A stretch of DNA of 61,834 nt from an uncultured Thiotrichaceae bacterium. Its GTDB lineage: Bacteria; Pseudomonadota; Gammaproteobacteria; Thiotrichales; Thiotrichaceae. Every line of letters starts with the position of its first letter. The first letter of the stretch is position 1. The stretch is taken from the NCBI GenBank assembly GCA_937925855.1, contig CALAMO010000036.1, positions 1 to 61,834 of the forward strand. Direction: 5' to 3'. The translations under genes and the position numbers were made by a program. Positions 1 through 61,834 of the stretch are shown piece after piece. The notes below the pieces were generated by a model, which was not told the origin of the DNA, searched no databases, and saw nothing but the letters and a program-made list of their open reading frames with translations.

Positions 1-2
1 GG

Positions 3-3000
3 ATGGGGCGCTGGTTATCCTTACAGCTGGCGCAGCAGACCGGTATTGCGGCCAATGTGCGCTATTTGTTTCCAGCGGAGATTACCTGGGAGCTACTGCG
101 TGCTGTGCTGCCGGACGTGCCGGAGCGTGATCCCTGTTCGCCTGGGCTATTGCGCTGGCGGCTGCTGCAAGAACTAGAACAAAACGCAGCGCGTTATCAG
201 CATGAGTTAGGCCACTATTTGGGTGCGACGGCTGGTCTAGCTGCAGCGGATGATGCCGCCGACTCACCCGGAAGCGTAGCAGGCGGTGCGACTGCGCTGG
301 ATGGGCGTGCCGCCTGGGACTTAGCCAAACAGATTGCCAGCGTGTTTGACGGCTATTTGTTTTTTCGGCCTGACTGGGTGCGGGCCTGGCACACTGAAAC
401 CCCACAAGACTGGCAGCAGCTGCTCTGGCAGCAGGTAATCACGCAGCCGGGACTGGATAATTGGGTCAACTTGCAAGCCCGCTTTATCCGCCAATTAGCC
501 AACACGCCCGCGCACCAACTGCCTGCACGCATCAGCTTTTTCTCCGTCCCCGCCTTATCGCCGCCTTATATCGAAATGATGACTAAAGTAGCCGAGAAAA
601 CGGAGGTCTGTTTCTATGTGATGAATCCTTCCTGGCAGTACTGGGGCGATATTGAATCCCGGAAGCGCAAAGTGAAGCGCCCGCTGCCTGAGCAGGAACA
701 TGTTAGTGTCGGTAATCCGTTATTGGCCTCATGGGGCACACAGGGGCGAGATTTTATTGAGAACCTGCGTGACATTGAACCCTACCCACACGAAGAGGAT
801 GCCTTTGTTGAGCCGGGCGGAGCCTCATTATTAGCCGGTATCCAGACCGATATGTTAAATCTGGAGGGAGCAGAGACATTTGCCGAACCGGTGGGCGCGG
901 CGTTTACTTTTGAAAGTGAGCGTGATGTTTCCTTACGGGTGCATGCCTGTCATTCGGCGATGCGTGAGGTCGAAGTGCTGCATGACCAGCTGCTGGCGGC
1001 TTTGGAAGCCAATAAGGCATTGACGCCCGCCGATATTGTGGTGATGTCGCCCGAAATCGAACACTACGCGCCGTTTGTGGAAGCGGTGTTTAGCAGCGCT
1101 GGTGTGCACTTACCCTACAGTATTGCCGATCAGCGCTTTGCCAGTGCAAAGAATATTATCGCGGCCTGTTTGCAGATGATGGAGCTGCCGCAGGGCCGGT
1201 TTGAGGCGGAAACGGTGTTCGCGCTGCTGGAATACCCGGAAATTCGCAGCAGCTTTGGGCTGGATGAGGGGCAGGTGCAGCAGTGCCGTGATTGGGTGCG
1301 CGCCGTCAACATTCGCTGGGGCGTAGATGAGACCTTTCGCGGTCAGTTTGCTAGCCAGACCACGTTTGAGCATACCTGGCTTTATGGGCTGGATCGCCTG
1401 CTGCTGGGGTATATGCTGCCGGGTGATGATTTGTTGGCTGGTGTGCTGCCGTATAATGCGTTGGAGGGCAGTGATGTCTGGGTGTTAGAGCGCCTGCTGC
1501 ACTATGTGCATACCCTGTTTCCACTGGCAAAGTGGTCGGAGCAGCGCGCTACCGTTGACGGTTGGTGTGAGCGTTTTCGGGGGCTAGTGGGCTATATATT
1601 CGCGGAAGACGTTGAGGTTTATCCGGTGACGCAGGCGCTAGATAAGCTGTCTGAGTCAGCGCGGCAGGCAGAGTTTGTACGCCCCGTCGCTTGGGCGGTG
1701 TTTCGGGATGCGCTTAATAGCCAGCTGGAACAAAATAACCGTGCCGATGGTTTTCTCGGCAGCGGGATTACCTTTTGTACACTGATGCCGATGCGCAGCG
1801 TACCGTTTAAGTTTGTTGCGCTGCTTGGCATGCAGGACGGTGGCTTTCCCCGGCAGGACACGCGGGTGAGTTTTGATAAGTTAGCGCGGGCTCAGCGGCG
1901 GCGCGGTGATCGTTCGCGTCGTGATGAGGACCGGTATCTGTTTTTGGAGAGCGTGCTGTCGGCGCGGGAGCAGCTGTACATCAGCTATATCGGGCAAAGC
2001 GTGTTGGATAATGCGCGGATTATGCCGTCGGTATTAGTGAGCGAACTGCTGGACTATGTGGAGCAGCGCTACGCCGTGACTGCGCAGCAGCTAACGACGC
2101 TGCACCCGTTGCAGGCCTTTAGTGCGCGCTATTTTGATGGCGCGCATCCCGCGCTGTTTAGTTATCGCAGCGAACTTGCAGCGCTCCAGCGCGCTCAGGC
2201 GAGCCAACACAGCGACCGGTTATTCTGGGACACACAGCAGCCGGCGCAGCTCGGCGAGCCGGAGGCCGCACTGCGTCAACTGACGCTCGCTGAGCTGATC
2301 CGTTTTTATCGCCAGCCCGCGCGCCAGTTTCTGCGCCAGCGTTTTGATCTGGTGTTGCATGAAGCGGCTGAGGCGCTGGCGGGGCGTGAGCCGTTTATGC
2401 TGGAAGCCTTTAGCGACAGCGTGATTAGCCAGCAGATTTTAAGCGGCCTGCCGCTGCATTCAGCCGCACAAACCGAGCGCCTGCTGCGGGCGCAGGGTTT
2501 ATTGCCACACGGCGTGCCGGGCGAGCTGCTGTTTGAGCAGCAGTATGGTGCTGTTACCCAGCTCGCGGCCCTGCTGCCGACGGCGACAAGGTCAGAGGTA
2601 CAGATTAAGCGTTCTATCGGGCAGTTTGAGCTGAGCGGTGAGCTGACGCAGGTGAGTCCACAGGGGCGGCATATCCTGTTATTTGGTCATGTTGGCGTTT
2701 GGCAGTGGCTGGATATTTGGCTGCACCATCTGGCGCTGAATGGTGCGGTGGAGCTGCCGCCAGACTGGATGCGGGAAACCTATGTGTATACCGCAGAGCA
2801 ATGCTATGTCCTCAGGCCAGTCGCCGATGCGACCCAGCAGCTGGCGCTGCTGCTCGAAGGCTATTGGCAAGGGCTGCAACAGCCGCTGCCGTTCTTGCCT
2901 AAATCAGCCTGGAAGATGATGCAGGCCCGAGAGATTGTGCCTGCTACGGCGCTGCGTGAATGGCGCGCGAATGACGCTTATCATCGCGGCGAGGCGCTGA

Positions 3001-3119
3001 AGCCGGAATATGCCCTGTTGTATCGCGGCCAGTCACCGATTGAAAGCCAGACCGATGAATTTATGTACTGGTCACGCCAGATTATCGGGCAGCTGTTAGC
3101 GGTGCGTGAGGTGATATAA
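3..3119 (+). CDS. recC: Exodeoxyribonuclease V gamma subunit RecC (5' end outside the window)
   Basis: This is the RecC subunit of the RecBCD helicase-nuclease, which processes double-strand breaks and reads Chi sites. The frame is open to the left edge. The first visible residues (MGRWLSLQLAQQTGIAAN) match an internal RecC stretch that lies some 40-45 residues from the N-terminus in E. coli (MAQWLQMTLSQKFGIAAN), so the true start is upstream. The 1038 residues seen cover most of the usual ~1120. The helicase-like region has the typical GITFCTLMPMRSVPFKFVALLGMQDGGFPR motif region near residues 590-620, followed by DEDRYLFLESVLSAR. recB and recD, which usually follow, are not downstream; the next gene is on the opposite strand. 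Confidence 0.93.
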   Translation: MGRWLSLQLAQQTGIAANVRYLFPAEITWELLRAVLPDVPERDPCSPGLLRWRLLQELEQNAARYQHELGHYLGATAGLAAADDAADSPGSVAGGATALDGRAAWDLAKQIASVFDGYLFFRPDWVRAWHTETPQDWQQLLWQQVITQPGLDNWVNLQARFIRQLANTPAHQLPARISFFSVPALSPPYIEMMTKVAEKTEVCFYVMNPSWQYWGDIESRKRKVKRPLPEQEHVSVGNPLLASWGTQGRDFIENLRDIEPYPHEEDAFVEPGGASLLAGIQTDMLNLEGAETFAEPVGAAFTFESERDVSLRVHACHSAMREVEVLHDQLLAALEANKALTPADIVVMSPEIEHYAPFVEAVFSSAGVHLPYSIADQRFASAKNIIAACLQMMELPQGRFEAETVFALLEYPEIRSSFGLDEGQVQQCRDWVRAVNIRWGVDETFRGQFASQTTFEHTWLYGLDRLLLGYMLPGDDLLAGVLPYNALEGSDVWVLERLLHYVHTLFPLAKWSEQRATVDGWCERFRGLVGYIFAEDVEVYPVTQALDKLSESARQAEFVRPVAWAVFRDALNSQLEQNNRADGFLGSGITFCTLMPMRSVPFKFVALLGMQDGGFPRQDTRVSFDKLARAQRRRGDRSRRDEDRYLFLESVLSAREQLYISYIGQSVLDNARIMPSVLVSELLDYVEQRYAVTAQQLTTLHPLQAFSARYFDGAHPALFSYRSELAALQRAQASQHSDRLFWDTQQPAQLGEPEAALRQLTLAELIRFYRQPARQFLRQRFDLVLHEAAEALAGREPFMLEAFSDSVISQQILSGLPLHSAAQTERLLRAQGLLPHGVPGELLFEQQYGAVTQLAALLPTATRSEVQIKRSIGQFELSGELTQVSPQGRHILLFGHVGVWQWLDIWLHHLALNGAVELPPDWMRETYVYTAEQCYVLRPVADATQQLALLLEGYWQGLQQPLPFLPKSAWKMMQAREIVPATALREWRANDAYHRGEALKPEYALLYRGQSPIESQTDEFMYWSRQIIGQLLAVREVI

Positions 3120-3177
3120 ATAGTGATAGTGCGTGGCTGCTAGTCGGTGAGTGCGATTAAGCGCCGCCTGCACGGAC

Positions 3178-4215
3178 TTAAGCGGCGGCAAACTCAATCT
3201 GCGTTTTCATGGCCTGCTGCCGATCATTGGCTAGGATAAAGGCATCCACGGCCTGCTCAAGCGGCAGGGAGTGTGAAATGAGTGGCTTCAAGTCGACCTG
3301 CCCGCTTTGCATCAGCTGTACCGCGACGGCAAATTCAGCATGAAAGCGGAACGAGCCGCGTAACTCCAGTTCCTTTGCGGTGATCGCCATCATGGGTAGC
3401 GGCATATCGCCGCCGATGCCGAGCTGCATAATAATACCGCGTGGGCGTATGGCTGGAATCGCGGCCTTCAGTGCATGATGTGAGCCGGTGCACTCAAACA
3501 GCACGTCAAAGTGGCCTTTGTTCGTGCTGTACTCGGCTAGCGCCTCGGGATGATCGGCCATATTCAGCGTCGTATCTGCTCCGGCGCTGCGGGCGTAGGC
3601 TAGGGCATTATCAACCAGCTCAGTCACCACAATCTCAGCGGCACCCGCATGCCGCGCGGCCACGACGGTAAGCGCGCCAATCGGGCCGCAGCCAGTGATT
3701 AAAACTCGTTTACCGGCCAAATCGCCCGCCCGGTTAACGGCATGCAGGCCGACGGAGAAAGGCTCCGCCATCGCGGCCTCGCCCGGCGTTAGGCCGGTTG
3801 CGTCAACACATTGACTGGCATCGACAATGAGTTCTTCCTGGAAAGCGCCCTGAATATGAGGAAAGGGCATCGCCGAGCCGTAAAAGCGCATGTGCAGACA
3901 TTGGTTAGGCAGCGCTTCCGCGCAGAACTGACAGTCCCCACAGGGACGTGATGGGCAGATGGCTACCAGTTGGTCTTGCTCTAAGCCGCTCACGCCTGCG
4001 CCCAACGTAGCAACAAAGCCAGAAAATTCATGTCCCGGCACCATCGGTTCTTGTAGTCGTACTGAGCCGAAGCCCGCATTATTGTAATAATGTAAGTCTG
4101 AGCCGCAGATGCCACCGCTGGCGACTCTGATTTTTACCTCTCCGGCCTGGGGTTGCGGAAGGCTACGCTGTTCGATTCTTAAGTCTTTTGCGTCGTGAAT
4201 GACTAATGCGCGCAT
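3178..4215 (-). CDS. idnD: L-idonate 5-dehydrogenase, zinc-dependent medium-chain dehydrogenase
   Basis: The 345-residue protein belongs to the zinc-containing medium-chain alcohol dehydrogenases and most resembles L-idonate 5-dehydrogenase, which oxidises L-idonate to 5-ketogluconate. Visible features are GGICGSDLHYY (catalytic zinc Cys) near residue 37, PGHEFSG (second ligand region), a four-Cys structural zinc loop (CGDCQFCAEALPNQC), and the nucleotide-binding GCGPIGALT. The frame stays open to about 4512, but the start at 4215 is preferred because it gives the family N-terminus (MRALVIHDAKD) and has GGAG nine bases upstream. It diverges from a gluconokinase across 114 bases, which supports a role in gluconate/idonate use. 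A related sorbitol- or threonine-type dehydrogenase cannot be excluded. Confidence 0.8.
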   Translation of the reverse strand: MRALVIHDAKDLRIEQRSLPQPQAGEVKIRVASGGICGSDLHYYNNAGFGSVRLQEPMVPGHEFSGFVATLGAGVSGLEQDQLVAICPSRPCGDCQFCAEALPNQCLHMRFYGSAMPFPHIQGAFQEELIVDASQCVDATGLTPGEAAMAEPFSVGLHAVNRAGDLAGKRVLITGCGPIGALTVVAARHAGAAEIVVTELVDNALAYARSAGADTTLNMADHPEALAEYSTNKGHFDVLFECTGSHHALKAAIPAIRPRGIIMQLGIGGDMPLPMMAITAKELELRGSFRFHAEFAVAVQLMQSGQVDLKPLISHSLPLEQAVDAFILANDRQQAMKTQIEFAAA

Positions 4216-4329
4216 AATATTCTCCGCTATGCAGTGGGCATTTTTAGTATTATGGATGGCCCTATGAATTGCAAGTGCCAGCCTTAAACGCGGCCCAATG
4301 CCGCGCTGCATGCACAGAAGGAGTCGTCG

Positions 4330-4938
4330 TTGAGCGGTAACACACCAAACGCTAATACAGCAGAACAAGCGGCGCAGCAAGCAAAGGCGGGTGCCAATGT
4401 TGCCCCCGCCGTCATGGTTGTCATGGGGGTGTCCGGTTGCGGTAAGTCGACGATTGCGGCGGCGTTGGCGGCGGCGCTGGACGCCCCTTATCTGGATGCT
4501 GACGATTATCATCCACCTGCTAACGTCGCCAAAATGAGCCGGGGTGAGCCGTTAGAAGATGCGGATCGTTGGCCGTGGCTTCAGCGTTTTGGGCGGGCGC
4601 TTAATGCGCACAGTACTCATTCATCAAATACTCATTCATCAAATACTCATGCATCCAATACGCGGTGCGTTGGGGCCTGTTCGGCGTTGAAGCGAAGCTA
4701 CCGTGAGGCGCTGAATGCTGCGGTGTTGCGCCCGGTATTATATATCCATCTGACGGGTAGCCGACAGCTACTATCAGAGCGTATCGGCGCCCGCAGTGGG
4801 CACTTTATGCCGTCCACACTACTCGACAGCCAGCTGGGTACGCTGGAAGCACCCGCAGCAGATGAGTTTGCGTTGACGCTGGCTATCAGCGGTTCGCCCA
4901 GGCAGATAGTCGCTGCCATCCTGGCGCAGCTCGCTTAG
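4330..4938 (+). CDS. Gluconokinase with an internal His/Ser/Thr/Asn repeat
   Basis: The protein is a GntK/IdnK-type gluconokinase, which phosphorylates D-gluconate to 6-phosphogluconate. It has the P-loop GVSGCGKST (residues 33-41), then LDADDYHPPANVAKMSRGEPLEDADRWPWL, all typical of the family, and a C-terminal RSGHFMPSTLLDSQLGTLE block. At 202 residues it is longer than the usual ~165-175. The excess is an N-terminal Asn/Ala-rich stretch (about 28 residues) and a low-complexity insert at residues 94-111 coded by three 15-base tandem repeats. The start is TTG, supported by GAAGGAG seven bases upstream. It diverges from the idonate dehydrogenase gene. The core motifs are intact, so it is probably active. 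Confidence 0.85.
   Translation: MSGNTPNANTAEQAAQQAKAGANVAPAVMVVMGVSGCGKSTIAAALAAALDAPYLDADDYHPPANVAKMSRGEPLEDADRWPWLQRFGRALNAHSTHSSNTHSSNTHASNTRCVGACSALKRSYREALNAAVLRPVLYIHLTGSRQLLSERIGARSGHFMPSTLLDSQLGTLEAPAADEFALTLAISGSPRQIVAAILAQLA
4615..4659 (+). repeat. In-frame 15-bp tandem repeat, three copies
   Basis: The unit ACTCATTCATCAAAT occurs twice exactly (4615-4629, 4630-4644) and a third time with two changes (4645-4659). It lies in frame inside the gluconokinase gene and codes for a five-residue T-H-S-S-N type repeat. Copy-number change would keep the reading frame. Confidence 0.95.
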
Positions 4939-4948
4939 CCCTTTGCAC

Positions 4949-5608
4949 TTAGCCCCTTAGGCTGATGATTGACCAGTTGTTTTGTTGGGCCACTGCCAAC
5001 AGCTCAGGGTCAGGATCAACCACGACGGGGTGATCCACCTGTTGCAGCAGCGGTAAATCATTATAGGAATCACTGTAAAAGTAGCTACCGCTCAGTGTTT
5101 CTGTGGGATGGTGTGCTAACCACTCCTGTAAGCGGGTGACTTTGCCCTCGCGGAAGGTGGGTACCCCGTCGATTAAACGGGTGTAGCGTCCGTTGTTCAT
5201 TTTGATTTCAATCGCCAGCAAGTGTTCGATCCCCAGCGCGCGCGCAATGGGCGCAGTGATGAAGCGATTGGTGGCGGTAATAATGATGAGCGTATGCTGC
5301 TGGGCGCGATGCTGCTGTACCAGTTCGTATGCCGCCGTGCTGATATTCGGCAGGATGGTTTCTTGCATGAACTGCTGGTGTAGCTCATCCAATTTTGCCG
5401 CTGTGGTTTCACTTAGGAATTTCTGTGAGAACTGGGCATACTCGTGAATGTCTAGCGTGCCTGCCTGATATTGGGCGTAAAAGTAGTCGTTCATCCGCTG
5501 GTATTCAAGCGCTTCGACCAGGCCGTGCCGCACCAAAAAATTGCCCCAGGCATGATCGCTGTCGGTTTGTAACAGCGTGTTATCCAGATCAAAAAGGGCC
5601 AGCGTCAT
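4949..5608 (-). CDS. HAD-superfamily phosphatase, subfamily IB (SerB-like)
   Basis: The 219-residue protein is a haloacid-dehalogenase-type phosphatase of the SerB-like IB group. Motif I is FDLDNTLL at residues 6-13, with the nucleophilic Asp and the acid/base Asp two residues later. Motif II is IIITATN (about residue 110), and motif III/IV is FYSDSYNDLPLL near residue 178. The long alpha-helical cap after motif I fits this subgroup. The substrate cannot be read from the sequence; relatives include phosphoserine and histidinol phosphatases. It is convergent with the gluconokinase, ten bases apart. Confidence 0.82.
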   Translation of the reverse strand: MTLALFDLDNTLLQTDSDHAWGNFLVRHGLVEALEYQRMNDYFYAQYQAGTLDIHEYAQFSQKFLSETTAAKLDELHQQFMQETILPNISTAAYELVQQHRAQQHTLIIITATNRFITAPIARALGIEHLLAIEIKMNNGRYTRLIDGVPTFREGKVTRLQEWLAHHPTETLSGSYFYSDSYNDLPLLQQVDHPVVVDPDPELLAVAQQNNWSIISLRG

Positions 5609-5748
5609 GGTGATTTCCCCAGAAGTGATTCATAAATGAGTGCTCACAGGTGCTTATCAATAAAAATTACCTATTGTACGCGGTTAAAATTGCTGAATGC
5701 GGGCGATTATGAAAAAATTGCAACATTAAGACTTGTTGGAGGTCAGTC

Positions 5749-6216
5749 GTGATCGATGAGGACGGTTTCCGTGCCAATGTTGGCATCATCCTCTGTAATT
5801 GCGACGGAAAAGTATTTTGGGGTAAGCGGCTTGGCCAAAACTCTTGGCAGTTTCCACAGGGTGGTATTGACCAAGGGGAAACGCCAGAGCAGGCCATGTA
5901 CCGGGAATTACATGAAGAAACGGGACTCAAGCACAATCATGTTGAAGTCGTAGGCCAAACCGATGGTTGGCTACGTTATCGCATCCCCCATTATATGATA
6001 CGTCGTCGCTCTAAACCGCTGTGTATCGGCCAGAAACAACGTTGGTTTCTGGTGCGTATGCTCTGTGGTGATACAGATGTTAATTTACAGGCAACGTCCA
6101 AACCTGAGTTTGACCATTGGGAATGGGTAGATTATTGGACACCTGCACGAAAGGTAGTATTTTTTAAGCGACGGGTGTACCGCCGCGCCTTAAATGAGTT
6201 GGAAGTGTTGTTGTAA
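5749..6216 (+). CDS. rppH: RNA pyrophosphohydrolase RppH
   Basis: RppH removes pyrophosphate from the 5' end of transcripts and so starts RNase E-dependent mRNA decay. The 155-residue protein has the family N-terminus ([17 protein letters not shown]) and a complete Nudix box, [22 protein letters not shown], at about residues 38-59. The conserved SWQFPQGG sits just before it, and the C-terminal [10 protein letters not shown] block fits RppH. The start is GTG with GGAGGT about seven bases upstream. It is followed by a 176-base leader and then hemL. Confidence 0.95.
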
Positions 6217-6240
6217 GCGTCGAAAAGGCTAGAATGCGCG

Positions 6241-6326
6241 GCCTGTAATGTTCAGGCTTAAGTCTGAGACTAGTGTCCCGACAGCACTCATAGGCGCAAG
6301 TCGAGCACCTGCAAATCTGTGGGTGC
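6241..6326 (+). promoter_or_regulatory. Possible structured leader between rppH and hemL
   Basis: Two hairpins stand out. One is TCAGGC (6252-6257), loop TTAA, GTCTGA (6262-6267). The other is an 8-bp stem GCACCTGC (6305-6312), loop AAATCT, GTGGGTGC (6319-6326), with G-T pairs. GCCTG at 6241-6245 can also pair with CAGGC at 6253-6257, which would exclude the first hairpin. The second hairpin is followed by TTGTT and could instead be a weak rppH terminator. No known riboswitch is recognised. Confidence 0.3.
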
Positions 6327-6392
6327 TTGTTCCCCGAACGGATTAATCCTATCATCCCGCTTTTCGGTAATTTCTAATGACGAGGCGAGACC

Positions 6393-7691
6393 GTGACCAA
6401 ATCCGAAGCACTTTTTCAGCAGGCGCAGCAGACTATTCCTGGCGGTGTTAATTCACCAGTGCGGGCTTTCCGGGGTGTGGGCGGAACACCGCGCTTTATC
6501 GCACGCGCCGAAGGTGCCTATATGTATGATGTGGATGGTAATAAATACATCGATTATGTCGGCTCCTGGGGGCCTATGGTTGCCGGACATGCACACCCTG
6601 AGGTGGTTGAAGCCGTGCGCGAAGCGGCTTTTGATGGTTTGAGTTATGGCGCGCCGACTGAAATTGAAATCACGATGGCGGAGAAAATGTGTGCGCTGAT
6701 TCCGTCGATGGATATGGTGCGCATGGTGAGTTCGGGTACTGAAGCGACGATGTCTGCCATTCGGCTGGCGCGGGGATATACCGGCCGTAATTTCATTGTG
6801 AAATTTGAAGGTGGCTATCACGGCCACGGTGATTCCCTGCTGGTGAAGGCCGGTTCTGGTGCGCTGACGTTTGGGGAGCCCAATTCGCCTGGTGTCCCCG
6901 CTGAGCTGGCGCAGTATACGCTGACCTTAGATTACAATAACAGTGAGCAGGTACGTGAGGTATTCGCGCAAAAGGGTGCGGAGATCGCCTGTATTATCGT
7001 CGAGCCTATTTCGGGCAATATGAACTGTATTCCACCGCTACCGGGCTTTTTAGAAACGCTGCGTGAGGTGTGTGATGCCAGCGGAGCCGTGTTGATTTTT
7101 GATGAGGTGATGACGGGGTTTCGTGTGGCGAAGGGTGGGGCGCAGGAAGTCTACGGCGTCAACGCGGATTTAACCACGCTGGGCAAAATTATTGGTGGGG
7201 GTATGCCGGTGGGTGCGTTTGGCGGTAAGCGTGAAATTATGGCGCATCTGTCACCGTTGGGTGCGGTCTATCAGGCCGGAACGTTGTCAGGCAATCCGAT
7301 TGCAATGACCGCTGGCTTGAAGACGCTGGAAATTATTTCCCGCCCAGGCTTTTATGCGGAGCTCAGCGCGAAAACCGCGCAGTTTGTCGCCGGGATGCAG
7401 GTCACAGCGGATGCTGCGGGCGTGCCGCTGAGTACGCATCAGGTGGGCGGCATGTTTGGTCTGTTTTTCAGCGCAACGCGGCCTATTTCGACATACCAAC
7501 AGGTGACGCAGTGCAATACCGCCTTCTTCAGCAGGTTCTTTCACGGTATGTTGGCGCATGGAATTTATTTGGCACCGTCGGCTTACGAGGCAGGATTTGT
7601 ATCAAATGCACATACCGAGGCCGATATTGCTGCTACAATAGCGGCAGCAGAGGCGGTGTTCGCGGCGCAGTTGTTGGAACAGGATGGCTGA
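6393..7691 (+). CDS. hemL: Glutamate-1-semialdehyde 2,1-aminomutase
   Basis: HemL is the PLP enzyme that turns glutamate-1-semialdehyde into 5-aminolevulinate, the second step of the C5 haem pathway in the cytoplasm. The 432-residue length is normal. Features are [16 protein letters not shown] at residues 16-31, the cofactor loop [25 protein letters not shown] near residue 235, and the PLP lysine in [18 protein letters not shown] near residue 264. The start is GTG after a GAGGCGAG element. It lies alone on its strand, between rppH and an exported protease; hemJ for a later step of the pathway is at 39.2 kb. Confidence 0.97.
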
Positions 7692-7736
7692 GCGCTCAGA
7701 CCGATTTTCTTAACATAATCATGTGAGTTACAAGGA

Positions 7737-8996
7737 ATGTATCGACTGATTCTTACGCTGCTGTGGGTGGTCGGGCTGCTGTACCCATCCGCTTATGCCA
7801 TTACCCGTTCCACCAGCCTCTACACGGAGGCTGAGCAATCGATTTATCAAATCCAGGTGCTCAACCGTAAAACCGGTAACAAAACTACCATTGGCTCTGG
7901 TTTCCTCATTGAGCGTGGCGATATCCTTGCGACGAATTATCATGTGGTGAGCGACTATGTCGATGACCCCGGTAGTTTCCGGCTGGAATACCTGTCGACC
8001 ACTGATGAGAGCGGTGAGCTAGAGCTGCTGGGCGTTGATATTCTACATGATCTAGCTGTGCTGAAAGCGGATGGGTTGTTGGGGAAGCCGCTACAGACGG
8101 ATGATGTGCCGGAGAAGGGGGCGGAACTTTACTCGCTAGGTAATCCGCTTGACCTGGGTTTTTCTATTGTGCCTGGCACCAATAATGGCATTCTTAGTAA
8201 TACGGAAGACCATAATATCCTGTTCTCCGGTAATCTTAATCCGGGGATGAGCGGTGGCCCGACGCTGAATGAAAACGGCCATGTGATTGGGATCAATGTC
8301 GCGACCGCCGGTAATGACGTTAGCTTTCTGGTCTCGGTGCAGTACCTTAATATCCTGCTGGAAAAAATCAAGATGCGCAGCTTTAAGCCGCCGGATGATT
8401 TACACGGCGATATTACCAACCAGCTCAGCAGCCATAGTATAGAGATGCTGGAACGTCTGCTGGACAATGAATGGAAGACGCTGCGTATCGGTCAGTTTGA
8501 GGTGCCTGCTGAAATGGGGCGTTCGATCAGCTGCTGGGACAGCAGTACCGAACCGGAGGAGCGCGGGCTGATGACTATTTTTGCTGCACAATGCTCCAAC
8601 GATTTGCAGATTTATCTCAATAATAAAGTGACGGTAGGGGGCATGCAGTATCAGTATAACTGGTATGAGGCGAAGACGATGATTCCGCCGCGTTTCTATC
8701 GCAGTTATGAAAGCATGAATAACAGCGGCTTACAGGCCAACGCAGATAAAAAAAGTGTGACCGACTTTAGCTGTCACACTCGTTTTGTGCAGGTTGCCGC
8801 TCAGCATTTTAAGATGACGGTTTGCCGGCGTGACTATCGGCGTTATTCTGGCCTAAGTGACGTGCTGGTGACCGGCGCGATGGTGAGTGAAAAACAGCGC
8901 GGTCTGCTGTTCGACTTGTATATGCCGGGTTCTGACTTTCAGCAGGCTATTCGGCTGCTAAAGCGCATGTTGGAGGCGTTTCAATGGCGCAGCTAG
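7737..8996 (+). CDS. Exported trypsin-like serine protease (S1C/HtrA-like, no PDZ domain)
   Basis: A 21-residue signal peptide is followed by a trypsin-like domain with the catalytic triad visible: His69 in ATNYHVV, Asp105 in LHDLAVL and Ser172 in LNPGMSGGPT. The domain spans roughly residues 30-215. The C-terminal 200 residues are Cys-containing, have no PDZ sequence and match no family I can name. The gene overlaps the following FHA-domain gene by 13 bases, so the two are probably co-translated. Placement is periplasmic or extracellular. HtrA-type quality control or processing of a specific partner are both possible; the substrate is unknown. Confidence 0.82.
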   Translation: MYRLILTLLWVVGLLYPSAYAITRSTSLYTEAEQSIYQIQVLNRKTGNKTTIGSGFLIERGDILATNYHVVSDYVDDPGSFRLEYLSTTDESGELELLGVDILHDLAVLKADGLLGKPLQTDDVPEKGAELYSLGNPLDLGFSIVPGTNNGILSNTEDHNILFSGNLNPGMSGGPTLNENGHVIGINVATAGNDVSFLVSVQYLNILLEKIKMRSFKPPDDLHGDITNQLSSHSIEMLERLLDNEWKTLRIGQFEVPAEMGRSISCWDSSTEPEERGLMTIFAAQCSNDLQIYLNNKVTVGGMQYQYNWYEAKTMIPPRFYRSYESMNNSGLQANADKKSVTDFSCHTRFVQVAAQHFKMTVCRRDYRRYSGLSDVLVTGAMVSEKQRGLLFDLYMPGSDFQQAIRLLKRMLEAFQWRS

Positions 8997-9949
8997 AGTG
9001 TGTGCTGGAGGTTATCACGCACAGTTTGAATCATTATCATCGGCTGCGGGATTTCCCCGTGCGCATTGGTCGCGCGCTAGATAATGATATTATCCTGTCT
9101 GATGCAACGGTCTCGCCTCACCATATGGAGATCGACCGGGCGGCTGATGGCCAGCTGGTACTGCGCAATTTATCCCTAGAAAATGGCTCTAAAGTTAATC
9201 GGCAGCCACTGACTGAGCCGGTAACCCTCGCTTTAGAGCAGCAGCCGATAAGGCTTAGCCTCGGTAGTCGCCGTATCCGCTTGCTGCATCCGGCGATGGA
9301 GGTTGGCCAGACCAGCGTGCGTAACTGCTCGGGTTTATACGTGCTGTTTTGTCGGCCGATTTGGTCGCTGGTGCTGATGGCGTTTACCCTATTGGCGTTG
9401 GTCTTTGAGAACTATCTAGATACGATTTACTCGAAAGAGATGTCGTATTATGTGAGTGACCTGCTTCCCTACCTGCTGATCATGCTGGCGCTGACGCTCT
9501 TGGTGGCGGGTATTAGCCGCCTGTCGATACAGCGCTGGGAGGTGGGGGCCGCGCTGAGTCTGGTGGCACTGATTATGCTGGGGCCGCATGTTCTGGGCGA
9601 AATTGGGCATGCGGCAAACTACCTGTTTACCGCGGTATGGCCGATGCAGCTGTTACTGCTAGCTAGCAATTTTCTGCTGTTACCCCTGTTGTTATATCTG
9701 TATATTCGACTGGTGCATCAGTCCGCTGGGCTGGCTGCGTTAGGCAGTGCGCTTTTGTTCAGCGCGCCAGTGATGTTGTTTCAGGTATCTGATATGGCGG
9801 ATCAGGTATTATTGACCAGTGAATTTAGCGGTGATGCCGTATTTAGTCGCGAATTGAGTTCGTTCGATGCGCGTTTGCTACCTACCTTATCGCTGGATGA
9901 ATTTATTGCAGAGGCCACTGAGCTACCGCCGACTAAAGCCAATAATTGA
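8984..9949 (+). CDS. FHA-domain membrane protein
   Basis: Residues about 20-100 form a forkhead-associated domain with the usual phosphothreonine-binding signatures: RIGRALDNDIIL, SPHHMEI and NLSLENGSKVN. The rest of the 321 residues holds about five hydrophobic segments (roughly 117-137, 154-172, 180-200, 210-240 and 245-262) and a soluble tail. FHA domains bind phosphothreonine peptides, so this looks like a membrane-anchored sensor or scaffold. It overlaps the preceding serine-protease gene. No Ser/Thr kinase is in the window to supply a phosphorylated partner. Confidence 0.78.
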   Translation: MAQLECVLEVITHSLNHYHRLRDFPVRIGRALDNDIILSDATVSPHHMEIDRAADGQLVLRNLSLENGSKVNRQPLTEPVTLALEQQPIRLSLGSRRIRLLHPAMEVGQTSVRNCSGLYVLFCRPIWSLVLMAFTLLALVFENYLDTIYSKEMSYYVSDLLPYLLIMLALTLLVAGISRLSIQRWEVGAALSLVALIMLGPHVLGEIGHAANYLFTAVWPMQLLLLASNFLLLPLLLYLYIRLVHQSAGLAALGSALLFSAPVMLFQVSDMADQVLLTSEFSGDAVFSRELSSFDARLLPTLSLDEFIAEATELPPTKANN

Positions 9950-10021
9950 CCCCAAGTAACTAATTAACTAATTAAGATTCCAACTAAACAACTCATCTCA
10001 ACACTGAACGGGTGGAAGTCA

Positions 10022-10870
10022 ATGATAGTCCCTATGAGCGTACGCAAGTTATTCAGGCATTGCTGTTTTCTGATTGGATTGAGCCTACTGTGGACATCCC
10101 CTGCGCTCCAGGCGCATGAATTTTGGATAGAAGCAGAGGATTTTACCCTCAGTGCGAGTGATTCGCTGCGCGCTGATTTGAAAGTGGGGCAGAATCTCAG
10201 TGGTAATACCTATGCTTTCCTGCCTGAGCGCTTCGAGCGCTTTGACCTGATTCAGGGCGAACGCCGCTCGCCGGTCAATTCAGCACAGGGGGCTCTTCCA
10301 GCGGTGAATGAAACGGATTTGGATGATGGCTTAGCCATACTGGATTATCGTTCGACGCCGCGCTCACTGCGCTATAATAGTGCTGGGAAATTTGAGCGCT
10401 TTCTCCGCAGTGAAGGTATTGCTTGGGTGCTGGAACGTCATCAATCGCGTGGGCTGCCGGAAAAGGGGTTTACTGAAGCCTACAGCCGATTTGCTAAAGC
10501 GTTGGTCAAAGTGGGTTCGGGTAAAGGTGAGGATAAAGCTTTGGGTCTGGAGCTTGAACTGGTGCTGTTGACCAACCCTTATGTTGAGCAAGATAATGCG
10601 CTCTCGGTCAAGCTGTTGGCGGCAGGAGAGCCACTGGCACAGTCACGGATCACGGTATTTTTCAAACCCTTTGAGTCGTCGGCAGAGGTGCTGGAACCCA
10701 TGCGTTACACCACGGATGCGCAGGGAATCGTGACACTAGCACGCCCCGAACAGCCAGGCATGATGTTGTTAAATGCCGTGCATATGGTGGTGCCGGATGC
10801 GAAGACAATACTTAAGACCGGCGCAGTGTGGGAAAGCTTGTGGGCATCGACCACCTTTGCGATTGAGTGA
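10022..10870 (+). CDS. DUF4198 family periplasmic protein
   Basis: The 282-residue protein has a signal peptide ending near AHEFW. The mature N-terminus HEFWIEAEDF is the hallmark of DUF4198, whose members often accompany nickel/cobalt uptake or other metal systems and use the N-terminal histidine as a possible ligand. The C-terminal half (about 190-280) looks like a carboxypeptidase-regulatory type beta-sandwich ending in ESLWASTTF. GGTGGAAG lies just before the start. It is convergent with the sensor kinase, 21 bases apart. Metal binding is inferred from the family and not shown here. Confidence 0.7.
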   Translation: MIVPMSVRKLFRHCCFLIGLSLLWTSPALQAHEFWIEAEDFTLSASDSLRADLKVGQNLSGNTYAFLPERFERFDLIQGERRSPVNSAQGALPAVNETDLDDGLAILDYRSTPRSLRYNSAGKFERFLRSEGIAWVLERHQSRGLPEKGFTEAYSRFAKALVKVGSGKGEDKALGLELELVLLTNPYVEQDNALSVKLLAAGEPLAQSRITVFFKPFESSAEVLEPMRYTTDAQGIVTLARPEQPGMMLLNAVHMVVPDAKTILKTGAVWESLWASTTFAIE

Positions 10871-10891
10871 GTGCTGCGCGTGGTGTGTTGC

Positions 10892-12178
10892 TCAAAAGTT
10901 GACGTTTACCACGGTTCCCTGACCGGGCACGCTGTTAATACTTAAGCGCCAGTGGTAGCGCTCACAGAGCCTGCGCACAATATCTAGCCCTAAGCCATAG
11001 CCACTGCTGGTGCCAGAGGCGCGCTCGAAGGGTTGTTGTACGCGCGCTAGCGCGGCCTCATCAATGCCTTCACCGGTATCACGAATGCTCACACTCTGTG
11101 TGGCGATACTAATAACGACCTGTCCATCTGGGGTGTAGTTACAGGCGTTGCGCAGTAAATTACCCAAGACGATGCCTACGGCCTGGGCCGGTGCGGTCAC
11201 GGTTAACAGGTGTTGGGCTCGCAGTTCGATACGGACATGCTGATCCTGATTATGGGTGACTTCGATCTGTTCAATCAGCAGTTTTACCACGTCATTTACC
11301 ACGATGGTTTCGTGCCGCGCCGTGTTGGAATCGCTGTCTCTAGCGAGGAGTAAAAGGGTTTCAATCAGCGACAGCATATCTCGCGATGTGGTGTTCATGC
11401 GCGTTACTGCTCGCTGTTGTGGCGGTGTTAGTGGTTGTTTTTCTATCATTTCCAATGAGCCGCTAATTACGGCCAGTGGGGTACGCAGCTCATGGCTCAC
11501 GTCGCGGGTAAATTCCTGTTCACGCTGTAGCTGTTGGCGGAGGCGTTCAATAAACTCTTTGAGTGAACCCGCTAGGATATGCACTTCGTCGTTGGTTCGA
11601 AAACGCAGATAATCATCCAGCGGGAGTGAACTTAGGTCATGCTGCTGTAGGTCAAAGCGGCGCATCGTTTCTGCCAGTGATACGATGGGTGATAAGGAGC
11701 GCTGTGAGGCGCGGTAAGCAAACCAGGCGGATAGATAGATCACCAGTAAAGCCAGTGAGAGTGGCACGACGCCAAAATAAAAGGATAGTTTGTTGACACG
11801 TTCGTGATCAAATACTAGAAATAGGCGTAGTCTATTGCGTTCTTCAACATAGACGATGAGCTCGCGCCCCCGGAAAGGCACACGCCGGAAACCGGGTTGC
11901 ACATTGTGAAATGCTGCGGGTACCTTGCTGTAATCACCATCCACCGCCAGGTAACCTAATAGATTATCGGTATTGGGTACTGAATGCCGGGGATTACCAT
12001 CTAAGTTTGCCCAGTAATGTGTCGCTTCATCTTCGAGTGCGGCCCGCATCATTACCTGTTCCACGATCAGCGCTGAGGTATAGACGCCTAGCACCGTAAT
12101 GGCGCTAATGAAAAGCATTTGCAAGATATAAACACGGATAAGTTTGCCGGTAATACCGTTACTATTACGCATGCGCAT
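10892..12178 (-). CDS. Orphan sensor histidine kinase
   Basis: This is a classical membrane sensor kinase of 428 residues. TM1 is at about 14-40, then a periplasmic sensing loop of ~90 residues, TM2 at about 133-155, and a HAMP-like linker. A HisKA domain follows with the phospho-acceptor His229 in DVSHELRTPL, and then a HATPase domain with N-box GNLLRNACNYT, G1 DTGEGI and G2 GYGLGL. All catalytic boxes are intact. No response regulator gene adjoins it. Upstream is the terminator of the fasciclin operon, so it is a separate transcription unit. The stimulus is unknown. Confidence 0.88.
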   Translation of the reverse strand: MRMRNSNGITGKLIRVYILQMLFISAITVLGVYTSALIVEQVMMRAALEDEATHYWANLDGNPRHSVPNTDNLLGYLAVDGDYSKVPAAFHNVQPGFRRVPFRGRELIVYVEERNRLRLFLVFDHERVNKLSFYFGVVPLSLALLVIYLSAWFAYRASQRSLSPIVSLAETMRRFDLQQHDLSSLPLDDYLRFRTNDEVHILAGSLKEFIERLRQQLQREQEFTRDVSHELRTPLAVISGSLEMIEKQPLTPPQQRAVTRMNTTSRDMLSLIETLLLLARDSDSNTARHETIVVNDVVKLLIEQIEVTHNQDQHVRIELRAQHLLTVTAPAQAVGIVLGNLLRNACNYTPDGQVVISIATQSVSIRDTGEGIDEAALARVQQPFERASGTSSGYGLGLDIVRRLCERYHWRLSINSVPGQGTVVNVNF

Positions 12179-12195
12179 CGCTCCGTTTAACTCGC

Positions 12196-12230
12196 TTTAA
12201 AAAGAAAGCCTGACTATCGTGAGCCAGGCT
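12196..12230 (-). terminator. Rho-independent terminator of the fasciclin/DUF4331 unit
   Basis: On the minus strand AGCCTGGCT, loop CACGAT, AGTCAGGCT forms a 9-bp stem with one G-T pair, followed directly by TTCTTTTT. It lies 86 bases past the fasciclin gene stop and separates that unit from the sensor kinase gene. Confidence 0.85.
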
Positions 12231-12315
12231 AAATGCGTCTGGGACAGGTGCCCCAGGGGGTAGATATTTTTATTTTCCCCGCGCTTACTGTTTGCAGGGC
12301 GTGATGCTTAGGGCT

Positions 12316-12897
12316 TTACTGTTTAGGCAGCAGTACAGTGTCAATGACGTGAATCACCCCATTGGATTGCACGACGTCGGCAATGGTGACGGTCGCCGTA
12401 CGGCCATTTTCGTCCGTTAACGTAACCTTATCGCCTTGATAACGCGCTTGCAACATACAGCCGCCCAAAGTTTTTACCGGGTGTACACCGCCATCATCGG
12501 CAATCATCTGCTTAATTGCAAATGACAGCGCGTTTGCAGCGACGACATGACAGGTTAATACCTCAGTTAAGGCTGCCTTGTTTTCAGGTTTCAGCAGATT
12601 AGTGACTGTACCTGCGGGCAAGGCATCAAAGGCGGCGTTCACTGGCGCAAAAACAGTAAACGGGCCGGGGCCTTGTAGGGTCTCGACTAAACCGGCTGCT
12701 TTCACCGCCGCCACCAGCGTCGTATGGTCTTTAGAATTGACGGCGTTCTCAATAATGTTCTTTCGGGCAAACATGGCCGCACCACCCACCATTGGGTTGC
12801 TATCGGCCTTAGATTCCATCGCCATATGAGGTGTGCCGGTACAACCCATCAGCGTGGCTGTTAAGGTTGCGATTGACAGTAAGTTTAAATATTTCAT
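12316..12897 (-). CDS. Fasciclin-domain lipoprotein
   Basis: The 193-residue protein has a lipoprotein signal peptide with lipobox LMGC (Cys19). One fasciclin (FAS1) domain spans roughly residues 48-193, with the two conserved boxes visible: GPFTVFAPVNAAFDALP and NGVIHVIDTVLLP. FAS1 domains mediate adhesion or protein binding outside the cell. It is the last gene of a minus-strand unit with the small lipoprotein and the DUF4331 gene, and has GGAGAA about seven bases before its start. A strong terminator follows. Its function in this locus is not known. Confidence 0.85.
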   Translation of the reverse strand: MKYLNLLSIATLTATLMGCTGTPHMAMESKADSNPMVGGAAMFARKNIIENAVNSKDHTTLVAAVKAAGLVETLQGPGPFTVFAPVNAAFDALPAGTVTNLLKPENKAALTEVLTCHVVAANALSFAIKQMIADDGGVHPVKTLGGCMLQARYQGDKVTLTDENGRTATVTIADVVQSNGVIHVIDTVLLPKQ

Positions 12898-12936
12898 CGT
12901 CGTTCTCCGTTATAAATCATCGTTAAAGTAAAGTGA

Positions 12937-13197
12937 TTAGTCGATACGCTGAATAATTGAGGACACCGTATCGCTACTGATGATGTCTACCGGCTCACTG
13001 TTGGGTGTGCCAAACAGTTTGTTGAGGTCTTGTTCCAGTGCCACCGGATTCATGATTTCTATACTATTACCGCTACTATCACCGCTACTGTTAGTAAACT
13101 GCTGTAGTGTGCCATTGCTACTACCGGAATCATTACAGGCTGTGATTAAAATAGCGGTCAGTAGCAGGGGGTAAAGCGCTTTAGATGAATATTTCAT
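12937..13197 (-). CDS. Small putative lipoprotein
   Basis: The 86-residue product has a signal peptide with lipobox LITAC (Cys near residue 21), then a Ser/Asn/Gly-rich spacer and a short acidic, Ile/Val-rich tail. I recognise no family. The start at 13197 is chosen over 13203 because AGGAGG is seven bases upstream of it but only one base from the other. It lies 14 bases downstream of the DUF4331 gene and 39 bases upstream of the fasciclin gene, so it is probably part of the same exported complex or assembly line. Confidence 0.65.
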   Translation of the reverse strand: MKYSSKALYPLLLTAILITACNDSGSSNGTLQQFTNSSGDSSGNSIEIMNPVALEQDLNKLFGTPNSEPVDIISSDTVSSIIQRID

Positions 13198-13211
13198 ATC
13201 CATACCTCCTA

Positions 13212-14684
13212 TTAGTTAGATGAACCAGAAAGTGGCGTCTTAAGGTAAGGGAAGGCATTGTTAAACTGAGTTGCTTTTTGTTCTACGCCGTCGGTGTAAG
13301 GTAAGGTGCCGCTGGTGGCATCGTCTGGCTCACACAGGCCGAGGTTCAGGTGACACAACAGGCCCATACTCACCCGCAGTGCGGCATCAACCACGTCATC
13401 ACCGGGGCGCCGTCCATTCGGGAATCCGGCAGTATCACCGGCTGCGACGCCCAGATTATGCTGTGCCGCCTGTTCGGTGGCGGCGATGCCGGTATTGAGA
13501 CGAATCATCTCAGCCGCAGAGCCGTTGGCGTTTACGCCGTCCAAGCCGGTTAGAAAGGCAGCCACTAAATCAGGGCGGCCGGTAACACTAGGAGGTGTTA
13601 CTCCAAATAATACATTCAACAGTACCGGCAAGCTCGGGCTGGTGACATAATCCAGAAACTGCGTATCGTCTGCGGGCTCGCTGGAATTGAACCGGTTTTT
13701 ATCGGGTAGACCGATCACCACTTCATTGACTAGCGGCATGCCTAAGCGCGATACCTGCGTCCAGGCACCGCCTGTGATCTGGGCCTGAAGGCTTTCTGGC
13801 GTTGGGTCAAGCACGCTGACCTGGGGCAAGCTGGCGCTAGTCCAAGTGCCGATAATGCCGTTGTCGTTGCCTCCGGTCAGACATTCAATAGGCACCTCCA
13901 TCGCGATGGTAGTGACATTTTTATCAGCGAGGTCATCATTTTCTGCGTTGGTATTACCCAGCGGGTTAATATTGACGAGGTCAAACACCTTGCCCAAGCT
14001 GATCGCAAAGGAGTCTTTACGCTGGCCGATAAAGATCTTTGCATCATTCGCTCCTGCAGGGCAGGCATCCAGGGTCACATTGTGAATGTGCGCGCGTGCG
14101 TAGTTCTCATACGGTTCACCCGTGCCGAAGGTTTTATCACCGATATTATCGAACGGTTTGGAAAAACCTGTTTTGCCGGTTGCACTGTTGGTGACAGTGA
14201 ATCGAGTGCCGGTGCGGCGATCACCTTTAACCATGGTGACTTCAAAGGTTTCACGGAAGTTGAGCGCACTGGAGTCAGTGGTGCTGATCTGCCCGATGTT
14301 CTTGAGCGGTACGGGTATCTGCTTGCCATCAATTGTCAGTGCGATGCCGTTACCGTCATTGCCGAGTTGATTGGTGATGTCAAACTGAAAGCTAATGTCT
14401 TCCTTAGCATCGCCATTGTTGTCGACGTGTATTTCATACAGCGCATCCTGTGACAAACTAAAGTAGTTTGGGCCGCCGTAGGCATCTTGTAATGGGTTGT
14501 AGTTAGCAATCAGCGTGACATAACCCGCACGACCAGGCTCATAACTACGAAAAGCATAAAAGTCTGTTGCATCAACTTTGGGGTTTTCAGCAATGAACGG
14601 GCCCTCTCGATGGCTAGCGGCATTAACAGTGGTCGCTAGAGTGAGTGCTGTTGCAATGGCTGTAAGGTAATGTTTCGTTTGCAT
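13212..14684 (-). CDS. Exported DUF4331 family protein
   Basis: The 490-residue protein has a cleavable signal peptide (MQTKHYLTAIATALTLATTVNA) followed by ASHREGP, the hallmark start of the DUF4331 family. KVDATDFYAFRSYEPGR and a series of beta-rich segments follow. The function of DUF4331 is unknown; members are found outside the cytoplasm. An upstream TTG at 14726 is in frame, but the ATG at 14684 directly precedes the signal peptide and has GGAGAAA as ribosome site. It heads a three-gene minus-strand unit (DUF4331, small lipoprotein, fasciclin lipoprotein) and diverges from a DUF7282 gene across a long inverted repeat. Confidence 0.85.
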   Translation of the reverse strand: MQTKHYLTAIATALTLATTVNAASHREGPFIAENPKVDATDFYAFRSYEPGRAGYVTLIANYNPLQDAYGGPNYFSLSQDALYEIHVDNNGDAKEDISFQFDITNQLGNDGNGIALTIDGKQIPVPLKNIGQISTTDSSALNFRETFEVTMVKGDRRTGTRFTVTNSATGKTGFSKPFDNIGDKTFGTGEPYENYARAHIHNVTLDACPAGANDAKIFIGQRKDSFAISLGKVFDLVNINPLGNTNAENDDLADKNVTTIAMEVPIECLTGGNDNGIIGTWTSASLPQVSVLDPTPESLQAQITGGAWTQVSRLGMPLVNEVVIGLPDKNRFNSSEPADDTQFLDYVTSPSLPVLLNVLFGVTPPSVTGRPDLVAAFLTGLDGVNANGSAAEMIRLNTGIAATEQAAQHNLGVAAGDTAGFPNGRRPGDDVVDAALRVSMGLLCHLNLGLCEPDDATSGTLPYTDGVEQKATQFNNAFPYLKTPLSGSSN

Positions 14685-14805
14685 GTTGTTTCTCCGTATA
14701 TAAAGAGTTTTGACTGCGTTTTTCAATAATGGGACGTCTTCTAAAACACATTGCTGAACGTTAAATGTTGTGTCTTAAATCCAGCATGCTTTTATTATTA
14801 GCAGC

Positions 14806-14889
14806 TCCAATGTCAACGCAACGTGAAATTTATAAAATAAAAAAAATAATTTTTACTCGGTAGTTTCTTCACGTTGCGTTGACATTGGA
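14806..14889. repeat. Perfect 22-bp inverted repeat in the DUF4331/DUF7282 divergent promoter region
   Basis: The left arm (14806-14827) and right arm (14868-14889) are exact reverse complements, separated by 40 AT-rich bases. Each arm contains TTGACATTGG pointing outward toward the gene on its side, and a CAACG-CAACG doublet. It could be a paired operator, a symmetrical pair of -35 elements or a cruciform. On the minus strand TTGACA is followed after 16 bases by TAAAAG, a possible -10; no clear -10 is seen on the other side. Confidence 0.95.
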
Positions 14890-14964
14890 TTTGTTAACGT
14901 GCGAGCTGAACATTGAATAAATTTTGTTTAGATCAATATTTTTTTAAAAAATAGGGAAAAAGTT

Positions 14965-15414
14965 ATGTTAAAACATTCACTGCTAGTAAAATTGTGTGCA
15001 ACGCTGCTGCTTGCTTTTGGCCTTTACACCACGGCCGCTGCCCATGGAGAGACCGCGTCCTATGGCCAAACAGAGTTAGGCGTGATGGGTGAAGATCAAG
15101 ATGTGTCTGCTGGCACTGTTACCGCTGCGGCTGTCGTTGCCGATGCTAATGGCTGGCTGGTAGTGCACCGCACCGATAGCAGCATGAAGCCCGGCCCTGT
15201 TGTTGGCTATGCACCCCTGAAAAAAGGTGAAAATATTGAGGTCACGGCGATTTTGACGGAAGAAGTGGCTACAGGCGATTCGCTAATGCTAATGCTGCAC
15301 GGTGAAGCGGGCGGTAAGAAGACTGGTATTTTTGAATACAGTTTGGGTGCAAAAGAAGACGGCCCGGTGAAAGTCGATGGTAAGCTGGTGATGACAGTCA
15401 TTAGCGCGCAGTAG
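14965..15414 (+). CDS. Exported DUF7282 domain protein
   Basis: The 149-residue protein has a signal peptide (residues 1-26, ending TTAAA/HG) and a single beta-rich domain with the DUF7282 pattern: DQDVSAGTVTAAAVVADANGWLVVHR, then KPGPVVGYAPLKKG and LMLMLHGEAG. The fold resembles cupredoxin-like or other beta-sandwich domains, but no copper-site residues are evident. GGGA lies about eight bases before the ATG. It faces away from the DUF4331 unit and shares the inverted-repeat control region, which suggests joint regulation. Confidence 0.72.
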   Translation: MLKHSLLVKLCATLLLAFGLYTTAAAHGETASYGQTELGVMGEDQDVSAGTVTAAAVVADANGWLVVHRTDSSMKPGPVVGYAPLKKGENIEVTAILTEEVATGDSLMLMLHGEAGGKKTGIFEYSLGAKEDGPVKVDGKLVMTVISAQ

Positions 15415-15637
15415 ATAACAGCATGCGTGAAAAGCACCCGCTTTAAGTTTCCTCTGATTGTAAGGCGACTAAACGCTTTATTTAAATGAATCGCTTTATT
15501 CCACCTTATTGATTTTAAAATTGATAAAGAGATTGCTCGCACTTATTCTCATGGCGTTTTTTGTCATGGGATTTTTTGTTTGCAATTAAATTTTTTTGTT
15601 TAAGTGAGCGGTTTTAAATTTATATTCTAGATCTTAA

Positions 15638-15669
15638 TGGCTGTTTAGAGGTTTTAGTCTAAACAGCCA
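15638..15669. terminator. 12-bp perfect hairpin between convergent genes
   Basis: TGGCTGTTTAGA (15638-15649) pairs perfectly with TCTAAACAGCCA (15658-15669), with an 8-base loop. It lies between the DUF7282 gene and the 3' end of rsmE. T-runs are weak on both sides, so termination is likely but not certain. Confidence 0.6.
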
Positions 15670-15686
15670 AAGTAAATTAAGATGCA

Positions 15687-16430
15687 TTACAGGTCGCCAA
15701 ACTGCTGTTGCAGCAGCGCAATCACCGTCATGGCCGCTGTTTCAGCGCGTAATATGCGTGGCCCCAATGAAACAGGCTGTACTCCGCTGTGCAAACACTG
15801 TTCTGCCTCTTCTGCAGTAAAGCCACCTTCTGGGCCAATCACAACGCAGAAAGCCTGAGCGGAGTGCGGCGCTGTCGGTTGCAGCTGTCGTATTATTGGC
15901 TGCGCATCCGGCATCAAAATTAAACGGGTGGCGTCACGTTGAGAGCCAATGAGCCAGCTTGAAAGGGTCTGTGCCGGTAATACCTGTGGGATGTTAGTGC
16001 GCCCGGACTGTTCGCAGGCGCTGATAGCGACGGCCTGCCAATGTGTTTGTTTCTTCTCCAGCTGGTCACGTCCAGGGCGAATCACGCTGCGCTGGCTTAG
16101 CAATGGCTGGATATGGTTGACGCCAAGTTCGGTGCTTTTCTGGATGGCGAAGTCCATTTTGTCGGGCTTGATAATGCTTTGTACCAGGGTTAAGTCCAGC
16201 TTCGACTCACGATTTGCCGGGGTGAATTCTGTGATTTTTGCCTGGGCGCTGCGGCGGTTGACGGCGCTCAAAGTGGCCAGATACTCACCGCCCTCACCAT
16301 TGAACAGTATCAGCACTGCGCCTGCTTTTAAACGCAATACCTGAATTGCATGTCGAAATAGTTCGGGCGCTAAGGTAATTTCAGTGTCGCATTGCAGCGG
16401 CTGTTGTAGGAAGAATCGTGGTATACGCAT
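15687..16430 (-). CDS. rsmE: 16S rRNA (uracil-1498-N3)-methyltransferase RsmE
   Basis: RsmE methylates U1498 of 16S rRNA with S-adenosylmethionine. The 247-residue protein starts MRIPRFFL as in the family, has an N-terminal PUA-like part, and carries the SPOUT knot motifs IGPEGGFTAEEAE (about residue 196) and LGPRILRAETAA near the C-terminus. The frame opens at 16457, but the ATG at 16430 matches the family start. A second ATG at 16433 is possible. It is followed by a perfect hairpin. Confidence 0.95.
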   Translation of the reverse strand: MRIPRFFLQQPLQCDTEITLAPELFRHAIQVLRLKAGAVLILFNGEGGEYLATLSAVNRRSAQAKITEFTPANRESKLDLTLVQSIIKPDKMDFAIQKSTELGVNHIQPLLSQRSVIRPGRDQLEKKQTHWQAVAISACEQSGRTNIPQVLPAQTLSSWLIGSQRDATRLILMPDAQPIIRQLQPTAPHSAQAFCVVIGPEGGFTAEEAEQCLHSGVQPVSLGPRILRAETAAMTVIALLQQQFGDL

Positions 16431-16518
16431 CATGTGATTATCGCAGAACTTACGCAACGCTGCGACAGGCGTTCACTGCTTACTGCGTAGGTTTCCAATC
16501 ACCTTTAGTCGTTCTAAT

Positions 16519-17871
16519 TCACAGCGTCAATACGCAGACTTTGGAGTTGCGCTTGAAGTTATAGAGCGTTTTCTTAGCTTCTGGCAGGTCCTCAATCTCA
16601 CCCGCCACAAAACCCTGTTCCCGAAACCAATCGGTGGTTTGCGTCGTGAGTAGGATCAATCGCTGTTTGTGTTGTGTTCGCGCTGCTTGTATCACGGCCT
16701 GCAACAGCTGTTGGCCCCGGCTGGCTGAGCGATACGCCGGATCAACTGCCAGACAGGCCAGTTCGCCGATGGTGGGGTCGTCGGTGTTATACAGCGCAGC
16801 GCAGCCAATCACCTGACGATCCAGTACCGTGACCAGAAAATTATCAATCTCCAGTTCCAGCTGTTGGCGGGAGCGCCGCACCAGCGTGCCAGTTTGTTCC
16901 AACGGGCGAATAATTTCCAGAATGCCGCTAATATCATCTGTGCTGGCGGGGCGGGTGGTTTCCGAGGCGTTAGCGGCGATCATGCTGCCACTGCCGCTGC
17001 GGGTATACAGTTCCATCAGTAGCGTGCCGTCGATCGTGGCATCCAGCAGATGCACCCGCCCGACTTTATTTTCCAGGGCGGCAACAATCTGGGGTAATAA
17101 GCTGTGCTGTGCACTACAGGCGCGTGCCTCGGCCAGCGTCATCGCCGCGGGTAAATGCAGCGCGGTATGATCTAGAAAGAGTAATTTGTCAGCGGCTAAT
17201 GCCTGTGCGGTTTCCAGCGCCAACTGTTCATAACGCAGATTATAGGTTTCGCCAGTGGGCGAGTAGCCCAGAGGTGAGAGCAGTACGATGCGATCTAATT
17301 CCAGCTGGGTGCGGATGGCCGCGTGTCGGATGCGGCGAATTTTGCCGGTGAAGCCATAATCAACGCCGTCCAGTACGCCCAGCGGTTTAGCGGTGACGAA
17401 GTTGCCGGAGCTAAGTTCTAAGCCATTGTCAGACAGGCCGGGTTGTGCCAGTGCAAAGCCCAGCATATTTTCCAGCATAATACGGATATAACCACAGCTT
17501 TCCTGAGCGGCGCGCAGCGCGGCCTGATCGCTGACGCGGATGTCATGCTGAAAGGTAATGGGGTGTTGGCGGCTGCCTAGGCGCTCGTCGATTTGCGGGC
17601 GGCTGCCGTGGACAAGCACGAGGCGTGCCCCCAGTGCTGCGCTAATGGCGATGTCTTGGATGAGGCGGCGGAAGTTGCCGAGCTGGATCACTTCGCCAGA
17701 AAAGGCAATGACGAATACTTTGCCGCGATGCTGGCGTATATAGGGGCTGGCCTCGCGGAAAAAGGCGATGCTATGCTGGGCATCGTGTCGGGCAGCGTTG
17801 GGTGCTAGCGTTGGTGTTGCGCTGTTCGCTGCGGCGTCGGTGGCGCTTGCTGGCTGGGATGTAGCGGGCAT
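16519..17871 (-). CDS. argA: Amino-acid N-acetyltransferase ArgA
   Basis: This enzyme acetylates glutamate with acetyl-CoA, the first step of arginine synthesis. The 450 residues have two parts: an amino-acid-kinase-like domain (about 35-300, starting SIAFFREASPYIRQHRGKVFVIAFSGE) that binds the arginine feedback inhibitor in relatives, and a C-terminal GNAT domain (about 305-450) with CLAVDPAYRSASRGQQLL as the acetyl-CoA loop. The ~30 residue Ala/Thr-rich N-terminus is unusual. It lies seven bases downstream of yraN on the same strand. argC is at 40.2 kb. Confidence 0.95.
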   Translation of the reverse strand: MPATSQPASATDAAANSATPTLAPNAARHDAQHSIAFFREASPYIRQHRGKVFVIAFSGEVIQLGNFRRLIQDIAISAALGARLVLVHGSRPQIDERLGSRQHPITFQHDIRVSDQAALRAAQESCGYIRIMLENMLGFALAQPGLSDNGLELSSGNFVTAKPLGVLDGVDYGFTGKIRRIRHAAIRTQLELDRIVLLSPLGYSPTGETYNLRYEQLALETAQALAADKLLFLDHTALHLPAAMTLAEARACSAQHSLLPQIVAALENKVGRVHLLDATIDGTLLMELYTRSGSGSMIAANASETTRPASTDDISGILEIIRPLEQTGTLVRRSRQQLELEIDNFLVTVLDRQVIGCAALYNTDDPTIGELACLAVDPAYRSASRGQQLLQAVIQAARTQHKQRLILLTTQTTDWFREQGFVAGEIEDLPEAKKTLYNFKRNSKVCVLTL

Positions 17872-17877
17872 TTTAAA

Positions 17878-18237
17878 TTACCAGTCTGCTTGAAATGCGT
17901 TTTGGATCCACTGTATGTCATCTTGACCGCTGATGGCAACCACATCAAAACGCACCGCCAGTGTTACGCGGTAGCGCATCATGTAGTGATTAGCGGTGGC
18001 AATGATTTTTTGCTGTTTGCGCCGATCAATACTGTGCAGTGAGCCGCCAAACTGGTTGGAGTGGCGATAGCGTACCTCGGTAAATACCACATGCGTTTGA
18101 TCACGCAGAATCAGGTCGATCTCACCGCTGCGTAGCTGATAGTTACGCATCAGTAGGTGCAGTCCCTGCGCTTGCAGATAGTGTAGCGCGCAGTCCTCAG
18201 CACGATTACCTTGCGCTCTGCTGTTTATTTTTTTCAT
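17878..18237 (-). CDS. yraN: YraN family (UPF0102) putative endonuclease-like protein
   Basis: The 119-residue protein begins MKKINSRAQGNRAED and has the UPF0102 signatures GEIDLILRD and VFTEVRYR (E-x-K/R-like core of the restriction-endonuclease fold), then GGSLHSIDRRKQQKI. The function is not established. The start at 18237 is used because an extension upstream would run into lpoA and adds no family sequence. The order lpoA-yraN is typical of gammaproteobacteria. Confidence 0.9.
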   Translation of the reverse strand: MKKINSRAQGNRAEDCALHYLQAQGLHLLMRNYQLRSGEIDLILRDQTHVVFTEVRYRHSNQFGGSLHSIDRRKQQKIIATANHYMMRYRVTLAVRFDVVAISGQDDIQWIQNAFQADW

Positions 18238-18322
18238 CTGTGGCGTCTGGAATCTCGTCGGTATGTGAGTACTGAGGACATTGCAGATTGCCATGCCGGG
18301 GCGTGAAATTTCTCCATGCCGC

Positions 18323-20152
18323 TTACTGCCGCAGGCTGTGGGGCTGGCCGTTAATAAAGGTGGCAAACTCCATCCGGCGTTGGAGGCGGCGTTGCGCATT
18401 CATACTGATCTGACCGGTGCGTCCGTCCAGCGTTTGCTGCTGTAACAGGGAGGCAAGGCTGCGTGCTACTTGAAACGAGTCCATGCCCAGCGCATACAAG
18501 CGCGGATATTTCAGTTTGTCCAAGCTGCCCTGCGCGGTTTTTTGTAGGATATAGGGGATTTCAGTGTAAATAATGCCGTCGAGGTCAATATCCTTCTGGC
18601 GGGCTTCACGCCCTGAAAAAATATGTGAGGTGGCATAAACCGGCATGAGACCGGCCTGTGCTTTCAGGAGCGGGTGCAGGAAGCGGGCCTGGGTAGGCGA
18701 GGCGGCGAGGAAAATCATATTGGCCCCGTCGGCCTGACTGGGCAGGCTTTGTACCTGCTTTAAATAATCCGCAGGTTTGGCGGGCGAATAAGTCGCGGTG
18801 TGCAGTATATTACCGCCGCCCTGCTGATAAATCTGTGTAAAGGCCTGCTTCAGGCGGTTGCCCCAAGCAGAGTCAGGCACCATGATCACCCCGTTTCTCT
18901 GGCCGCGTTTGAGGGCTAGCTCAGCGATTTGGCGTAATTCATCATCAGGTGATAGGCCGAACTGGTAGAGTGCATGCGACAGATTACCCTGGTTTGGCAG
19001 GTAATTAAGACTGAGCACTGGTGTTTGTAACAGCTCGGGTCGTGCGGTCAGGGTGGCAAGTGCATCCTTATGCAGCGGGCCGACTACGATGTCTGCGCCG
19101 TCAGCGATGGCCTGCTGATACTGACTGATGACATTGTTTTTGTCGGTTGAATAGCGCTTGAGCCTTATCTCGTCGCCATGAATGGCCTGTGCATCTTGTA
19201 TCCCCTGATAGATTTCGTTACCCACATTCGCTAGGCTGCCGCTATCGGGCAGTAGCACTGCGATGCGGCTTGTGGTCTGTGGCAGAATCGGGGTCAGCAC
19301 CTTGGGTTTAACCTCTGTGGAGGTTGCAGTGTTGGCTGTCGGGTTGCTTGCTGTGCTGACCAGGCGATTATTCAGGGCCTGCTGTAGATCGGATGGGGGG
19401 TTGCCTGACTGATAATTAACGCGAGGTGTTGTTGGCGTGAGCGTTCTGTCTGTGTTAGTGGTGCCTACTGTTGCAGCGGGAGGTGGCACTGATTTGTCCA
19501 CGTAAGTCGTTGCCGACGCGGGCGTATTCAGCTGTTGGTTCAGCGCGTGTTGCCGGAGCAGTGTGATCTTGTCGCGCAGGCCGCTGGGCAGCTCAGCTGT
19601 ATCAGCAGGTAATAGGCGCAGTGCCTGTGCGTTTTGTTTATCCTGTAATGCTAAGAGGGCTTTAACGTAGCGGTAGCGCACTTTGTTTAGTGCGGTGAGC
19701 GGGCTGCGTGCTGCTGTTTGTAGATAGAGTGCGGTTCGGCCCTGATCATCAAGGGAAGCGCTGATTTCAGCGGCTTGCAAGATAATCCGTTCCCGCTGCG
19801 GTGAGGGGTAGCTGAAGGCGGAGCGATAGTACATGTCGGCGGCGGCGGCTTTTTGTCCGCTGCGCATGAGTTGGTTGGCACGTACAATGCTGGGCTTTTC
19901 GACCTGGTTGGCCTGCTGAGTCGCGGCGGCGCTACGGGGTTGTGCGCGGAGTGTCGAGTTGAGCGCGCGCGCGGTGCCATCGGTGCTGCTGGCCTGCGGT
20001 GCGCTGGTATTAAATGTTGCGCTTGGGGCGGTTGATTCCAGCGTTTTAGCCACGCGGTTATCAGTGCCTGATAGGCCGCCGCAGCCACTGAGTAGGAGCA
20101 CGCCGCTCAATAGGCCCGGTAAAAAAATGTGTTGTCGGTTATATTTGTTCAT
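18323..20152 (-). CDS. lpoA: Penicillin-binding protein activator LpoA
   Basis: LpoA is an outer-membrane lipoprotein that activates PBP1A. The 609 residues begin with a lipoprotein signal peptide (lipobox LLSGC, Cys24), followed by a helical TPR-like N-domain (about 80-210), a Ser/Thr/Pro/Asn-rich linker (about 215-290), and a C-terminal periplasmic-binding-protein-like domain (about 293-600) with IAVLLPDSGSLANVGNEIYQGI and ADIVVGPLHKDALATL. It diverges from rsmI as in many gammaproteobacteria and precedes yraN. Confidence 0.93.
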   Translation of the reverse strand: MNKYNRQHIFLPGLLSGVLLLSGCGGLSGTDNRVAKTLESTAPSATFNTSAPQASSTDGTARALNSTLRAQPRSAAATQQANQVEKPSIVRANQLMRSGQKAAAADMYYRSAFSYPSPQRERIILQAAEISASLDDQGRTALYLQTAARSPLTALNKVRYRYVKALLALQDKQNAQALRLLPADTAELPSGLRDKITLLRQHALNQQLNTPASATTYVDKSVPPPAATVGTTNTDRTLTPTTPRVNYQSGNPPSDLQQALNNRLVSTASNPTANTATSTEVKPKVLTPILPQTTSRIAVLLPDSGSLANVGNEIYQGIQDAQAIHGDEIRLKRYSTDKNNVISQYQQAIADGADIVVGPLHKDALATLTARPELLQTPVLSLNYLPNQGNLSHALYQFGLSPDDELRQIAELALKRGQRNGVIMVPDSAWGNRLKQAFTQIYQQGGGNILHTATYSPAKPADYLKQVQSLPSQADGANMIFLAASPTQARFLHPLLKAQAGLMPVYATSHIFSGREARQKDIDLDGIIYTEIPYILQKTAQGSLDKLKYPRLYALGMDSFQVARSLASLLQQQTLDGRTGQISMNAQRRLQRRMEFATFINGQPHSLRQ

Positions 20153-20279
20153 TGATTTCTGTCTCAGGATGTAAAATCAGCGCATCACTTGCGCAGCATG
20201 CTGTTAATCTTTAGAGCCATAAGCTGCTGGTTAGCTCGGCATGCGTATCTCGTAACGTTTAGTTTAACAGGAACTTGGA

Positions 20280-21122
20280 ATGGAAGCAGCGTTGTATTGT
20301 GTGGCCACACCGATTGGTCATTTAGGCGATATTACCTTTCGGGCCGTTGAAGTCTTGCGTGCGGTCTCAGTGATTTATGCCGAGGATACGCGGGTGACGC
20401 GCAAATTGCTGACGCACCTCGGGGTTAACCAGCAGCTGCGCAGCCTACATGAGCATAATGAGCGCGGGCGGGTGGCTGAGATTAGCGCCTTGATTACAGC
20501 GGGTCAGGCGGTTGCCCTGGTCAGTGATGCGGGTACGCCATTAATTAGCGATCCGGGCTACCAGCTGGTGGCAGCGTTGCGGACTGAGGGATTACGGGTT
20601 GTGCCGGTGCCGGGTGCGAGCGCTATTATCGCGGCCTTATCGGCGGCGGGCTTGCCGACACATCGTTTTACGTTTGAAGGTTTTTTGCCGGCAAAAAGCA
20701 GTCTGCGCCGCAAGGCCTTGCAAGCGCTCAAGCAGGAGCCGCGTACCCTAGTGTTTTATGAATCCAGCCACCGGATTGTTGATTTTTTAGCAGATGTGCT
20801 GGCGATTTTGGGCGCTGAGCGTGAACTGGTCATCGCGCGGGAGATCAGTAAGCTGTATGAGCAGTTTTATCGCGGAACAGTGGCACAGCTGCTGGCGCAG
20901 ACTCAGGCCGATAGTAATATGCGGCGCGGGGAGTTTGTTGTGCTGCTGGCGGCAGATAAAAATTTGGCGGCGGATGTGGCACAGGTAGGTGCAGTGGACA
21001 CCGAGCAGCTGTTGACTGTACTCACCGATGAACTGCCAGTGAAGCAGGCGGCAAAAATTGCAGCCCGTTTGACTGGACTACCAAAGAATGAACTATACCG
21101 CCAAGCGCTGGCTCTGAGTTAA
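20280..21122 (+). CDS. rsmI: 16S rRNA (cytidine-1402-2'-O)-methyltransferase RsmI
   Basis: RsmI 2'-O-methylates C1402 of 16S rRNA. The 280-residue protein of the tetrapyrrole-methylase fold starts LYCVATPIGHLGDITFRA and shows AEDTRVTRKLL, LVSDAGTPLISDPGY and VVPVPGASAIIAALSAAGLP in order. ESSHRI near residue 160 is also typical. The upstream spacer to lpoA is 127 bases. It is convergent with the DUF2058 gene. Confidence 0.97.
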   Translation: MEAALYCVATPIGHLGDITFRAVEVLRAVSVIYAEDTRVTRKLLTHLGVNQQLRSLHEHNERGRVAEISALITAGQAVALVSDAGTPLISDPGYQLVAALRTEGLRVVPVPGASAIIAALSAAGLPTHRFTFEGFLPAKSSLRRKALQALKQEPRTLVFYESSHRIVDFLADVLAILGAERELVIAREISKLYEQFYRGTVAQLLAQTQADSNMRRGEFVVLLAADKNLAADVAQVGAVDTEQLLTVLTDELPVKQAAKIAARLTGLPKNELYRQALALS

Positions 21123-21129
21123 GGTTTAG

Positions 21130-21804
21130 CTAGGGTTTTTCCGTCAGCGTCTTTTCTGCGTTGTTTGAGGTGGTGGCGGCAGTAGAATCGATGGCCAAAG
21201 CAGCAGGCTCAGCTAGCACCTCGGTATCTGCAGCGTCTGCGGTATAGCGAATGACCACCTTATCGGGATCCAGCGCCAGAATTTGTTGCCCAATTTCAAC
21301 CGGAATTAGGCAGCGTTTACCATCGAGAAAGGTAATCGAGAGCTGGCCGTCTGCAATTTGCTGCTGCTGCGCGGGGGTAACGAAGAGGTACTTAACATTA
21401 TCGCCCACCACGAAGTTGTAGCGAACTTCGGCGCTCTCATCGTTCTTTAGATGAGCCGTAATGAGTTCGCGCACCTGTTTGCGCGTTTTGCGGCGGCGTT
21501 CTGCGGCGGCGCGCTTGCGTTTTTCCTCCTCAGCGCGCTCGGCCTGCTCTAGCTGATTGCGCTGGTTATAGAATTGAGCCAGCTCCGAAGGCTGTTTGGA
21601 CTGTTTTTTGGCGTTGGTTTTCGTTGCGGGGCCGCGCGTTTCTGGCTTGTTGCTTGGGCCGCGTGCCTGCTGGCTGGCTGGCTTCTTGTTGAATTTTGCC
21701 CGCGCCTTTTGTTTTTGCTGCTGCTTGTCCTGATCCGCTTTTTCGATTTGATCCTGCGTGATCAGACCTGCTTTCAGCAGTTGGTCGCTGAGTGAATTGG
21801 CCAT
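21130..21804 (-). CDS. DUF2058 family protein (YaiL-like)
   Basis: The 224-residue protein starts MANSLSDQLLKAGLITQDQI, the typical opening of DUF2058 proteins. A long Lys/Gln/Arg-rich, probably coiled region (about 25-110) and a C-terminal domain with RYNFVVGDNVKYLFVTPAQQQQIADG follow. The basic middle fits nucleic-acid binding, as suggested for relatives, but no function is proven. It is convergent with rsmI, seven bases apart. Confidence 0.85.
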   Translation of the reverse strand: MANSLSDQLLKAGLITQDQIEKADQDKQQQKQKARAKFNKKPASQQARGPSNKPETRGPATKTNAKKQSKQPSELAQFYNQRNQLEQAERAEEEKRKRAAAERRRKTRKQVRELITAHLKNDESAEVRYNFVVGDNVKYLFVTPAQQQQIADGQLSITFLDGKRCLIPVEIGQQILALDPDKVVIRYTADAADTEVLAEPAALAIDSTAATTSNNAEKTLTEKP

Positions 21805-21857
21805 AAGTCTATAATTTTAAGTAAAAGTCTAATGAAGGAAGCCGTCAATTCGCCGCG

Positions 21858-22514
21858 CTAGGCTGGCAGATTTTCCAGCTCGGCCTTAATGGCATTCGTG
21901 ATGTCTTCCATGTCGCCAATACCATTGATGCGCTTGAGTATGCCTTTTTCTGTGTAGAACTCAACCAGCGGTGCGGTGCTTTGCTGATACACCGTCAGGC
22001 GGTGGCGAATGGTCTCTTCGTTATCATCCGCTCGCTGGAAAATATCGCTGCTGCCGCAGTTGTCGCAGGTATCGGCTGTCTGAGGCGGTGAATAATACTG
22101 ATTGTAGACTGCGTTACAAGATTTGCATGACAGACGACCCGCGATGCGCTTCAACAGAATATCGAACTCAACATCAATCAGCAGACTGGCCTGCACGGGT
22201 TTATCAATCTCTGCTAATAGGTCGTCCAAACTATGCGCCTGGCTAATATTGCGTGGATAACCATCGAGAATAAACCCATTTTGGGTGTCTTTTTCCTGTA
22301 GGCGGCCACGAATCATGTCTAGCATAATCGCATTGGAAACCAGGTTGCCCGCATCCATTGCCTGTTTTGCTTGCAGGCCTGCTACAGTGCCTGCACTCAC
22401 CTCGGCCCGTAATAAATCCCCGGTAGAGATCTGGGGGATGTTATAGAAGCTGGTGAGGCGCTGAGCTTGAGTTCCTTTACCTGAGCCTGGTGCGCCCAGT
22501 AAGACGATGCGCAT
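21858..22514 (-). CDS. adk: Adenylate kinase with four-Cys zinc LID
   Basis: Adk equilibrates AMP and ATP with ADP. The 218-residue protein has the P-loop GAPGSGKGTQ (residues 7-16), the AMP-binding STGDLLRAEV, LDGYPRN and RADDNEETIRHRL. The LID carries two Cys-x2-Cys pairs (CKSC and CDNC), so it is the zinc-binding LID form and not the hydrogen-bonded form of enterics. The start at 22514 gives the family N-terminus MRIVLLGAPG; the longer frame to 22550 does not. Confidence 0.96.
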   Translation of the reverse strand: MRIVLLGAPGSGKGTQAQRLTSFYNIPQISTGDLLRAEVSAGTVAGLQAKQAMDAGNLVSNAIMLDMIRGRLQEKDTQNGFILDGYPRNISQAHSLDDLLAEIDKPVQASLLIDVEFDILLKRIAGRLSCKSCNAVYNQYYSPPQTADTCDNCGSSDIFQRADDNEETIRHRLTVYQQSTAPLVEFYTEKGILKRINGIGDMEDITNAIKAELENLPA

Positions 22515-22708
22515 GAAGGTTTCCTTATGTATCCAGTCAATAGGGTTCACTCTTATACTCTAAACAAAGACAGCAGTGCAAGTCAGATTCTGTATAACTA
22601 GCCTTTGGTCGTATAAGGGGGCGTTAGCGCCCTGGGTTCCTACTTTCTACGGGGTGTTTCGGTATCTGAGTCAAGTTGAATAAATCTGGCGACTTTTATA
22701 AGAGTGGC

Positions 22709-22714
22709 TATAAT
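22709..22714 (+). promoter_or_regulatory. Candidate -10 element for ppa
   Basis: A perfect TATAAT lies 31 bases before the ppa start. The best -35 at 17-bp spacing is CTGGCG, a poor match, so the promoter may rely on an activator. A 5-bp GGGCG/CGCCC hairpin (22619-22632) lies further upstream; its role is unclear. Confidence 0.4.
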
Positions 22715-22745
22715 ACCCACGATTTGAATTACAGGTAATCTTAGT

Positions 22746-23273
22746 ATGAATATGGACAATATCGCGGTGGGAAGTGATGTCCCCGAGTCGGTTAACGTGA
22801 TCATTGAAATTCCGGCACACGTCAGTCCGGTGAAGTACGAAGTGGATAAGGATAGCGGTGCATTATTAGTTGACCGCTTTATGTCGGCGCCGATGTTCTA
22901 CCCAGCGAACTATGGCTTTGTACCGCATACCTTGTCTGATGATGGTGATCCAGTTGATGTTCTGGTTGTAACACCCGTGCCATTAGTGCATGGCTGTGTG
23001 ATTCCGGCGCGCCCGGTGGGTATCCTAAAAATGTCCGATGAGGCCGGTGAAGACGCTAAGATTATCGCGGTGCCCGCCGGAAAACTGTCACCGGAGTATA
23101 AAGATATTGTTTCGTATAAACAGCTGCCACCACTGTTAATTCAGCAGATCCAACATTTCTTTGAGCGTTATAAAGAATTAGAGCCGGGTAAGTGGGTGAA
23201 GGTCGATGGTTGGGCTGATGCAGATGAGGCAAAAGCGGAGATTATGACCAGCATACAGCGTTACGCAGCTTAA
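22746..23273 (+). CDS. ppa: Inorganic pyrophosphatase, family I
   Basis: The soluble family I enzyme hydrolyses pyrophosphate to phosphate. The 175 residues contain [40 protein letters not shown] (the Asp-rich magnesium site) and KIIAVP. In this organism it also bears on the sulfur pathway, because ATP sulfurylase running toward ATP consumes pyrophosphate that this enzyme would compete for. An alternative start two codons later is possible. Confidence 0.97.
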
Positions 23274-23408
23274 CAAGCCGAGGCGATAATTCATTGAGAG
23301 CGGATGGTTGCCTGTGATATAACGAACGTTAATCAGGATTTTGCGGGGTGGGTGTTGTTGAACGGCGCGTCCCAAGAAAATATTTTCAACAGAGGTAGGA
23401 GCTGATAT

Positions 23409-23714
23409 ATGCCGCTTGATCAACGGTACGTAGTCGCAGCATTTAATGCAGAGGAAGATCGACTTGCCTTTGTTTCCGCAACGCTTGAATGGGTGCAATC
23501 TGCCCGTAAAGCTGCCGTCTTTCAGTCCCAGATGGACGCCAATTATTTTATCAAGAAAAATAGTTTGGCGGAAAGTACCGCTGCGCAAACACCGGAACTG
23601 AGTGGTTTTGACCATGTCAGGCCGGTCTATGTGCGGGTCGAAATAAAAATCACCAGTCCTGAATATGACCCCGATAATCCAGATCGGGGGATTAGCTTCA
23701 GCGGAATGGGCTAG
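23409..23714 (+). CDS. Small protein of unknown function
   Basis: The 101-residue product (MPLDQRYVVAAFNAEEDRLAFV) has no signal peptide or membrane segment and I recognise no family. A charged middle and a VYVRVEIKITSPEY strand suggest a compact soluble protein. AGGAG lies eight bases before the ATG, which supports expression. It stands alone between ppa and the convergent phosphodiesterase gene. An overlapping frame on the other strand is longer but covers part of ppa and has no supporting ribosome site. Confidence 0.55.
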   Translation: MPLDQRYVVAAFNAEEDRLAFVSATLEWVQSARKAAVFQSQMDANYFIKKNSLAESTAAQTPELSGFDHVRPVYVRVEIKITSPEYDPDNPDRGISFSGMG

Positions 23715-23771
23715 TGTATATTCCAGTGGCGCGCTGCTTGTCACTGTGCTGGCTGCGCCCGCTGAGCCGAT

Positions 23772-24488
23772 CTATCCCGGCAGTATTAATGACTTAAATA
23801 CCGGCAGTTTTCGCTGTGCCGCGCTGACTTCGCCCTTGCGCAAATCCCCTGCTAAACAGCTGATCGCACTCGCGTTGACCCCGCCTACCGTGCCATCGAT
23901 AAAGCGATGCACATGGCCGCAATACACCCCACACACCTGTGGAAAACGGGCTAACAGTGCGTCGAGCCGCGTTACATCCTGCCAATCAGCGTACTGAAAC
24001 GGGTCGGGTATGCCGTCGGCTTCAAACGGCGGGTGATGCAGGAACAGGGCTGCAGGTTTAGTGGTGTCGGCTAATAACATTGCTTCCAAGTGGGCCAGAC
24101 GTTCCGCACACAGCTGCCCTTTGTGACTGCCTTCATTCAGGGTATCTAGCATGAGCAGGCGTACTGGATAGCGTTCGATCGCATATTGAATCCAGCCCTG
24201 GGCGGACTGCGCGCAGTGTTCGGCACTAAAAGCTGCCAGTAGTGTCGCGCGTCGGTCGCGGTTGCCAGGAATGAGACAGTAGGGTGCCTTGAGTTGATCT
24301 AATAAATGGCGGGCAATAGGGTATTCTGCGGCTAAGCCCCGATTCGCAATGTCTCCCGTGTGGATCACTAAGTCGGGCTGCGTGGGCAGTGCATTAATGG
24401 CGCTGACGCAGTTTGCCAGATCCGTGCTGCGCTGGGGCGCATCAAGTGCGAGGTGTGTGTCTGAGATTTGAACGACTTGTAGGCTCAT
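23772..24488 (-). CDS. CpdA-like metallophosphoesterase (3',5'-cyclic AMP phosphodiesterase)
   Basis: The 238-residue protein is a class III cyclic-nucleotide phosphodiesterase of the calcineurin-like fold. All metal-site motifs are visible: SDTHLA (residues 9-14), HTGDIAN (about 43), PGNRDRR (about 75), FLHHPPFE (about 150) and YCGHVHR (about 190). CpdA relatives hydrolyse cAMP. The related Nudix hydrolase gene nudF and parE, common neighbours elsewhere, are absent here. It is transcribed alone and diverges from the MazG-like gene. Confidence 0.82.
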   Translation of the reverse strand: MSLQVVQISDTHLALDAPQRSTDLANCVSAINALPTQPDLVIHTGDIANRGLAAEYPIARHLLDQLKAPYCLIPGNRDRRATLLAAFSAEHCAQSAQGWIQYAIERYPVRLLMLDTLNEGSHKGQLCAERLAHLEAMLLADTTKPAALFLHHPPFEADGIPDPFQYADWQDVTRLDALLARFPQVCGVYCGHVHRFIDGTVGGVNASAISCLAGDLRKGEVSAAQRKLPVFKSLILPG

Positions 24489-24626
24489 GGTCTTCCTGAT
24501 AGATCACTTTAAATAAATAGACAACCTTAAATGTACAGCATGCGATTTAACGTAATAATAATGCGCATTAATCATTAAATTCTGTGTATTCTGTGCTGTG
24601 TAAGTGCCCATAATGGAGTAACGCCT

Positions 24627-24995
24627 ATGAAGCAGGATCTGCCGCCCTCGATCAGTGATCTTACTCGCGAACTCATTGAGTTTCGCGATGCACGTGACTG
24701 GCGCCAATTTCACTCCTTAAAGGATTTAATCCTGTCGCTGAATCTTGAGGCGGCTGAGTTGCTAGAGTTGGCGCAGTGGAAGCCGGAAGGCGACTTTGAA
24801 CAAGAAGCAAAGGGTGCACCACTCCAGCAGCGCCTGCGTGAGGAGTGTGCCGATGTGTTGTTATATCTGCTGCTGATAGCTGAGCGTACCGGGATCGATC
24901 TACAGGCGGCGGCGGCTGAGAAAATCAAAGCGAATGCCGAGAAATACCCTGTGGCGAAGGCGCGTGGCCGATCGACAAAGTACAATCAGCTGTAA
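24627..24995 (+). CDS. MazG-like nucleotide pyrophosphohydrolase
   Basis: The 122-residue single-domain protein has the all-alpha NTP pyrophosphatase pattern: RDARDWRQFHSLKDLILSLNLEAAELLE with the EAAELLE metal motif at about 47-53, then EECADVLLYLLLI (EExxD) at about 73-85, and KYPVAKARG at the end. Members of this RS21-C6/dCTPase-like group clean up non-canonical or excess dNTPs. GGAG lies ten bases before the ATG. It is convergent with sat. Confidence 0.88.
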   Translation: MKQDLPPSISDLTRELIEFRDARDWRQFHSLKDLILSLNLEAAELLELAQWKPEGDFEQEAKGAPLQQRLREECADVLLYLLLIAERTGIDLQAAAAEKIKANAEKYPVAKARGRSTKYNQL

Positions 24996-25031
24996 GCGTG
25001 TTGTGCATTGGGGTATCCTTGTGCGTTATGG

Positions 25032-25051
25032 CCGAGAGATGTGTCTCCCGG
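25032..25051. terminator. Weak hairpin between the MazG-like gene and sat
   Basis: CCGAGAGA, loop TGTG, TCTCCCGG forms a stem with one mismatch in the 84-base gap between two convergent genes. No T-run follows on either strand, so its role as a terminator is only suggested. Confidence 0.35.
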
Positions 25052-25079
25052 TCAAAACAGGGCAAGCAATGCGCAGAAA

Positions 25080-26270
25080 TTACTCCTGCTGATAATGCGC
25101 CATCAGAATTTTGGCCACCTCGGGGCGGGAAAATTCAATCGGTGGCGCCTTGCCTTCACTCAGCATCTTACGCACAGCGGTGCCGGATAGCAGCACAAAA
25201 TCTTCTTTGGTGTGATCCGGCGCTTCTGACATCATAACCACCTTATCCAGTTTTTTCGAATAGGCCGTGTGATCCGCTTTAAACAGCTCGATTTTCAGTG
25301 CACCAGCTGGAATTTGGTCAAAAATCTCCTGCGCTTCAAACGGTTCATAATAATCGCCAACCCCAGCGTGGTCGCGTCCAATAATAAAGTGAGTCGCCCC
25401 CATGTTTTGGCGGAAGACGGCGTGGAGCAGCGCTTCACGCGGGCCAGCATACAGCATGTCGAAGCCATAACCGGTCACCATCGCTGAGTTCGGCGGAAAG
25501 TAGAGGTCAATCATGGTGCGAATCGCCGCATCGCGAACTGGGGCGGGAATATCACCGGGTTTGAGTTTACCTAACAACATGTGTATCACCAGTCCGTCAG
25601 CATCTAGGCGCTGCATGGCCATATGGCACAGCTCTTCGTGGGCACGATGCATGGGATTGCGCGTCTGGAAGGCGACGATGCGCTGCCAGCCATTGGCGGC
25701 AATTTGGCTACGAATTTCTGCTGCGGTGCGGAAGGTGTCCGGGAAGTCAGTGGCAAAGTAACTGTAGTTCAGTACCTGAATCGGGCCAGCGATGGCGATG
25801 TTGCCTTGTGCGCGAAATTCAGCAACGCCGGGATGTTCGGGGTCTGTGGTGCCATAGACCTGTTGGATTAGCGTCGTCAGCTCGTCCTCTGAAAATACGT
25901 CGATTGCTTCAATTTGCTGGACGGCTAATACCGGTTCGCCTTCGACGTTGGGGTCGCGTAAAGCAATACGATCACCAACTTTTAGCGCACCAGCATCCGC
26001 GATTAAATTAAGTACCGGTGTGGGCCAGAACAGCCCAGTAGAAGTGCATAAGGATTCGCCTACTGATAAGGCGTCTGCCTTGGTCATAAAGCCATCCAGC
26101 GGAGTAAAGTAGCCAGCGGCGAGCATGACCGCGTTACCGGCAGCGGCAGAGCTTACAGTAATTGCGGTTAACGCCTGCGCATCGTTATTGAGCTGCTGCC
26201 GTTCTGAGTCATTAGCGACCAACAGGGGTCTGAGCGCGTCTGCGCCATGAGGAGAGATAAGAGTATTCAT
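25080..26270 (-). CDS. sat: Sulfate adenylyltransferase (ATP sulfurylase), dissimilatory type
   Basis: Sat interconverts ATP plus sulfate with APS plus pyrophosphate. In sulfur oxidisers it runs toward ATP and sulfate. The 396-residue homo-oligomeric type is recognised by QTRNPMHRAHEEL (about residue 200), GRDHAGVGDYYEPFEAQEIF (about 296), and LSGTAVRKMLSEGK near the C-terminus. It lacks the CysDN arrangement of assimilatory enzymes. It diverges from aprM-aprB-aprA across 420 bases, so the whole APS pathway is clustered. Confidence 0.96.
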   Translation of the reverse strand: MNTLISPHGADALRPLLVANDSERQQLNNDAQALTAITVSSAAAGNAVMLAAGYFTPLDGFMTKADALSVGESLCTSTGLFWPTPVLNLIADAGALKVGDRIALRDPNVEGEPVLAVQQIEAIDVFSEDELTTLIQQVYGTTDPEHPGVAEFRAQGNIAIAGPIQVLNYSYFATDFPDTFRTAAEIRSQIAANGWQRIVAFQTRNPMHRAHEELCHMAMQRLDADGLVIHMLLGKLKPGDIPAPVRDAAIRTMIDLYFPPNSAMVTGYGFDMLYAGPREALLHAVFRQNMGATHFIIGRDHAGVGDYYEPFEAQEIFDQIPAGALKIELFKADHTAYSKKLDKVVMMSEAPDHTKEDFVLLSGTAVRKMLSEGKAPPIEFSRPEVAKILMAHYQQE

Positions 26271-26566
26271 CGGCGTTCCGTTATTTATTGTAGGTCAGCA
26301 ACTGTCAGGGGTATGCGGTGTAAGCGTGCTTAAAGCCGCCGAGCAGCTGCTGCAAAGGCTGAAAACATATCCTGATTGTGCTTAATTGTCTATACCTCTG
26401 AGTAAGCGTTTAATCTATGATTATGAGATTTGCAGTCAGATAATAAACAGCGTTGAATAAGAAGAAACCTAACGCAACAACAGGTTCAGGGCGCTGGGTT
26501 ATCAGTCACTGTGTAGATCGCGAGCTCAATAATGAAGCCGTCTGAGGTATGAATTAATTAAATTGA

Positions 26567-26594
26567 TTGACATAATAATAAAATCTAATATTCT
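26567..26594 (+). promoter_or_regulatory. Candidate promoter for aprMBA
   Basis: A perfect -35 TTGACA (26567-26572) is followed after 16 bases by TATTCT (26589-26594), a four-of-six -10. The surroundings are AT-rich. It would give a leader of about 90 bases. Confidence 0.5.
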
Positions 26595-26626
26595 TGCTGG
26601 CGTTAACCCTTTAGGATGTGAATCTC

Positions 26627-26645
26627 TTTAGATTTACTGTCTAAA
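26627..26645. promoter_or_regulatory. Dyad in the aprM leader
   Basis: TTTAGA, seven bases, TCTAAA forms a perfect 6-bp dyad 45 bases before aprM and downstream of the candidate promoter. AATCT-CTTT-AGATT overlaps it. It could be a repressor site or an RNA hairpin. Confidence 0.35.
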
Positions 26646-26690
26646 ACATTGTCCGTGCGCTAGCTGGAAACATCAGAGGAACACCTTAAC

Positions 26691-27545
26691 ATGCTTACTA
26701 CTAATCCATTTGCCGAAGTGTCGGCGTTCATATCACCCGAGGTGATGCAGGGCTATGTCGTCCTGATGATACTGCTGGTTATCGGCGGTACGTTGTTGGA
26801 TGTTTTGCACAAGCAAAGCGCCAAATATTTCTTTGCGGTGGCTAAAAGCGCAGAGCAAGATGCCAAGCAAAAGGTGGATAGCAGTCAGAAGATGAGTCTG
26901 GCGATGAAAACAGTCGCTAATGAGGTGCTTACGTCATCCGAATTTTGTAACCAGCGCCGCCGTCTGTCCCACTTAATGACCATGTATGGCTTTGTCTTCT
27001 TTGTGGCGACCACGGCAATTATGATTTTTAGCTACACCGGTTCAGGCACAGAAGCGCCGGGCTTAGTGGCCTTCTTATGGCACCTCGGCGCGCTGTCGCT
27101 GTGTGTAGGGGGTTACTGGTTCTGGTTTGCGATTCGGGTTGACGTAGCTTCTGAGGGTGTGCGCTGGAACCAATTTAATGGTCGCGGTGATCTATTTATT
27201 CTGGGCCTGCTGTCAATGGCGACGTTTGCGCTGCTGTGGTCATTCACACAGGCGATCGGCGCTTCAGCCTTGTCGACATTCTTGTTTGCACTCTTCATTA
27301 TTAGTTCTACGTTCTTGTTTAGTAGTGTGTACTGGTCTAAATTTGCACATATGTTCTTTAAGCCCGCCGCCGCTTATCAGAAGAAAGTGGCGCAGGCCGA
27401 CGGTTCCAATGAGAACCTGCCCAGTGATTATGACTTGTCAGATCCAGCGGTGCATGAGCAGTTCCCAGATGTTCCCGAATACATGGGTAAAAATCCACCC
27501 AATATGGGGCTTGGTATCAAGCGCGAAGCTCCGAATCACTTTTAA
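26691..27545 (+). CDS. aprM: APS reductase membrane-associated protein AprM
   Basis: The 284-residue integral membrane protein directly precedes aprB. It has about five transmembrane segments (roughly 20-40, 97-116, 124-148, 166-186, 190-213), and a soluble tail with DLSDPAVHEQFPDVPEYMGKNPP. AprM is known from purple and other sulfur bacteria as the probable link of APS reductase to the membrane electron carriers, in organisms that lack Qmo. No qmo gene is in the window, which fits. The identification rests on position and topology as much as on sequence. Confidence 0.8.
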   Translation: MLTTNPFAEVSAFISPEVMQGYVVLMILLVIGGTLLDVLHKQSAKYFFAVAKSAEQDAKQKVDSSQKMSLAMKTVANEVLTSSEFCNQRRRLSHLMTMYGFVFFVATTAIMIFSYTGSGTEAPGLVAFLWHLGALSLCVGGYWFWFAIRVDVASEGVRWNQFNGRGDLFILGLLSMATFALLWSFTQAIGASALSTFLFALFIISSTFLFSSVYWSKFAHMFFKPAAAYQKKVAQADGSNENLPSDYDLSDPAVHEQFPDVPEYMGKNPPNMGLGIKREAPNHF

Positions 27546-27587
27546 ATTGACTGCCTGTTAACAGGCTTTCCAGGCTGGAGATTTATT

Positions 27588-28070
27588 ATGCCAACTTTTG
27601 TGAAAATGACACGCTGCGATGGTTGCGGCCACTGTGTTGATATTTGTCCATCAGATATTATGCACATTGATAAGACAACCCGTCGGGCGTACAACATTGA
27701 ACCTAATATGTGTTGGGAATGTTATTCCTGCGTGAAAGCATGTCCACACAATGCGATTGACGTGCGTGGCTACGCTGACTTTGCGCCACTAGGGCATTCT
27801 GTGCGGGTGAAGCGTGATGAAGAGAAGGGCGTGATCGCCTGGCGCATCAAGTTCCGCAACGGTGAGAAAGATATGGACCTGTTGGCCCCGATCACGACTA
27901 AGCCTTGGGGCAGTGGTACACCGGTGCTGAGCGAGGTTGATGCACCGAGCCAGGAGCAGCGCGACAGCCAGCTGCTATTCAACGAGCCGAAGTACATTCG
28001 GTTGGATGATGGTGATATTCACACCTTCGAGTCGAATGGCTTGGTGATGAAGGAAGGGGTGTACTACTAA
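27588..28070 (+). CDS. aprB: Adenylylsulfate reductase beta subunit
   Basis: AprB is the iron-sulfur subunit of APS reductase. The 160 residues contain two complete [4Fe-4S] motifs: Cys10, 13, 16, 20 and Cys42, 45, 48, 52, each followed by Pro. The C-terminal part (about 65-160) is the usual AprB tail that wraps around AprA. Its stop codon overlaps the aprA start by one base (TAATG), so the two subunits are translationally coupled. Confidence 0.98.
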   Translation: MPTFVKMTRCDGCGHCVDICPSDIMHIDKTTRRAYNIEPNMCWECYSCVKACPHNAIDVRGYADFAPLGHSVRVKRDEEKGVIAWRIKFRNGEKDMDLLAPITTKPWGSGTPVLSEVDAPSQEQRDSQLLFNEPKYIRLDDGDIHTFESNGLVMKEGVYY

Positions 28071-29962
28071 TGAAGTACAAAACGATTATTGAAGACGATA
28101 TTGATGTTCTGGTCTGCGGTGCTGGCCTTGGCGGTACCGGTGCGGCTTTTGAAGCGCGCTATTGGGGACAGGACAAAAAAATTGTCATTGCGGAGAAAGC
28201 GAATATTGATCGCTCCGGTGCGGTAGCGCAGGGCCTCTACGCGATTAACTGCTATATGGGGACACGTTTTGGCGAAAATAACCCGGAAGATCATGTGCGC
28301 TATGCGCGTATCGATCTGATGGGCATGGTGCGCGAAGATTTGCTCTTTGATATGGCGCGCCACGTCGATTCTGCCGTTCACCAATTTGAAGAGTGGGGCC
28401 TGCCGCTGATGAAGAACCCGAAGACGGGTTCTTATCTACGTGAAGGGCGCTGGCAGATTATGATTCACGGTGAGTCCTACAAGCCGATTGTGGCTGATGC
28501 CGCGAAGAAATCAGCGGATCAGGTGTTTAACCGTATTTGTGTCACCCATCTGTTGATGGATGATGCCAAAGAAAACCGCGTAGCGGGTGCTGTTGGCTTT
28601 AACGTGCGCACCGGTAATTACCATGTGTTTAAGTCCAAGACGGTAATTGTGGCCGCAGGTGGCGCCTCTAATATCTTTAAGCCGCGCTCGGTGGGTGAAG
28701 GGGCCGGTCGCGTTTGGTATGCGCCTTGGTCATCTGGCTCTGCGTACGGTCTGCTCATTGAAGCAGGTGCGAAGATGACGCAGATGGAAAACCGTATCGT
28801 GTTGGCCCGTTTTAAAGACGGTTATGGCCCGGTAGGCGCGTACTTCCTACACCTGAAGACGTATACTCAAAACGGTATGGGTGAAGAATACGAATCTAAG
28901 TGGTGGGATTCACTGCAAGAAATCGTCGGCAAGGAATACCTGGACCCTGAGGCTTCGCACCTAACGCATCGCCCTATTCCGACTTGCTTGCGTAACCATG
29001 CTTTCATTCAGGAAGTGAATGCGGGTCGCGGCCCCATCCATATGGTCACGATGGAAGCTTTCCAAGATCCACACCTCGAAGAGATCGGCTGGCATAACTT
29101 CTTGGGGATGACTGTAGGTCAGGCTGTGCTATGGGCGGCTACCGATGTTGATCCCAAGCATGAAAACCCTGAATTGACGACCTCTGAGCCTTATGTCATG
29201 GGTTCACACGCTACGGGCTGTGGTGCGTGGTGTTCTGGGCCAGCTGATTTGTCGCCGCCGGAGTATCAGTGGGGCTATAATCGGATGACAACCGTAGAAG
29301 GTCTGTTTGGTGCGGGTGATGCCGTCGGCGGTACGCCGCATGCCTTCTCTTCTGGTTCATTCACTGAAGGTCGAATTGCCGCTAAGGCTGCTTGTCAGTA
29401 CATTGACGATGGTAAGGCGGAAGGCATTCAGATTTCTGACGAGCAAATTGAGCGCCGCAAAGCAGAAATCTATAAGCCGATGGAAACGTATAAGACCTAC
29501 CGCAATGAAATTACTGCCGGTTCGGTTAATCCACATTACATCAACCCACGCCAGGCACTAGACCGTTTGCAGAAGTTGATGGATGAGTACGCCGGAGGGG
29601 TGACCGTCAGCTATATGACCAATGAAAAGCTGCTGAATATTGGTCTGAAAAAGCTGAAGTCACTGGAAGAAGACCTGGAGAAGGTGGCGGCTGAAGATAT
29701 TCACGAGCTGCTGCGCGCTTGGGAAATCAAGCACCGTCATCTGACCTCCGAGTCCGTGGTGCAGCACACCCTGTTCCGCAAAGAAACGCGCTGGCCCGGC
29801 TACTACTATCGCGGTGATCATCTTAAATTAGACGATGAAAACTGGCATGTGCTAACCGTTTCACGGCGTGATCCAGAGACGGGTGAGTACACTATGGAAA
29901 AAGCACCGCTGTATCATTTGATTGATGTTGATGAGGAAAAAGATCAGGCGCAGGCTGCCTGA
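28070..29962 (+). CDS. aprA: Adenylylsulfate reductase alpha subunit
   Basis: AprA is the FAD subunit that in sulfur oxidisers joins sulfite to AMP to give APS. The 630-residue protein has the FAD-binding start DVLVCGAGLGGTGAAFEARYWG (about residues 12-33), ANIDRSGAVAQGLYAINCYMG, and IVAAGGASNIFKPRS. The active-site region is RNHAFIQEVNAGRGPIHM, and VEGLFGAGDAVGGTPHAFSSGSFTEGRIAA is the second FAD motif. Length and motifs are normal. Clustering with aprM and sat, and with soxB in the same window, argues for the oxidative direction. Confidence 0.98.
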   Translation: MKYKTIIEDDIDVLVCGAGLGGTGAAFEARYWGQDKKIVIAEKANIDRSGAVAQGLYAINCYMGTRFGENNPEDHVRYARIDLMGMVREDLLFDMARHVDSAVHQFEEWGLPLMKNPKTGSYLREGRWQIMIHGESYKPIVADAAKKSADQVFNRICVTHLLMDDAKENRVAGAVGFNVRTGNYHVFKSKTVIVAAGGASNIFKPRSVGEGAGRVWYAPWSSGSAYGLLIEAGAKMTQMENRIVLARFKDGYGPVGAYFLHLKTYTQNGMGEEYESKWWDSLQEIVGKEYLDPEASHLTHRPIPTCLRNHAFIQEVNAGRGPIHMVTMEAFQDPHLEEIGWHNFLGMTVGQAVLWAATDVDPKHENPELTTSEPYVMGSHATGCGAWCSGPADLSPPEYQWGYNRMTTVEGLFGAGDAVGGTPHAFSSGSFTEGRIAAKAACQYIDDGKAEGIQISDEQIERRKAEIYKPMETYKTYRNEITAGSVNPHYINPRQALDRLQKLMDEYAGGVTVSYMTNEKLLNIGLKKLKSLEEDLEKVAAEDIHELLRAWEIKHRHLTSESVVQHTLFRKETRWPGYYYRGDHLKLDDENWHVLTVSRRDPETGEYTMEKAPLYHLIDVDEEKDQAQAA

Positions 29963-29978
29963 TTACCTCAGCTTCAGG

Positions 29979-30004
29979 GGGCTGTCGCAGTGTGGCGGCA
30001 GCCC
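29979..30004 (+). terminator. Hairpin after aprA
   Basis: GGGCTGTCGC, loop, GCGGCAGCCC forms a 10-bp stem with one G-T pair just after the aprA stop. Only TTCAGTC follows, so it may stabilise the aprMBA message or partly terminate, leaving lower expression of the genes downstream. Confidence 0.5.
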
Positions 30005-30125
30005 TTCAGTCAATAATAGCCTTGGTTCCTCCGTATTATTTCCCCTCCCTGTTATGTTTTTGATCTCGGATGGCTTGTTGTAGCGACAGCCATAAAAATC
30101 CTGTGATCCTTATCTGGAACGCCCA

Positions 30126-30479
30126 ATGAATATAATCGAACAGTCAGATGAAGATATCTTCGCGGTTGCCCATCCGATGTGGGATGACCTTATTAAGTAC
30201 TCTAACACTGGGGAATACGGAAAATTCATTCGGAATTTTTCCTATGAGTTATTGTTTGGCCTCAACGAAGTTGAAATCGGTAAGCAGTTTGCGAAAAGTG
30301 AATTAACCCGCAGTCTTGATACAAACTATGACTGTTTGGGTATTATTCGCCGTGGTGAGCATGTATCCGTGCTTTATCGGGTGCGCAGTACCAAAAAAGC
30401 GGGTGAATGGCTGGGGCGTCTGGTGCTCGGCTATAACAAAGATGATGAGATTAAGATTTATGGTGCGTCGGTTTTTTAG
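30126..30479 (+). CDS. Conserved-looking protein of unknown function in the apr locus
   Basis: The 117-residue soluble protein (MNIIEQSDEDIFAVAHPMWDD) has a helix-rich first half and a beta-rich second half (DCLGIIRRGEHVSVLYRVRS, RLVLGYNKDDEIKIYGASVF). This order is compatible with an NTF2-like cone fold, but that is only an impression. No signal peptide or Cys is evident apart from one. It lies 163 bases after aprA on the same strand and 34 bases before the SlyD-like gene. A role in APS reductase assembly or in control of sulfur oxidation is conceivable but unproven. Confidence 0.6.
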   Translation: MNIIEQSDEDIFAVAHPMWDDLIKYSNTGEYGKFIRNFSYELLFGLNEVEIGKQFAKSELTRSLDTNYDCLGIIRRGEHVSVLYRVRSTKKAGEWLGRLVLGYNKDDEIKIYGASVF

Positions 30480-30513
30480 CCGCCTGTTTTAGCCCTCCCT
30501 ACGGAATGAGTAA

Positions 30514-31053
30514 ATGAACGATCTAGCAATGGAAGAGCCGGTTGGTGACGGTAAGTTGGTTGAGCTGACGTATAAAGTGCTTGATGTAAAGACGAATAGC
30601 GTGCTGACGGCAGTGGAGTTCCCCATCGGTTATGTTCACGGTGTGAATGAGATTTTGGCGCCGCAGGTCACCGCTGAGTTAGAGGGTAAGCTGCCGGGCG
30701 ATGTGATTGAAGTGCCGATTGACTGTCGCGAGCTATTTGGCGAGCGCGATGAGTCTCTGGTGTTTACTGATCGTATCGAAAATGTGCCAGAGGAGTATCG
30801 CAGCGTTGGAACTTCGGTGCTGATGGAAAGTGAGCAGGGCAACACCAAGAGCTTCCTGGTGACGCGCGTTGATGAAACTTCCGTCACCATTGATGGTAAT
30901 AATCCCCTCTGTGGGCGCGAGGTGGTGTTCAGGCTGGACATTGTTTCCGTGCGCACAGCAACGGAGGAAGAGATTGAGCTGGGTGGCCCGATCGGTGCAG
31001 AGCCGGACATCAGCGAGATTGTTGGTGATAGCCAAAACGTGAAGCCGGTCTGA
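30514..31053 (+). CDS. SlyD-like FKBP-type peptidyl-prolyl isomerase
   Basis: The 179-residue protein shows the SlyD layout: an N-terminal FKBP strand (LVELTYKVLDVKTNSVL), GYVHGVNEILAPQVTAELEGKLPGD, the inserted IF chaperone domain (about 75-125), and the C-terminal VTIDGNNPLCGREVVFRLDIVSVRTATEEEIELG. The metal-binding His-rich tail of enteric SlyD is missing, so a nickel role is unlikely. Cytoplasmic chaperone or isomerase activity is likely. Its place just downstream of aprA suggests a maturation role for the flavin or iron-sulfur enzyme; this is inference. Confidence 0.82.
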   Translation: MNDLAMEEPVGDGKLVELTYKVLDVKTNSVLTAVEFPIGYVHGVNEILAPQVTAELEGKLPGDVIEVPIDCRELFGERDESLVFTDRIENVPEEYRSVGTSVLMESEQGNTKSFLVTRVDETSVTIDGNNPLCGREVVFRLDIVSVRTATEEEIELGGPIGAEPDISEIVGDSQNVKPV

Positions 31054-31054
31054 T

Positions 31055-32161
31055 TTGTCTCACCTATATGCAGAGACGCTATTAGCGCCAGGCCTTGGTG
31101 GCTCGTTGCAGTGGCGTTATCAGAATAATGGCCTTGATCTGCTGGCAATCATTGATCCTGAGTCGCCGGTCTATGGCGCGCTGCGGCGGGCTATAGACCG
31201 CTTCGAGCATACGGTGTTTGCGCTGAGCTTAAACAAGCCATCGCTGATTGAATGGGCAAATTCCCAAGAAACATTGCAGGACGGTGCGGATCGGCGTGAA
31301 TTGCGCCTTGGCAGTGCGCATGTGTTCCAGCAGTCGATTGAGCTGTTGCAGGGTATGCAAATGATGACTGATCGTGCGGACGATCCATCTCGGCTGGCTG
31401 CTATTCATCATAATATTGGCGATGTAATGGGCTTTATTGGTCAGCGCAGCGGCAGCGTACATTTTCTAGAGCAGGCCGCTTTGTCCTATGAGCAGGCGCT
31501 TGAAATACGCACCGAGGATACGATGCCGCTGGCGTGGGCGCAGTCTACCTGTAATCTGGCGTTGGTGTTGCAAACGCTTGGGCAGCTGGAAGATGATGCG
31601 AGCCTGCTCAAACAGGCGTTGCGCTCCTTCCAGCAGGCTGTAGTGCGGCTGCCGCGAGCGGAAGACAGTGTGTCGTGGGCGGCGGCCTTTGCTAATGTGG
31701 GTGTAGTGTTATACCGGCTGGGCACGCAGCGGCGCGGTGCGCGCACCTTGGAGCAGTCGTTGGTCGCGTTTCGTAATGCGCTGAGCGAGCGCGCCCAGCC
31801 GTCACAGCCGCTGGCCTGGGCGATTACCCAGAATAATATCGCCGCCACGCTCCAAGCGATGGGTGAGCATGAAGAGGATATTGGCGCGTTGGAAGCGTCA
31901 ATCCCGCTATATGATACGGTGTTGAAAGTGCTCGATCGCACTGAATTGCCATTAGTTTGGGCAATGGTTGCGGCTAATCGAGTATCGGCGATGTATTCCC
32001 TGGCTGGGGAGTCAGATTATCTCGATATGGCTGAGGCGTCGGTCGCTGGATTTGAGGAAATTTGTGACTTGTTTGCGGATACTGAATACACGGACTACCA
32101 GACCAAAGCCGCCGCCCGCGCACAGCAGGGACGGGCACTTGTTGCGGCATTACAAGTGTGA
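31055..32161 (+). CDS. Tetratricopeptide-repeat protein
   Basis: The 368-residue protein consists of about five to six TPR-like repeats of around 50 residues with the recurring pattern P-L-A-W-A-x-x-x-N-x-A-x-x-L-Q-x-x-G (for example PLAWAQSTCNLALVLQTLGQ and PLAWAITQNNIAATLQAMGE), from about residue 90 to 330. It has no signal peptide, so it is probably a cytoplasmic scaffold. The start is a TTG one base after the SlyD-like gene's stop codon, which suggests translational coupling; a later start is possible. The partner is unknown. Confidence 0.75.
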   Translation: MSHLYAETLLAPGLGGSLQWRYQNNGLDLLAIIDPESPVYGALRRAIDRFEHTVFALSLNKPSLIEWANSQETLQDGADRRELRLGSAHVFQQSIELLQGMQMMTDRADDPSRLAAIHHNIGDVMGFIGQRSGSVHFLEQAALSYEQALEIRTEDTMPLAWAQSTCNLALVLQTLGQLEDDASLLKQALRSFQQAVVRLPRAEDSVSWAAAFANVGVVLYRLGTQRRGARTLEQSLVAFRNALSERAQPSQPLAWAITQNNIAATLQAMGEHEEDIGALEASIPLYDTVLKVLDRTELPLVWAMVAANRVSAMYSLAGESDYLDMAEASVAGFEEICDLFADTEYTDYQTKAAARAQQGRALVAALQV

Positions 32162-32269
32162 CAGTATTTTGTTTGAAGGGTAGAGGTTAATGCCATTTTG
32201 CCTTGGCGCTGTTGCGGGTGATTAAGGTGAAATGTCTGAATATTTGATTATTGATAAGAGGAAAATGTG

Positions 32270-32431
32270 ATGAGTGAACCAAGTAAGCAACGGCCTAAAG
32301 TACCTGAAGGTGTGACGGAGTATGTGAATACTCGTCAAATGGAAGCGAATGAGAAGGGTTTTGTGGGCTATGAAACCACCTGGAAGTCCTTTCAGAAAGA
32401 AGTAAAGTACCAGACGCCTAAAAAGCCCTGA
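32270..32431 (+). CDS. 53-residue protein of unknown function closing the apr locus
   Basis: An ATG preceded by AGAGGAAA codes for a 53-residue hydrophilic protein beginning MSEPSKQRPKVPEGVTEYVN. It is rich in Lys, Glu and Pro and has two Trp/Tyr/Phe positions (YETTWKSF). It has no Cys and no membrane segment, and I recognise no family. A terminator-like hairpin starts 12 bases after its stop, which suggests that it is the last gene of the locus. The codon use looks natural for the neighbourhood, but at this size the call remains tentative. Confidence 0.55.
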   Translation: MSEPSKQRPKVPEGVTEYVNTRQMEANEKGFVGYETTWKSFQKEVKYQTPKKP

Positions 32432-32442
32432 GCTGATAGTGA

Positions 32443-32480
32443 GTATGGGCAGCTTGCTTGCTGTCCATACTTCGTCTTAT
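32443..32480 (+). terminator. Terminator at the end of the apr locus
   Basis: GTATGGGCAGC (32443-32453), loop TTGCTT, GCTGTCCATAC (32460-32470) forms an 11-bp stem with one G-T pair, followed by TTCGTCTTATT. It separates the sulfur locus from mrdA. The remaining ~220 bases before mrdA hold a possible TATACT -10 (32562-32567) without a convincing -35. Confidence 0.75.
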
Positions 32481-32703
32481 TGTCCCGCTATCGCCTAAAG
32501 CTTTTACTGCGTCTAATAAAAATTTAATGTGGCTAAAGGTTTTTCCAGTGATGAGTTCCGCTATACTGATAGCACGCTGCTAAGTGTGTTCGAGTGGGGC
32601 AGTAGCTTATTGTTCCATCAGTCTGCTGACTGACTGCGCTACAGAAGAGAAAAGTAACTAAGCACACGGATGGCTATGAGTATTTATAAACGGAACGTCT
32701 GTT

Positions 32704-34653
32704 ATGCCACTGGGTGAGCGTATATCCATTAAGACTGAGCGTGATGAACAGCAACTGTTCAACGTGCGTGCTATCGTGGCTGCGCTGTTGGTGGCGTGTG
32801 CGCTGCTTGCGATTGTGGGTCGTTTGTATGTGCTGCAAATTCAAAGCTATGACCAATATACTGAGCTTTCAGAGAAAAATTATCAGAAACGCATTCCAAT
32901 ACCGCCTATTCGGGGGCTGATTTATGATCGCAATGGCGTTCAAATTGCGGACAACCACGCCCAATACGTGCTCGAAGTGGTGCGCGACAGCGTGCCTGAT
33001 CTTAATAATGACGGCAAGAAGCGCTGGGCCGACCTACAGCTAATGCTGGAGCGGGTGAATAAGATTGTGCCGCTGACTGAAAAAGAGATTCGTATTTTTA
33101 ATCAGCAGGTTCAGCGCCGCAGCCGCCATCAGCCGACGCCGCTGAAAGAAAACATGAGCAATGAGGAAGTCGCACGCTTTGCGGTCAATAAGCTACGTTT
33201 CCCTGGCGTCAATCTTGAGCGGCGCATGCAGCGTTACTATCCATTGAGGAATATTGCCAGCCACGTTATCGGTTACGTCGGGCGTATCGATAAGCGTGAT
33301 TTGCGGCGTCTTGATCCAGAAAATTATGCGGGTACGACGCACGTCGGTAAGGTAGGTATCGAAGCGGCGCATGAAGATCGTTTGCACGGCTACACCGGTT
33401 GGCAAACAGTTGAAGTCAATGCGCATGGTAAGCACAAAGGTTCTCTGTCCAAAACTAACCCCGTTGGTGGGCAGGATTTAATTCTGGGGCTGGATATTAA
33501 CCTGCAAATTAAAGCCGAAACCCTACTGAAGGGTGAGCGCGGTGCGATTGTGGCCATTGATCCGCGTACTGGCGAGTTATTGGCTATGGCGAGCGTACCT
33601 ACCTTCGACCTCAATTTATTTGTTGATGGTATTTCACATAAGAATTATAAAAATCTGCGTGATGATCCCGATCGGCCCTTATATAACCGGGCGTTGCAGG
33701 GTTCTTATCCGCCGGGTTCAACCATTAAACCAATGATCTCGCTGGCGGGCCTGTATGAAAAAACCATTTGGCCGGGTAAGCGCGTGTACGACCCTGGTTT
33801 TTTCCAGCTGCCGGGGCATAAGCACCGCTACCGCTGTTGGCATCGATCAGGGCATGGCTCTATCGATATGAACCAAGCGATTGCAAAGTCGTGTGATACC
33901 TACTTTTATGATATGGCCTACCGTATGGGGGTAGAGAAGTTCGCGGGCTATATGAATTTGTTCGGTTTTGGCGAAAAGACGGGGATTGACCTAACGTCGG
34001 AGTCACGCGGTTTAATGCCAACGCCGCAGTGGAAGAAGCGCCGCCACCAGCAGCACTGGTATCCCGGCGATACGGTGAATATTGGTATCGGCCAGGGATA
34101 CTGGCTGGCAACGCCGTTACAGCTGGCGCATGCAACCGCAACGGTTGCGATGCGCGGTAAGCGTATCCGGCCACGGGTTTTACGCAGCGTGCGCACCGCT
34201 AAGGATCAGCCGGAAACGCTGCTGGAGCCCGATGTGATTTCCCATATCCCTACGCAAAACGAACGCCACTGGGAAATGGTGATTAACGGCATGATTAACG
34301 TGATGCACTCTGATTATGGTACGGCACGTTCGTCTGGCGAGAATTCGTCCTTTATTATCGCGGGCAAGACAGGTACCGCCCAGGTGTTTGGGATCGCACA
34401 AAATTCTAAATATGATGCGGAGCGTTTAGCCAAACGCCTGCACGATCATTCGCTTTTTGTGGGGTTTGCACCGGCGGATAATCCGCGCATTGCGGTGTCG
34501 GTGATCGTGGAGAATGGCGGTGGCGGCAGTAAAGTAGCGGCACCAACAGCGCGTAAAATTATAGATGCCTATTTACTGGATCGTTATGATGAGCCGGTAG
34601 ATGAAGAGGAGGGCAGTGAGGCGTTGAACTTAACCCGAAGACTGGCACAGTGA
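32704..34653 (+). CDS. mrdA: Penicillin-binding protein 2
   Basis: PBP2 is the transpeptidase of the elongasome. The 649 residues show a single N-terminal membrane anchor (about 20-42), the pedestal region starting PIPPIRGLIYDRNGVQIADN, and the transpeptidase domain. The active-site motifs are GSYPPGSTIKPM (SxxK), AKSCDTYFYDM (SxD/N) and IAGKTGTAQV (KTG). The gene is followed by rodA after ten bases, its partner glycosyltransferase, as is usual. Confidence 0.97.
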   Translation: MPLGERISIKTERDEQQLFNVRAIVAALLVACALLAIVGRLYVLQIQSYDQYTELSEKNYQKRIPIPPIRGLIYDRNGVQIADNHAQYVLEVVRDSVPDLNNDGKKRWADLQLMLERVNKIVPLTEKEIRIFNQQVQRRSRHQPTPLKENMSNEEVARFAVNKLRFPGVNLERRMQRYYPLRNIASHVIGYVGRIDKRDLRRLDPENYAGTTHVGKVGIEAAHEDRLHGYTGWQTVEVNAHGKHKGSLSKTNPVGGQDLILGLDINLQIKAETLLKGERGAIVAIDPRTGELLAMASVPTFDLNLFVDGISHKNYKNLRDDPDRPLYNRALQGSYPPGSTIKPMISLAGLYEKTIWPGKRVYDPGFFQLPGHKHRYRCWHRSGHGSIDMNQAIAKSCDTYFYDMAYRMGVEKFAGYMNLFGFGEKTGIDLTSESRGLMPTPQWKKRRHQQHWYPGDTVNIGIGQGYWLATPLQLAHATATVAMRGKRIRPRVLRSVRTAKDQPETLLEPDVISHIPTQNERHWEMVINGMINVMHSDYGTARSSGENSSFIIAGKTGTAQVFGIAQNSKYDAERLAKRLHDHSLFVGFAPADNPRIAVSVIVENGGGGSKVAAPTARKIIDAYLLDRYDEPVDEEEGSEALNLTRRLAQ

Positions 34654-34663
34654 GGCGTACGGC

Positions 34664-35776
34664 GTGATTTCTGAGCTATTGCCTTCCTCGGTATTGCGCG
34701 CGCTCCAGCGGGTTGACTTGGTACTGCTAGCGGCGGTGTCTCTGCTGATGTTTATGGGTATGGTGACACTGTACAGCGCGAGTGATAATAATACGCCGCT
34801 CTTGTACCGTCAGGGTATGCATTTTCTGGCCGGTCTCGTGTTGCTGCTGCTGTTTTCCCAGATCCAAAGTAAAACCTTGAAGCAATTTGCGGTTTGGGCC
34901 TATGGTCTGGGCTTGTTTTTGCTGCTGTTAGTTTTATGGGTGGGGGTCACTAAAAAAGGCGCTACCCGCTGGTTGAGTCTGGGCATACATTTTCAGCCCT
35001 CGGAAATTATGAAACTGGCCGTGCCGATGATGGTGGCGTATTACTTTGCAGAAAAACCATTGCCGCCACGCTTTTTGGATATTATTATCGCACTGGTTTT
35101 AGTGCTGGTGCCGATGCTGCTGATTCTACAGCAACCTGATTTAGGTACCTCGCTGCTGATTGCGCTGTCAGGTTTTTTTGTGATTTATCTGGCTGGTATT
35201 TCTTGGTGGTTGATGGGAGGGGCTTTTGCCATTATGGCGATCAGCGCCCCTCTGATGTTTTTTTATGGCATGCATGAATATCAGCGTCAACGGGTGCTCA
35301 CACTGTTTAACCCTGAACAAGACCTATTGGGGTCGGGGTATCATATCTATCAGTCGAAAATTGCGATTGGTTCGGGGGGTACTTACGGCAAAGGCTGGTT
35401 ACTAGGTGATCAGTCGCGGTTGGATTTTTTGCCAGAGCGCAATACAGATTTTATTTTTGCGGTCTTTGGTGAGGAGTTTGGCTTTCTGGGTAACCTGTTT
35501 TTATTGGGGCTGTACGCCTTTATTATTTGGCGCGGGCTTTGGCTGGCGTCTAAAGGGGCAGACACTTTCGCGCGTTTGCTGGGCGGGAGTCTGAGCCTGA
35601 CTTTCTTCTTATACCTGTTAGTGAATACGGGGATGGTGAGCGGTGTGTTGCCGGTGGTAGGCGTGCCTTTGCCACTGGTGAGTTATGGTGGGACTTCGAT
35701 TTTGACCCTAATGACGGCGTTTGGCATGCTGATGGGATTAAAGAAGCGTAAGCGGGTGTATCAGGCTGAAGAATAA
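34664..35776 (+). CDS. rodA: Peptidoglycan glycosyltransferase RodA
   Basis: RodA is the SEDS-family polymerase that works with PBP2 in lateral wall growth. The 370-residue protein has about ten membrane segments and the family blocks WGYT-like WLSLGIHFQPSEIMKLA, QQPDLGTSLLI (the catalytic Asp region), GSGGTYGKGWLLG, FLPERNTDFIFAVFGEEFGF and PLPLVSYGGTS. The start is GTG. In many relatives mltB sits between rodA and rlpA; here it does not. Confidence 0.97.
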   Translation: MISELLPSSVLRALQRVDLVLLAAVSLLMFMGMVTLYSASDNNTPLLYRQGMHFLAGLVLLLLFSQIQSKTLKQFAVWAYGLGLFLLLLVLWVGVTKKGATRWLSLGIHFQPSEIMKLAVPMMVAYYFAEKPLPPRFLDIIIALVLVLVPMLLILQQPDLGTSLLIALSGFFVIYLAGISWWLMGGAFAIMAISAPLMFFYGMHEYQRQRVLTLFNPEQDLLGSGYHIYQSKIAIGSGGTYGKGWLLGDQSRLDFLPERNTDFIFAVFGEEFGFLGNLFLLGLYAFIIWRGLWLASKGADTFARLLGGSLSLTFFLYLLVNTGMVSGVLPVVGVPLPLVSYGGTSILTLMTAFGMLMGLKKRKRVYQAEE

Positions 35777-35856
35777 GGTTTTAATTCAGATTCAGCTGAA
35801 AGGGGGGCACGCTATTATATTTTGCTATGTTGTGATCACGCTAAAATAATGAAACG

Positions 35857-36849
35857 ATGGTAACGATGAAAAGAATAAAACAATATGGTGCTGCTACTGT
35901 GGTGGCTGCCTTGCTGGTGCTGAGCGGATGCAGTTCTTCGGGGCCGAATAATAAGTCCGTGCCGAACAGTGTTTTGTTGACTAAGCCGTTTAAAATGGAT
36001 GCTTTGCCTGACTTAGGTGTCGGCGCAGTACCGTCGCCCCAATCAGCCCCGGTGGCCAATTCGGGAACAAATACCTATGCGGCATTGGCGGATGAACGTG
36101 CGGGCGCGCAATATCGCTGTGGCAATGAGCCGGTATACACATTAAACGGTAATCAGTACACCGTGTTGCCGTCTGCGCTGGGTTATCGGGCGGAAGGCAT
36201 GGCGACACGCTACAGCGCTCAATACCAGGGTAGCGCCACGGCAGGTTGCGAAAAGTATGACCTGCATGCGTTTACTGCTGCGCATCGTACTTTGCCCTTG
36301 CCGAGTTTTGTGCGTGTGACGAACTTACAGAACAACAAAGTGGTCATTGTGAAAGTCAATGACCGTGGGCCTTTTGACGGTGGTGGATTGATTCGGCTCT
36401 CGTCTGCGGCTGCCAGTACGTTGGGCATAAGACAGGGTGTGAGCGCCTCGGTGCGTATCGAGGGCATTAATAGCCCTGGTGCGGTCAGAGCAGCAGCACC
36501 CGTCAGTCGCAGTCAGGCGACGGCGCAGCAGGCACAGCAGCCCGCCCGACCGGTGCAACGTGCCGATGCTGTGCAGGCCGCAGCGGTGCAAAAGGCGAAG
36601 CAAAGTGGCAAAAGCTTTTTTGTGGTTGTAAAGAATTACCCAAGTCAGATGGATGCTTTGGATATGTTTGTGCGTTTGACTTCAGTCGGGTTGAAAAATA
36701 CTGAGCTGGCGTCCGCAGTGAGTGACGGGCGCCAGGTGCATCAGGTGCGTGTTGGACCCTTGTATACGCAGGATCAGATTGACAGTGTGAAAAACGCGCT
36801 GTCCAGTAATGGTCTAGCAACGTTCAAGGTGGTTGAAGTCGATCAGTAA
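35857..36849 (+). CDS. rlpA: Septal ring lytic transglycosylase RlpA with SPOR domain
   Basis: The 330-residue lipoprotein has lipobox LSGC (Cys near residue 25), a double-psi beta-barrel domain (about 105-205) with EGMATRYSA, TAAHRTLPLPSFVRVTNL and VKVNDRGPF (the catalytic Asp region), and a Gln/Ala/Pro linker. A C-terminal SPOR domain (about 248-330) should bind denuded glycan at the septum. RlpA relatives cleave such glycans. An alternative start three codons later is possible. Confidence 0.93.
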   Translation: MVTMKRIKQYGAATVVAALLVLSGCSSSGPNNKSVPNSVLLTKPFKMDALPDLGVGAVPSPQSAPVANSGTNTYAALADERAGAQYRCGNEPVYTLNGNQYTVLPSALGYRAEGMATRYSAQYQGSATAGCEKYDLHAFTAAHRTLPLPSFVRVTNLQNNKVVIVKVNDRGPFDGGGLIRLSSAAASTLGIRQGVSASVRIEGINSPGAVRAAAPVSRSQATAQQAQQPARPVQRADAVQAAAVQKAKQSGKSFFVVVKNYPSQMDALDMFVRLTSVGLKNTELASAVSDGRQVHQVRVGPLYTQDQIDSVKNALSSNGLATFKVVEVDQ

Positions 36850-36993
36850 GTCCCAGGTAGGGCATGCGGCTAGTAAATCTAGCAGTCTTCGGCTGCTATA
36901 GTGAACAGTACCGAATAGGATGAGACGTTCTGGCGCAGTTGCATCTAAAGCTTGCTGGAGCAAACGCGGTAGGTAAATTGAGGGGTAGACAGG

Positions 36994-38142
36994 ATGTTGT
37001 TGAAAATATGGCTGCTAGGTTTGTGGCTGTGTATGAGCACGGCGGCAGCAGATTCAGCTAAAATCGTTTCGTTGGCGCCTGGTGCACCTGAGGTCGATGC
37101 CAATAGCTTTTTGCTGGTTGATTTTCAAAGCGGTGAAGAATTGGTCGCGATGAACCAGGGCATGCGGATTGAGCCTGCCAGTATTACAAAGCTAATGACG
37201 GCTTATATCTTATACCGTGAGCTTGCCAGAGGTCGGGTTAAGATGAGTGAGGATGTGTTGATTTCTCAGAAGTCTTGGGAAATGAAAGGCTCACGCATGT
37301 TCGTTGAAGTGGGTAAAAAAGTTAAGTTGGAAAAACTGCTGCGAGGCCTAATTATTCAGTCCGGGAACGATGCAGCGGTCGCGTTGGCTGAGCACGTCGC
37401 TGGCAGTGAAGAGGCCTTTGTGGAGCGGATGAATAAGGTGGCGGCTGAACTTGGAATGCATGGCACGCGCTATCAAAATGTGACGGGCTGGCCAGCAGCA
37501 GAACATTACACAACGGCGCGAGACATTGTCTTACTGACCCGTGCGCTGATTACTGAATTTCCAGACCGTTATCAACTCTACTCCGAGAAAGAGTTCACCT
37601 ATAACAACATTAAGCAGCATAATCGCAACAAACTATTGTGGCGTGATGACAGCGTCGACGGTGTTAAAACGGGCCACACTGAATCCGCAGGTTATTGTCT
37701 GGTGGCGTCAGCATTGCGTAATAATATGCGACTGATTTCGGTGGTGCTCGGCTCGGGTAGTGAAAGAAGTCGCTCGGAGTCGAGCCAGAAACTGCTGGAA
37801 TACGGTTTCCGTACCTTTGAGACGCATAAGCTGTATAAGGAAGGCGATACCCTGTCTGAAGTGCGCATCTGGCAGGGGGCTAAGGAAAAAGTCGCTGCCG
37901 GTGTGATGGCCGATCTGTATGTGAGTATGGGTAAGGGACGCTATGATCAGCTGAAGGGGGTCATTCAGTTTGATAAATCGATTAGCGCGCCCGTGCGGCG
38001 GGGTGATGTGTTAGGCAAAATTGTATTTTCTGATCAGACTAAAGTGCTGAAAGAAGTTAATCTTTTGGCGCTGGAAGATGTCGCAGAAGGCGGCCTGTGG
38101 CGTCAGGTGTCAGACAGTGTGCAGAAGTTTTTTGCTGACTAA
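36994..38142 (+). CDS. dacA: D-alanyl-D-alanine carboxypeptidase (PBP5/6 family)
   Basis: The enzyme trims pentapeptides in the periplasm. The 382 residues start with a signal peptide (about 1-18), followed by the transpeptidase-like domain with PASITKLMTAY (SxxK), IIQSGNDAAVALAE (SxN) and VDGVKTGHTESAGYCL (KTG). The PBP5 C-terminal beta-domain (about 280-370) is present, as is a final amphipathic helix (WRQVSDSVQKFFAD) that usually anchors the protein to the membrane. It precedes ybeD and lipB in the standard order. Confidence 0.95.
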   Translation: MLLKIWLLGLWLCMSTAAADSAKIVSLAPGAPEVDANSFLLVDFQSGEELVAMNQGMRIEPASITKLMTAYILYRELARGRVKMSEDVLISQKSWEMKGSRMFVEVGKKVKLEKLLRGLIIQSGNDAAVALAEHVAGSEEAFVERMNKVAAELGMHGTRYQNVTGWPAAEHYTTARDIVLLTRALITEFPDRYQLYSEKEFTYNNIKQHNRNKLLWRDDSVDGVKTGHTESAGYCLVASALRNNMRLISVVLGSGSERSRSESSQKLLEYGFRTFETHKLYKEGDTLSEVRIWQGAKEKVAAGVMADLYVSMGKGRYDQLKGVIQFDKSISAPVRRGDVLGKIVFSDQTKVLKEVNLLALEDVAEGGLWRQVSDSVQKFFAD

Positions 38143-38162
38143 ATAAAGAGGTTTAGGCGCTT

Positions 38163-38441
38163 ATGCGTGACTTGAGTCAGGAAGAGCTGAAGCTCGAATT
38201 TCCCTGTGATTTTCCAATTAAGGTTGTGGGAGCTGCCGCCAACGGTGAGTTTGAGGCCCGTGTGATTGCGATAGCGGAACAGCACGATCCTTTTTTTTCG
38301 CCCAAGGCGTTGAAGCGTAACCAGAGCCGCACCGGTAAATATAACAGCCTGACCCTGGGAATCCGGGCTACCAGCAAAGTACAAATTGATGCGATTTATG
38401 CTGACTTGAAACGCTGTGATTTGGTACTGTGGGCGCTGTAA
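38163..38441 (+). CDS. ybeD: DUF493 family protein YbeD
   Basis: The 92-residue ferredoxin-fold protein has the DUF493 pattern: LEFPCDFPIKVVG, RPSKNGKY-like RNQSRTGKYNSLTLGIRATSK, and a final VLWAL. These proteins commonly sit between dacA and lipB, and a regulatory (lipoate-related) role has been proposed for them. Its 3' end overlaps the lipB start by 13 bases. Confidence 0.92.
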   Translation: MRDLSQEELKLEFPCDFPIKVVGAAANGEFEARVIAIAEQHDPFFSPKALKRNQSRTGKYNSLTLGIRATSKVQIDAIYADLKRCDLVLWAL

Positions 38442-39124
38442 TTACGACCGACCTTTCTCGGCAGGCGTTAACTGCCTGCGCTTGCTTCGATCCGCCGCAG
38501 CCTTATTCCGCAGTGCTGCATCAAATGCAAGAGTTTACCCGCCTGCGTGATGATGCGACACCGGATGAAATCTGGCTGTTGCAGCACGAACCGGTATTTA
38601 CTCTGGGGCGGAACGCGCAGCGTGAACACCTGTTAAATCCAGGTGCTATTCCGGTGCTTGCAGTCGATCGTGGCGGACAGGTGACGTACCACGGGCCGGG
38701 CCAGCTAGTGATTTATGTGCTGGTCGATATTCGGCGTAAGGGTCTGGGTGTGCGCGAACTGGTGCTCAAACTGGAACAGTCTGTGATTGATTATCTAGCG
38801 CAGCATCATATTGTGGCGCAGGGGGACCGCGCCGCGCCGGGGGTGTATGTCGCGGGGCAGAAAATCGCTGCGCTGGGCCTAAGAGTCAGTCGGGGTAAGA
38901 CTTATCATGGACTGAGCTTTAATATTGATCCCGACTTAAGCGCTTTTCAGCGTATTAATCCTTGTGGCTACGCCGGACTGGCAGTGACCAGCTGTCGGCA
39001 GTTGGGCGTGACCGCTGAACTGGCGGTGGTGGCTGGGGAAATGAGTGCACACTTAGCGCGGAACTTGGGCTATAGCCTTATTGCTTGGGGTGAGGCGCGG
39101 GGCAATACACCATTTAGCCCTTAG
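38429..39124 (+). CDS. lipB: Octanoyltransferase LipB
   Basis: LipB moves octanoyl groups from acyl-carrier protein to the lipoyl domains of keto-acid dehydrogenases and the glycine cleavage system. The 231 residues show EIWLLQHEPVFTLGRNAQ, the RGGQVTYHGPGQLVIYVLVD active-site loop, a KIAALGLRVSRGKTYHGLSFNID block with the catalytic Lys, and the catalytic Cys in VTSCRQLG. The start is GTG inside the end of ybeD. lipA, which normally follows, is absent here. Confidence 0.95.
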   Translation: MGAVITTDLSRQALTACACFDPPQPYSAVLHQMQEFTRLRDDATPDEIWLLQHEPVFTLGRNAQREHLLNPGAIPVLAVDRGGQVTYHGPGQLVIYVLVDIRRKGLGVRELVLKLEQSVIDYLAQHHIVAQGDRAAPGVYVAGQKIAALGLRVSRGKTYHGLSFNIDPDLSAFQRINPCGYAGLAVTSCRQLGVTAELAVVAGEMSAHLARNLGYSLIAWGEARGNTPFSP

Positions 39125-39184
39125 GCGTTTGCCAGAAGAAGCACTCAGTGGGTTATTCTTTCCCTTGCTTTACTGCCGACCACC

Positions 39185-39607
39185 TCAGAACGGTTTTACG
39201 ACGGCAGCAATAACAATCAGGATCAGCAGCAGCGCGGGGACTTCATTAAACCAGCGGTACCATTGATGGCTCCTGCTATTGGCCTCAGTGCGGAATTTCA
39301 GTATGATTTTATAGCAAGCGTGGTGATAGCCAAACAGCAGCAACAGCGCCAGCAGTTTAAGCTGGAACCAGCCACTGCTAAACAGTATTCCTTGTCCTAA
39401 CACCAGTAAAGCAATACCCAATAACAGCGTCAGCGCCATGCCGATGGTCATGATGCCAAACAGGCGCTTTTCCATCACCTTAAATAAGGCAAAGCTGGGT
39501 GCGTTTTCTGGCATTGAATGGTAGACGAATAGCCGGGGCAGATAAAACAATCCGGCGAACCAAGTGACCATGAAAACGACGTGCAGTGCCTTTAGCCATT
39601 CATACAT
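39185..39607 (-). CDS. hemJ: Protoporphyrinogen oxidase HemJ
   Basis: HemJ oxidises protoporphyrinogen IX in the membrane, late in haem synthesis. The 140-residue protein has four membrane segments and the family motifs LKALHVVFMVTWFAGLFYLPRLFVYH (the haem-ligand His in ALHV) and FQLKLLALLLLFGYHHACY, with RWFNEVPALLLILIVIAAVVKP at the end. It follows the TlpA-like gene by 11 bases on the same strand. Confidence 0.93.
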   Translation of the reverse strand: MYEWLKALHVVFMVTWFAGLFYLPRLFVYHSMPENAPSFALFKVMEKRLFGIMTIGMALTLLLGIALLVLGQGILFSSGWFQLKLLALLLLFGYHHACYKIILKFRTEANSRSHQWYRWFNEVPALLLILIVIAAVVKPF

Positions 39608-39618
39608 AACGATTAGCC

Positions 39619-40122
39619 CTAGCCTTTAAGCATGTTTTCAATGGTTTGCCGCATGGCGTCCATCTCTAGCATGCCCATTTTGTGCAGCGAAATTTTCCCT
39701 TCGGGTGAAACCAGAAAGCTAGTTGGGGTAACTTTAACGCCGCCATAGGCTTTTGCTAGTAGGCCGTCTTCATCAAACACAATGTCATAGTTCATGTTTT
39801 TTTCTTGGCGCATGGTTTGAATCAGCGGTAGCTCATCGTGTGGCATAGCAACGCCGATCACTCGAAAACCATCTGCGTTTAAATCGTTGTATAGGGCGTT
39901 CAGGTGTGGAATTTCGCGGACGCAGCCCGGACAGTCTGTGGCCCAGAACACCACCATATAAGGTTTGCCTTTGAGGTCAGCGGAGTCAATGCTTTCGCCG
40001 TCAATCGTGGTGGTTTTTAAATGTGGAGCGGCTTGCAGACCATCATTAGGCGCCAACCAGAAAAATACCAGTGCACCTGCAATCAGCGCTAGCACTAGCA
40101 GACCTTTCATATCCAGTTTCAT
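39619..40122 (-). CDS. TlpA-like membrane-anchored thioredoxin
   Basis: The 167-residue protein has an N-terminal membrane anchor (about 8-25) and a thioredoxin-like domain with the active site WATDCPGCVREIP (CPGC at about 61-64), and the cis-Pro loop KVTPTSFLVSP. It faces the periplasm and resembles ResA/TlpA reductants used in cytochrome c or disulfide metabolism. It precedes hemJ, with which it is probably co-transcribed, hinting at a link to haem or cytochrome assembly. It diverges from argC. Confidence 0.85.
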   Translation of the reverse strand: MKLDMKGLLVLALIAGALVFFWLAPNDGLQAAPHLKTTTIDGESIDSADLKGKPYMVVFWATDCPGCVREIPHLNALYNDLNADGFRVIGVAMPHDELPLIQTMRQEKNMNYDIVFDEDGLLAKAYGGVKVTPTSFLVSPEGKISLHKMGMLEMDAMRQTIENMLKG

Positions 40123-40186
40123 AGCAGTACTTTGTTAATTATTTCGGAAGGCGTATTATAGCTTTATTTATAGCTGATAAGGAAAA

Positions 40187-41233
40187 ATGAGCACTGTGAA
40201 AAAGGTTGCTGTGGTTGGGGCGACCGGTTATACCGGCGTCGAGTTATTGCGTTTATTAGTAAGTCACCCCGAGGTTGAAATCAGCCAGGTGACTTCGCGC
40301 ACGCATGCCGGTAGTCGGGTTGATGCGATGTTCCCCAATTTGCGCGGCTTTCTTGATTTGTCTTTTTCCGAGCCGGATGTGAGTCAGCTGGCTAAAAATG
40401 ATCTGGTATTTTTTGCGACGCCAAACGGCGTTGCAATGCAAAGCGCACAAGCCTTAGTCGCGGCGGGGACGCGGCTTATTGATTTGGCGGCTGATTTTCG
40501 TATTAAAGATATTGCCACCTGGAGCCAATGGTACGGCATGGAGCACGCCTGTCCTGAGCGAGTGGCAGACGCCGTATATGGTCTGCCGGAGCTGTATCGT
40601 GCGCAGATAAAAACAGCGGCCGTGGTCGCTAACCCAGGCTGTTATCCGACGGCGGTAACGCTGGGCCTATTGCCTCTGTTAGAGGCTGGCCTGATCGATT
40701 TAGAGAGTATTATTGCAGATACTAAATCTGGGGCCAGCGGTGCAGGGCGAGGTGCTAACGTCGGGACGTTGCTGTGTGAGGCTGGCGATAGTTTTAAAGC
40801 TTACGGTGTGGCAGGGCATCGTCATCAGCCAGAGATTGCCCAGACGTTCTCGCAGATTGTTGGGGCACCGATTGATCTGACTTTTGTGCCGCACCTGCTG
40901 CCGATGATTCGCGGTATACACGCGACGTTATATGCCAATGCGTTGGCGTCAGCTGATGCTGCGGAAGTGCAAGCACTGTATGAGCAGCGTTTCCAGCATG
41001 AGCGTTTTGTTGATGTTTTGCCGCAGGGTTCACATCCAGAAACGCGCACCGTGCGCGGGGCTAATATGTGCCGTATTGCTGTCCATCGTCCGCAGGCCGG
41101 TAAACGCTTTGTTGTGCTTTCAGTGATTGATAACTTGGTTAAAGGAGCCGCAGGGCAGGCGGTGCAAAACATGAATATTATGTTTGGCCTAGCGGAAGAT
41201 AGTGGTTTGAATGCGCCGGGACTGCTGCCTTAA
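40187..41233 (+). CDS. argC: N-acetyl-gamma-glutamyl-phosphate reductase
   Basis: ArgC reduces N-acetylglutamyl phosphate with NADPH, the third step of arginine synthesis. The 348 residues show the nucleotide-binding [18 protein letters not shown] (about 8-25), [17 protein letters not shown], the catalytic Cys in [26 protein letters not shown] and the histidine motif GHRHQPEI. argA is elsewhere in the window (16.5 kb), so the arginine genes are scattered. Confidence 0.97.
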
Positions 41234-41305
41234 TTGGGATGAAAGAGCCCCATCAAGCCTGTAACCGTGCGGCTGGCTTAATAATCGCCGGCATATTAAT
41301 AGGTT

Positions 41306-42145
41306 GTGTCTGACACCATGAGCTTGGAGTATCGTTTTGATCACCGCCGCGCAGTAGAAAGCCAGCTTGTCGGGCGCAAACGTAATTTATGTTGGCTATA
41401 CTTTATTTGTTTTATCCTGTTGCAGCTGGGCGCTGTCCTCTGGTGTTATTTGAATGGCTATCTGATGCCGCTGAATGCTCAGGGCGGTGCGCATGCCTTG
41501 TCACTGCGTGGTAAGCTAGATGAGCAGGCCTTGCGGTTGGCGCAGCAGGTCGATGCTATGACGCAGCTGCAAGTGCGTTTGGCGGCGACACAGCGAGCAG
41601 AAGCGATTCAAGTCGCGTCCAATGAGGTGTTACGCGACAAACTGATGCTGGCTGAAACGGCGCTGGCTGAGTCACGCGAGCGCTTGTTATTGTATGAGGA
41701 AGTGTTAGCGCCTACGGTGGGGCGCGGGCTGGATATTCAATATTTGGCTATTAAACGCCTGCTGATTGATGCAGATGGAAAAAAGTTAGCGCATGAGCGC
41801 CACTATCAGTATCATCTGATATTAACCAATATACGCGGCGCTGAGGCGCTGGTCAGTGGGCAATTCAATCTGACGTTACAGGGTAAGTCACAGGGCAAAC
41901 CGCAGAGTTTGCCACTTAAGGCGCTGGTCTTGATGGCGCGCAGCGGAAAACAGACCCCACGCGCAGATAACACGTTTTCTTTTAAACATTATCAGGGGCT
42001 GGAAGGCGTGATTGAATTGCCAGATGGCTTCACGCCGCAGCGGGTTATTATAGAACTGATGCCGGTAGCAGGCAAAAAGGTGCGCAGGCAATACGCATGG
42101 GATACCTTCGCACCGGTAGAAACAACCACTACGAGTAAGGAGTAA
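41306..42145 (+). CDS. DUF6776 family membrane protein
   Basis: The 279-residue protein has one N-terminal membrane segment (about 27-50), a predicted coiled coil rich in Ala/Leu/Gln (about 65-130), and a C-terminal beta-rich domain (about 140-270) with FSFKHYQGLEGVIELPDGFTPQRVIIEL. This fits the DUF6776 family, usually next to a bactofilin gene, as here. The start is GTG at 41306; an ATG four codons later is an alternative. A role in cell shape with the bactofilin is plausible. Confidence 0.75.
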   Translation: MSDTMSLEYRFDHRRAVESQLVGRKRNLCWLYFICFILLQLGAVLWCYLNGYLMPLNAQGGAHALSLRGKLDEQALRLAQQVDAMTQLQVRLAATQRAEAIQVASNEVLRDKLMLAETALAESRERLLLYEEVLAPTVGRGLDIQYLAIKRLLIDADGKKLAHERHYQYHLILTNIRGAEALVSGQFNLTLQGKSQGKPQSLPLKALVLMARSGKQTPRADNTFSFKHYQGLEGVIELPDGFTPQRVIIELMPVAGKKVRRQYAWDTFAPVETTTTSKE

Positions 42146-42150
42146 GAGAC

Positions 42151-42648
42151 ATGTTCGGGAAAGGCGCTAAAACAAATCCACCGGTGAGTAGCAACCCACA
42201 GCAAGCGGCTGCTGCCTCCTCCTCCGCTAACCAGGATCAGAAGTCACGCAGTGCGACCGTTAATACACAAATTGGTAAAGGCACCACGATTGACGGCGAT
42301 TTGCAGTTTACTGGCGGCTTGCTGATTGAGGGCACAGTCAAAGGCAATATGATGGCGGAAAATGATCAGGCCACGCTTATTTTGAGTGAGCAGGGTAGAA
42401 TTCAAGGTGAAGTGCGGGTGCCGAGCATGGTGCTCAACGGCTCTATTGATGGCGATGTATTTGCCAGTGGCAAAGTAGAGCTGTTTGAAAATGCGCGTAT
42501 TTGTGGAGATGTTTACTATAACTTGCTGGAAATGGCAGTGGGTGCTGAGGTCAACGGTAAGCTGGTGCGGCAAAAGCCGTCGGAGCCCGTCATTTCTGCA
42601 CCTAAACCAGCAGTATCTGCTAAAGAGGGTGCAGACTCTAAGAGCTAG
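42151..42648 (+). CDS. Bactofilin
   Basis: Bactofilins are small cytoskeletal proteins that polymerise without nucleotide and help shape the cell. The 165-residue protein has a short unstructured N-terminus (about 1-33), the beta-helix core (about 38-140) with TTIDGDLQFTGGLLIEGTVKGNM and repeated hydrophobic-Gly-x-hydrophobic turns (SIDGDVFASGKVELFENARICGDVYY), and a disordered C-terminus. It starts five bases after the DUF6776 gene. Confidence 0.93.
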   Translation: MFGKGAKTNPPVSSNPQQAAAASSSANQDQKSRSATVNTQIGKGTTIDGDLQFTGGLLIEGTVKGNMMAENDQATLILSEQGRIQGEVRVPSMVLNGSIDGDVFASGKVELFENARICGDVYYNLLEMAVGAEVNGKLVRQKPSEPVISAPKPAVSAKEGADSKS

Positions 42649-42826
42649 CACAAGCCGTACGCTATAAATACCAGTCCCGGCAGGCGGTAATTGACGGCAT
42701 CGCTGCGAGTGTGTAATTTTGTGTTATGACTGTGCAGGTTGCACACCTGCCTAATTGCGGGGTGAAATTTCATCACACTCGCTACTGTTTGAGCACTCTA
42801 GTAAAAAGTGCAGGAGATAACTAATT

Positions 42827-43171
42827 ATGACGGTGGAAACGGCTTCCCCTCTTATTTTTACTGATTCGGCGGCGCTGAAAGTTAAAACGCTGATTGAAGA
42901 AGAAAACAATGATGCCCTGAAACTGCGTGTGTTCGTCACTGGCGGCGGTTGCTCTGGCTTTCAGTATGGCTTTACCTTTGATGAAGATGAAGGCGAGGGC
43001 GATACCATGGTGGAGAATGCAGGTGTTAAACTGCTGATTGACCCGATGAGCTTTATGTATATGGCGGGTGCTGAGATCGACTACACAGAAGGCTTAGAAG
43101 GCGCGCAGTTTGTGATTCGTAACCCGAATGCAACAACGACCTGTGGCTGTGGTTCTTCGTTTAGTCCTTAG
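42827..43171 (+). CDS. erpA: Iron-sulfur cluster insertion protein ErpA
   Basis: ErpA is the A-type carrier that delivers Fe-S clusters to apoproteins. The 114 residues contain the three conserved cysteines in [11 protein letters not shown] (about residue 43) and TTCGCGSSF at the C-terminus. AGGAG lies nine bases before the ATG. A small hairpin GCAGGT/ACCTGC (42734-42750) lies in the upstream gap; no clear IscR site is recognised. APS reductase AprB needs two such clusters, so demand for this protein is likely high. Confidence 0.95.
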
Positions 43172-43242
43172 CTGACGTTCGTTTATTGCGTGCGGTTGGT
43201 GTACTGATTTAATGTGCTGGGCTGCATGTAGCGGACTGTTAT

Positions 43243-43277
43243 AAAAGCTGTATCCTTAGCGGGGTGCGGCTTTTTTT
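43243..43277 (+). terminator. Terminator after erpA
   Basis: AAAAGCTGTATCC pairs with GGGTGCGGCTTTT over 13 positions (several G-T pairs) and runs into TTTTTTT. It ends just before the start of the subtilase gene. Confidence 0.75.
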
Positions 43278-43297
43278 ATATTTCCATGGAGCAGGAA

Positions 43298-45340
43298 ATG
43301 TTAACTATACGCCTCATACCTTACCCGTTTAAACCGCTGCATCAGCCGCTGTTCTTGGTGTCATCTTCTGGCCGTTATCAATTGCGTTATCGATTCTCAT
43401 CTGCAATTACTACCGCACTTTGCGCTGTGTTGCTTTGGCTGCTGCCGTTGACAATGGGGAACGCTGCCGCAATGTCGCCGCAAGCGACACCGCAGATCGA
43501 TCAGCTCATTATCAAATACCGTGCTGAGTCGTTGGCGCGGCTGGATCAGCTGACTTTCCGCACCATGGCAGCGCGTGCTGCTGCGGAATCTACGGGTATG
43601 CAGGTCGCTTATAAGCGCGCTATGGCGAATATTACTGGTGCGCATGTATTAAAACTGCCGCATCCAATCAGTGCAGAGCAGGCGCAAGCGTATGCCCAGA
43701 AAATTATGCAGCAGCACGCCGGTATCGATTATGTGGAACCGGATTATCGGCGCTATGTGCAGCGCACCATTCCAAACGACACCGAGTTTAATCAGCAGTG
43801 GCATTTACTTGCACCAGAGGATTTCCCTGGGGCCGCAAATGTGGTTAATGCGTGGGACATCAGCCAAGGCAAACCGGAAATTGTGGTGGCTGTGCTGGAT
43901 GAGGGGATGACGGATCATGCTGACCTACGCCCGGCGTTTGTCGGGGGCAGTCTGCTTGCATCTGGCTATGACATGATTACGCAAGCAGCAGAGGCCGGGG
44001 ATGGCGATGGGCGGGATAGCAATCCGACAAATCCGGGCGTGGCTGCAGATAGTCACCATAACAGTCGCTGGCACGGCACGCATGTGGGCGGCATTATTTC
44101 GGCGCGGCCAGATAATGGTCAGTTTACCGCTGGCGTGGGCTGGCATACCCGCTTGCTGGCCGTGCGTATTCTGTCTGAGCGCGGCGGGTATCTGTCTGAT
44201 CAGGTGGATGGCATGTTATGGGCCGCTGGGGAACAGGTGCCCGGCGTACCAGATAACCCTCATCCAGCGCATGTGTTGAATATGAGCGTGGGCAGCAGCG
44301 TTGCCTTTGATTGCGCCCGCACTGAACAGGCCGCCATCGACCGGATTCGCGCACGCGGCGTGAGTATTGTGGTTGCTGCCGGAAATTTGAATAAGAATAT
44401 CAGCGCCTATGCACCGGGTAACTGCCAGGGGGTGATTGCCGTCGGCGGTGTCATGCCTGATGGTGCGCGTGCGCCATATAGCAACTACGGTGCGCTGGTC
44501 GATATTGCTGCACCCGCTGAGAAAATCTATTCCAGCGCGAATACGGGCACACACGTACCGCTCGCCGATAGCAGCAGATTTGAATCGGGTACCAGTCAGG
44601 CCACACCGCAGGTAGCAGGTGTGCTGGCGCTGATGCTAGCCGCGAATGAGCATTTGCTGGATGCAGCGGTGGTTCAACCTGCGGATTTGCCGGGGTTACT
44701 GGAGGCGAAATTGAAACAGGCGGCGCGTGCGTTTCCGACACAGATTGCGGGTGCTGCCACAGCGCTAGGCTGCAATGAGCATCAGCAGACGCCTTGTGTG
44801 TGTACTACCGCTACTTGTGGGGCTGGCCTGTTGGATGCACACGCAGCGTTGCAGGCAGTCACAATCCGGCCCAAGGTCGATGCGGGTAGTGATCGGCAAA
44901 TTAGGGCGGCAGCGACAGTCCATCTAGAGGGCAGCGCCAGCACAGACGAGCGTTTTGGTGGGAAAATCATTCGTTTCAAGTGGGAACAACTTCAGGGGCC
45001 AGCGGTGCTGTTGCACAACAGTGCGCTTAACTCAGCACGCTTTGTGGCGCCTACGGCACTGAGTGCTGATCAGGTGCTGCGCTTTCAACTGACGGCGACT
45101 GATGATGTGGGGTTGAGTAACCGTGCTGAGGTGCAGCTGACGGTGCCGGGCACGGCTAATCCAGATGGGTCAGTTGCGAATAATGCGGGTGCTAATAGCA
45201 GTGCAGCTAATACGAACAGCGCCGCGGCGCATAGCAGCGGTTCCGGTGGCGGGGGGAGCCTGCTATTAGCGGAGTACGAATGGTTAGCGCTCCTATTGAT
45301 ATTGCTCGTGCGCGTGAGGCGTTATGTTACTCGCGGATAA
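43298..45340 (+). CDS. Subtilisin-family (S8) protease with GlyGly-CTERM-like tail
   Basis: The 680-residue exported protease has a signal segment (about 36-58), an I9-like propeptide (about 65-155), and the S8 domain with Asp in VVAVLDEGMTDH (about residue 201), His in RWHGTHVGG (about 259) and Ser in ESGTSQATPQVAG (about 433). A PKD/Ig-like domain with DAGSDRQIRAAATVHLEGSAS follows (about 525-620), then a Ser/Asn/Ala linker. The end is GSGGGGSLLL, a hydrophobic stretch and RVRRYVTRG, as in GlyGly-CTERM substrates of rhombosortase. The ATG at 43298 is chosen because GGAG lies eight bases before it. It overlaps tolC tail to tail by 14 bases. Confidence 0.85.
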   Translation: MLTIRLIPYPFKPLHQPLFLVSSSGRYQLRYRFSSAITTALCAVLLWLLPLTMGNAAAMSPQATPQIDQLIIKYRAESLARLDQLTFRTMAARAAAESTGMQVAYKRAMANITGAHVLKLPHPISAEQAQAYAQKIMQQHAGIDYVEPDYRRYVQRTIPNDTEFNQQWHLLAPEDFPGAANVVNAWDISQGKPEIVVAVLDEGMTDHADLRPAFVGGSLLASGYDMITQAAEAGDGDGRDSNPTNPGVAADSHHNSRWHGTHVGGIISARPDNGQFTAGVGWHTRLLAVRILSERGGYLSDQVDGMLWAAGEQVPGVPDNPHPAHVLNMSVGSSVAFDCARTEQAAIDRIRARGVSIVVAAGNLNKNISAYAPGNCQGVIAVGGVMPDGARAPYSNYGALVDIAAPAEKIYSSANTGTHVPLADSSRFESGTSQATPQVAGVLALMLAANEHLLDAAVVQPADLPGLLEAKLKQAARAFPTQIAGAATALGCNEHQQTPCVCTTATCGAGLLDAHAALQAVTIRPKVDAGSDRQIRAAATVHLEGSASTDERFGGKIIRFKWEQLQGPAVLLHNSALNSARFVAPTALSADQVLRFQLTATDDVGLSNRAEVQLTVPGTANPDGSVANNAGANSSAANTNSAAAHSSGSGGGGSLLLAEYEWLALLLILLVRVRRYVTRG

Positions 45341-46997
45341 AGATAATATCGTCGTCGCCACCTGACCCTACGCTTTCTTGGGCTTTTCTGTTGAAGACTT
45401 CGTTGAAGGAAGGTGTATCTTTGGCGGTGCTTGTCGTGGGCGTAATGCCTGCTGTATTGGTCTGTGAGATTTCAGGCGTCGCAGGCAGGCCGCGTTTTTG
45501 GCGGTAGGCACGCAGGCGCGCTGCTTCACGTTCACGGTGAGCACGGCGTCTGGCTTCATTGCGCTCACGCTGCGCCTGTTGTCTGGCTTCATGCTGCCGT
45601 TTGCGTTCGGCCTGCGCCTGCTGCTGGCGCTTTTGTGCGCTGATTTGCGGCTGTTTGGGTTGAGTGCTCGCACCTGCACTAATGGGCTGATTGAGCAGCG
45701 CGCTCATACGCTGTAAATCTTGCTCTGTCAGCGTGCCTGCAGCTTGGCGCAGCTGTAGTCGGTTAAGCAGGTAGCGATAGCGTGCCGCAGATAGATTGCT
45801 GCGGGCGCGGAAGACATCCCGCAGTGCGCCCAGCACGTCAATCGCAGTACGAGTGCCGACTTCAAAGCCGACTTGGCTGGCTTGTGCGGCGGTCTGGGCG
45901 GCGCTGAGTGCGCGCTGGTGAGCTTTGACCTCGCTAATGCTGGATTCAATGCTGAGGTAGGCGCTGCGCACCTGTGACTCAACAAGCCGTTCCTGATAGG
46001 TGTAGTTTTGCTGCGCCTGACGAAAGTTATGCTGCGCCTGACGGATGCGTGAGTCAATGGCGCCACCTAATGAAATGGGGTAGCTCGCCTCGACGCCAAC
46101 GCTGGCCCCTAGAGATATGGGATCAATGGCAGAATTATTGATATTGATATTGCCGGTCTGGCGGGCAAATAAATTGACTTTGAGTTTGCGCGCTGCGCGC
46201 TGAACTTCAATTGTTTGACGGGCAACCTCAATCGCTTGCTTAGCGCCTTGCAGGGCTTTATTGTTTTGCTTGGCGCTATCAATCCAAGCACTAATCGCGC
46301 GTGGTGCCGGTACGATTAAAGGGAGGTTGGGACGTGGACCGTTGAGCGTCTGATAACTTTTACCGGTGAGGACGCGCAGGTTTTCCTGGGCATCAATGAC
46401 ACTTTGTTTGGCTGAGACCTCTTGGGCTAGCGCTAAATTATAGCGCGATTCGGTTTCCTTTAGATCGGTGATCGGAGCCTCGCCAACTTCAAAGAATACC
46501 TTGACCTGCTTGAGCTGTTGTTCTACTGCCTTACTTTCCGCTTCGGCGAAGCGTAGGTTTTCCAGCGCCGTGAGGTAATTAAAGTAGGGTTGGGCTACGC
46601 GCAAAATCAGCGCCTGTCGCTGTTCTTCAAGTTGTAATTTAGCCTGTAGGATGGAGGCATCGACCTGATCGAGCTGTGCATCTAAATTTTTATCAATTAA
46701 TGACTTACTCAGTGCCAAGGTATAAGTGCTGGTGAATGAGCTGCTGTTTTGGGTGTCCTGCAACTCCACGCGCTGATTAACTGCGGCATTGCCAGAGAGG
46801 CTGATCTGTGGTTTTCTGCCGGAGAGTACCTGCGGCTTGTTTTCTAGCGTGGCCAGAAAACTGGTCTCCTGAGCTTTGAGTTGAGCGTCGTGGTCTTTAG
46901 CATGCTGATAAGCCTGGACTAGGTTTTCAGCGTGTACGCTCTGACTGCTGACGGCTAGGGTGAAGGCGGTAAGCGTACTAAATATTAATCTGTTCAT
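45327..46997 (-). CDS. tolC: TolC-family outer-membrane efflux channel with long charged C-terminus
   Basis: TolC is the outer-membrane tunnel of type I secretion and drug efflux. The 556-residue protein has a 23-residue signal peptide, starts ENLVQAYQHAKDHDAQLKA as the family does, and has the two repeated helical halves, with VGEAPITDLKETESRYN and FEVGTRTAIDVLGALRDVFRARSNLSAARY. The last ~115 residues are unusual: a Gln/Arg/Ala/Glu-rich, probably helical stretch (about 455-505) and a polar tail. That makes it longer than E. coli TolC (about 490). The upstream rhodanese-pcm arrangement is common for tolC. Confidence 0.9.
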   Translation of the reverse strand: MNRLIFSTLTAFTLAVSSQSVHAENLVQAYQHAKDHDAQLKAQETSFLATLENKPQVLSGRKPQISLSGNAAVNQRVELQDTQNSSSFTSTYTLALSKSLIDKNLDAQLDQVDASILQAKLQLEEQRQALILRVAQPYFNYLTALENLRFAEAESKAVEQQLKQVKVFFEVGEAPITDLKETESRYNLALAQEVSAKQSVIDAQENLRVLTGKSYQTLNGPRPNLPLIVPAPRAISAWIDSAKQNNKALQGAKQAIEVARQTIEVQRAARKLKVNLFARQTGNININNSAIDPISLGASVGVEASYPISLGGAIDSRIRQAQHNFRQAQQNYTYQERLVESQVRSAYLSIESSISEVKAHQRALSAAQTAAQASQVGFEVGTRTAIDVLGALRDVFRARSNLSAARYRYLLNRLQLRQAAGTLTEQDLQRMSALLNQPISAGASTQPKQPQISAQKRQQQAQAERKRQHEARQQAQRERNEARRRAHREREAARLRAYRQKRGLPATPEISQTNTAGITPTTSTAKDTPSFNEVFNRKAQESVGSGGDDDIIFIRE

Positions 46998-47109
46998 GCT
47001 ATTATTGTTTCCATTCTAACTTTGTCCATTCTGAGCGTGTCCTTTCTGTAGATGTTCCCTGTTAACATCCAAATTACCCAACCCTGGTTAATCTTAATAC
47101 ACTTTGATC

Positions 47110-47430
47110 TTAGTACACTGGCATAGACGGATCGAGCTCTCTCGCCCAAAGGTCGATACCGCCCTTAATATTAATGGTGTCAAAGTCGAGTTTTTCAAGG
47201 TAATAGCAGGCGTGTGCACTACGCACGCCATGATGGCAGATAACGGCTACTGGTCGACTGTCATCTAACTGGTCATACTGCTGTGCGAGTTGTCCGAGTG
47301 GGATCAGAACGGAGCCTGTGATATGCACGCATTCATATTCCCAAGGCTCTCTGACATCAAGCAGTTGGAGGCCGGAGTTCGGCGTATTTTTTAGCAATTC
47401 ACTAATTTCTTGAGGTGAGCAGGTTCGCAT
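47110..47430 (-). CDS. Single-domain rhodanese
   Basis: The 106-residue protein is one rhodanese domain with LLDVREPWEYE (residues 23-33) and the active-site Cys in VICHHGVRS (about 66). Such proteins carry sulfane sulfur as a persulfide; in this sulfur oxidiser that may matter, but the same gene lies next to tolC in many non-sulfur gammaproteobacteria. It lies 17 bases after pcm on the same strand. Confidence 0.9.
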   Translation of the reverse strand: MRTCSPQEISELLKNTPNSGLQLLDVREPWEYECVHITGSVLIPLGQLAQQYDQLDDSRPVAVICHHGVRSAHACYYLEKLDFDTINIKGGIDLWARELDPSMPVY

Positions 47431-47447
47431 TGTTCAGTAAAAGCCAG

Positions 47448-48107
47448 TTAGAATTTAAAAATAGCGCTGGGTTCAGTACCACTCAGCGGGTTCAGTTGGG
47501 TTTCAAACAGCACCTCACGTTTAAAGGTGTTTTCTTCTTCTCTTGTCACCAATAAAGCATGCATATTATCAGGATTGCCGGTGACTACGAAGAGCCTGCC
47601 GTGGTTGTTAAGTCGCTGCTCAAAAGCGGGTAGGTACTCTGGCAGTGCGCCAGTTAGTGCGATAATATCGTACTGCTTGTCTGGATTACCTAGCCAACCT
47701 CGACCAGCATCGTCATTATAGAGGTTAAAGTTAGTGATCTCTAAACTGTCAAGACGTTGTTCCGCTAGTCTGGAAAATTCACTGTAAATATCAACACTGT
47801 CAACATGCTGCCCCAGATGAGCCATGCAGGCAGTAACAAACCCGCTGCCAGTACCGATCTCCAGACAAGAATCACTGGCTCCAATCGCTAATGCCTGTAA
47901 CATTCGCGCTTCAATGCGAGGGTGCATCATGCATTCGCCGTTACCAATGGGGATTTCAATATCAGCAAAAGCGAGGTTAAACCATTTGGCCGGAACAAAT
48001 TTTTCCCGTGGAAGAAACCTAAAGGTTTCCAGCACTGTCTCATCTAACACATCCCACGGGCGGATCTGTTGTTCGACCATATTAAAGCGGGCGTGTTCCA
48101 GATTCAT
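47448..48107 (-). CDS. pcm: Protein-L-isoaspartate O-methyltransferase family protein
   Basis: The 219-residue protein is of the Pcm fold: MNLEHARFNMVEQQIRPWDVLD at the start, FLPREKFVP, CMMHPRIEARMLQALAI, and the S-adenosylmethionine motif I CLEIGTGSGFVTACMAHLG. It would methylate isoaspartyl residues for repair. The branch next to tolC differs somewhat from the E. coli surE-pcm type, so the exact substrate is less sure. Confidence 0.85.
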   Translation of the reverse strand: MNLEHARFNMVEQQIRPWDVLDETVLETFRFLPREKFVPAKWFNLAFADIEIPIGNGECMMHPRIEARMLQALAIGASDSCLEIGTGSGFVTACMAHLGQHVDSVDIYSEFSRLAEQRLDSLEITNFNLYNDDAGRGWLGNPDKQYDIIALTGALPEYLPAFEQRLNNHGRLFVVTGNPDNMHALLVTREEENTFKREVLFETQLNPLSGTEPSAIFKF

Positions 48108-48262
48108 GGCAGGCTCCGTTTAAGCTTTACACAACATAGCGCGAGGTTACGTGTTCAGCGGGATGGCTGCAAGCAGCATTAAAAATACAGCGCTTAAAAA
48201 TACTGCGGCGTTGGCTGTAATAGCCGACAATAACAGCCGCTTTGCGATGGTGAGGTGAGTAT

Positions 48263-48640
48263 ATGAGTGTATTTAAACGTCGTTTGACGGGTATCGCTGC
48301 TGTGGTATCGGTCGGTGTGTTAGCTGCCTGTGTGCAGTTGGGTGCCACGGAGAAGGAAATAAGGGCCAAGCCAATACCGCTAGGTGAAAGCTTTGTGCAG
48401 TGCAGTACGCCGCGCCCTGAGATTTGCTATGAGCTCTATCAGCCGGTGTGTGCAACTCGCGATAGTGGGTTGCGCTGTGTGACTACGCCTTGTCCCGCCA
48501 CCGAAATTGTAGCTTATGCCAATGATTGCAAGGCCTGTGCCGACCCAGCGGTGCTGGGGTTTGTCAACGGTGGGGCCTGTGAGGGCAATGGACTTTCAAT
48601 AGATTCAAAGACTGCGGTCGATCAGCCAAGTTCACCCTGA
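48263..48640 (+). CDS. Cys-rich putative lipoprotein with Kazal-like domain
   Basis: The 125-residue product has a lipoprotein signal peptide (lipobox LAAC, Cys near 23). A cysteine-rich part (about 47-111) has eight Cys and the spacing and words of a Kazal-like module: CYELYQPVCA, then VAYANDCKAC, and VNGGAC. Kazal modules inhibit serine proteases in eukaryotes; bacterial ones are mostly uncharacterised. The 3' end overlaps the convergent soxB gene by 19 bases. A periplasmic or outer-membrane location is likely. Confidence 0.65.
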   Translation: MSVFKRRLTGIAAVVSVGVLAACVQLGATEKEIRAKPIPLGESFVQCSTPRPEICYELYQPVCATRDSGLRCVTTPCPATEIVAYANDCKACADPAVLGFVNGGACEGNGLSIDSKTAVDQPSSP

Positions 48641-50532
48641 TAATCAGCTATCCCAGGGTTGTCTGCCACCCCTAGCAGTTTGGGGTGGTTCACTTTGGCT
48701 AGTCTGAGCACATCGTCATCATCTTTGTGGCTGAGAATATAATCCCGAACCACGTCCCAGATCATGCGGCCTTCCGGGGTGCGGTTGACCACGGCCCAGC
48801 CTGCCACCTTATAGGTTTTTTCAGGATCAAGCGCCACGCCGTTGTCTAGCACAACATTGCGGGTACGCTGGTGGAGGGTTTTGCCCGGATCAAGGGTGTA
48901 ATCAAGGCCGCCCACACGCACCATGTCACCACCGGATTGCAAATAAGGATCAGGGTCAAACAGATTATCTGCAATCTGCTCCAGAATATTAATAATGGCC
49001 TGTCCAGTCATTTCGCTGACATAAGTTTCACCATAGGTCATGGCGCACTGGTTCATGACGTCTTCCATCGTGATCCACTCACCTTCTGGCGTTGTGGTGC
49101 CCCAGCGTACGCCTGCGGATAGCGCGATGTCGGCTTGGTATTCGGCCCGCAACGCATTGCAGAGTATTTGATCCCAGGTACCCATGAAATTACCGCGCCG
49201 AAACAGCGTACGGTCAGCAATCGCCAGTTTTTCGGTCAGAATCTCATCATAGGTTTTGCCAACGCGCGCTGGTAGATAGAAGCGATCTTTGGCCCGACTC
49301 TCTACAATATTTTCATCGTAGCGTTTACTGCGCATCTGTGTCAGATAGGCGGCCATCTCCTTGTCAGCTGGTAATTGGTTAGCAAATACGGGTAGCATCT
49401 TATAGTGCATGTCTTTGAGCTGACCTTCCGCGAATGCAAAGTCCATCACGCCGATATACTTGCCATTGGAGCCGGCATTCGTGACCAAACAATTGCCGCC
49501 CTCGTTATCTTTGACTTTAACGGGCTGTGGGACACCATCATGCGTATGACCACCAAAAATAGCATCCATGCCGGGTACCTGCTGCGCCATTTTAATATCG
49601 ACATCCATGCCGTTATGCGAGACCAACACCACGGCGTCCGGCTGATCTTCGGTGCGTATCTTTTTCACCAGATCACGCAGATCATCTTCGCGCAGGCCGA
49701 ATGACCAGTCTGGGAAAAATTCCGGTGGATTTGCATTGGCGGTACGCGGGAAAGCCTGCCCAATGACAGCAATACGCTTATCCGCGATTTCTTTGACCAC
49801 ATAAGGCTGGAAAGCATGGCCGCTGTCTTCATCATACAGACCGTTACCGTCGTATTTTTCGGTCATTTCCAGATAACTATCCTCAAACAATGCATCTTCT
49901 TTGACGCGCACGTTCTGGCCGATAAAATCACCTTTAAAGAGTGCAACATTGCTGAGTAGCTCCTCTTCGGGGTAGGTAAATTCCCAGTGACCGACCATGA
50001 CGTCCACGCCCAAAATATTCGAGGCTTCTACCATGTCCACGCCGCGTGTCCACAGTGAAGTGCCAGAGCCTTGCCATAAATCACCGCCGTCAACGGTTAG
50101 GGTTTTGTCCCTACCGCCAGCCTGTTCCCGCAGCTGATTGAGCAGCGTTTTAATGTGCGCGAAGCCTCCCATGCGGCCATATTGTTTGGCGTTGGCTTCA
50201 AAATTGAGATAGGTGTAAGCGTAGGCTTCCAGGCTGTTTTCATCCTCCGGCAGGCCCATGGCGGTTAATAACTTTTTACCCACAAGATGTGGTGGCCGTC
50301 CATAAGCATCACCCACACCTAGATTGACATTCGGCTCGCGGAAATAAACGGGGAACAGCTGGCCGTGCACATCGGTAATGTGCAGAATACGCGCGTCGCC
50401 CCGCATCGGTACCTCGTACAAATCGGTTTCGCGCCCGGCCTGCGTTTGTCGCATTAGCTGGGGCAGGCTGGCCGCACCGAATGCGCCCATGCTGAGCAGT
50501 TTGATGAAGGTGCGGCGATCAATCGGTAACAT
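48622..50532 (-). CDS. soxB: Thiosulfohydrolase SoxB
   Basis: SoxB hydrolyses the sulfonate of SoxY-bound thiosulfate, releasing sulfate in the periplasm. The 636-residue protein has a Tat signal (DRRTFIKLLSMGAFG) and the dimanganese site motifs ITDVHGQLFPVYFREP, VDGGDLWQGSG, VMVGHWEFTY, VSHNGMDVDI and FGGHTHDGVP. The 5'-nucleotidase-like C-terminal domain covers about residues 410-600. The start at 50532 is used because GGGAG lies eight bases before it and would be part of the coding region in the longer form. No soxXYZA genes adjoin it. Confidence 0.97.
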   Translation of the reverse strand: MLPIDRRTFIKLLSMGAFGAASLPQLMRQTQAGRETDLYEVPMRGDARILHITDVHGQLFPVYFREPNVNLGVGDAYGRPPHLVGKKLLTAMGLPEDENSLEAYAYTYLNFEANAKQYGRMGGFAHIKTLLNQLREQAGGRDKTLTVDGGDLWQGSGTSLWTRGVDMVEASNILGVDVMVGHWEFTYPEEELLSNVALFKGDFIGQNVRVKEDALFEDSYLEMTEKYDGNGLYDEDSGHAFQPYVVKEIADKRIAVIGQAFPRTANANPPEFFPDWSFGLREDDLRDLVKKIRTEDQPDAVVLVSHNGMDVDIKMAQQVPGMDAIFGGHTHDGVPQPVKVKDNEGGNCLVTNAGSNGKYIGVMDFAFAEGQLKDMHYKMLPVFANQLPADKEMAAYLTQMRSKRYDENIVESRAKDRFYLPARVGKTYDEILTEKLAIADRTLFRRGNFMGTWDQILCNALRAEYQADIALSAGVRWGTTTPEGEWITMEDVMNQCAMTYGETYVSEMTGQAIINILEQIADNLFDPDPYLQSGGDMVRVGGLDYTLDPGKTLHQRTRNVVLDNGVALDPEKTYKVAGWAVVNRTPEGRMIWDVVRDYILSHKDDDDVLRLAKVNHPKLLGVADNPGIADYQGELG

Positions 50533-50658
50533 GGTTTGTTCTCCCAAACAGCGATATTGAGATTATATCCCATGCGACGGCTTTGTTCGATTGGGCAAAA
50601 TGGGTAGAGTAGGGGGGCTGTTTAAAGCGGTTATCTTATGGGTTAGGTTGTTTCTCAC

Positions 50659-51855
50659 ATGCGCTTTTATTTATTTGTTCTCATGTTATTGTTACCGCTG
50701 ATGTGCAGTGTGCCGGTCTGCGCCGATGTGATTAAGCCTGCGCTAGTTGAAATTACGGCTAAGCACGGTGGCGAAATTCATATCGAGATGCGCGTCAGTA
50801 TCGAAGCTCTATTAACTGGCATTAATGCCCAATACAAAAACACACAGGATGCGCCCCAGGCCGCAGCCTACGATAAGCTGCGGGTGATGTCGTCTGCGGC
50901 ACTGGCGGCTGAGTTTGAACCGTTTAAGGCTCGGCTGCTGCAACAGATTCGGCTACAGGCTGATGCCCAGCCGGTGGCGCTAAATATCATAATGCTGGAT
51001 ATTCCTGCGCCGGGCTATACCCAGGTGCCAAGAGCCAGTTTGATTGTGCTCCAAGGGCAAATTGAGCGCACTGCGGCTGCATTGCGCTGGTATTATCCCG
51101 CTGCGTTTGGTGATAATGCGGTGCGGGTGCGTCAGGTCGATGAGGCCAGAGAACGATGGCACTGGTCGGATTGGCAGTGGCTGCGTAACGATGAGCCGAG
51201 CCAACCATTCTCGCTGACTGAGGTGTTTCGCCAGCCGTCAGTGGGAGCGGTGCTTATGGCTTATGGTGTGCTTGGCTTTGAGCATATTATTCCGCTGGGG
51301 GTGGATCATATCCTTTTTATTATTGGAATATTTCTGTTTAGCGCCCGGCTGAAGCCGCTGTTTTGGCAGGTCACCATGTTTACTTCCGCACATACACTAA
51401 CCCTGGGTCTGTCGATAAATGGCGTGCTGAATCTACCGACCAGCCTCGTTGAGCCTCTAATTGCGCTGTCGATTGCTTATATCGGGCTGGAGAATATATT
51501 GAGTCGACAGCGGCTACCGCAGCGGCGTTTGTTACTGGTCTTTGTTTTTGGTTTATTGCACGGCTTAGGGTTTGCGGGCGTGCTGGCTGAGTTTGGAATG
51601 CCGGAGGATGCGTTTTTTCTGGCACTGCTTGGCTTCAATGTGGGAGTGGAGCTAGGCCAGCTGGCAATTATTCTGTGTGGGTGGCTGCTGCTAGAGCTCT
51701 TTGGGTGCGGCGTGCTGAGCGCCAATAAAATGGTCTGGGGGACATCCTTGCTGGAGCGTCAGGCTATTTATCAGAAAGTGCTGGTTATCCCCGCTTCGCT
51801 CTGCATTATGGCTATTGGTCTTTATTGGACAGTTGAGCGTTTGGTGGTGTTTTAA
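50659..51855 (+). CDS. HupE/UreJ-like membrane protein
   Basis: The 398-residue protein has a signal peptide (about 1-23), a periplasmic domain (about 24-190), and a C-terminal membrane part with about six to seven segments (about 200-395). The family motif GFEHIIPLGVDHILFIIG (His and Asp) occurs at the first segment, and FGLLHGLGFAGVL further on. HupE/UreJ proteins are linked to nickel or cobalt uptake; the version with a large N-terminal domain is common but uncharacterised. It diverges from soxB. Confidence 0.8.
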   Translation: MRFYLFVLMLLLPLMCSVPVCADVIKPALVEITAKHGGEIHIEMRVSIEALLTGINAQYKNTQDAPQAAAYDKLRVMSSAALAAEFEPFKARLLQQIRLQADAQPVALNIIMLDIPAPGYTQVPRASLIVLQGQIERTAAALRWYYPAAFGDNAVRVRQVDEARERWHWSDWQWLRNDEPSQPFSLTEVFRQPSVGAVLMAYGVLGFEHIIPLGVDHILFIIGIFLFSARLKPLFWQVTMFTSAHTLTLGLSINGVLNLPTSLVEPLIALSIAYIGLENILSRQRLPQRRLLLVFVFGLLHGLGFAGVLAEFGMPEDAFFLALLGFNVGVELGQLAIILCGWLLLELFGCGVLSANKMVWGTSLLERQAIYQKVLVIPASLCIMAIGLYWTVERLVVF

Positions 51856-52019
51856 CAAAGGTTTCTTCGGCAGGTTCAATGCTTATGCAGATGCCGCAGG
51901 AAATCAGTCTCCAGCCGAGCTGAAAGCCGAAATCCCTGATCTTTTGCCTGCTGGAAATAGTCAACAATGGCGGCTGTGTTATCAAATTAACGGGAGAAGA
52001 TTGAAGTGAACGATTTGAA

Positions 52020-52868
52020 ATGACAAAAAATTTTAGCCAGCAATATCCAGCATGGCGCGACCAAAAACTGGCGGTTTACCCGGTGGATGCTGCTGCCTTG
52101 CGGGTCGATATTGCCGCCGATGGGGTCGATGCGCTGCTAGCGACTGTTGCACGCTTCAATGTCGCCTTTTACCGACTGCCGACAGCACGTAGCGCTAGCA
52201 AGACAGCGGTTCATCAGCTGGCTAATGCCTGCGGCTTGAGGCGCCTCAAGCATAACTTATACGCGGATGCTGATAGCCTAAGCTCTATCCAAGTCAGCAA
52301 CCAACCCGGCCAGCAGACTTATATTCCGTACACCAACCGCCGCCTGAGCTGGCATACCGACGGCTATTATTATCCACCGGCTGCCCAAATCCAGGGCATG
52401 CTCATGCACTGCGTGCGGCCCGCAGCGGCAGGTGGTGCAAACGAGTTCATGGATCATGAGATCGCTTATATCTTACTGCGTGAGGCTGATCCAGCCTATA
52501 TTAAAGCGCTGATGCACCCGCAGGCGCTGACGATTCCCGCCCATTTTCAAAACGGTGAGCTCATACGTCCGGCGCAGAGCGGGCCGGTGTTTTCCATCAC
52601 CCCCAACGGTAAACTGCACATGCGTTATTCCGCGCGCCAACGCAATGTGCAATGGCGAGACGATAGCGCAACCCGTAAAGCGGAGCGCTTTTTGTTAGAT
52701 CTGTGGGAGCAGGATTCAAGCTACAAGCTGCACTATACCCTCCAGGCCGGAGAGGGCGTTATTTGTAATAATGTGTTGCACTGTCGCACGGCTTTCAGCG
52801 GGCAGGAACGTCTATTATACCGTGGGCGTTACTTGGATCGGATTACGGGATCGGATTACGCAGACTAA
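52020..52868 (+). CDS. TauD/TfdA-type Fe(II)/2-oxoglutarate dioxygenase
   Basis: The 282-residue protein has the TauD-fold active site: SWHTDGYYYPP (His-x-Asp, about residue 116), the distal His in VLHCRTAF (about 255), and the 2-oxoglutarate Arg in RGRYLDRI. Members hydroxylate taurine, sulfonates, betaines or other small molecules; the substrate cannot be assigned. The ribosome site before the ATG is weak. It lies alone between the HupE-like gene and the convergent polyol dehydrogenase gene. Confidence 0.82.
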   Translation: MTKNFSQQYPAWRDQKLAVYPVDAAALRVDIAADGVDALLATVARFNVAFYRLPTARSASKTAVHQLANACGLRRLKHNLYADADSLSSIQVSNQPGQQTYIPYTNRRLSWHTDGYYYPPAAQIQGMLMHCVRPAAAGGANEFMDHEIAYILLREADPAYIKALMHPQALTIPAHFQNGELIRPAQSGPVFSITPNGKLHMRYSARQRNVQWRDDSATRKAERFLLDLWEQDSSYKLHYTLQAGEGVICNNVLHCRTAFSGQERLLYRGRYLDRITGSDYAD

Positions 52869-52959
52869 GGCCTTCGTGTCATAGCATCTCATCCTGGATT
52901 TGGGTGAGAAATTTACAATGAGCCAGACTCAGAAACCGCCCTGATTTATTGCTATTGGT

Positions 52960-54471
52960 TCAAACCGAATCTGGCTGCGCGCAATACTGTTGGAGCGTAG
53001 CCTCAACCCCTTGCTCCCAGAGTAGCGGCAGCCACTTTGCAAACGCCTGTGCAAAACGTGATTGTTCGGCTAAATCACCATAGGTCTGACGCATCTCAAG
53101 CCAAGCGTTTGGTTCTGCCTTTGCTCTAAGGGCCGTTGCGTTCAGCTTATCCCAGAAGGGGTCATTCGCTGCGATGCTGCTGCCATCTTCACGTTTCCCT
53201 GCACACATCCGTGCCCACAGTGCTTCTACCAGACTGAGTCCTTCAACAGGAGCATCAGATGCCAACGCATCCCGCAGAATCGGTAGTACAAAGCCGGTAT
53301 GACGTGATGATCCGTCGAATGCGACTCTGCGGGTCGTATCGAGAATCGCTGGATTAGCAAAGCGAGTCTCAATCAGTTCAATATAGGCATGCGGCTGCAT
53401 GTCAGGCACTGGTTTAACATGCGGTGCGATTTCACGCTGTTCAACTTTGGTGAAAAATTGCGCTAATGCGGGATGCGCCATACAGTCTGCAATGGTTTCC
53501 AGTCCTAATAGCTCACCCGCATTCGCCAGCACCTGATGCCCCGCATTCAAAATGCGGATTTTCATGGTCTCATAATCATGCACAGCATCAGTAAAGGTGG
53601 CACCAACTTTGTCCCACTCGGGTCGGCCCGCACAAAAATCATCTTCGATCACCCATTGGCGAAATGATTCATGGGTAACCGGCACAGCATCATCAATACC
53701 AAATTCACGCGCCATGGCAATTTCATTTGGCCCGGTCGCTGGCACAATACAATCGACCATGGAATTTGGGAAGCTGCACTGCTGATCAATCCACTCCGCT
53801 AATGCCGGGTCGGAAAGACCGGCCAGCGAAACCACGGTCTGGCGCAGGATCGCACCGTTGCCCTGTAAGTTATCGCAGCACATCCCGGTGAATGGGGCAA
53901 TACCGCGTTCACGCCGCAGCTTCAATGCAGCAATCATGGCACCAAAGACGGTGCATGGCGTATCGGGGTTCTCTGCGTCGTGGACAATATCGGGGTGAGC
54001 GGCATCAAATCCTTTCGTCGCCGGATCAATATAATACCCCCCCTCAGTCACGGTTAGCGCAACAATCCGTATATCAGCGGTCGCCATGCGTTCAATTAAA
54101 GGGTGATTACCTTCAACGACTTCGACGTAGTCGATCATCGAACCAACCACTTCGGCGGAAGTACCGGTAGCCGGGTCAAGCTCAATCAGAGTGGTCAGGT
54201 AATCCTGCGCTGCCATTTTCTGGCGTTGCGTTTCATCATAAGGGCGCACACCCGCGCCAATAATTGCCCAATCCAGTGCCAGACCCTGTTGCATGAGCCG
54301 GTGTAGATACCAGGACTGATGCGCGCGATGGAAATTCCCCAATCCAATATGAATAATTCCAGGTGTCAGCTTAGCGCGATCATAGTTTGGCCGGATAATA
54401 GTAGCCGGGAGTGCTGATAGGTTTGCGTTACTGAGGGTTAAGGGTAGAGCGTTCTGCTTGTTATTGCTCAT
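52960..54471 (-). CDS. Polyol (mannitol-type) 2-dehydrogenase
   Basis: The 503-residue protein belongs to the long-chain mannitol dehydrogenases, which oxidise mannitol (or D-arabinitol, sorbitol) to ketoses with NAD. The nucleotide loop is [14 protein letters not shown] (about 39-52), with [20 protein letters not shown], and the catalytic motif [10 protein letters not shown] (Lys...Asn...His at about 300). It is the last gene of the smoEFGK-like transporter operon and overlaps the ATPase gene by four bases, which supports polyol use. Confidence 0.93.
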
Positions 54472-55472
54472 TCGATGCGAAGTCCGTTTGCGTCAAAGTA
54501 ATGCATATGCGCCATATCCGGGCTTAGAAAGACTTTAGACCCATAGCTCAGTTCCAGTCCGCCATCAGCCCGCACGGTCAGCGGATTCTCAAATGCAGCG
54601 CACTGCACATGGAAGAAGGAATCAGAACCCAGATGTTCAGAGACCCCGACGGTGCCTTCCCAGGTGCCACTTTCATTTGAAATACTTAAATGTTCGGGGC
54701 GAATACCAATCGTGGTTGCATTGTGCTTTTGTGCTTCTGCGCCCGTCAGCAGGTTCATCCGTGGGCTACCAATAAAGCCGGCAACAAAGACATTACACGG
54801 CGCACGGTACAATTCCAGCGGGCTGCCGACCTGTTCGATCACGCCGGCCTGTAACACCACAATCTTATCGGCCATGGTCATGGCTTCGACCTGATCGTGG
54901 GTCACGTAGATCATGGTTGTGTCCAACCGCTTGTGCATTTCGCTGATTTCTAAGCGCATACCGCCACGCAGGGCAGCATCCAGATTAGACAGCGGTTCAT
55001 CAAACAGGAAAGCCGAGGGTTCGCGCACAATCGCCCGGCCAATTGCTACCCGCTGGCGCTGTCCGCCCGAGAGTTGGCCAGGGCGACGGTCAATATAATC
55101 GGTAAGATTCAGTATCTCAGCCGCATCATTCACCCGCTTATTGACTTCGGCTTTAGGCATCTTCGCCATGCGCAGTGGAAACGCGATATTCTTCCGCACC
55201 GTCATGTGTGGGTAGAGCGCGTAGGATTGAAATACCATCGCCAGGCCGCGTTTAGCTGGTGGCACATCGGTCATATCCTTACCGTCAATCTGTACCACGC
55301 CACCACTCACATCTTCCAGTCCGGCAATCAGACGCAGCAGTGTCGATTTACCGCAGCCTGATGGCCCGACAAACACAGCAAATTCACCGTCTTCAATGGC
55401 CAGATCCAGCGGTGGGATAACCTCAGTGCTGCCGAAGCTTTTGCTAACCTGATTTAATACGATACGTCCCAT
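54468..55472 (-). CDS. smoK: Polyol ABC transporter ATP-binding protein (SmoK-like)
   Basis: The 334-residue ATPase is of the MalK/UgpC type. It has Walker [10 protein letters not shown] (about 37-45), Q-loop [21 protein letters not shown], signature [15 protein letters not shown], Walker [12 protein letters not shown], and the switch His in [12 protein letters not shown]. The regulatory OB-fold domain follows (about 235-334). It would energise uptake of a polyol through the two permeases encoded upstream. The gene overlaps the dehydrogenase gene. Confidence 0.92.
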
Positions 55473-55482
55473 GATATGTCCT

Positions 55483-56313
55483 TTATTTCACTGCGCCGAA
55501 GGTTAAACCACGTACCAGCTGTTTCTGACTAAACCAGCCCAGAACCAAAATCGGTGCAATAGCCATAACAGAAGCCGCACTCAGCTTGGCGAAGAACAAG
55601 CCTTCCGGGCTTGAGTAGCTGGCGATAAATTGCGTCAGTGGTGCAGCTTTTGCTGCGGTAAGATTAAGCGTCCAGAATGCCTCATTCCAGGCCAGGATAA
55701 TATTAAGCAAAATAGTGGATGCAATGCCCGGAATAGCCATCGGTGTCAGTACATAAAGAATCTCATCGCGTAGCGACGCACCATCCATACGGGCCGCTTC
55801 CAGAATATCAACCGGAATTTCCTTGAAATAGGTGTATAACATCCAAACCATGATCGGCAGATTGATCAGCATTAAGACAAAGGCCAGACCTCCGCGACTG
55901 TCTAGTAAACCCAATTCAATAAACAGCAGGTAAATGGGGTATAACACGCCCACCGCTGGCAGCATCTTAGTCGAGAGCATCCACAGCAAAATGTCCTTGG
56001 TACGTTTAGACGGTACAAAGGCCATCGACCATGCTGCCGGTACGGCAATAATAATACCGAGTAAGGTCGAACCACCGGCGATAAAGATCGAGTTCCATAG
56101 GAACTTCATGTAATCAGAACGTTCCTGCACCGCGTAATAGTTTTCCAGCGTCCAGTCAAAGAAGAAGAAAATCGGCGGATCGTTAATCGCCTGCGCTTCC
56201 GTTTTGAAACTGGTCAGGATCGTCCATAAAATGGGGAAGAAGATTAACAGGGCGACGCCTAATGCAAACGCCGTGTTGATTGCTTTCTGTTTGGTGGTGA
56301 CTGCGCGTGCCAT
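55483..56313 (-). CDS. smoG: Polyol ABC transporter permease (SmoG-like)
   Basis: The 276-residue inner-membrane permease has six predicted membrane segments and the EAA loop [17 protein letters not shown] (about 178-195), which contacts the ATPase. It starts [25 protein letters not shown], typical of the MalG-type partner. It lies 10 bases after the other permease gene and 10 bases before the ATPase gene. Confidence 0.92.
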
Positions 56314-56323
56314 GTTTTACCCC

Positions 56324-57202
56324 TTACTTGTCTAAATTCTTGCCGACGATGCGCATCAGGAAGATGGCAACAATATTGGCGAGGATAATGGCGTAAACAC
56401 CACCGGCTGAACCCAGCCCGATGTTCTGACTGTCAAATACGCGCTGGAAGATCAGATAGGTCAATGTCTTAGTACCAAAGGCACCGCCGGTCGTCACAAA
56501 GATCTCTGCGAAAATGGACAGCAGGAAGATAGTCTGAATCAGGATAACAATCGTGATCGCACGCGACAGGTGCGGTAATACAATGTGCCAGAAACGTTTC
56601 AGGCGCTGTGCGCCATCCATTTCTGCTGCTTCCAGCTGTTCACGATCCAGTGATTGGATAGCTGTTAACAGGATGAGGGTCGCAAAGGGTAACCACTGCC
56701 AGGACACAATCATAATGATCGACGGCAGGGATTCGTGCGAAAGCCACTGGATTGGCTCTGCGCCAAAAAATTTCCACAGGTGAGCGAGAATGCCGTTCAC
56801 CGGATCCATAAACATATTTTTCCAAACCAGCGCCGATACGGTCGGCATGACAAAGAACGGGGAAATTACCAGGATACGAATAACGCCCTGGCCCCACATC
56901 GGCTGATCCAGCAATAGGGCGAGTAGCACACCCAGAAAAATCGTAATTAATAACACGCTGATGACAATGATCAACGTAGTTTGCACGCTTGGCCAGAACG
57001 AACTCGAACTGATGAAGCGTTCATAATTTTGTAGTCCCACCCAATCCAATCCGTTGCCAATGGTATCACCACGCAGCGGCACATATTTCTTGAACGAGAA
57101 GAATAGCGTCATGATCAGTGGTACGAGCATCCATCCCATAAGAAGGACAACCGCAGGAGCCATCATCAGGCGGGCGGCGGATCTGGATTGTTGCGTTGCC
57201 AT
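56324..57202 (-). CDS. smoF: Polyol ABC transporter permease (SmoF-like)
   Basis: The 292-residue MalF-type permease has six membrane segments and the EAA loop QLEAAEMDGAQRLKRFWHIVLP (about 195-216). The opening LMMAPAVVLLMGWMLVPLIMTLFFSFKKY is typical. It follows the binding-protein gene after 141 bases that contain an 11-bp hairpin, so it is probably made at a lower level than the binding protein. Confidence 0.92.
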   Translation of the reverse strand: MATQQSRSAARLMMAPAVVLLMGWMLVPLIMTLFFSFKKYVPLRGDTIGNGLDWVGLQNYERFISSSSFWPSVQTTLIIVISVLLITIFLGVLLALLLDQPMWGQGVIRILVISPFFVMPTVSALVWKNMFMDPVNGILAHLWKFFGAEPIQWLSHESLPSIIMIVSWQWLPFATLILLTAIQSLDREQLEAAEMDGAQRLKRFWHIVLPHLSRAITIVILIQTIFLLSIFAEIFVTTGGAFGTKTLTYLIFQRVFDSQNIGLGSAGGVYAIILANIVAIFLMRIVGKNLDK

Positions 57203-57270
57203 GACATTCTCCCACTGTCAGAGGTGACAGTGTTTTAAGCGAAGTAGGTGGGTTCTAGGTATTAAGAATC

Positions 57271-57296
57271 AAAGGGCGGCAGATTTGCCGCCCTTT
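57271..57296 (-). terminator. Hairpin between the binding-protein and permease genes
   Basis: AAAGGGCGGCA and TGCCGCCCTTT form a perfect 11-bp stem with a four-base loop. On the minus strand TTGATTCTTAAT follows. Position and strength suggest partial termination or protection of the smoE message. Confidence 0.75.
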
Positions 57297-57343
57297 GAAA
57301 TTTCACACTATAGCGATAAAGCTATAGCTAACGACTATTCAGC

Positions 57344-58648
57344 TTACTTGTAACCAGCAGCTTCCATTGCGTCGTTAGTGATCGCTTGCGCTTTCTCTAA
57401 TGCTTCAGCAACCGTTTGCTTGCCTGCGTAAGCCGCAGAGAATTCCTGGCTTACTTCTGTAGCGATACCCGCGAACTCAGGAATAGCTGCGAACTGAACA
57501 CCAACGTATGGGCTAGGATCAACCGTAGAGTTGTTTGGATCAGCAGACAGGATAGATTCCAGTGTCATCTTCGCGAAAGGGATGTCCTTGTAGTTTGCGT
57601 TCTCATACAGAGAAGTACGCGCACCTGGAGGAACATTCGCCCAACCTTCTTTCTCAGCAACCAGCTCAATGTAGCTGTTAGATGTTGCCCACTCGATGAA
57701 CTGCTTAGCAGCCGCTTCTTTCTGAGTGCCAGCCGGGATACCTAATGCCCAAGCCCACAGCCAGTTAGAACGCTTGCCTAAACCGTTGTCAGGAGCCAGT
57801 GCGAAGCCAACGCTGTCAGCAACTTTAGAATCTTTCGGGTTAGTTACGAAAGAAGCCGCAACGGTTGCGTCGATCCACATGCCACACTTGCCCTGTTGGA
57901 ACAGAGACAGGTTTTCGTTAAAGCCGTTAGTGGCGAAACCAGCCGGGCCAGCGTCATCCATCATGTTCTTGAAGAAGTTCAGCGTGTCAGACCACTCACG
58001 TGAATCGAACTGTGCATTCCAGTTCTCATCAAACCAACGTGCGCCGAACGAGTTAGACATAGCTGTAATGAAAGCACCGCCTTCACCCCAGCCTGCTTTA
58101 CCACGCAGACAGATACCGTTGATTTCAGCATCACGATCGGTCATCGCGCGTGCTGCTTTAGCAATGAAAGACCAGGAAGGCGCATCCGGCATTTCCATGC
58201 CAGCTTTCTCCATCAGATCAGTGCGGTACATGATCATAGAAGATTCGCCGTAGAATGGCGCAGCGTACATAGTACCGTCGTGAGACAGACCGCCAGCCAT
58301 AGCAGGCAGGATGTCAGCCGCGTTGTAGTCTTCGCTCAGATCATTCAGTGGTACCAGCCAGCCATTCTTACCCCAGATTGGCGTTTCGTACATGCCGATA
58401 GTCATAATATCGAATGCACCACCCTTGGTAGTAATGTCAGTGGTTACACGCTGACGCAGTACGTTTTCTTCCAGTGTTACCCACTCAACAGTATGACCGG
58501 TCTTCTTAGTGAAGTCTTCGGTCAGACCCTGCATGCGGATCATGTCACCGTTGTTTACAGTGGCGATTGTCAGGTTGTCAGCGTTAGCAGTGCCGACAGA
58601 GAATAGTGACGCAGCGATTGCGGCACAAAGTGTCTTCTTGAGATGCAT
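57344..58648 (-). CDS. smoE: Polyol ABC transporter substrate-binding protein (SmoE-like)
   Basis: The 434-residue periplasmic binding protein has a 23-residue signal peptide (ending TANA/DN) and the family sequences TIATVNNGDMIRMQ, FDIMTIGMYETPIWGKNGWL and YAAPFYGESSMIMYRTDLM (about 125-143). It would capture mannitol, sorbitol or a related polyol. It is first in the operon, and its codons are biased toward frequently used ones, in keeping with high expression. GGAG precedes the ATG. Confidence 0.93.
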   Translation of the reverse strand: MHLKKTLCAAIAASLFSVGTANADNLTIATVNNGDMIRMQGLTEDFTKKTGHTVEWVTLEENVLRQRVTTDITTKGGAFDIMTIGMYETPIWGKNGWLVPLNDLSEDYNAADILPAMAGGLSHDGTMYAAPFYGESSMIMYRTDLMEKAGMEMPDAPSWSFIAKAARAMTDRDAEINGICLRGKAGWGEGGAFITAMSNSFGARWFDENWNAQFDSREWSDTLNFFKNMMDDAGPAGFATNGFNENLSLFQQGKCGMWIDATVAASFVTNPKDSKVADSVGFALAPDNGLGKRSNWLWAWALGIPAGTQKEAAAKQFIEWATSNSYIELVAEKEGWANVPPGARTSLYENANYKDIPFAKMTLESILSADPNNSTVDPSPYVGVQFAAIPEFAGIATEVSQEFSAAYAGKQTVAEALEKAQAITNDAMEAAGYK

Positions 58649-58684
58649 GATCTCCTCCGTGGTTTAGATGAAATACCGGACACA

Positions 58685-58713
58685 ATTCAACACGGAAAGA
58701 TGGCGTTCGTCAA
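58685..58713 (-). promoter_or_regulatory. Candidate smoE promoter
   Basis: On the minus strand TTGACG (58713-58708) and TTGAAT (58690-58685) are spaced by 17 bases, 37 bases before the smoE start. This is the best match in the gap to LacI. Confidence 0.5.
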
Positions 58714-58727
58714 GATTTAATTTGACG
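58708..58727. promoter_or_regulatory. Candidate operator at the smoE promoter
   Basis: CGTCAA, eight bases, TTGACG forms a perfect 6-bp dyad that overlaps the -35 element. It would suit repression by the LacI-type regulator encoded next to it, but the spacing is wider than in most LacI-family sites. Confidence 0.4.
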
Positions 58728-58815
58728 CGGGTAAAGTTTTATAGAATGGATGTGGTTTTCGTATTGTCGAGCAATATCAAGCTGAGGATTTTTGGTGTCT
58801 ATTTGTTGATAGGCG

Positions 58816-59844
58816 CTAAGCCGACTCGCGCATGATCATTTGCGCGGGGAATAGTTTTTCTGCACGCTGCGCTAAGCGACCGCCGCTCTCGATGAGCTGG
58901 AATAGGGTGGCAACGGCATGTTCAGAGATGGCGGTATAATCATGTGCAGCTGTGGTGAGCGACGGGCAGGTGAAGCGTGAAAAGGGATGTCCATCCTGTG
59001 AAGCAACGCGCAGGTCGCAGTCACTATCGCGCCCAACCCGGATGCCTTTTTCATAACATGCTGCTAGAAAGCCAATGGCCAGTCGGTCATTGCTGCATAG
59101 CACGGTATTCGTTGGCAGCGTATTCTGTTCCAGCAGCTTCAGACCGCCCTGATGACCAATTTCCTCAAAGCGCCAGCCTCGGCCTTCGATGCTGATAACA
59201 TGGGATTCTAGCTGTAGGCGCGCCATAATACTTAAGTAAGCGTCGCGGCGCTTATTGGCGTTTGGGTTGGCGGGATGGCGCATTTCGAGAAAACACGGTG
59301 CTTCTCCAGTGCGGGTGAGGTATTCCACGGTTTGTGCTACAAAACTGTAATTGTCCGAACCAATGAATGCTTCGCCTATGCCTTCAATATTGCTATCAAA
59401 CAGCACGGTAGGTACGTGGCGACAAAAAGACTCTAATGCCGCTTTGTCAGACTCTCGCCCCAGCGGGGCCAATAAAACCCCAGCGGGTTTTATTGCCCGC
59501 AGGCTGTCCAAAATATCAATTTCAAGTGCTTGTTCACCATGGGAGCTGAACAGTGACGGCGCAAAGCCCGCATCAATACAGCGTAGTTCAATAAAACGCA
59601 CAATTTCAGCAAAAAATGGATCAGCTAGATAGGGTACAACAATGCCAATATTCTTGGTCATCTGTCGGTTTTGATTCACGGCATAAATATTGGGTCGATA
59701 GTCGAAGCAGGCTAGGGCGGCTTCAATCTTACTGCGTGATGAGGCGCGCACGCTGGAGGGATCATTGAAATATTTTGAAATTGTGGGGCGCGAAATGCCG
59801 CTTGCCACGGCAAATTCTGCCATATTTCTGATCTTTTTGTGCAT
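58816..59844 (-). CDS. LacI-family transcriptional regulator
   Basis: The 342-residue regulator has a LacI-type helix-turn-helix (MAEFAVASGISRPTISKYFNDPSSVRASSR, about residues 8-37) and a periplasmic-binding-protein-like effector domain (about 60-340) starting NIGIVVPYLADPFFAEIV. It is upstream of, and on the same strand as, the polyol transporter operon, so it probably controls it. The start at 59844 is preferred over 59892 because AAGGA lies upstream of it while the earlier ATG has no ribosome site. Confidence 0.9.
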   Translation of the reverse strand: MHKKIRNMAEFAVASGISRPTISKYFNDPSSVRASSRSKIEAALACFDYRPNIYAVNQNRQMTKNIGIVVPYLADPFFAEIVRFIELRCIDAGFAPSLFSSHGEQALEIDILDSLRAIKPAGVLLAPLGRESDKAALESFCRHVPTVLFDSNIEGIGEAFIGSDNYSFVAQTVEYLTRTGEAPCFLEMRHPANPNANKRRDAYLSIMARLQLESHVISIEGRGWRFEEIGHQGGLKLLEQNTLPTNTVLCSNDRLAIGFLAACYEKGIRVGRDSDCDLRVASQDGHPFSRFTCPSLTTAAHDYTAISEHAVATLFQLIESGGRLAQRAEKLFPAQMIMRESA

Positions 59845-59911
59845 GTTACTGTGCGATCCTTGGAGGCCAGTTTTAGAGTGTTTTATACTCATTGAGTCAT
59901 TAACATAGGTG

Positions 59912-59960
59912 TAGCAATGCTAGCAAATCGTGCGTTTCATGCATAATTTTCATGGAAATT
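59912..59960. promoter_or_regulatory. Two small palindromes upstream of the LacI-type gene
   Basis: TAGCA-A-TGCTA (59912-59922) and AATTTTCATGGAAATT (59945-59960, two mismatches) lie in the gap between the regulator gene and aroA. Either could be an autoregulatory operator. Both are short, so chance is a real possibility. Confidence 0.25.
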
Positions 59961-60074
59961 TCTCCGTATGGACCGCTATGGTTGGGGTGCTGGTCGATGT
60001 GGCGTGGCCTGATGATAATTGTTATGGTGCGTGTCCTCAATGTTTCTCTAAACCCAGTCCTTAAGTGAAAGCGC

Positions 60075-61343
60075 ATGAATTATTTACAAAATACAGCACT
60101 GCACATTACGCCTCACCCTACGCCGCTCAATGGGGGGCTCATCCTGCCGGGGTCAAAGTCCATTACCAATCGTGCGCTGCTCTTGGCGGGTCTGGCTGCG
60201 GGCGAAAGTCAAATTTCCGGCGCGTTAAGCAGTGATGATACCAAATACATGGCAGCCGCTTTGCGCCAGTTAGGAGTCGCTGTTACGCAGGTTTCGGCCA
60301 CTGAATTTCTGGTTAAAGGCACAGGGCAGCTTCAAAGCTGTGCTCAGCCGCTGTTTTTAGGTAATGCGGGTACGGCGACGCGCTTTCTGACGGCGGCAGC
60401 GCTGTTAGTAGTGGGCGAAACGGTGGTTGATGGTGATGAGCATATGCGCAAGCGTCCTATCAGTGGTTTAACGGATACTTTGCGTGCAATGGGGGTCGAG
60501 GTGACAGAAAACCAGGGCTGTCCCCCTGTCAGAATTAATAGTGGTGGCCATTTTCCACAGCAGCATGTCCGGGTAGATGGCGGTTTGTCCAGCCAATATC
60601 TTTCAGCCATTTTAATGGCCGCAGCCGCTAATAATCAGCCCGTTGAGGTGGAGGTAGAAAACCCCAATCTGGATGCGCGTGGCTATATCGATATTACGCT
60701 AGCGGTGATGCGTGCTTTTGGGGCACAGGTTGTAGAAATTTCCAATGGGAAGTGGCATGTACATAATACGGGGTATCAGGCGCAAAACTATCAGGTGGAG
60801 CCAGATGCGTCTGCTGCGACCTATTTATGGGCAGCAGAACGGCTAACTGGGGGTAAGATTGAGCTGGGGGTTGATCCCGCAGCGCTCACTCAGCCCGATG
60901 CTAAGGCGCATGCGGTGATGCAGCAGTTCCCTATGATGCCTGCGGAAATTAACGGTTCGCAGATGCAGGATGCCATACCTACGCTAGCCGTTTTAGCCGC
61001 ATTTAATCAAACGCCAGTGACCTTCACTCACATTGGTAACCTGAGGGTTAAGGAGTGTGATCGGATCAAAGCTATTGTGACTGAGCTGAATAAGATCAAG
61101 CCCGGATTGGCAACAGAAGAGCAGACCTGTTTAACCGTGCATGCTGATCCTAGTTTGGTGGGGCAGTACAGGGCGGCAAGTATTCATACCTATGCCGATC
61201 ACCGTATCGCAATGAGTTTTGCTTTGGCCGGGTTGGTTGTCGGGGGTATTAGCATTCTTGATCCGGGCTGTGTGGCGAAAACCTATCCGTGCTACTGGGA
61301 TGATCTGGCTGCATTGGGTGTGAGCCTGGGTGCGGCGACATAA
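60075..61343 (+). CDS. aroA: 3-phosphoshikimate 1-carboxyvinyltransferase (EPSP synthase)
   Basis: AroA joins phosphoenolpyruvate to shikimate-3-phosphate on the way to aromatic amino acids. The 422 residues show the substrate loop LPGSKSITNRALLLAGL (about 25-41), GNAGTATRFLTA (about 96-107), RPISGL, and DAIPTLAVLAAFNQTPVTF with the catalytic Asp. The loop after GNAGTA reads TRFL, where E. coli has MRPL, so this is not the common enteric variety. The gene is not next to serC, cmk or tyrA. Confidence 0.95.
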   Translation: MNYLQNTALHITPHPTPLNGGLILPGSKSITNRALLLAGLAAGESQISGALSSDDTKYMAAALRQLGVAVTQVSATEFLVKGTGQLQSCAQPLFLGNAGTATRFLTAAALLVVGETVVDGDEHMRKRPISGLTDTLRAMGVEVTENQGCPPVRINSGGHFPQQHVRVDGGLSSQYLSAILMAAAANNQPVEVEVENPNLDARGYIDITLAVMRAFGAQVVEISNGKWHVHNTGYQAQNYQVEPDASAATYLWAAERLTGGKIELGVDPAALTQPDAKAHAVMQQFPMMPAEINGSQMQDAIPTLAVLAAFNQTPVTFTHIGNLRVKECDRIKAIVTELNKIKPGLATEEQTCLTVHADPSLVGQYRAASIHTYADHRIAMSFALAGLVVGGISILDPGCVAKTYPCYWDDLAALGVSLGAAT

Positions 61344-61481
61344 CGGTCATTTTGCAATAGAGTAGCGCTAAGCAGTCATGCCGCGGTCGACTTGTGATCT
61401 TTAAATTTAAAATATTTCCACGCTTGAGTAGCCTTAACTGTATGACTTTTAACGGCATCTGTTATTGTTGGAATCTAGCCC

Positions 61482-61533
61482 TAAAAAATAAATGATAAAA
61501 GTGCATTGACGATGACGAAACGCGCTGTATAAT
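61482..61533 (+). promoter_or_regulatory. rRNA operon promoter P1
   Basis: TTGACG (61506-61511), 16 bases, TATAAT (61528-61533), then the discriminator GCGCTTC. The -10 and discriminator TATAATGCGC equal those of E. coli rrn P1 promoters, a sign of stringent and growth-rate control. The A-rich stretch at 61482-61502 fits an UP element. Confidence 0.8.
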
Positions 61534-61637
61534 GCGCTTCTCTTCTGATGAGGAGTTCATCTGAAAAGTCTTTATTAAACAAAGATTTGCTGATGAAATT
61601 TCCACTAGATGGTGCAAATAAAAACTTCTAAATCAGC

Positions 61638-61666
61638 TTGACAGTGATTTTAGGGGGGTGTAAGAT
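61638..61666 (+). promoter_or_regulatory. rRNA operon promoter P2
   Basis: A perfect -35 TTGACA (61638-61643) is spaced by 17 bases from TAAGAT (61661-61666). It lies about 130 bases after P1, as in tandem rrn promoters. Confidence 0.75.
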
Positions 61667-61834
61667 TTGCAGCCTTCTCGAAACAAAGGTTTCGAGCGCA
61701 TATTAACAAGTAAGCCAGAAAAACTTGTGTGGGTGCTTGTAGATTGATGCGGACGCATTAAGAAAGCAAGTGACCCTAACACCTAAGTTAATTCAAAACG
61801 TTAACGTAGATAAGTTGGGAATCGCTCTTTCGAT
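61667..61834 (+). other. rRNA leader (pre-16S), continuing beyond the window
   Basis: The leader has an 8-bp hairpin CTCGAAAC/GTTTCGAG (61677-61696), the stretch GAAAAACTTGTGTGGGTGCT typical of gammaproteobacterial pre-16S leaders, and a boxA-like GCTCTTT (61824-61830). The 16S gene itself is not yet reached. The part from the aroA stop (61344) to about 61480 shows nothing that I can identify. Confidence 0.65.

Follow-up and report, generated by a model that had tools for sequence, protein, structure and literature searches.

A small unnamed gene is located beside the APS reductase genes in many sulfur bacteria, and probably in the abundant marine group SAR11, often together with a chaperone-like gene. 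The products of the genes next to aprA probably help to build or complete APS reductase, which as AprBA, together with Sat, converts sulfite to sulfate in numerous sulfur oxidisers. The set accompanies the AprM-type (lineage I) reductase alone, and one AprM-bearing clade manages without it. Its first gene encodes A117, an unannotated family that closely tracks APS reductase, which makes it a concrete target for distinguishing assembly from electron transfer.

The apr locus and the genes downstream of aprA

The analyzed stretch of DNA (61,834 nucleotides, here called the window) corresponds to contig 36 in a draft genome of 3.57 Mb and 96.6% completeness. It carries on the forward strand aprM (26691..27545), encoding the membrane protein of lineage I APS reductase and recognized by tblastn, aprB (27588..28070), encoding the subunit with two [4Fe-4S] clusters, and aprA (28070..29962), encoding the FAD subunit. 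AprA and AprB score above the cut-offs of the NCBIfam equivalogs TIGR02061 (1105.6 bits, cut-off 641.75) and TIGR02060 (214.5 bits, cut-off 135.65), respectively, and AprM weakly resembles QmoC (37.8 bits, cut-off 300). With both equivalogs present and aprM upstream of them, the locus belongs to Apr lineage I. A sat gene is located upstream of aprM on the opposite strand (25080-26270), and a penicillin-binding-protein gene starts downstream of the set at 32704.

As described in the sequence-only reading, four genes follow aprMBA on the same strand, which was confirmed by an ORF check: A117 (30126..30479), FKL179 (30514..31053), TPR368 (31055..32161, with a TTG start) and S53 (32270..32431). 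Relatives of the four ORFs were found in many genera, and therefore the ORFs are real.

Distribution of A117 among relatives and in the phylum

The profile sample consisted of 57 genomes, namely the window's own and 56 relatives, with aprA in 25 and A117 in 18. A117 was present in 18/18 genomes with a lineage I aprA, in 0/7 with lineage II aprA only and in 0/32 without aprA (Fisher test of A117 against lineage I aprA over the 57 genomes, p 3e-15, a value that ignores kinship). The lineage I AprA of those 18 genomes was full-length in 15 (1055-1117 bits), and in the other 3 it consisted of contig-end fragments 83-85% identical to the window's AprA. The second AprA type, the only one in 7 genomes, scored 888-904 bits there and is labeled lineage II after PMC2211403.

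A draw of 398 genomes from the phylum, the window's own included, contained aprA in 40 and A117 in 14. Lineage I AprA was identified in 9 of the 40 aprA genomes (8 full-length and a fragment in G222), and all 9 carry A117. The remaining 31 AprA scored at most 1006 bits or were fragments, and in the 22 loci that were compared AprA shares 45-49% identity with that of the window. One of these 31 genomes, G167, has a partial A117 and an FKL179 right at the beginning of a different contig, a position at which any aprA would be lost to the contig edge; it is the single exception to the absence of A117 from genomes with lineage II aprA alone. In G194, A117 adjoins an AprA fragment of 100 residues (79% identity) that falls below the aprA threshold. 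Together with G801 (see below) these are the only three genomes with strong A117 matches and no lineage I aprA above threshold, and in each of them the match is near a contig start. Genomes with two aprA copies (G044, G049, G065 and G135) have the set solely beside the lineage I copy, and in G222 it is also located beside lineage I aprA, in fragments.

Weak A117 relatives of 68, 41 and 36 bits were detected in G211, G114 and G239, respectively, all without aprA, in other gene surroundings. Distant relatives in two further loci (L161, L162) adjoin genes that by eye resemble BLUF photoreceptors. Protein distances of A117 and FKL179 correlated with those of AprA (r 0.70 and 0.68, respectively), as did those of AprM (0.79). 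This correlation was discarded as evidence for a partnership, since other operon genes correlate as strongly.

A117 in alphaproteobacteria and the evolution of the locus

A tree built from 50 AprA sequences, with its root placed in lineage II, grouped the AprM-type enzymes together with a support of 1.0. They split into lineage Ia (support 0.19) and a group with SAR11-like enzymes, G451 and the Ib clade (0.97), in which Ib itself was supported with 1.0. Among 289 genomes drawn from the class of G101, aprA was found in 15: three of lineage Ia, which carry A117, FKL179 and S53, the SAR11-like G633, G451, eight of lineage Ib and two of lineage II. The Ib genomes are alphaproteobacteria of one clade, with AprM and with AprA at 66-69% identity. 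In G451 one AprA is at 73% and another is of lineage II; aprA is followed there by a gene resembling TPR368 (33% over 288 residues). Neither A117, by whole-genome search, nor FKL179 or S53 was found in G451 or in the 8 Ib genomes. The existence of an AprM-bearing clade without A117, FKL179 and S53 indicates that these helpers are not universally or absolutely required for AprMBA.

G633 (1.2 Mb) shows the order aprM-aprB-aprA-A117, followed by a gene that by eye is TauE/SafE-like, and a search of the whole genome did not find FKL179 or S53. Judged by the size and content of its genomes, the order to which G633 belongs is probably SAR11. According to a passage in PMC5069961, AprBA occurs in Pelagibacter (SAR11), where it may serve to detoxify sulfite. 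In this order aprA was detected in 68/97 genomes and A117 in 67/97. A117 was present in 66/66 genomes with an aprA match of at least 500 positions, in 0/2 with an aprA fragment alone and in 1/29 without aprA (G801, 195 nt from the contig start). Among 30 SAR11-like loci from 28 genomes, the distance from the aprA stop to the start of A117 is 0-25 nt in 28, and this near-touching arrangement suggests translational coupling. One of the two outlying loci (L236) is taken as an alignment artefact and the other (L262) comes from a genome with an incomplete aprA match. FKL179 and S53 were not seen beside A117 within any of the 30 short SAR11-like loci.

Most simply, A117 was present in the ancestor of lineage I and disappeared in G451 and Ib. 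FKL179 and S53 were found in Ia alone, except that G017 also carries S53. The window's AprA shares 90-95% identity with that of Granulosicoccaceae loci (a short 83% fragment left out) and 83-88% with that of its own family, and no aprA was found in 8 genomes of the same genus that are 67-100% complete; therefore the window operon seems to be horizontally acquired.

Inserts or prolines of AprA and AprB that are specific to lineage Ia were considered as possible client sites. An insert of AprA near 288-299 tells Ia apart from Ib; however, it is also present in lineage II and absent from SAR11-like AprA, and thus has no link to A117, so it was rejected. Pro280 and Pro423 of AprA were found in Ia only among the groups compared.

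A117 is predicted to have an NTF2-like fold

A search with 37 A117 members gave no credible match in Pfam or NCBIfam, and a sequence search of the PDB likewise turned up no credible hit. The family has 23 invariant positions among the 37 sequences. When 30 SAR11-like sequences are included (67 in total), 21 positions are conserved in at least 97%, among them W19, Q54, R75, R76, G93, G97 and R98. Neither A117 nor S53 has a conserved cysteine in the alignments, and both were therefore dismissed as carriers of a metal cluster.

The AlphaFold2 model of A117 has a pLDDT of 84.9 and is weak at 47-53. With this model Foldseek found no hit that reached an E of 0.001. In a second structural comparison 818 of 1000 aligned chains reached a Z of at least 5, with the top rows tied between Z 10.7 and 9.6. 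These included the NTF2-like TraM 4ec6 (Z 10.6, 2.3 A, 97 residues), the DUF3887 protein 4hyz (Z 10.2, 2.6 A, 102 residues) and NTF2 1jb5 (Z 9.7, 3.3 A, 104 residues). The fold predicted by the model is NTF2-like (cystatin-like alpha/beta). On conservation, co-occurrence and this fold model, A117 is regarded as a putative NTF2-like companion of AprMBA.

FKL179 is a SlyD-like protein restricted to lineage Ia

When public genomes were scanned with FKL179, 418 relatives were confirmed; the analysis used the best 80 of them, each from a named record. These loci were selected for having FKL179, which does not apply to the other genome surveys; according to their titles the records are from gamma-, beta- and alphaproteobacteria and include one deltaproteobacterial MAG. 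In 80/80 of these best loci A117 precedes FKL179 on the same strand, with a median distance of 39 nt between the matches. AprA precedes FKL179 in 74/80; the remaining 6 contigs break off no more than 708 nt upstream of FKL179. Wherever a named locus extends by more than 1.6 kb upstream of its AprA match, AprM was detected by tblastn (57/57).

A hand-picked panel of 80 genomes contained 30 of lineage Ia, 1 SAR11-like genome, G451, 8 of Ib, 21 of lineage II and 19 without aprA (two further genomes without aprA were left out). FKL179, at 253 bits or more, was present in 30/30 lineage Ia genomes and 0/50 others. The best SlyD-like match in those 50 had 122 bits, and second copies in Ia genomes reached up to 149; 20/30 lineage Ia genomes have such a further match elsewhere. 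In the same panel dsrA was found in 27/30 lineage Ia and 0/8 Ib genomes, and perhaps a low flux explains why Ib does without the helpers. dsrA was not found in the window's own genome.

A profile of 46 FKL179 relatives matched E. coli SlyD (2k8i, E 2e-22), and FKL179 matched the SlyD equivalog PRK10737 of NCBIfam with E 1.4e-15 and 57.7 bits, below the 174-bit cut-off; a Pfam search with the 46 relatives gave no match. The model of FKL179 (mean pLDDT 74.7) superimposes on 4odo with Z 13.4 and 3.8 A over 151 residues. As modeled, FKL179 is an FKBP domain with an insert-in-flap chaperone domain, that is, a SlyD fold. The sequence-only reading had called it a SlyD-like isomerase lacking the metal tail. 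The likeness and the missing tail were both confirmed, as 0/46 relatives have two or more His/Cys after residue 150. In the pocket, Y20 and F139 are invariant, Y/F75 is kept and the Asp aligned in SlyD is replaced by Leu31 in 44/46 sequences. Positions 20, 31, 75 and 139 are presumably part of the FKBP isomerase pocket, and the loss of the Asp makes PPIase activity doubtful. Many invariant positions fall in residues 91-135, approximately the region of the SlyD insert domain.

SlyD-like paralogues were also found in other operons (atp, adk/PPi-PFK), thus SlyD-like genes as a class are not specific for Apr. In the five genomes of genus g2 (Thiothrix-like by guess) a SlyD-like gene is located 0.88-0.94 kb after lineage II aprA. 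It was rejected as a convergent partner of Apr, since in G033 (L222, the sole locus read) it lies between adk and the gene for PPi-dependent phosphofructokinase. A like gene in G021 (L220) is located beside the latter gene (gene names by eye), away from aprA.

S53 and TPR368 are less constant members

S53, a conserved protein of 53 residues, was found in 73/80 named loci (best 80 of 418), in 13 of the 73 on the other strand. It is located 37 to 7374 nt after FKL179, and before it in L068. In the panel it was present in 21/30 lineage Ia genomes and in 1/50 others, namely G017, in which aprA was not detected. In 5 lineage Ia genomes S53 and aprA are on different contigs, and no constant neighbor was found in the loci away from apr that were read. 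Neither Pfam nor the PDB contained a family or structure matching S53 above threshold, and NCBIfam, searched with the window's S53 alone, gave the same result.

TPR368 matches TPR_10 with 41.4 bits (cut-off 27.5), and its earlier assignment as a TPR protein is therefore correct. The start position is shared by its relatives, whose start codon is TTG, GTG or ATG. Those with at least 50% identity occur in 35/80 named loci (one a short fragment), with weak ones in 3 more.

The proposed tie of the set to APS reductase is thus strong for A117 and FKL179 and good for S53. Widespread occurrence of the genes without apr, which would speak against such a tie, was not observed: strong A117 was found in just three such genomes, all near contig starts, FKL179 in 0/50 panel genomes outside lineage Ia, and S53 has the exception of G017. 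What did not hold is the view of the four genes as one set. A single four-gene maturation cassette was rejected because TPR368 is clade-restricted (35/80), S53 varies in its location and is sometimes on the other strand, and 30/30 SAR11-like loci have A117 alone.

A stem-loop commonly lies between aprA and the set

Directly 3' of aprA the window contains a stem-loop at 29977..30006 (+ strand) with a 12-bp stem and no T tract (z -2.2). The first 70 nt 3' of aprA fold unusually well (z below -2) in 50/68 loci with a median z of -3.4 (47/68 in an earlier run), compared to 4/77 after A117, 5/80 after FKL179, and 3/68 and 10/68 in coding regions. A stem of at least 7 bp occurs within 160 nt of aprA in 58/68 loci, counted without a shuffle control, and 11 have a T-rich tail. 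The position is common to relatives and the sequences shown differ. This stem-loop fits mRNA segmentation or partial termination, with AprBA in excess over the helpers. Since the hairpin is usually located between aprA and the set outside the SAR11-like group, their expression is possibly just partly coupled.

The first strong terminator had been placed after the last gene. A terminator-like stem-loop with a 13-bp stem is indeed present 3' of S53 (32441..32472, + strand); however, a scan of 26200-32800 gave 6 sites, not above the shuffle mean of 6.3, and a hairpin is already found after aprA. In A. vinosum, a purple sulfur bacterium in which aprMBA is Alvin_1119-1121 and for which a sat mutant exists (PMC3779200), Alvin_1122 is next after aprA (Alvin_1121) by gene number alone. 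An expression table in PMC11267869 lists it as 'conserved hypothetical protein' with a value of -2.73, and the abstract of that paper states that Apr genes were suppressed.

Possible roles of A117 and FKL179

From the kinds of protein encoded a maturation or control function had been suggested for the set, which may be correct for part of it. The favored reading, with a probability of about 0.5, is that A117 is an assembly partner or accessory subunit and FKL179 a dedicated chaperone, both being helpers of the AprM-type APS reductase. A117 would bind AprBA, probably through AprA, and act either in assembly or as a small accessory subunit. In lineage Ia, FKL179 would be a SlyD-type chaperone for a single client and hold apo-AprA/AprB during insertion of FAD and the two [4Fe-4S] clusters. 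Ordinary SlyD is reported in a passage of PMC10653786 to interact with Fe-S assembly proteins, which makes an Fe-S/FAD client plausible for FKL179. S53 would be a small protein probably acting in the same assembly, and TPR368 a clade-specific scaffold, perhaps in low amounts. The genes, their order and co-occurrence, the predicted folds and the stem-loop are what the analysis shows; binding to AprBA, the cofactor role and the stoichiometry are inferred. Against a helper function, S53 is missing from 9/30 lineage Ia genomes and present in G017 without detected aprA. A bolder and less likely form of the proposal is that A117 is a stoichiometric third soluble subunit of the AprM-type enzyme from sulfur oxidisers to SAR11-like bacteria, with FKL179 dedicated to this enzyme. 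If so, APS reductase has so far been studied in incomplete form.

Docking to AprM is the main rival to the assembly reading. A117 might be a docking or electron-transfer-coupling subunit that ties AprBA to AprM and the membrane, and not an assembly factor. It goes with the AprM-type and not with the lineage II reductase, it is tightly coupled to aprA in SAR11-like genomes, and the redox partner of lineage I is described as unknown in a passage of PMC2211403. However, the 8 AprM-bearing genomes of one clade and G451 have no A117, and the absence of a conserved cysteine leaves no obvious cofactor site. We consider such a function possible at about one chance in four.

Small-ligand binding is frequent among NTF2-like folds, and A117 could, by the predicted pocket, be a regulator of AprBA that binds, e.g., AMP or APS. 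The conservation of R75, R76 and R98 in at least 97% of 67 sequences and the BLUF-like neighbors, assigned by eye, of the distant relatives in L161 and L162 would agree with this, but the near-absolute link to aprA suits a structural partner at least as well, and regulation appears improbable. That the genes shield AprBA of aerobic sulfur oxidisers against damage by oxygen or sulfite is very improbable: the set is present in records named Thioalkalivibrio and Thiohalophilus, which have an aerobic lifestyle, but also in Rhabdochromatium and Thiorhodococcus (L070, L100), which are anaerobic phototrophs. Least probable is that the genes are there by descent and horizontal cassette transfer without acting on Apr, as the apparently acquired window operon might suggest, since A117 is co-retained in 66/66 streamlined SAR11-like genomes and absent where aprA is missing, and S53 is retained on a contig without aprA in 5 lineage Ia genomes.

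Comparison with known systems

A literature search, with most subscription journals outside its scope, found no description of the set after aprA. Passages on apr loci in PMC2211403 and PMC3779200 deal with aprM, aprBA, sat and qmo, and the word 'hypothetical' occurs in neither main text. The window shares with lineage I of sulfur-oxidizing bacteria, as defined by Meyer and Kuever, the order aprM-aprB-aprA and the presence of AprM.

The predicted fold of A117 is like that of the NTF2-like superfamily, with an identity of 3-18% in the rows shown, so that no function is implied. Ring-hydroxylating dioxygenases have a small NTF2-like beta subunit that is encoded beside a large redox subunit and paired with it. 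The likeness of A117 to these beta subunits is an analogy in gene arrangement and kind of fold.

FKL179 has the FKBP and insert-in-flap fold in common with the SlyD and SlpA chaperones and is 27% identical to T. thermophilus SlyD over 151 residues. It differs from SlyD in having neither the metal tail nor the pocket Asp, in scoring far under the equivalog cut-off and in its location, as FKL179 is found beside aprA wherever the contig allows.

The TPR gene and the distribution of aprMBA

In the alphaproteobacterial genome G451, which carries aprMBA, a gene resembling that of the tetratricopeptide protein TPR368 lies 3' of aprA (L175 1-864; 33% over 288 residues). A117, FKL179 and S53 are absent from this genome, and therefore the TPR gene is able to accompany aprMBA alone. 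TTG or GTG is the usual start codon of TPR368 and its relatives (window 31055; L021-L055), and its occurrence in most of them suggests a conserved low translation. The TPR gene of locus L045 (5306-6102) has shrunk to a 51-residue match, and a second fragment of AprA (81 residues, 58%) comes after S53, so that the locus appears to have been rearranged or to be decaying.

Gene searches of the window genome identified aprMBA but not dsrA. The same combination was found in the AprM-bearing alphaproteobacterial clade L178-L185, where none of the helper genes A117, FKL179 and S53 was found either. Conversely, dsrA was present and aprA was not found in four genomes of the same genus as the window (G003, G004, G006 and G007).

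By eye, metallophosphoesterase-like (CpdA-like) and MazG-like genes were seen close to sat/apr in the window (23772-24488 and 24627-24995), and a similar phosphoesterase immediately 3' of aprA at L194 (7611-8372).

Relatives of A117 and FKL179 at other loci

Distant relatives of the predicted NTF2-like protein A117, which kept R76 and G93 but not R98, were found in three genomes without aprA. Judged by eye, two lie near BLUF-like photoreceptor genes (L161 8976-9383; L162 8600-8950) and the third adjoins a STAS-like gene (L163 8994-9374).

A SlyD-like gene is flanked by adk and PPi-dependent phosphofructokinase at L222 (7911-8447), and another adjoins PFK at L220 (8238-8750), with aprA not in view. 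In genus g2, the SlyD-like gene of this adk/PPi-dependent phosphofructokinase site lies ∼0.9 kb downstream of the aprA of lineage II, the second AprA type. Other relatives of FKL179, scoring 114-149 bits against it, are located at or near the end of ATP synthase operons (L216 3586-4290; after atpC at L218 8611-9141 and L219 511-1035, gene names by eye), and perhaps represent further client-dedicated SlyD-like proteins.
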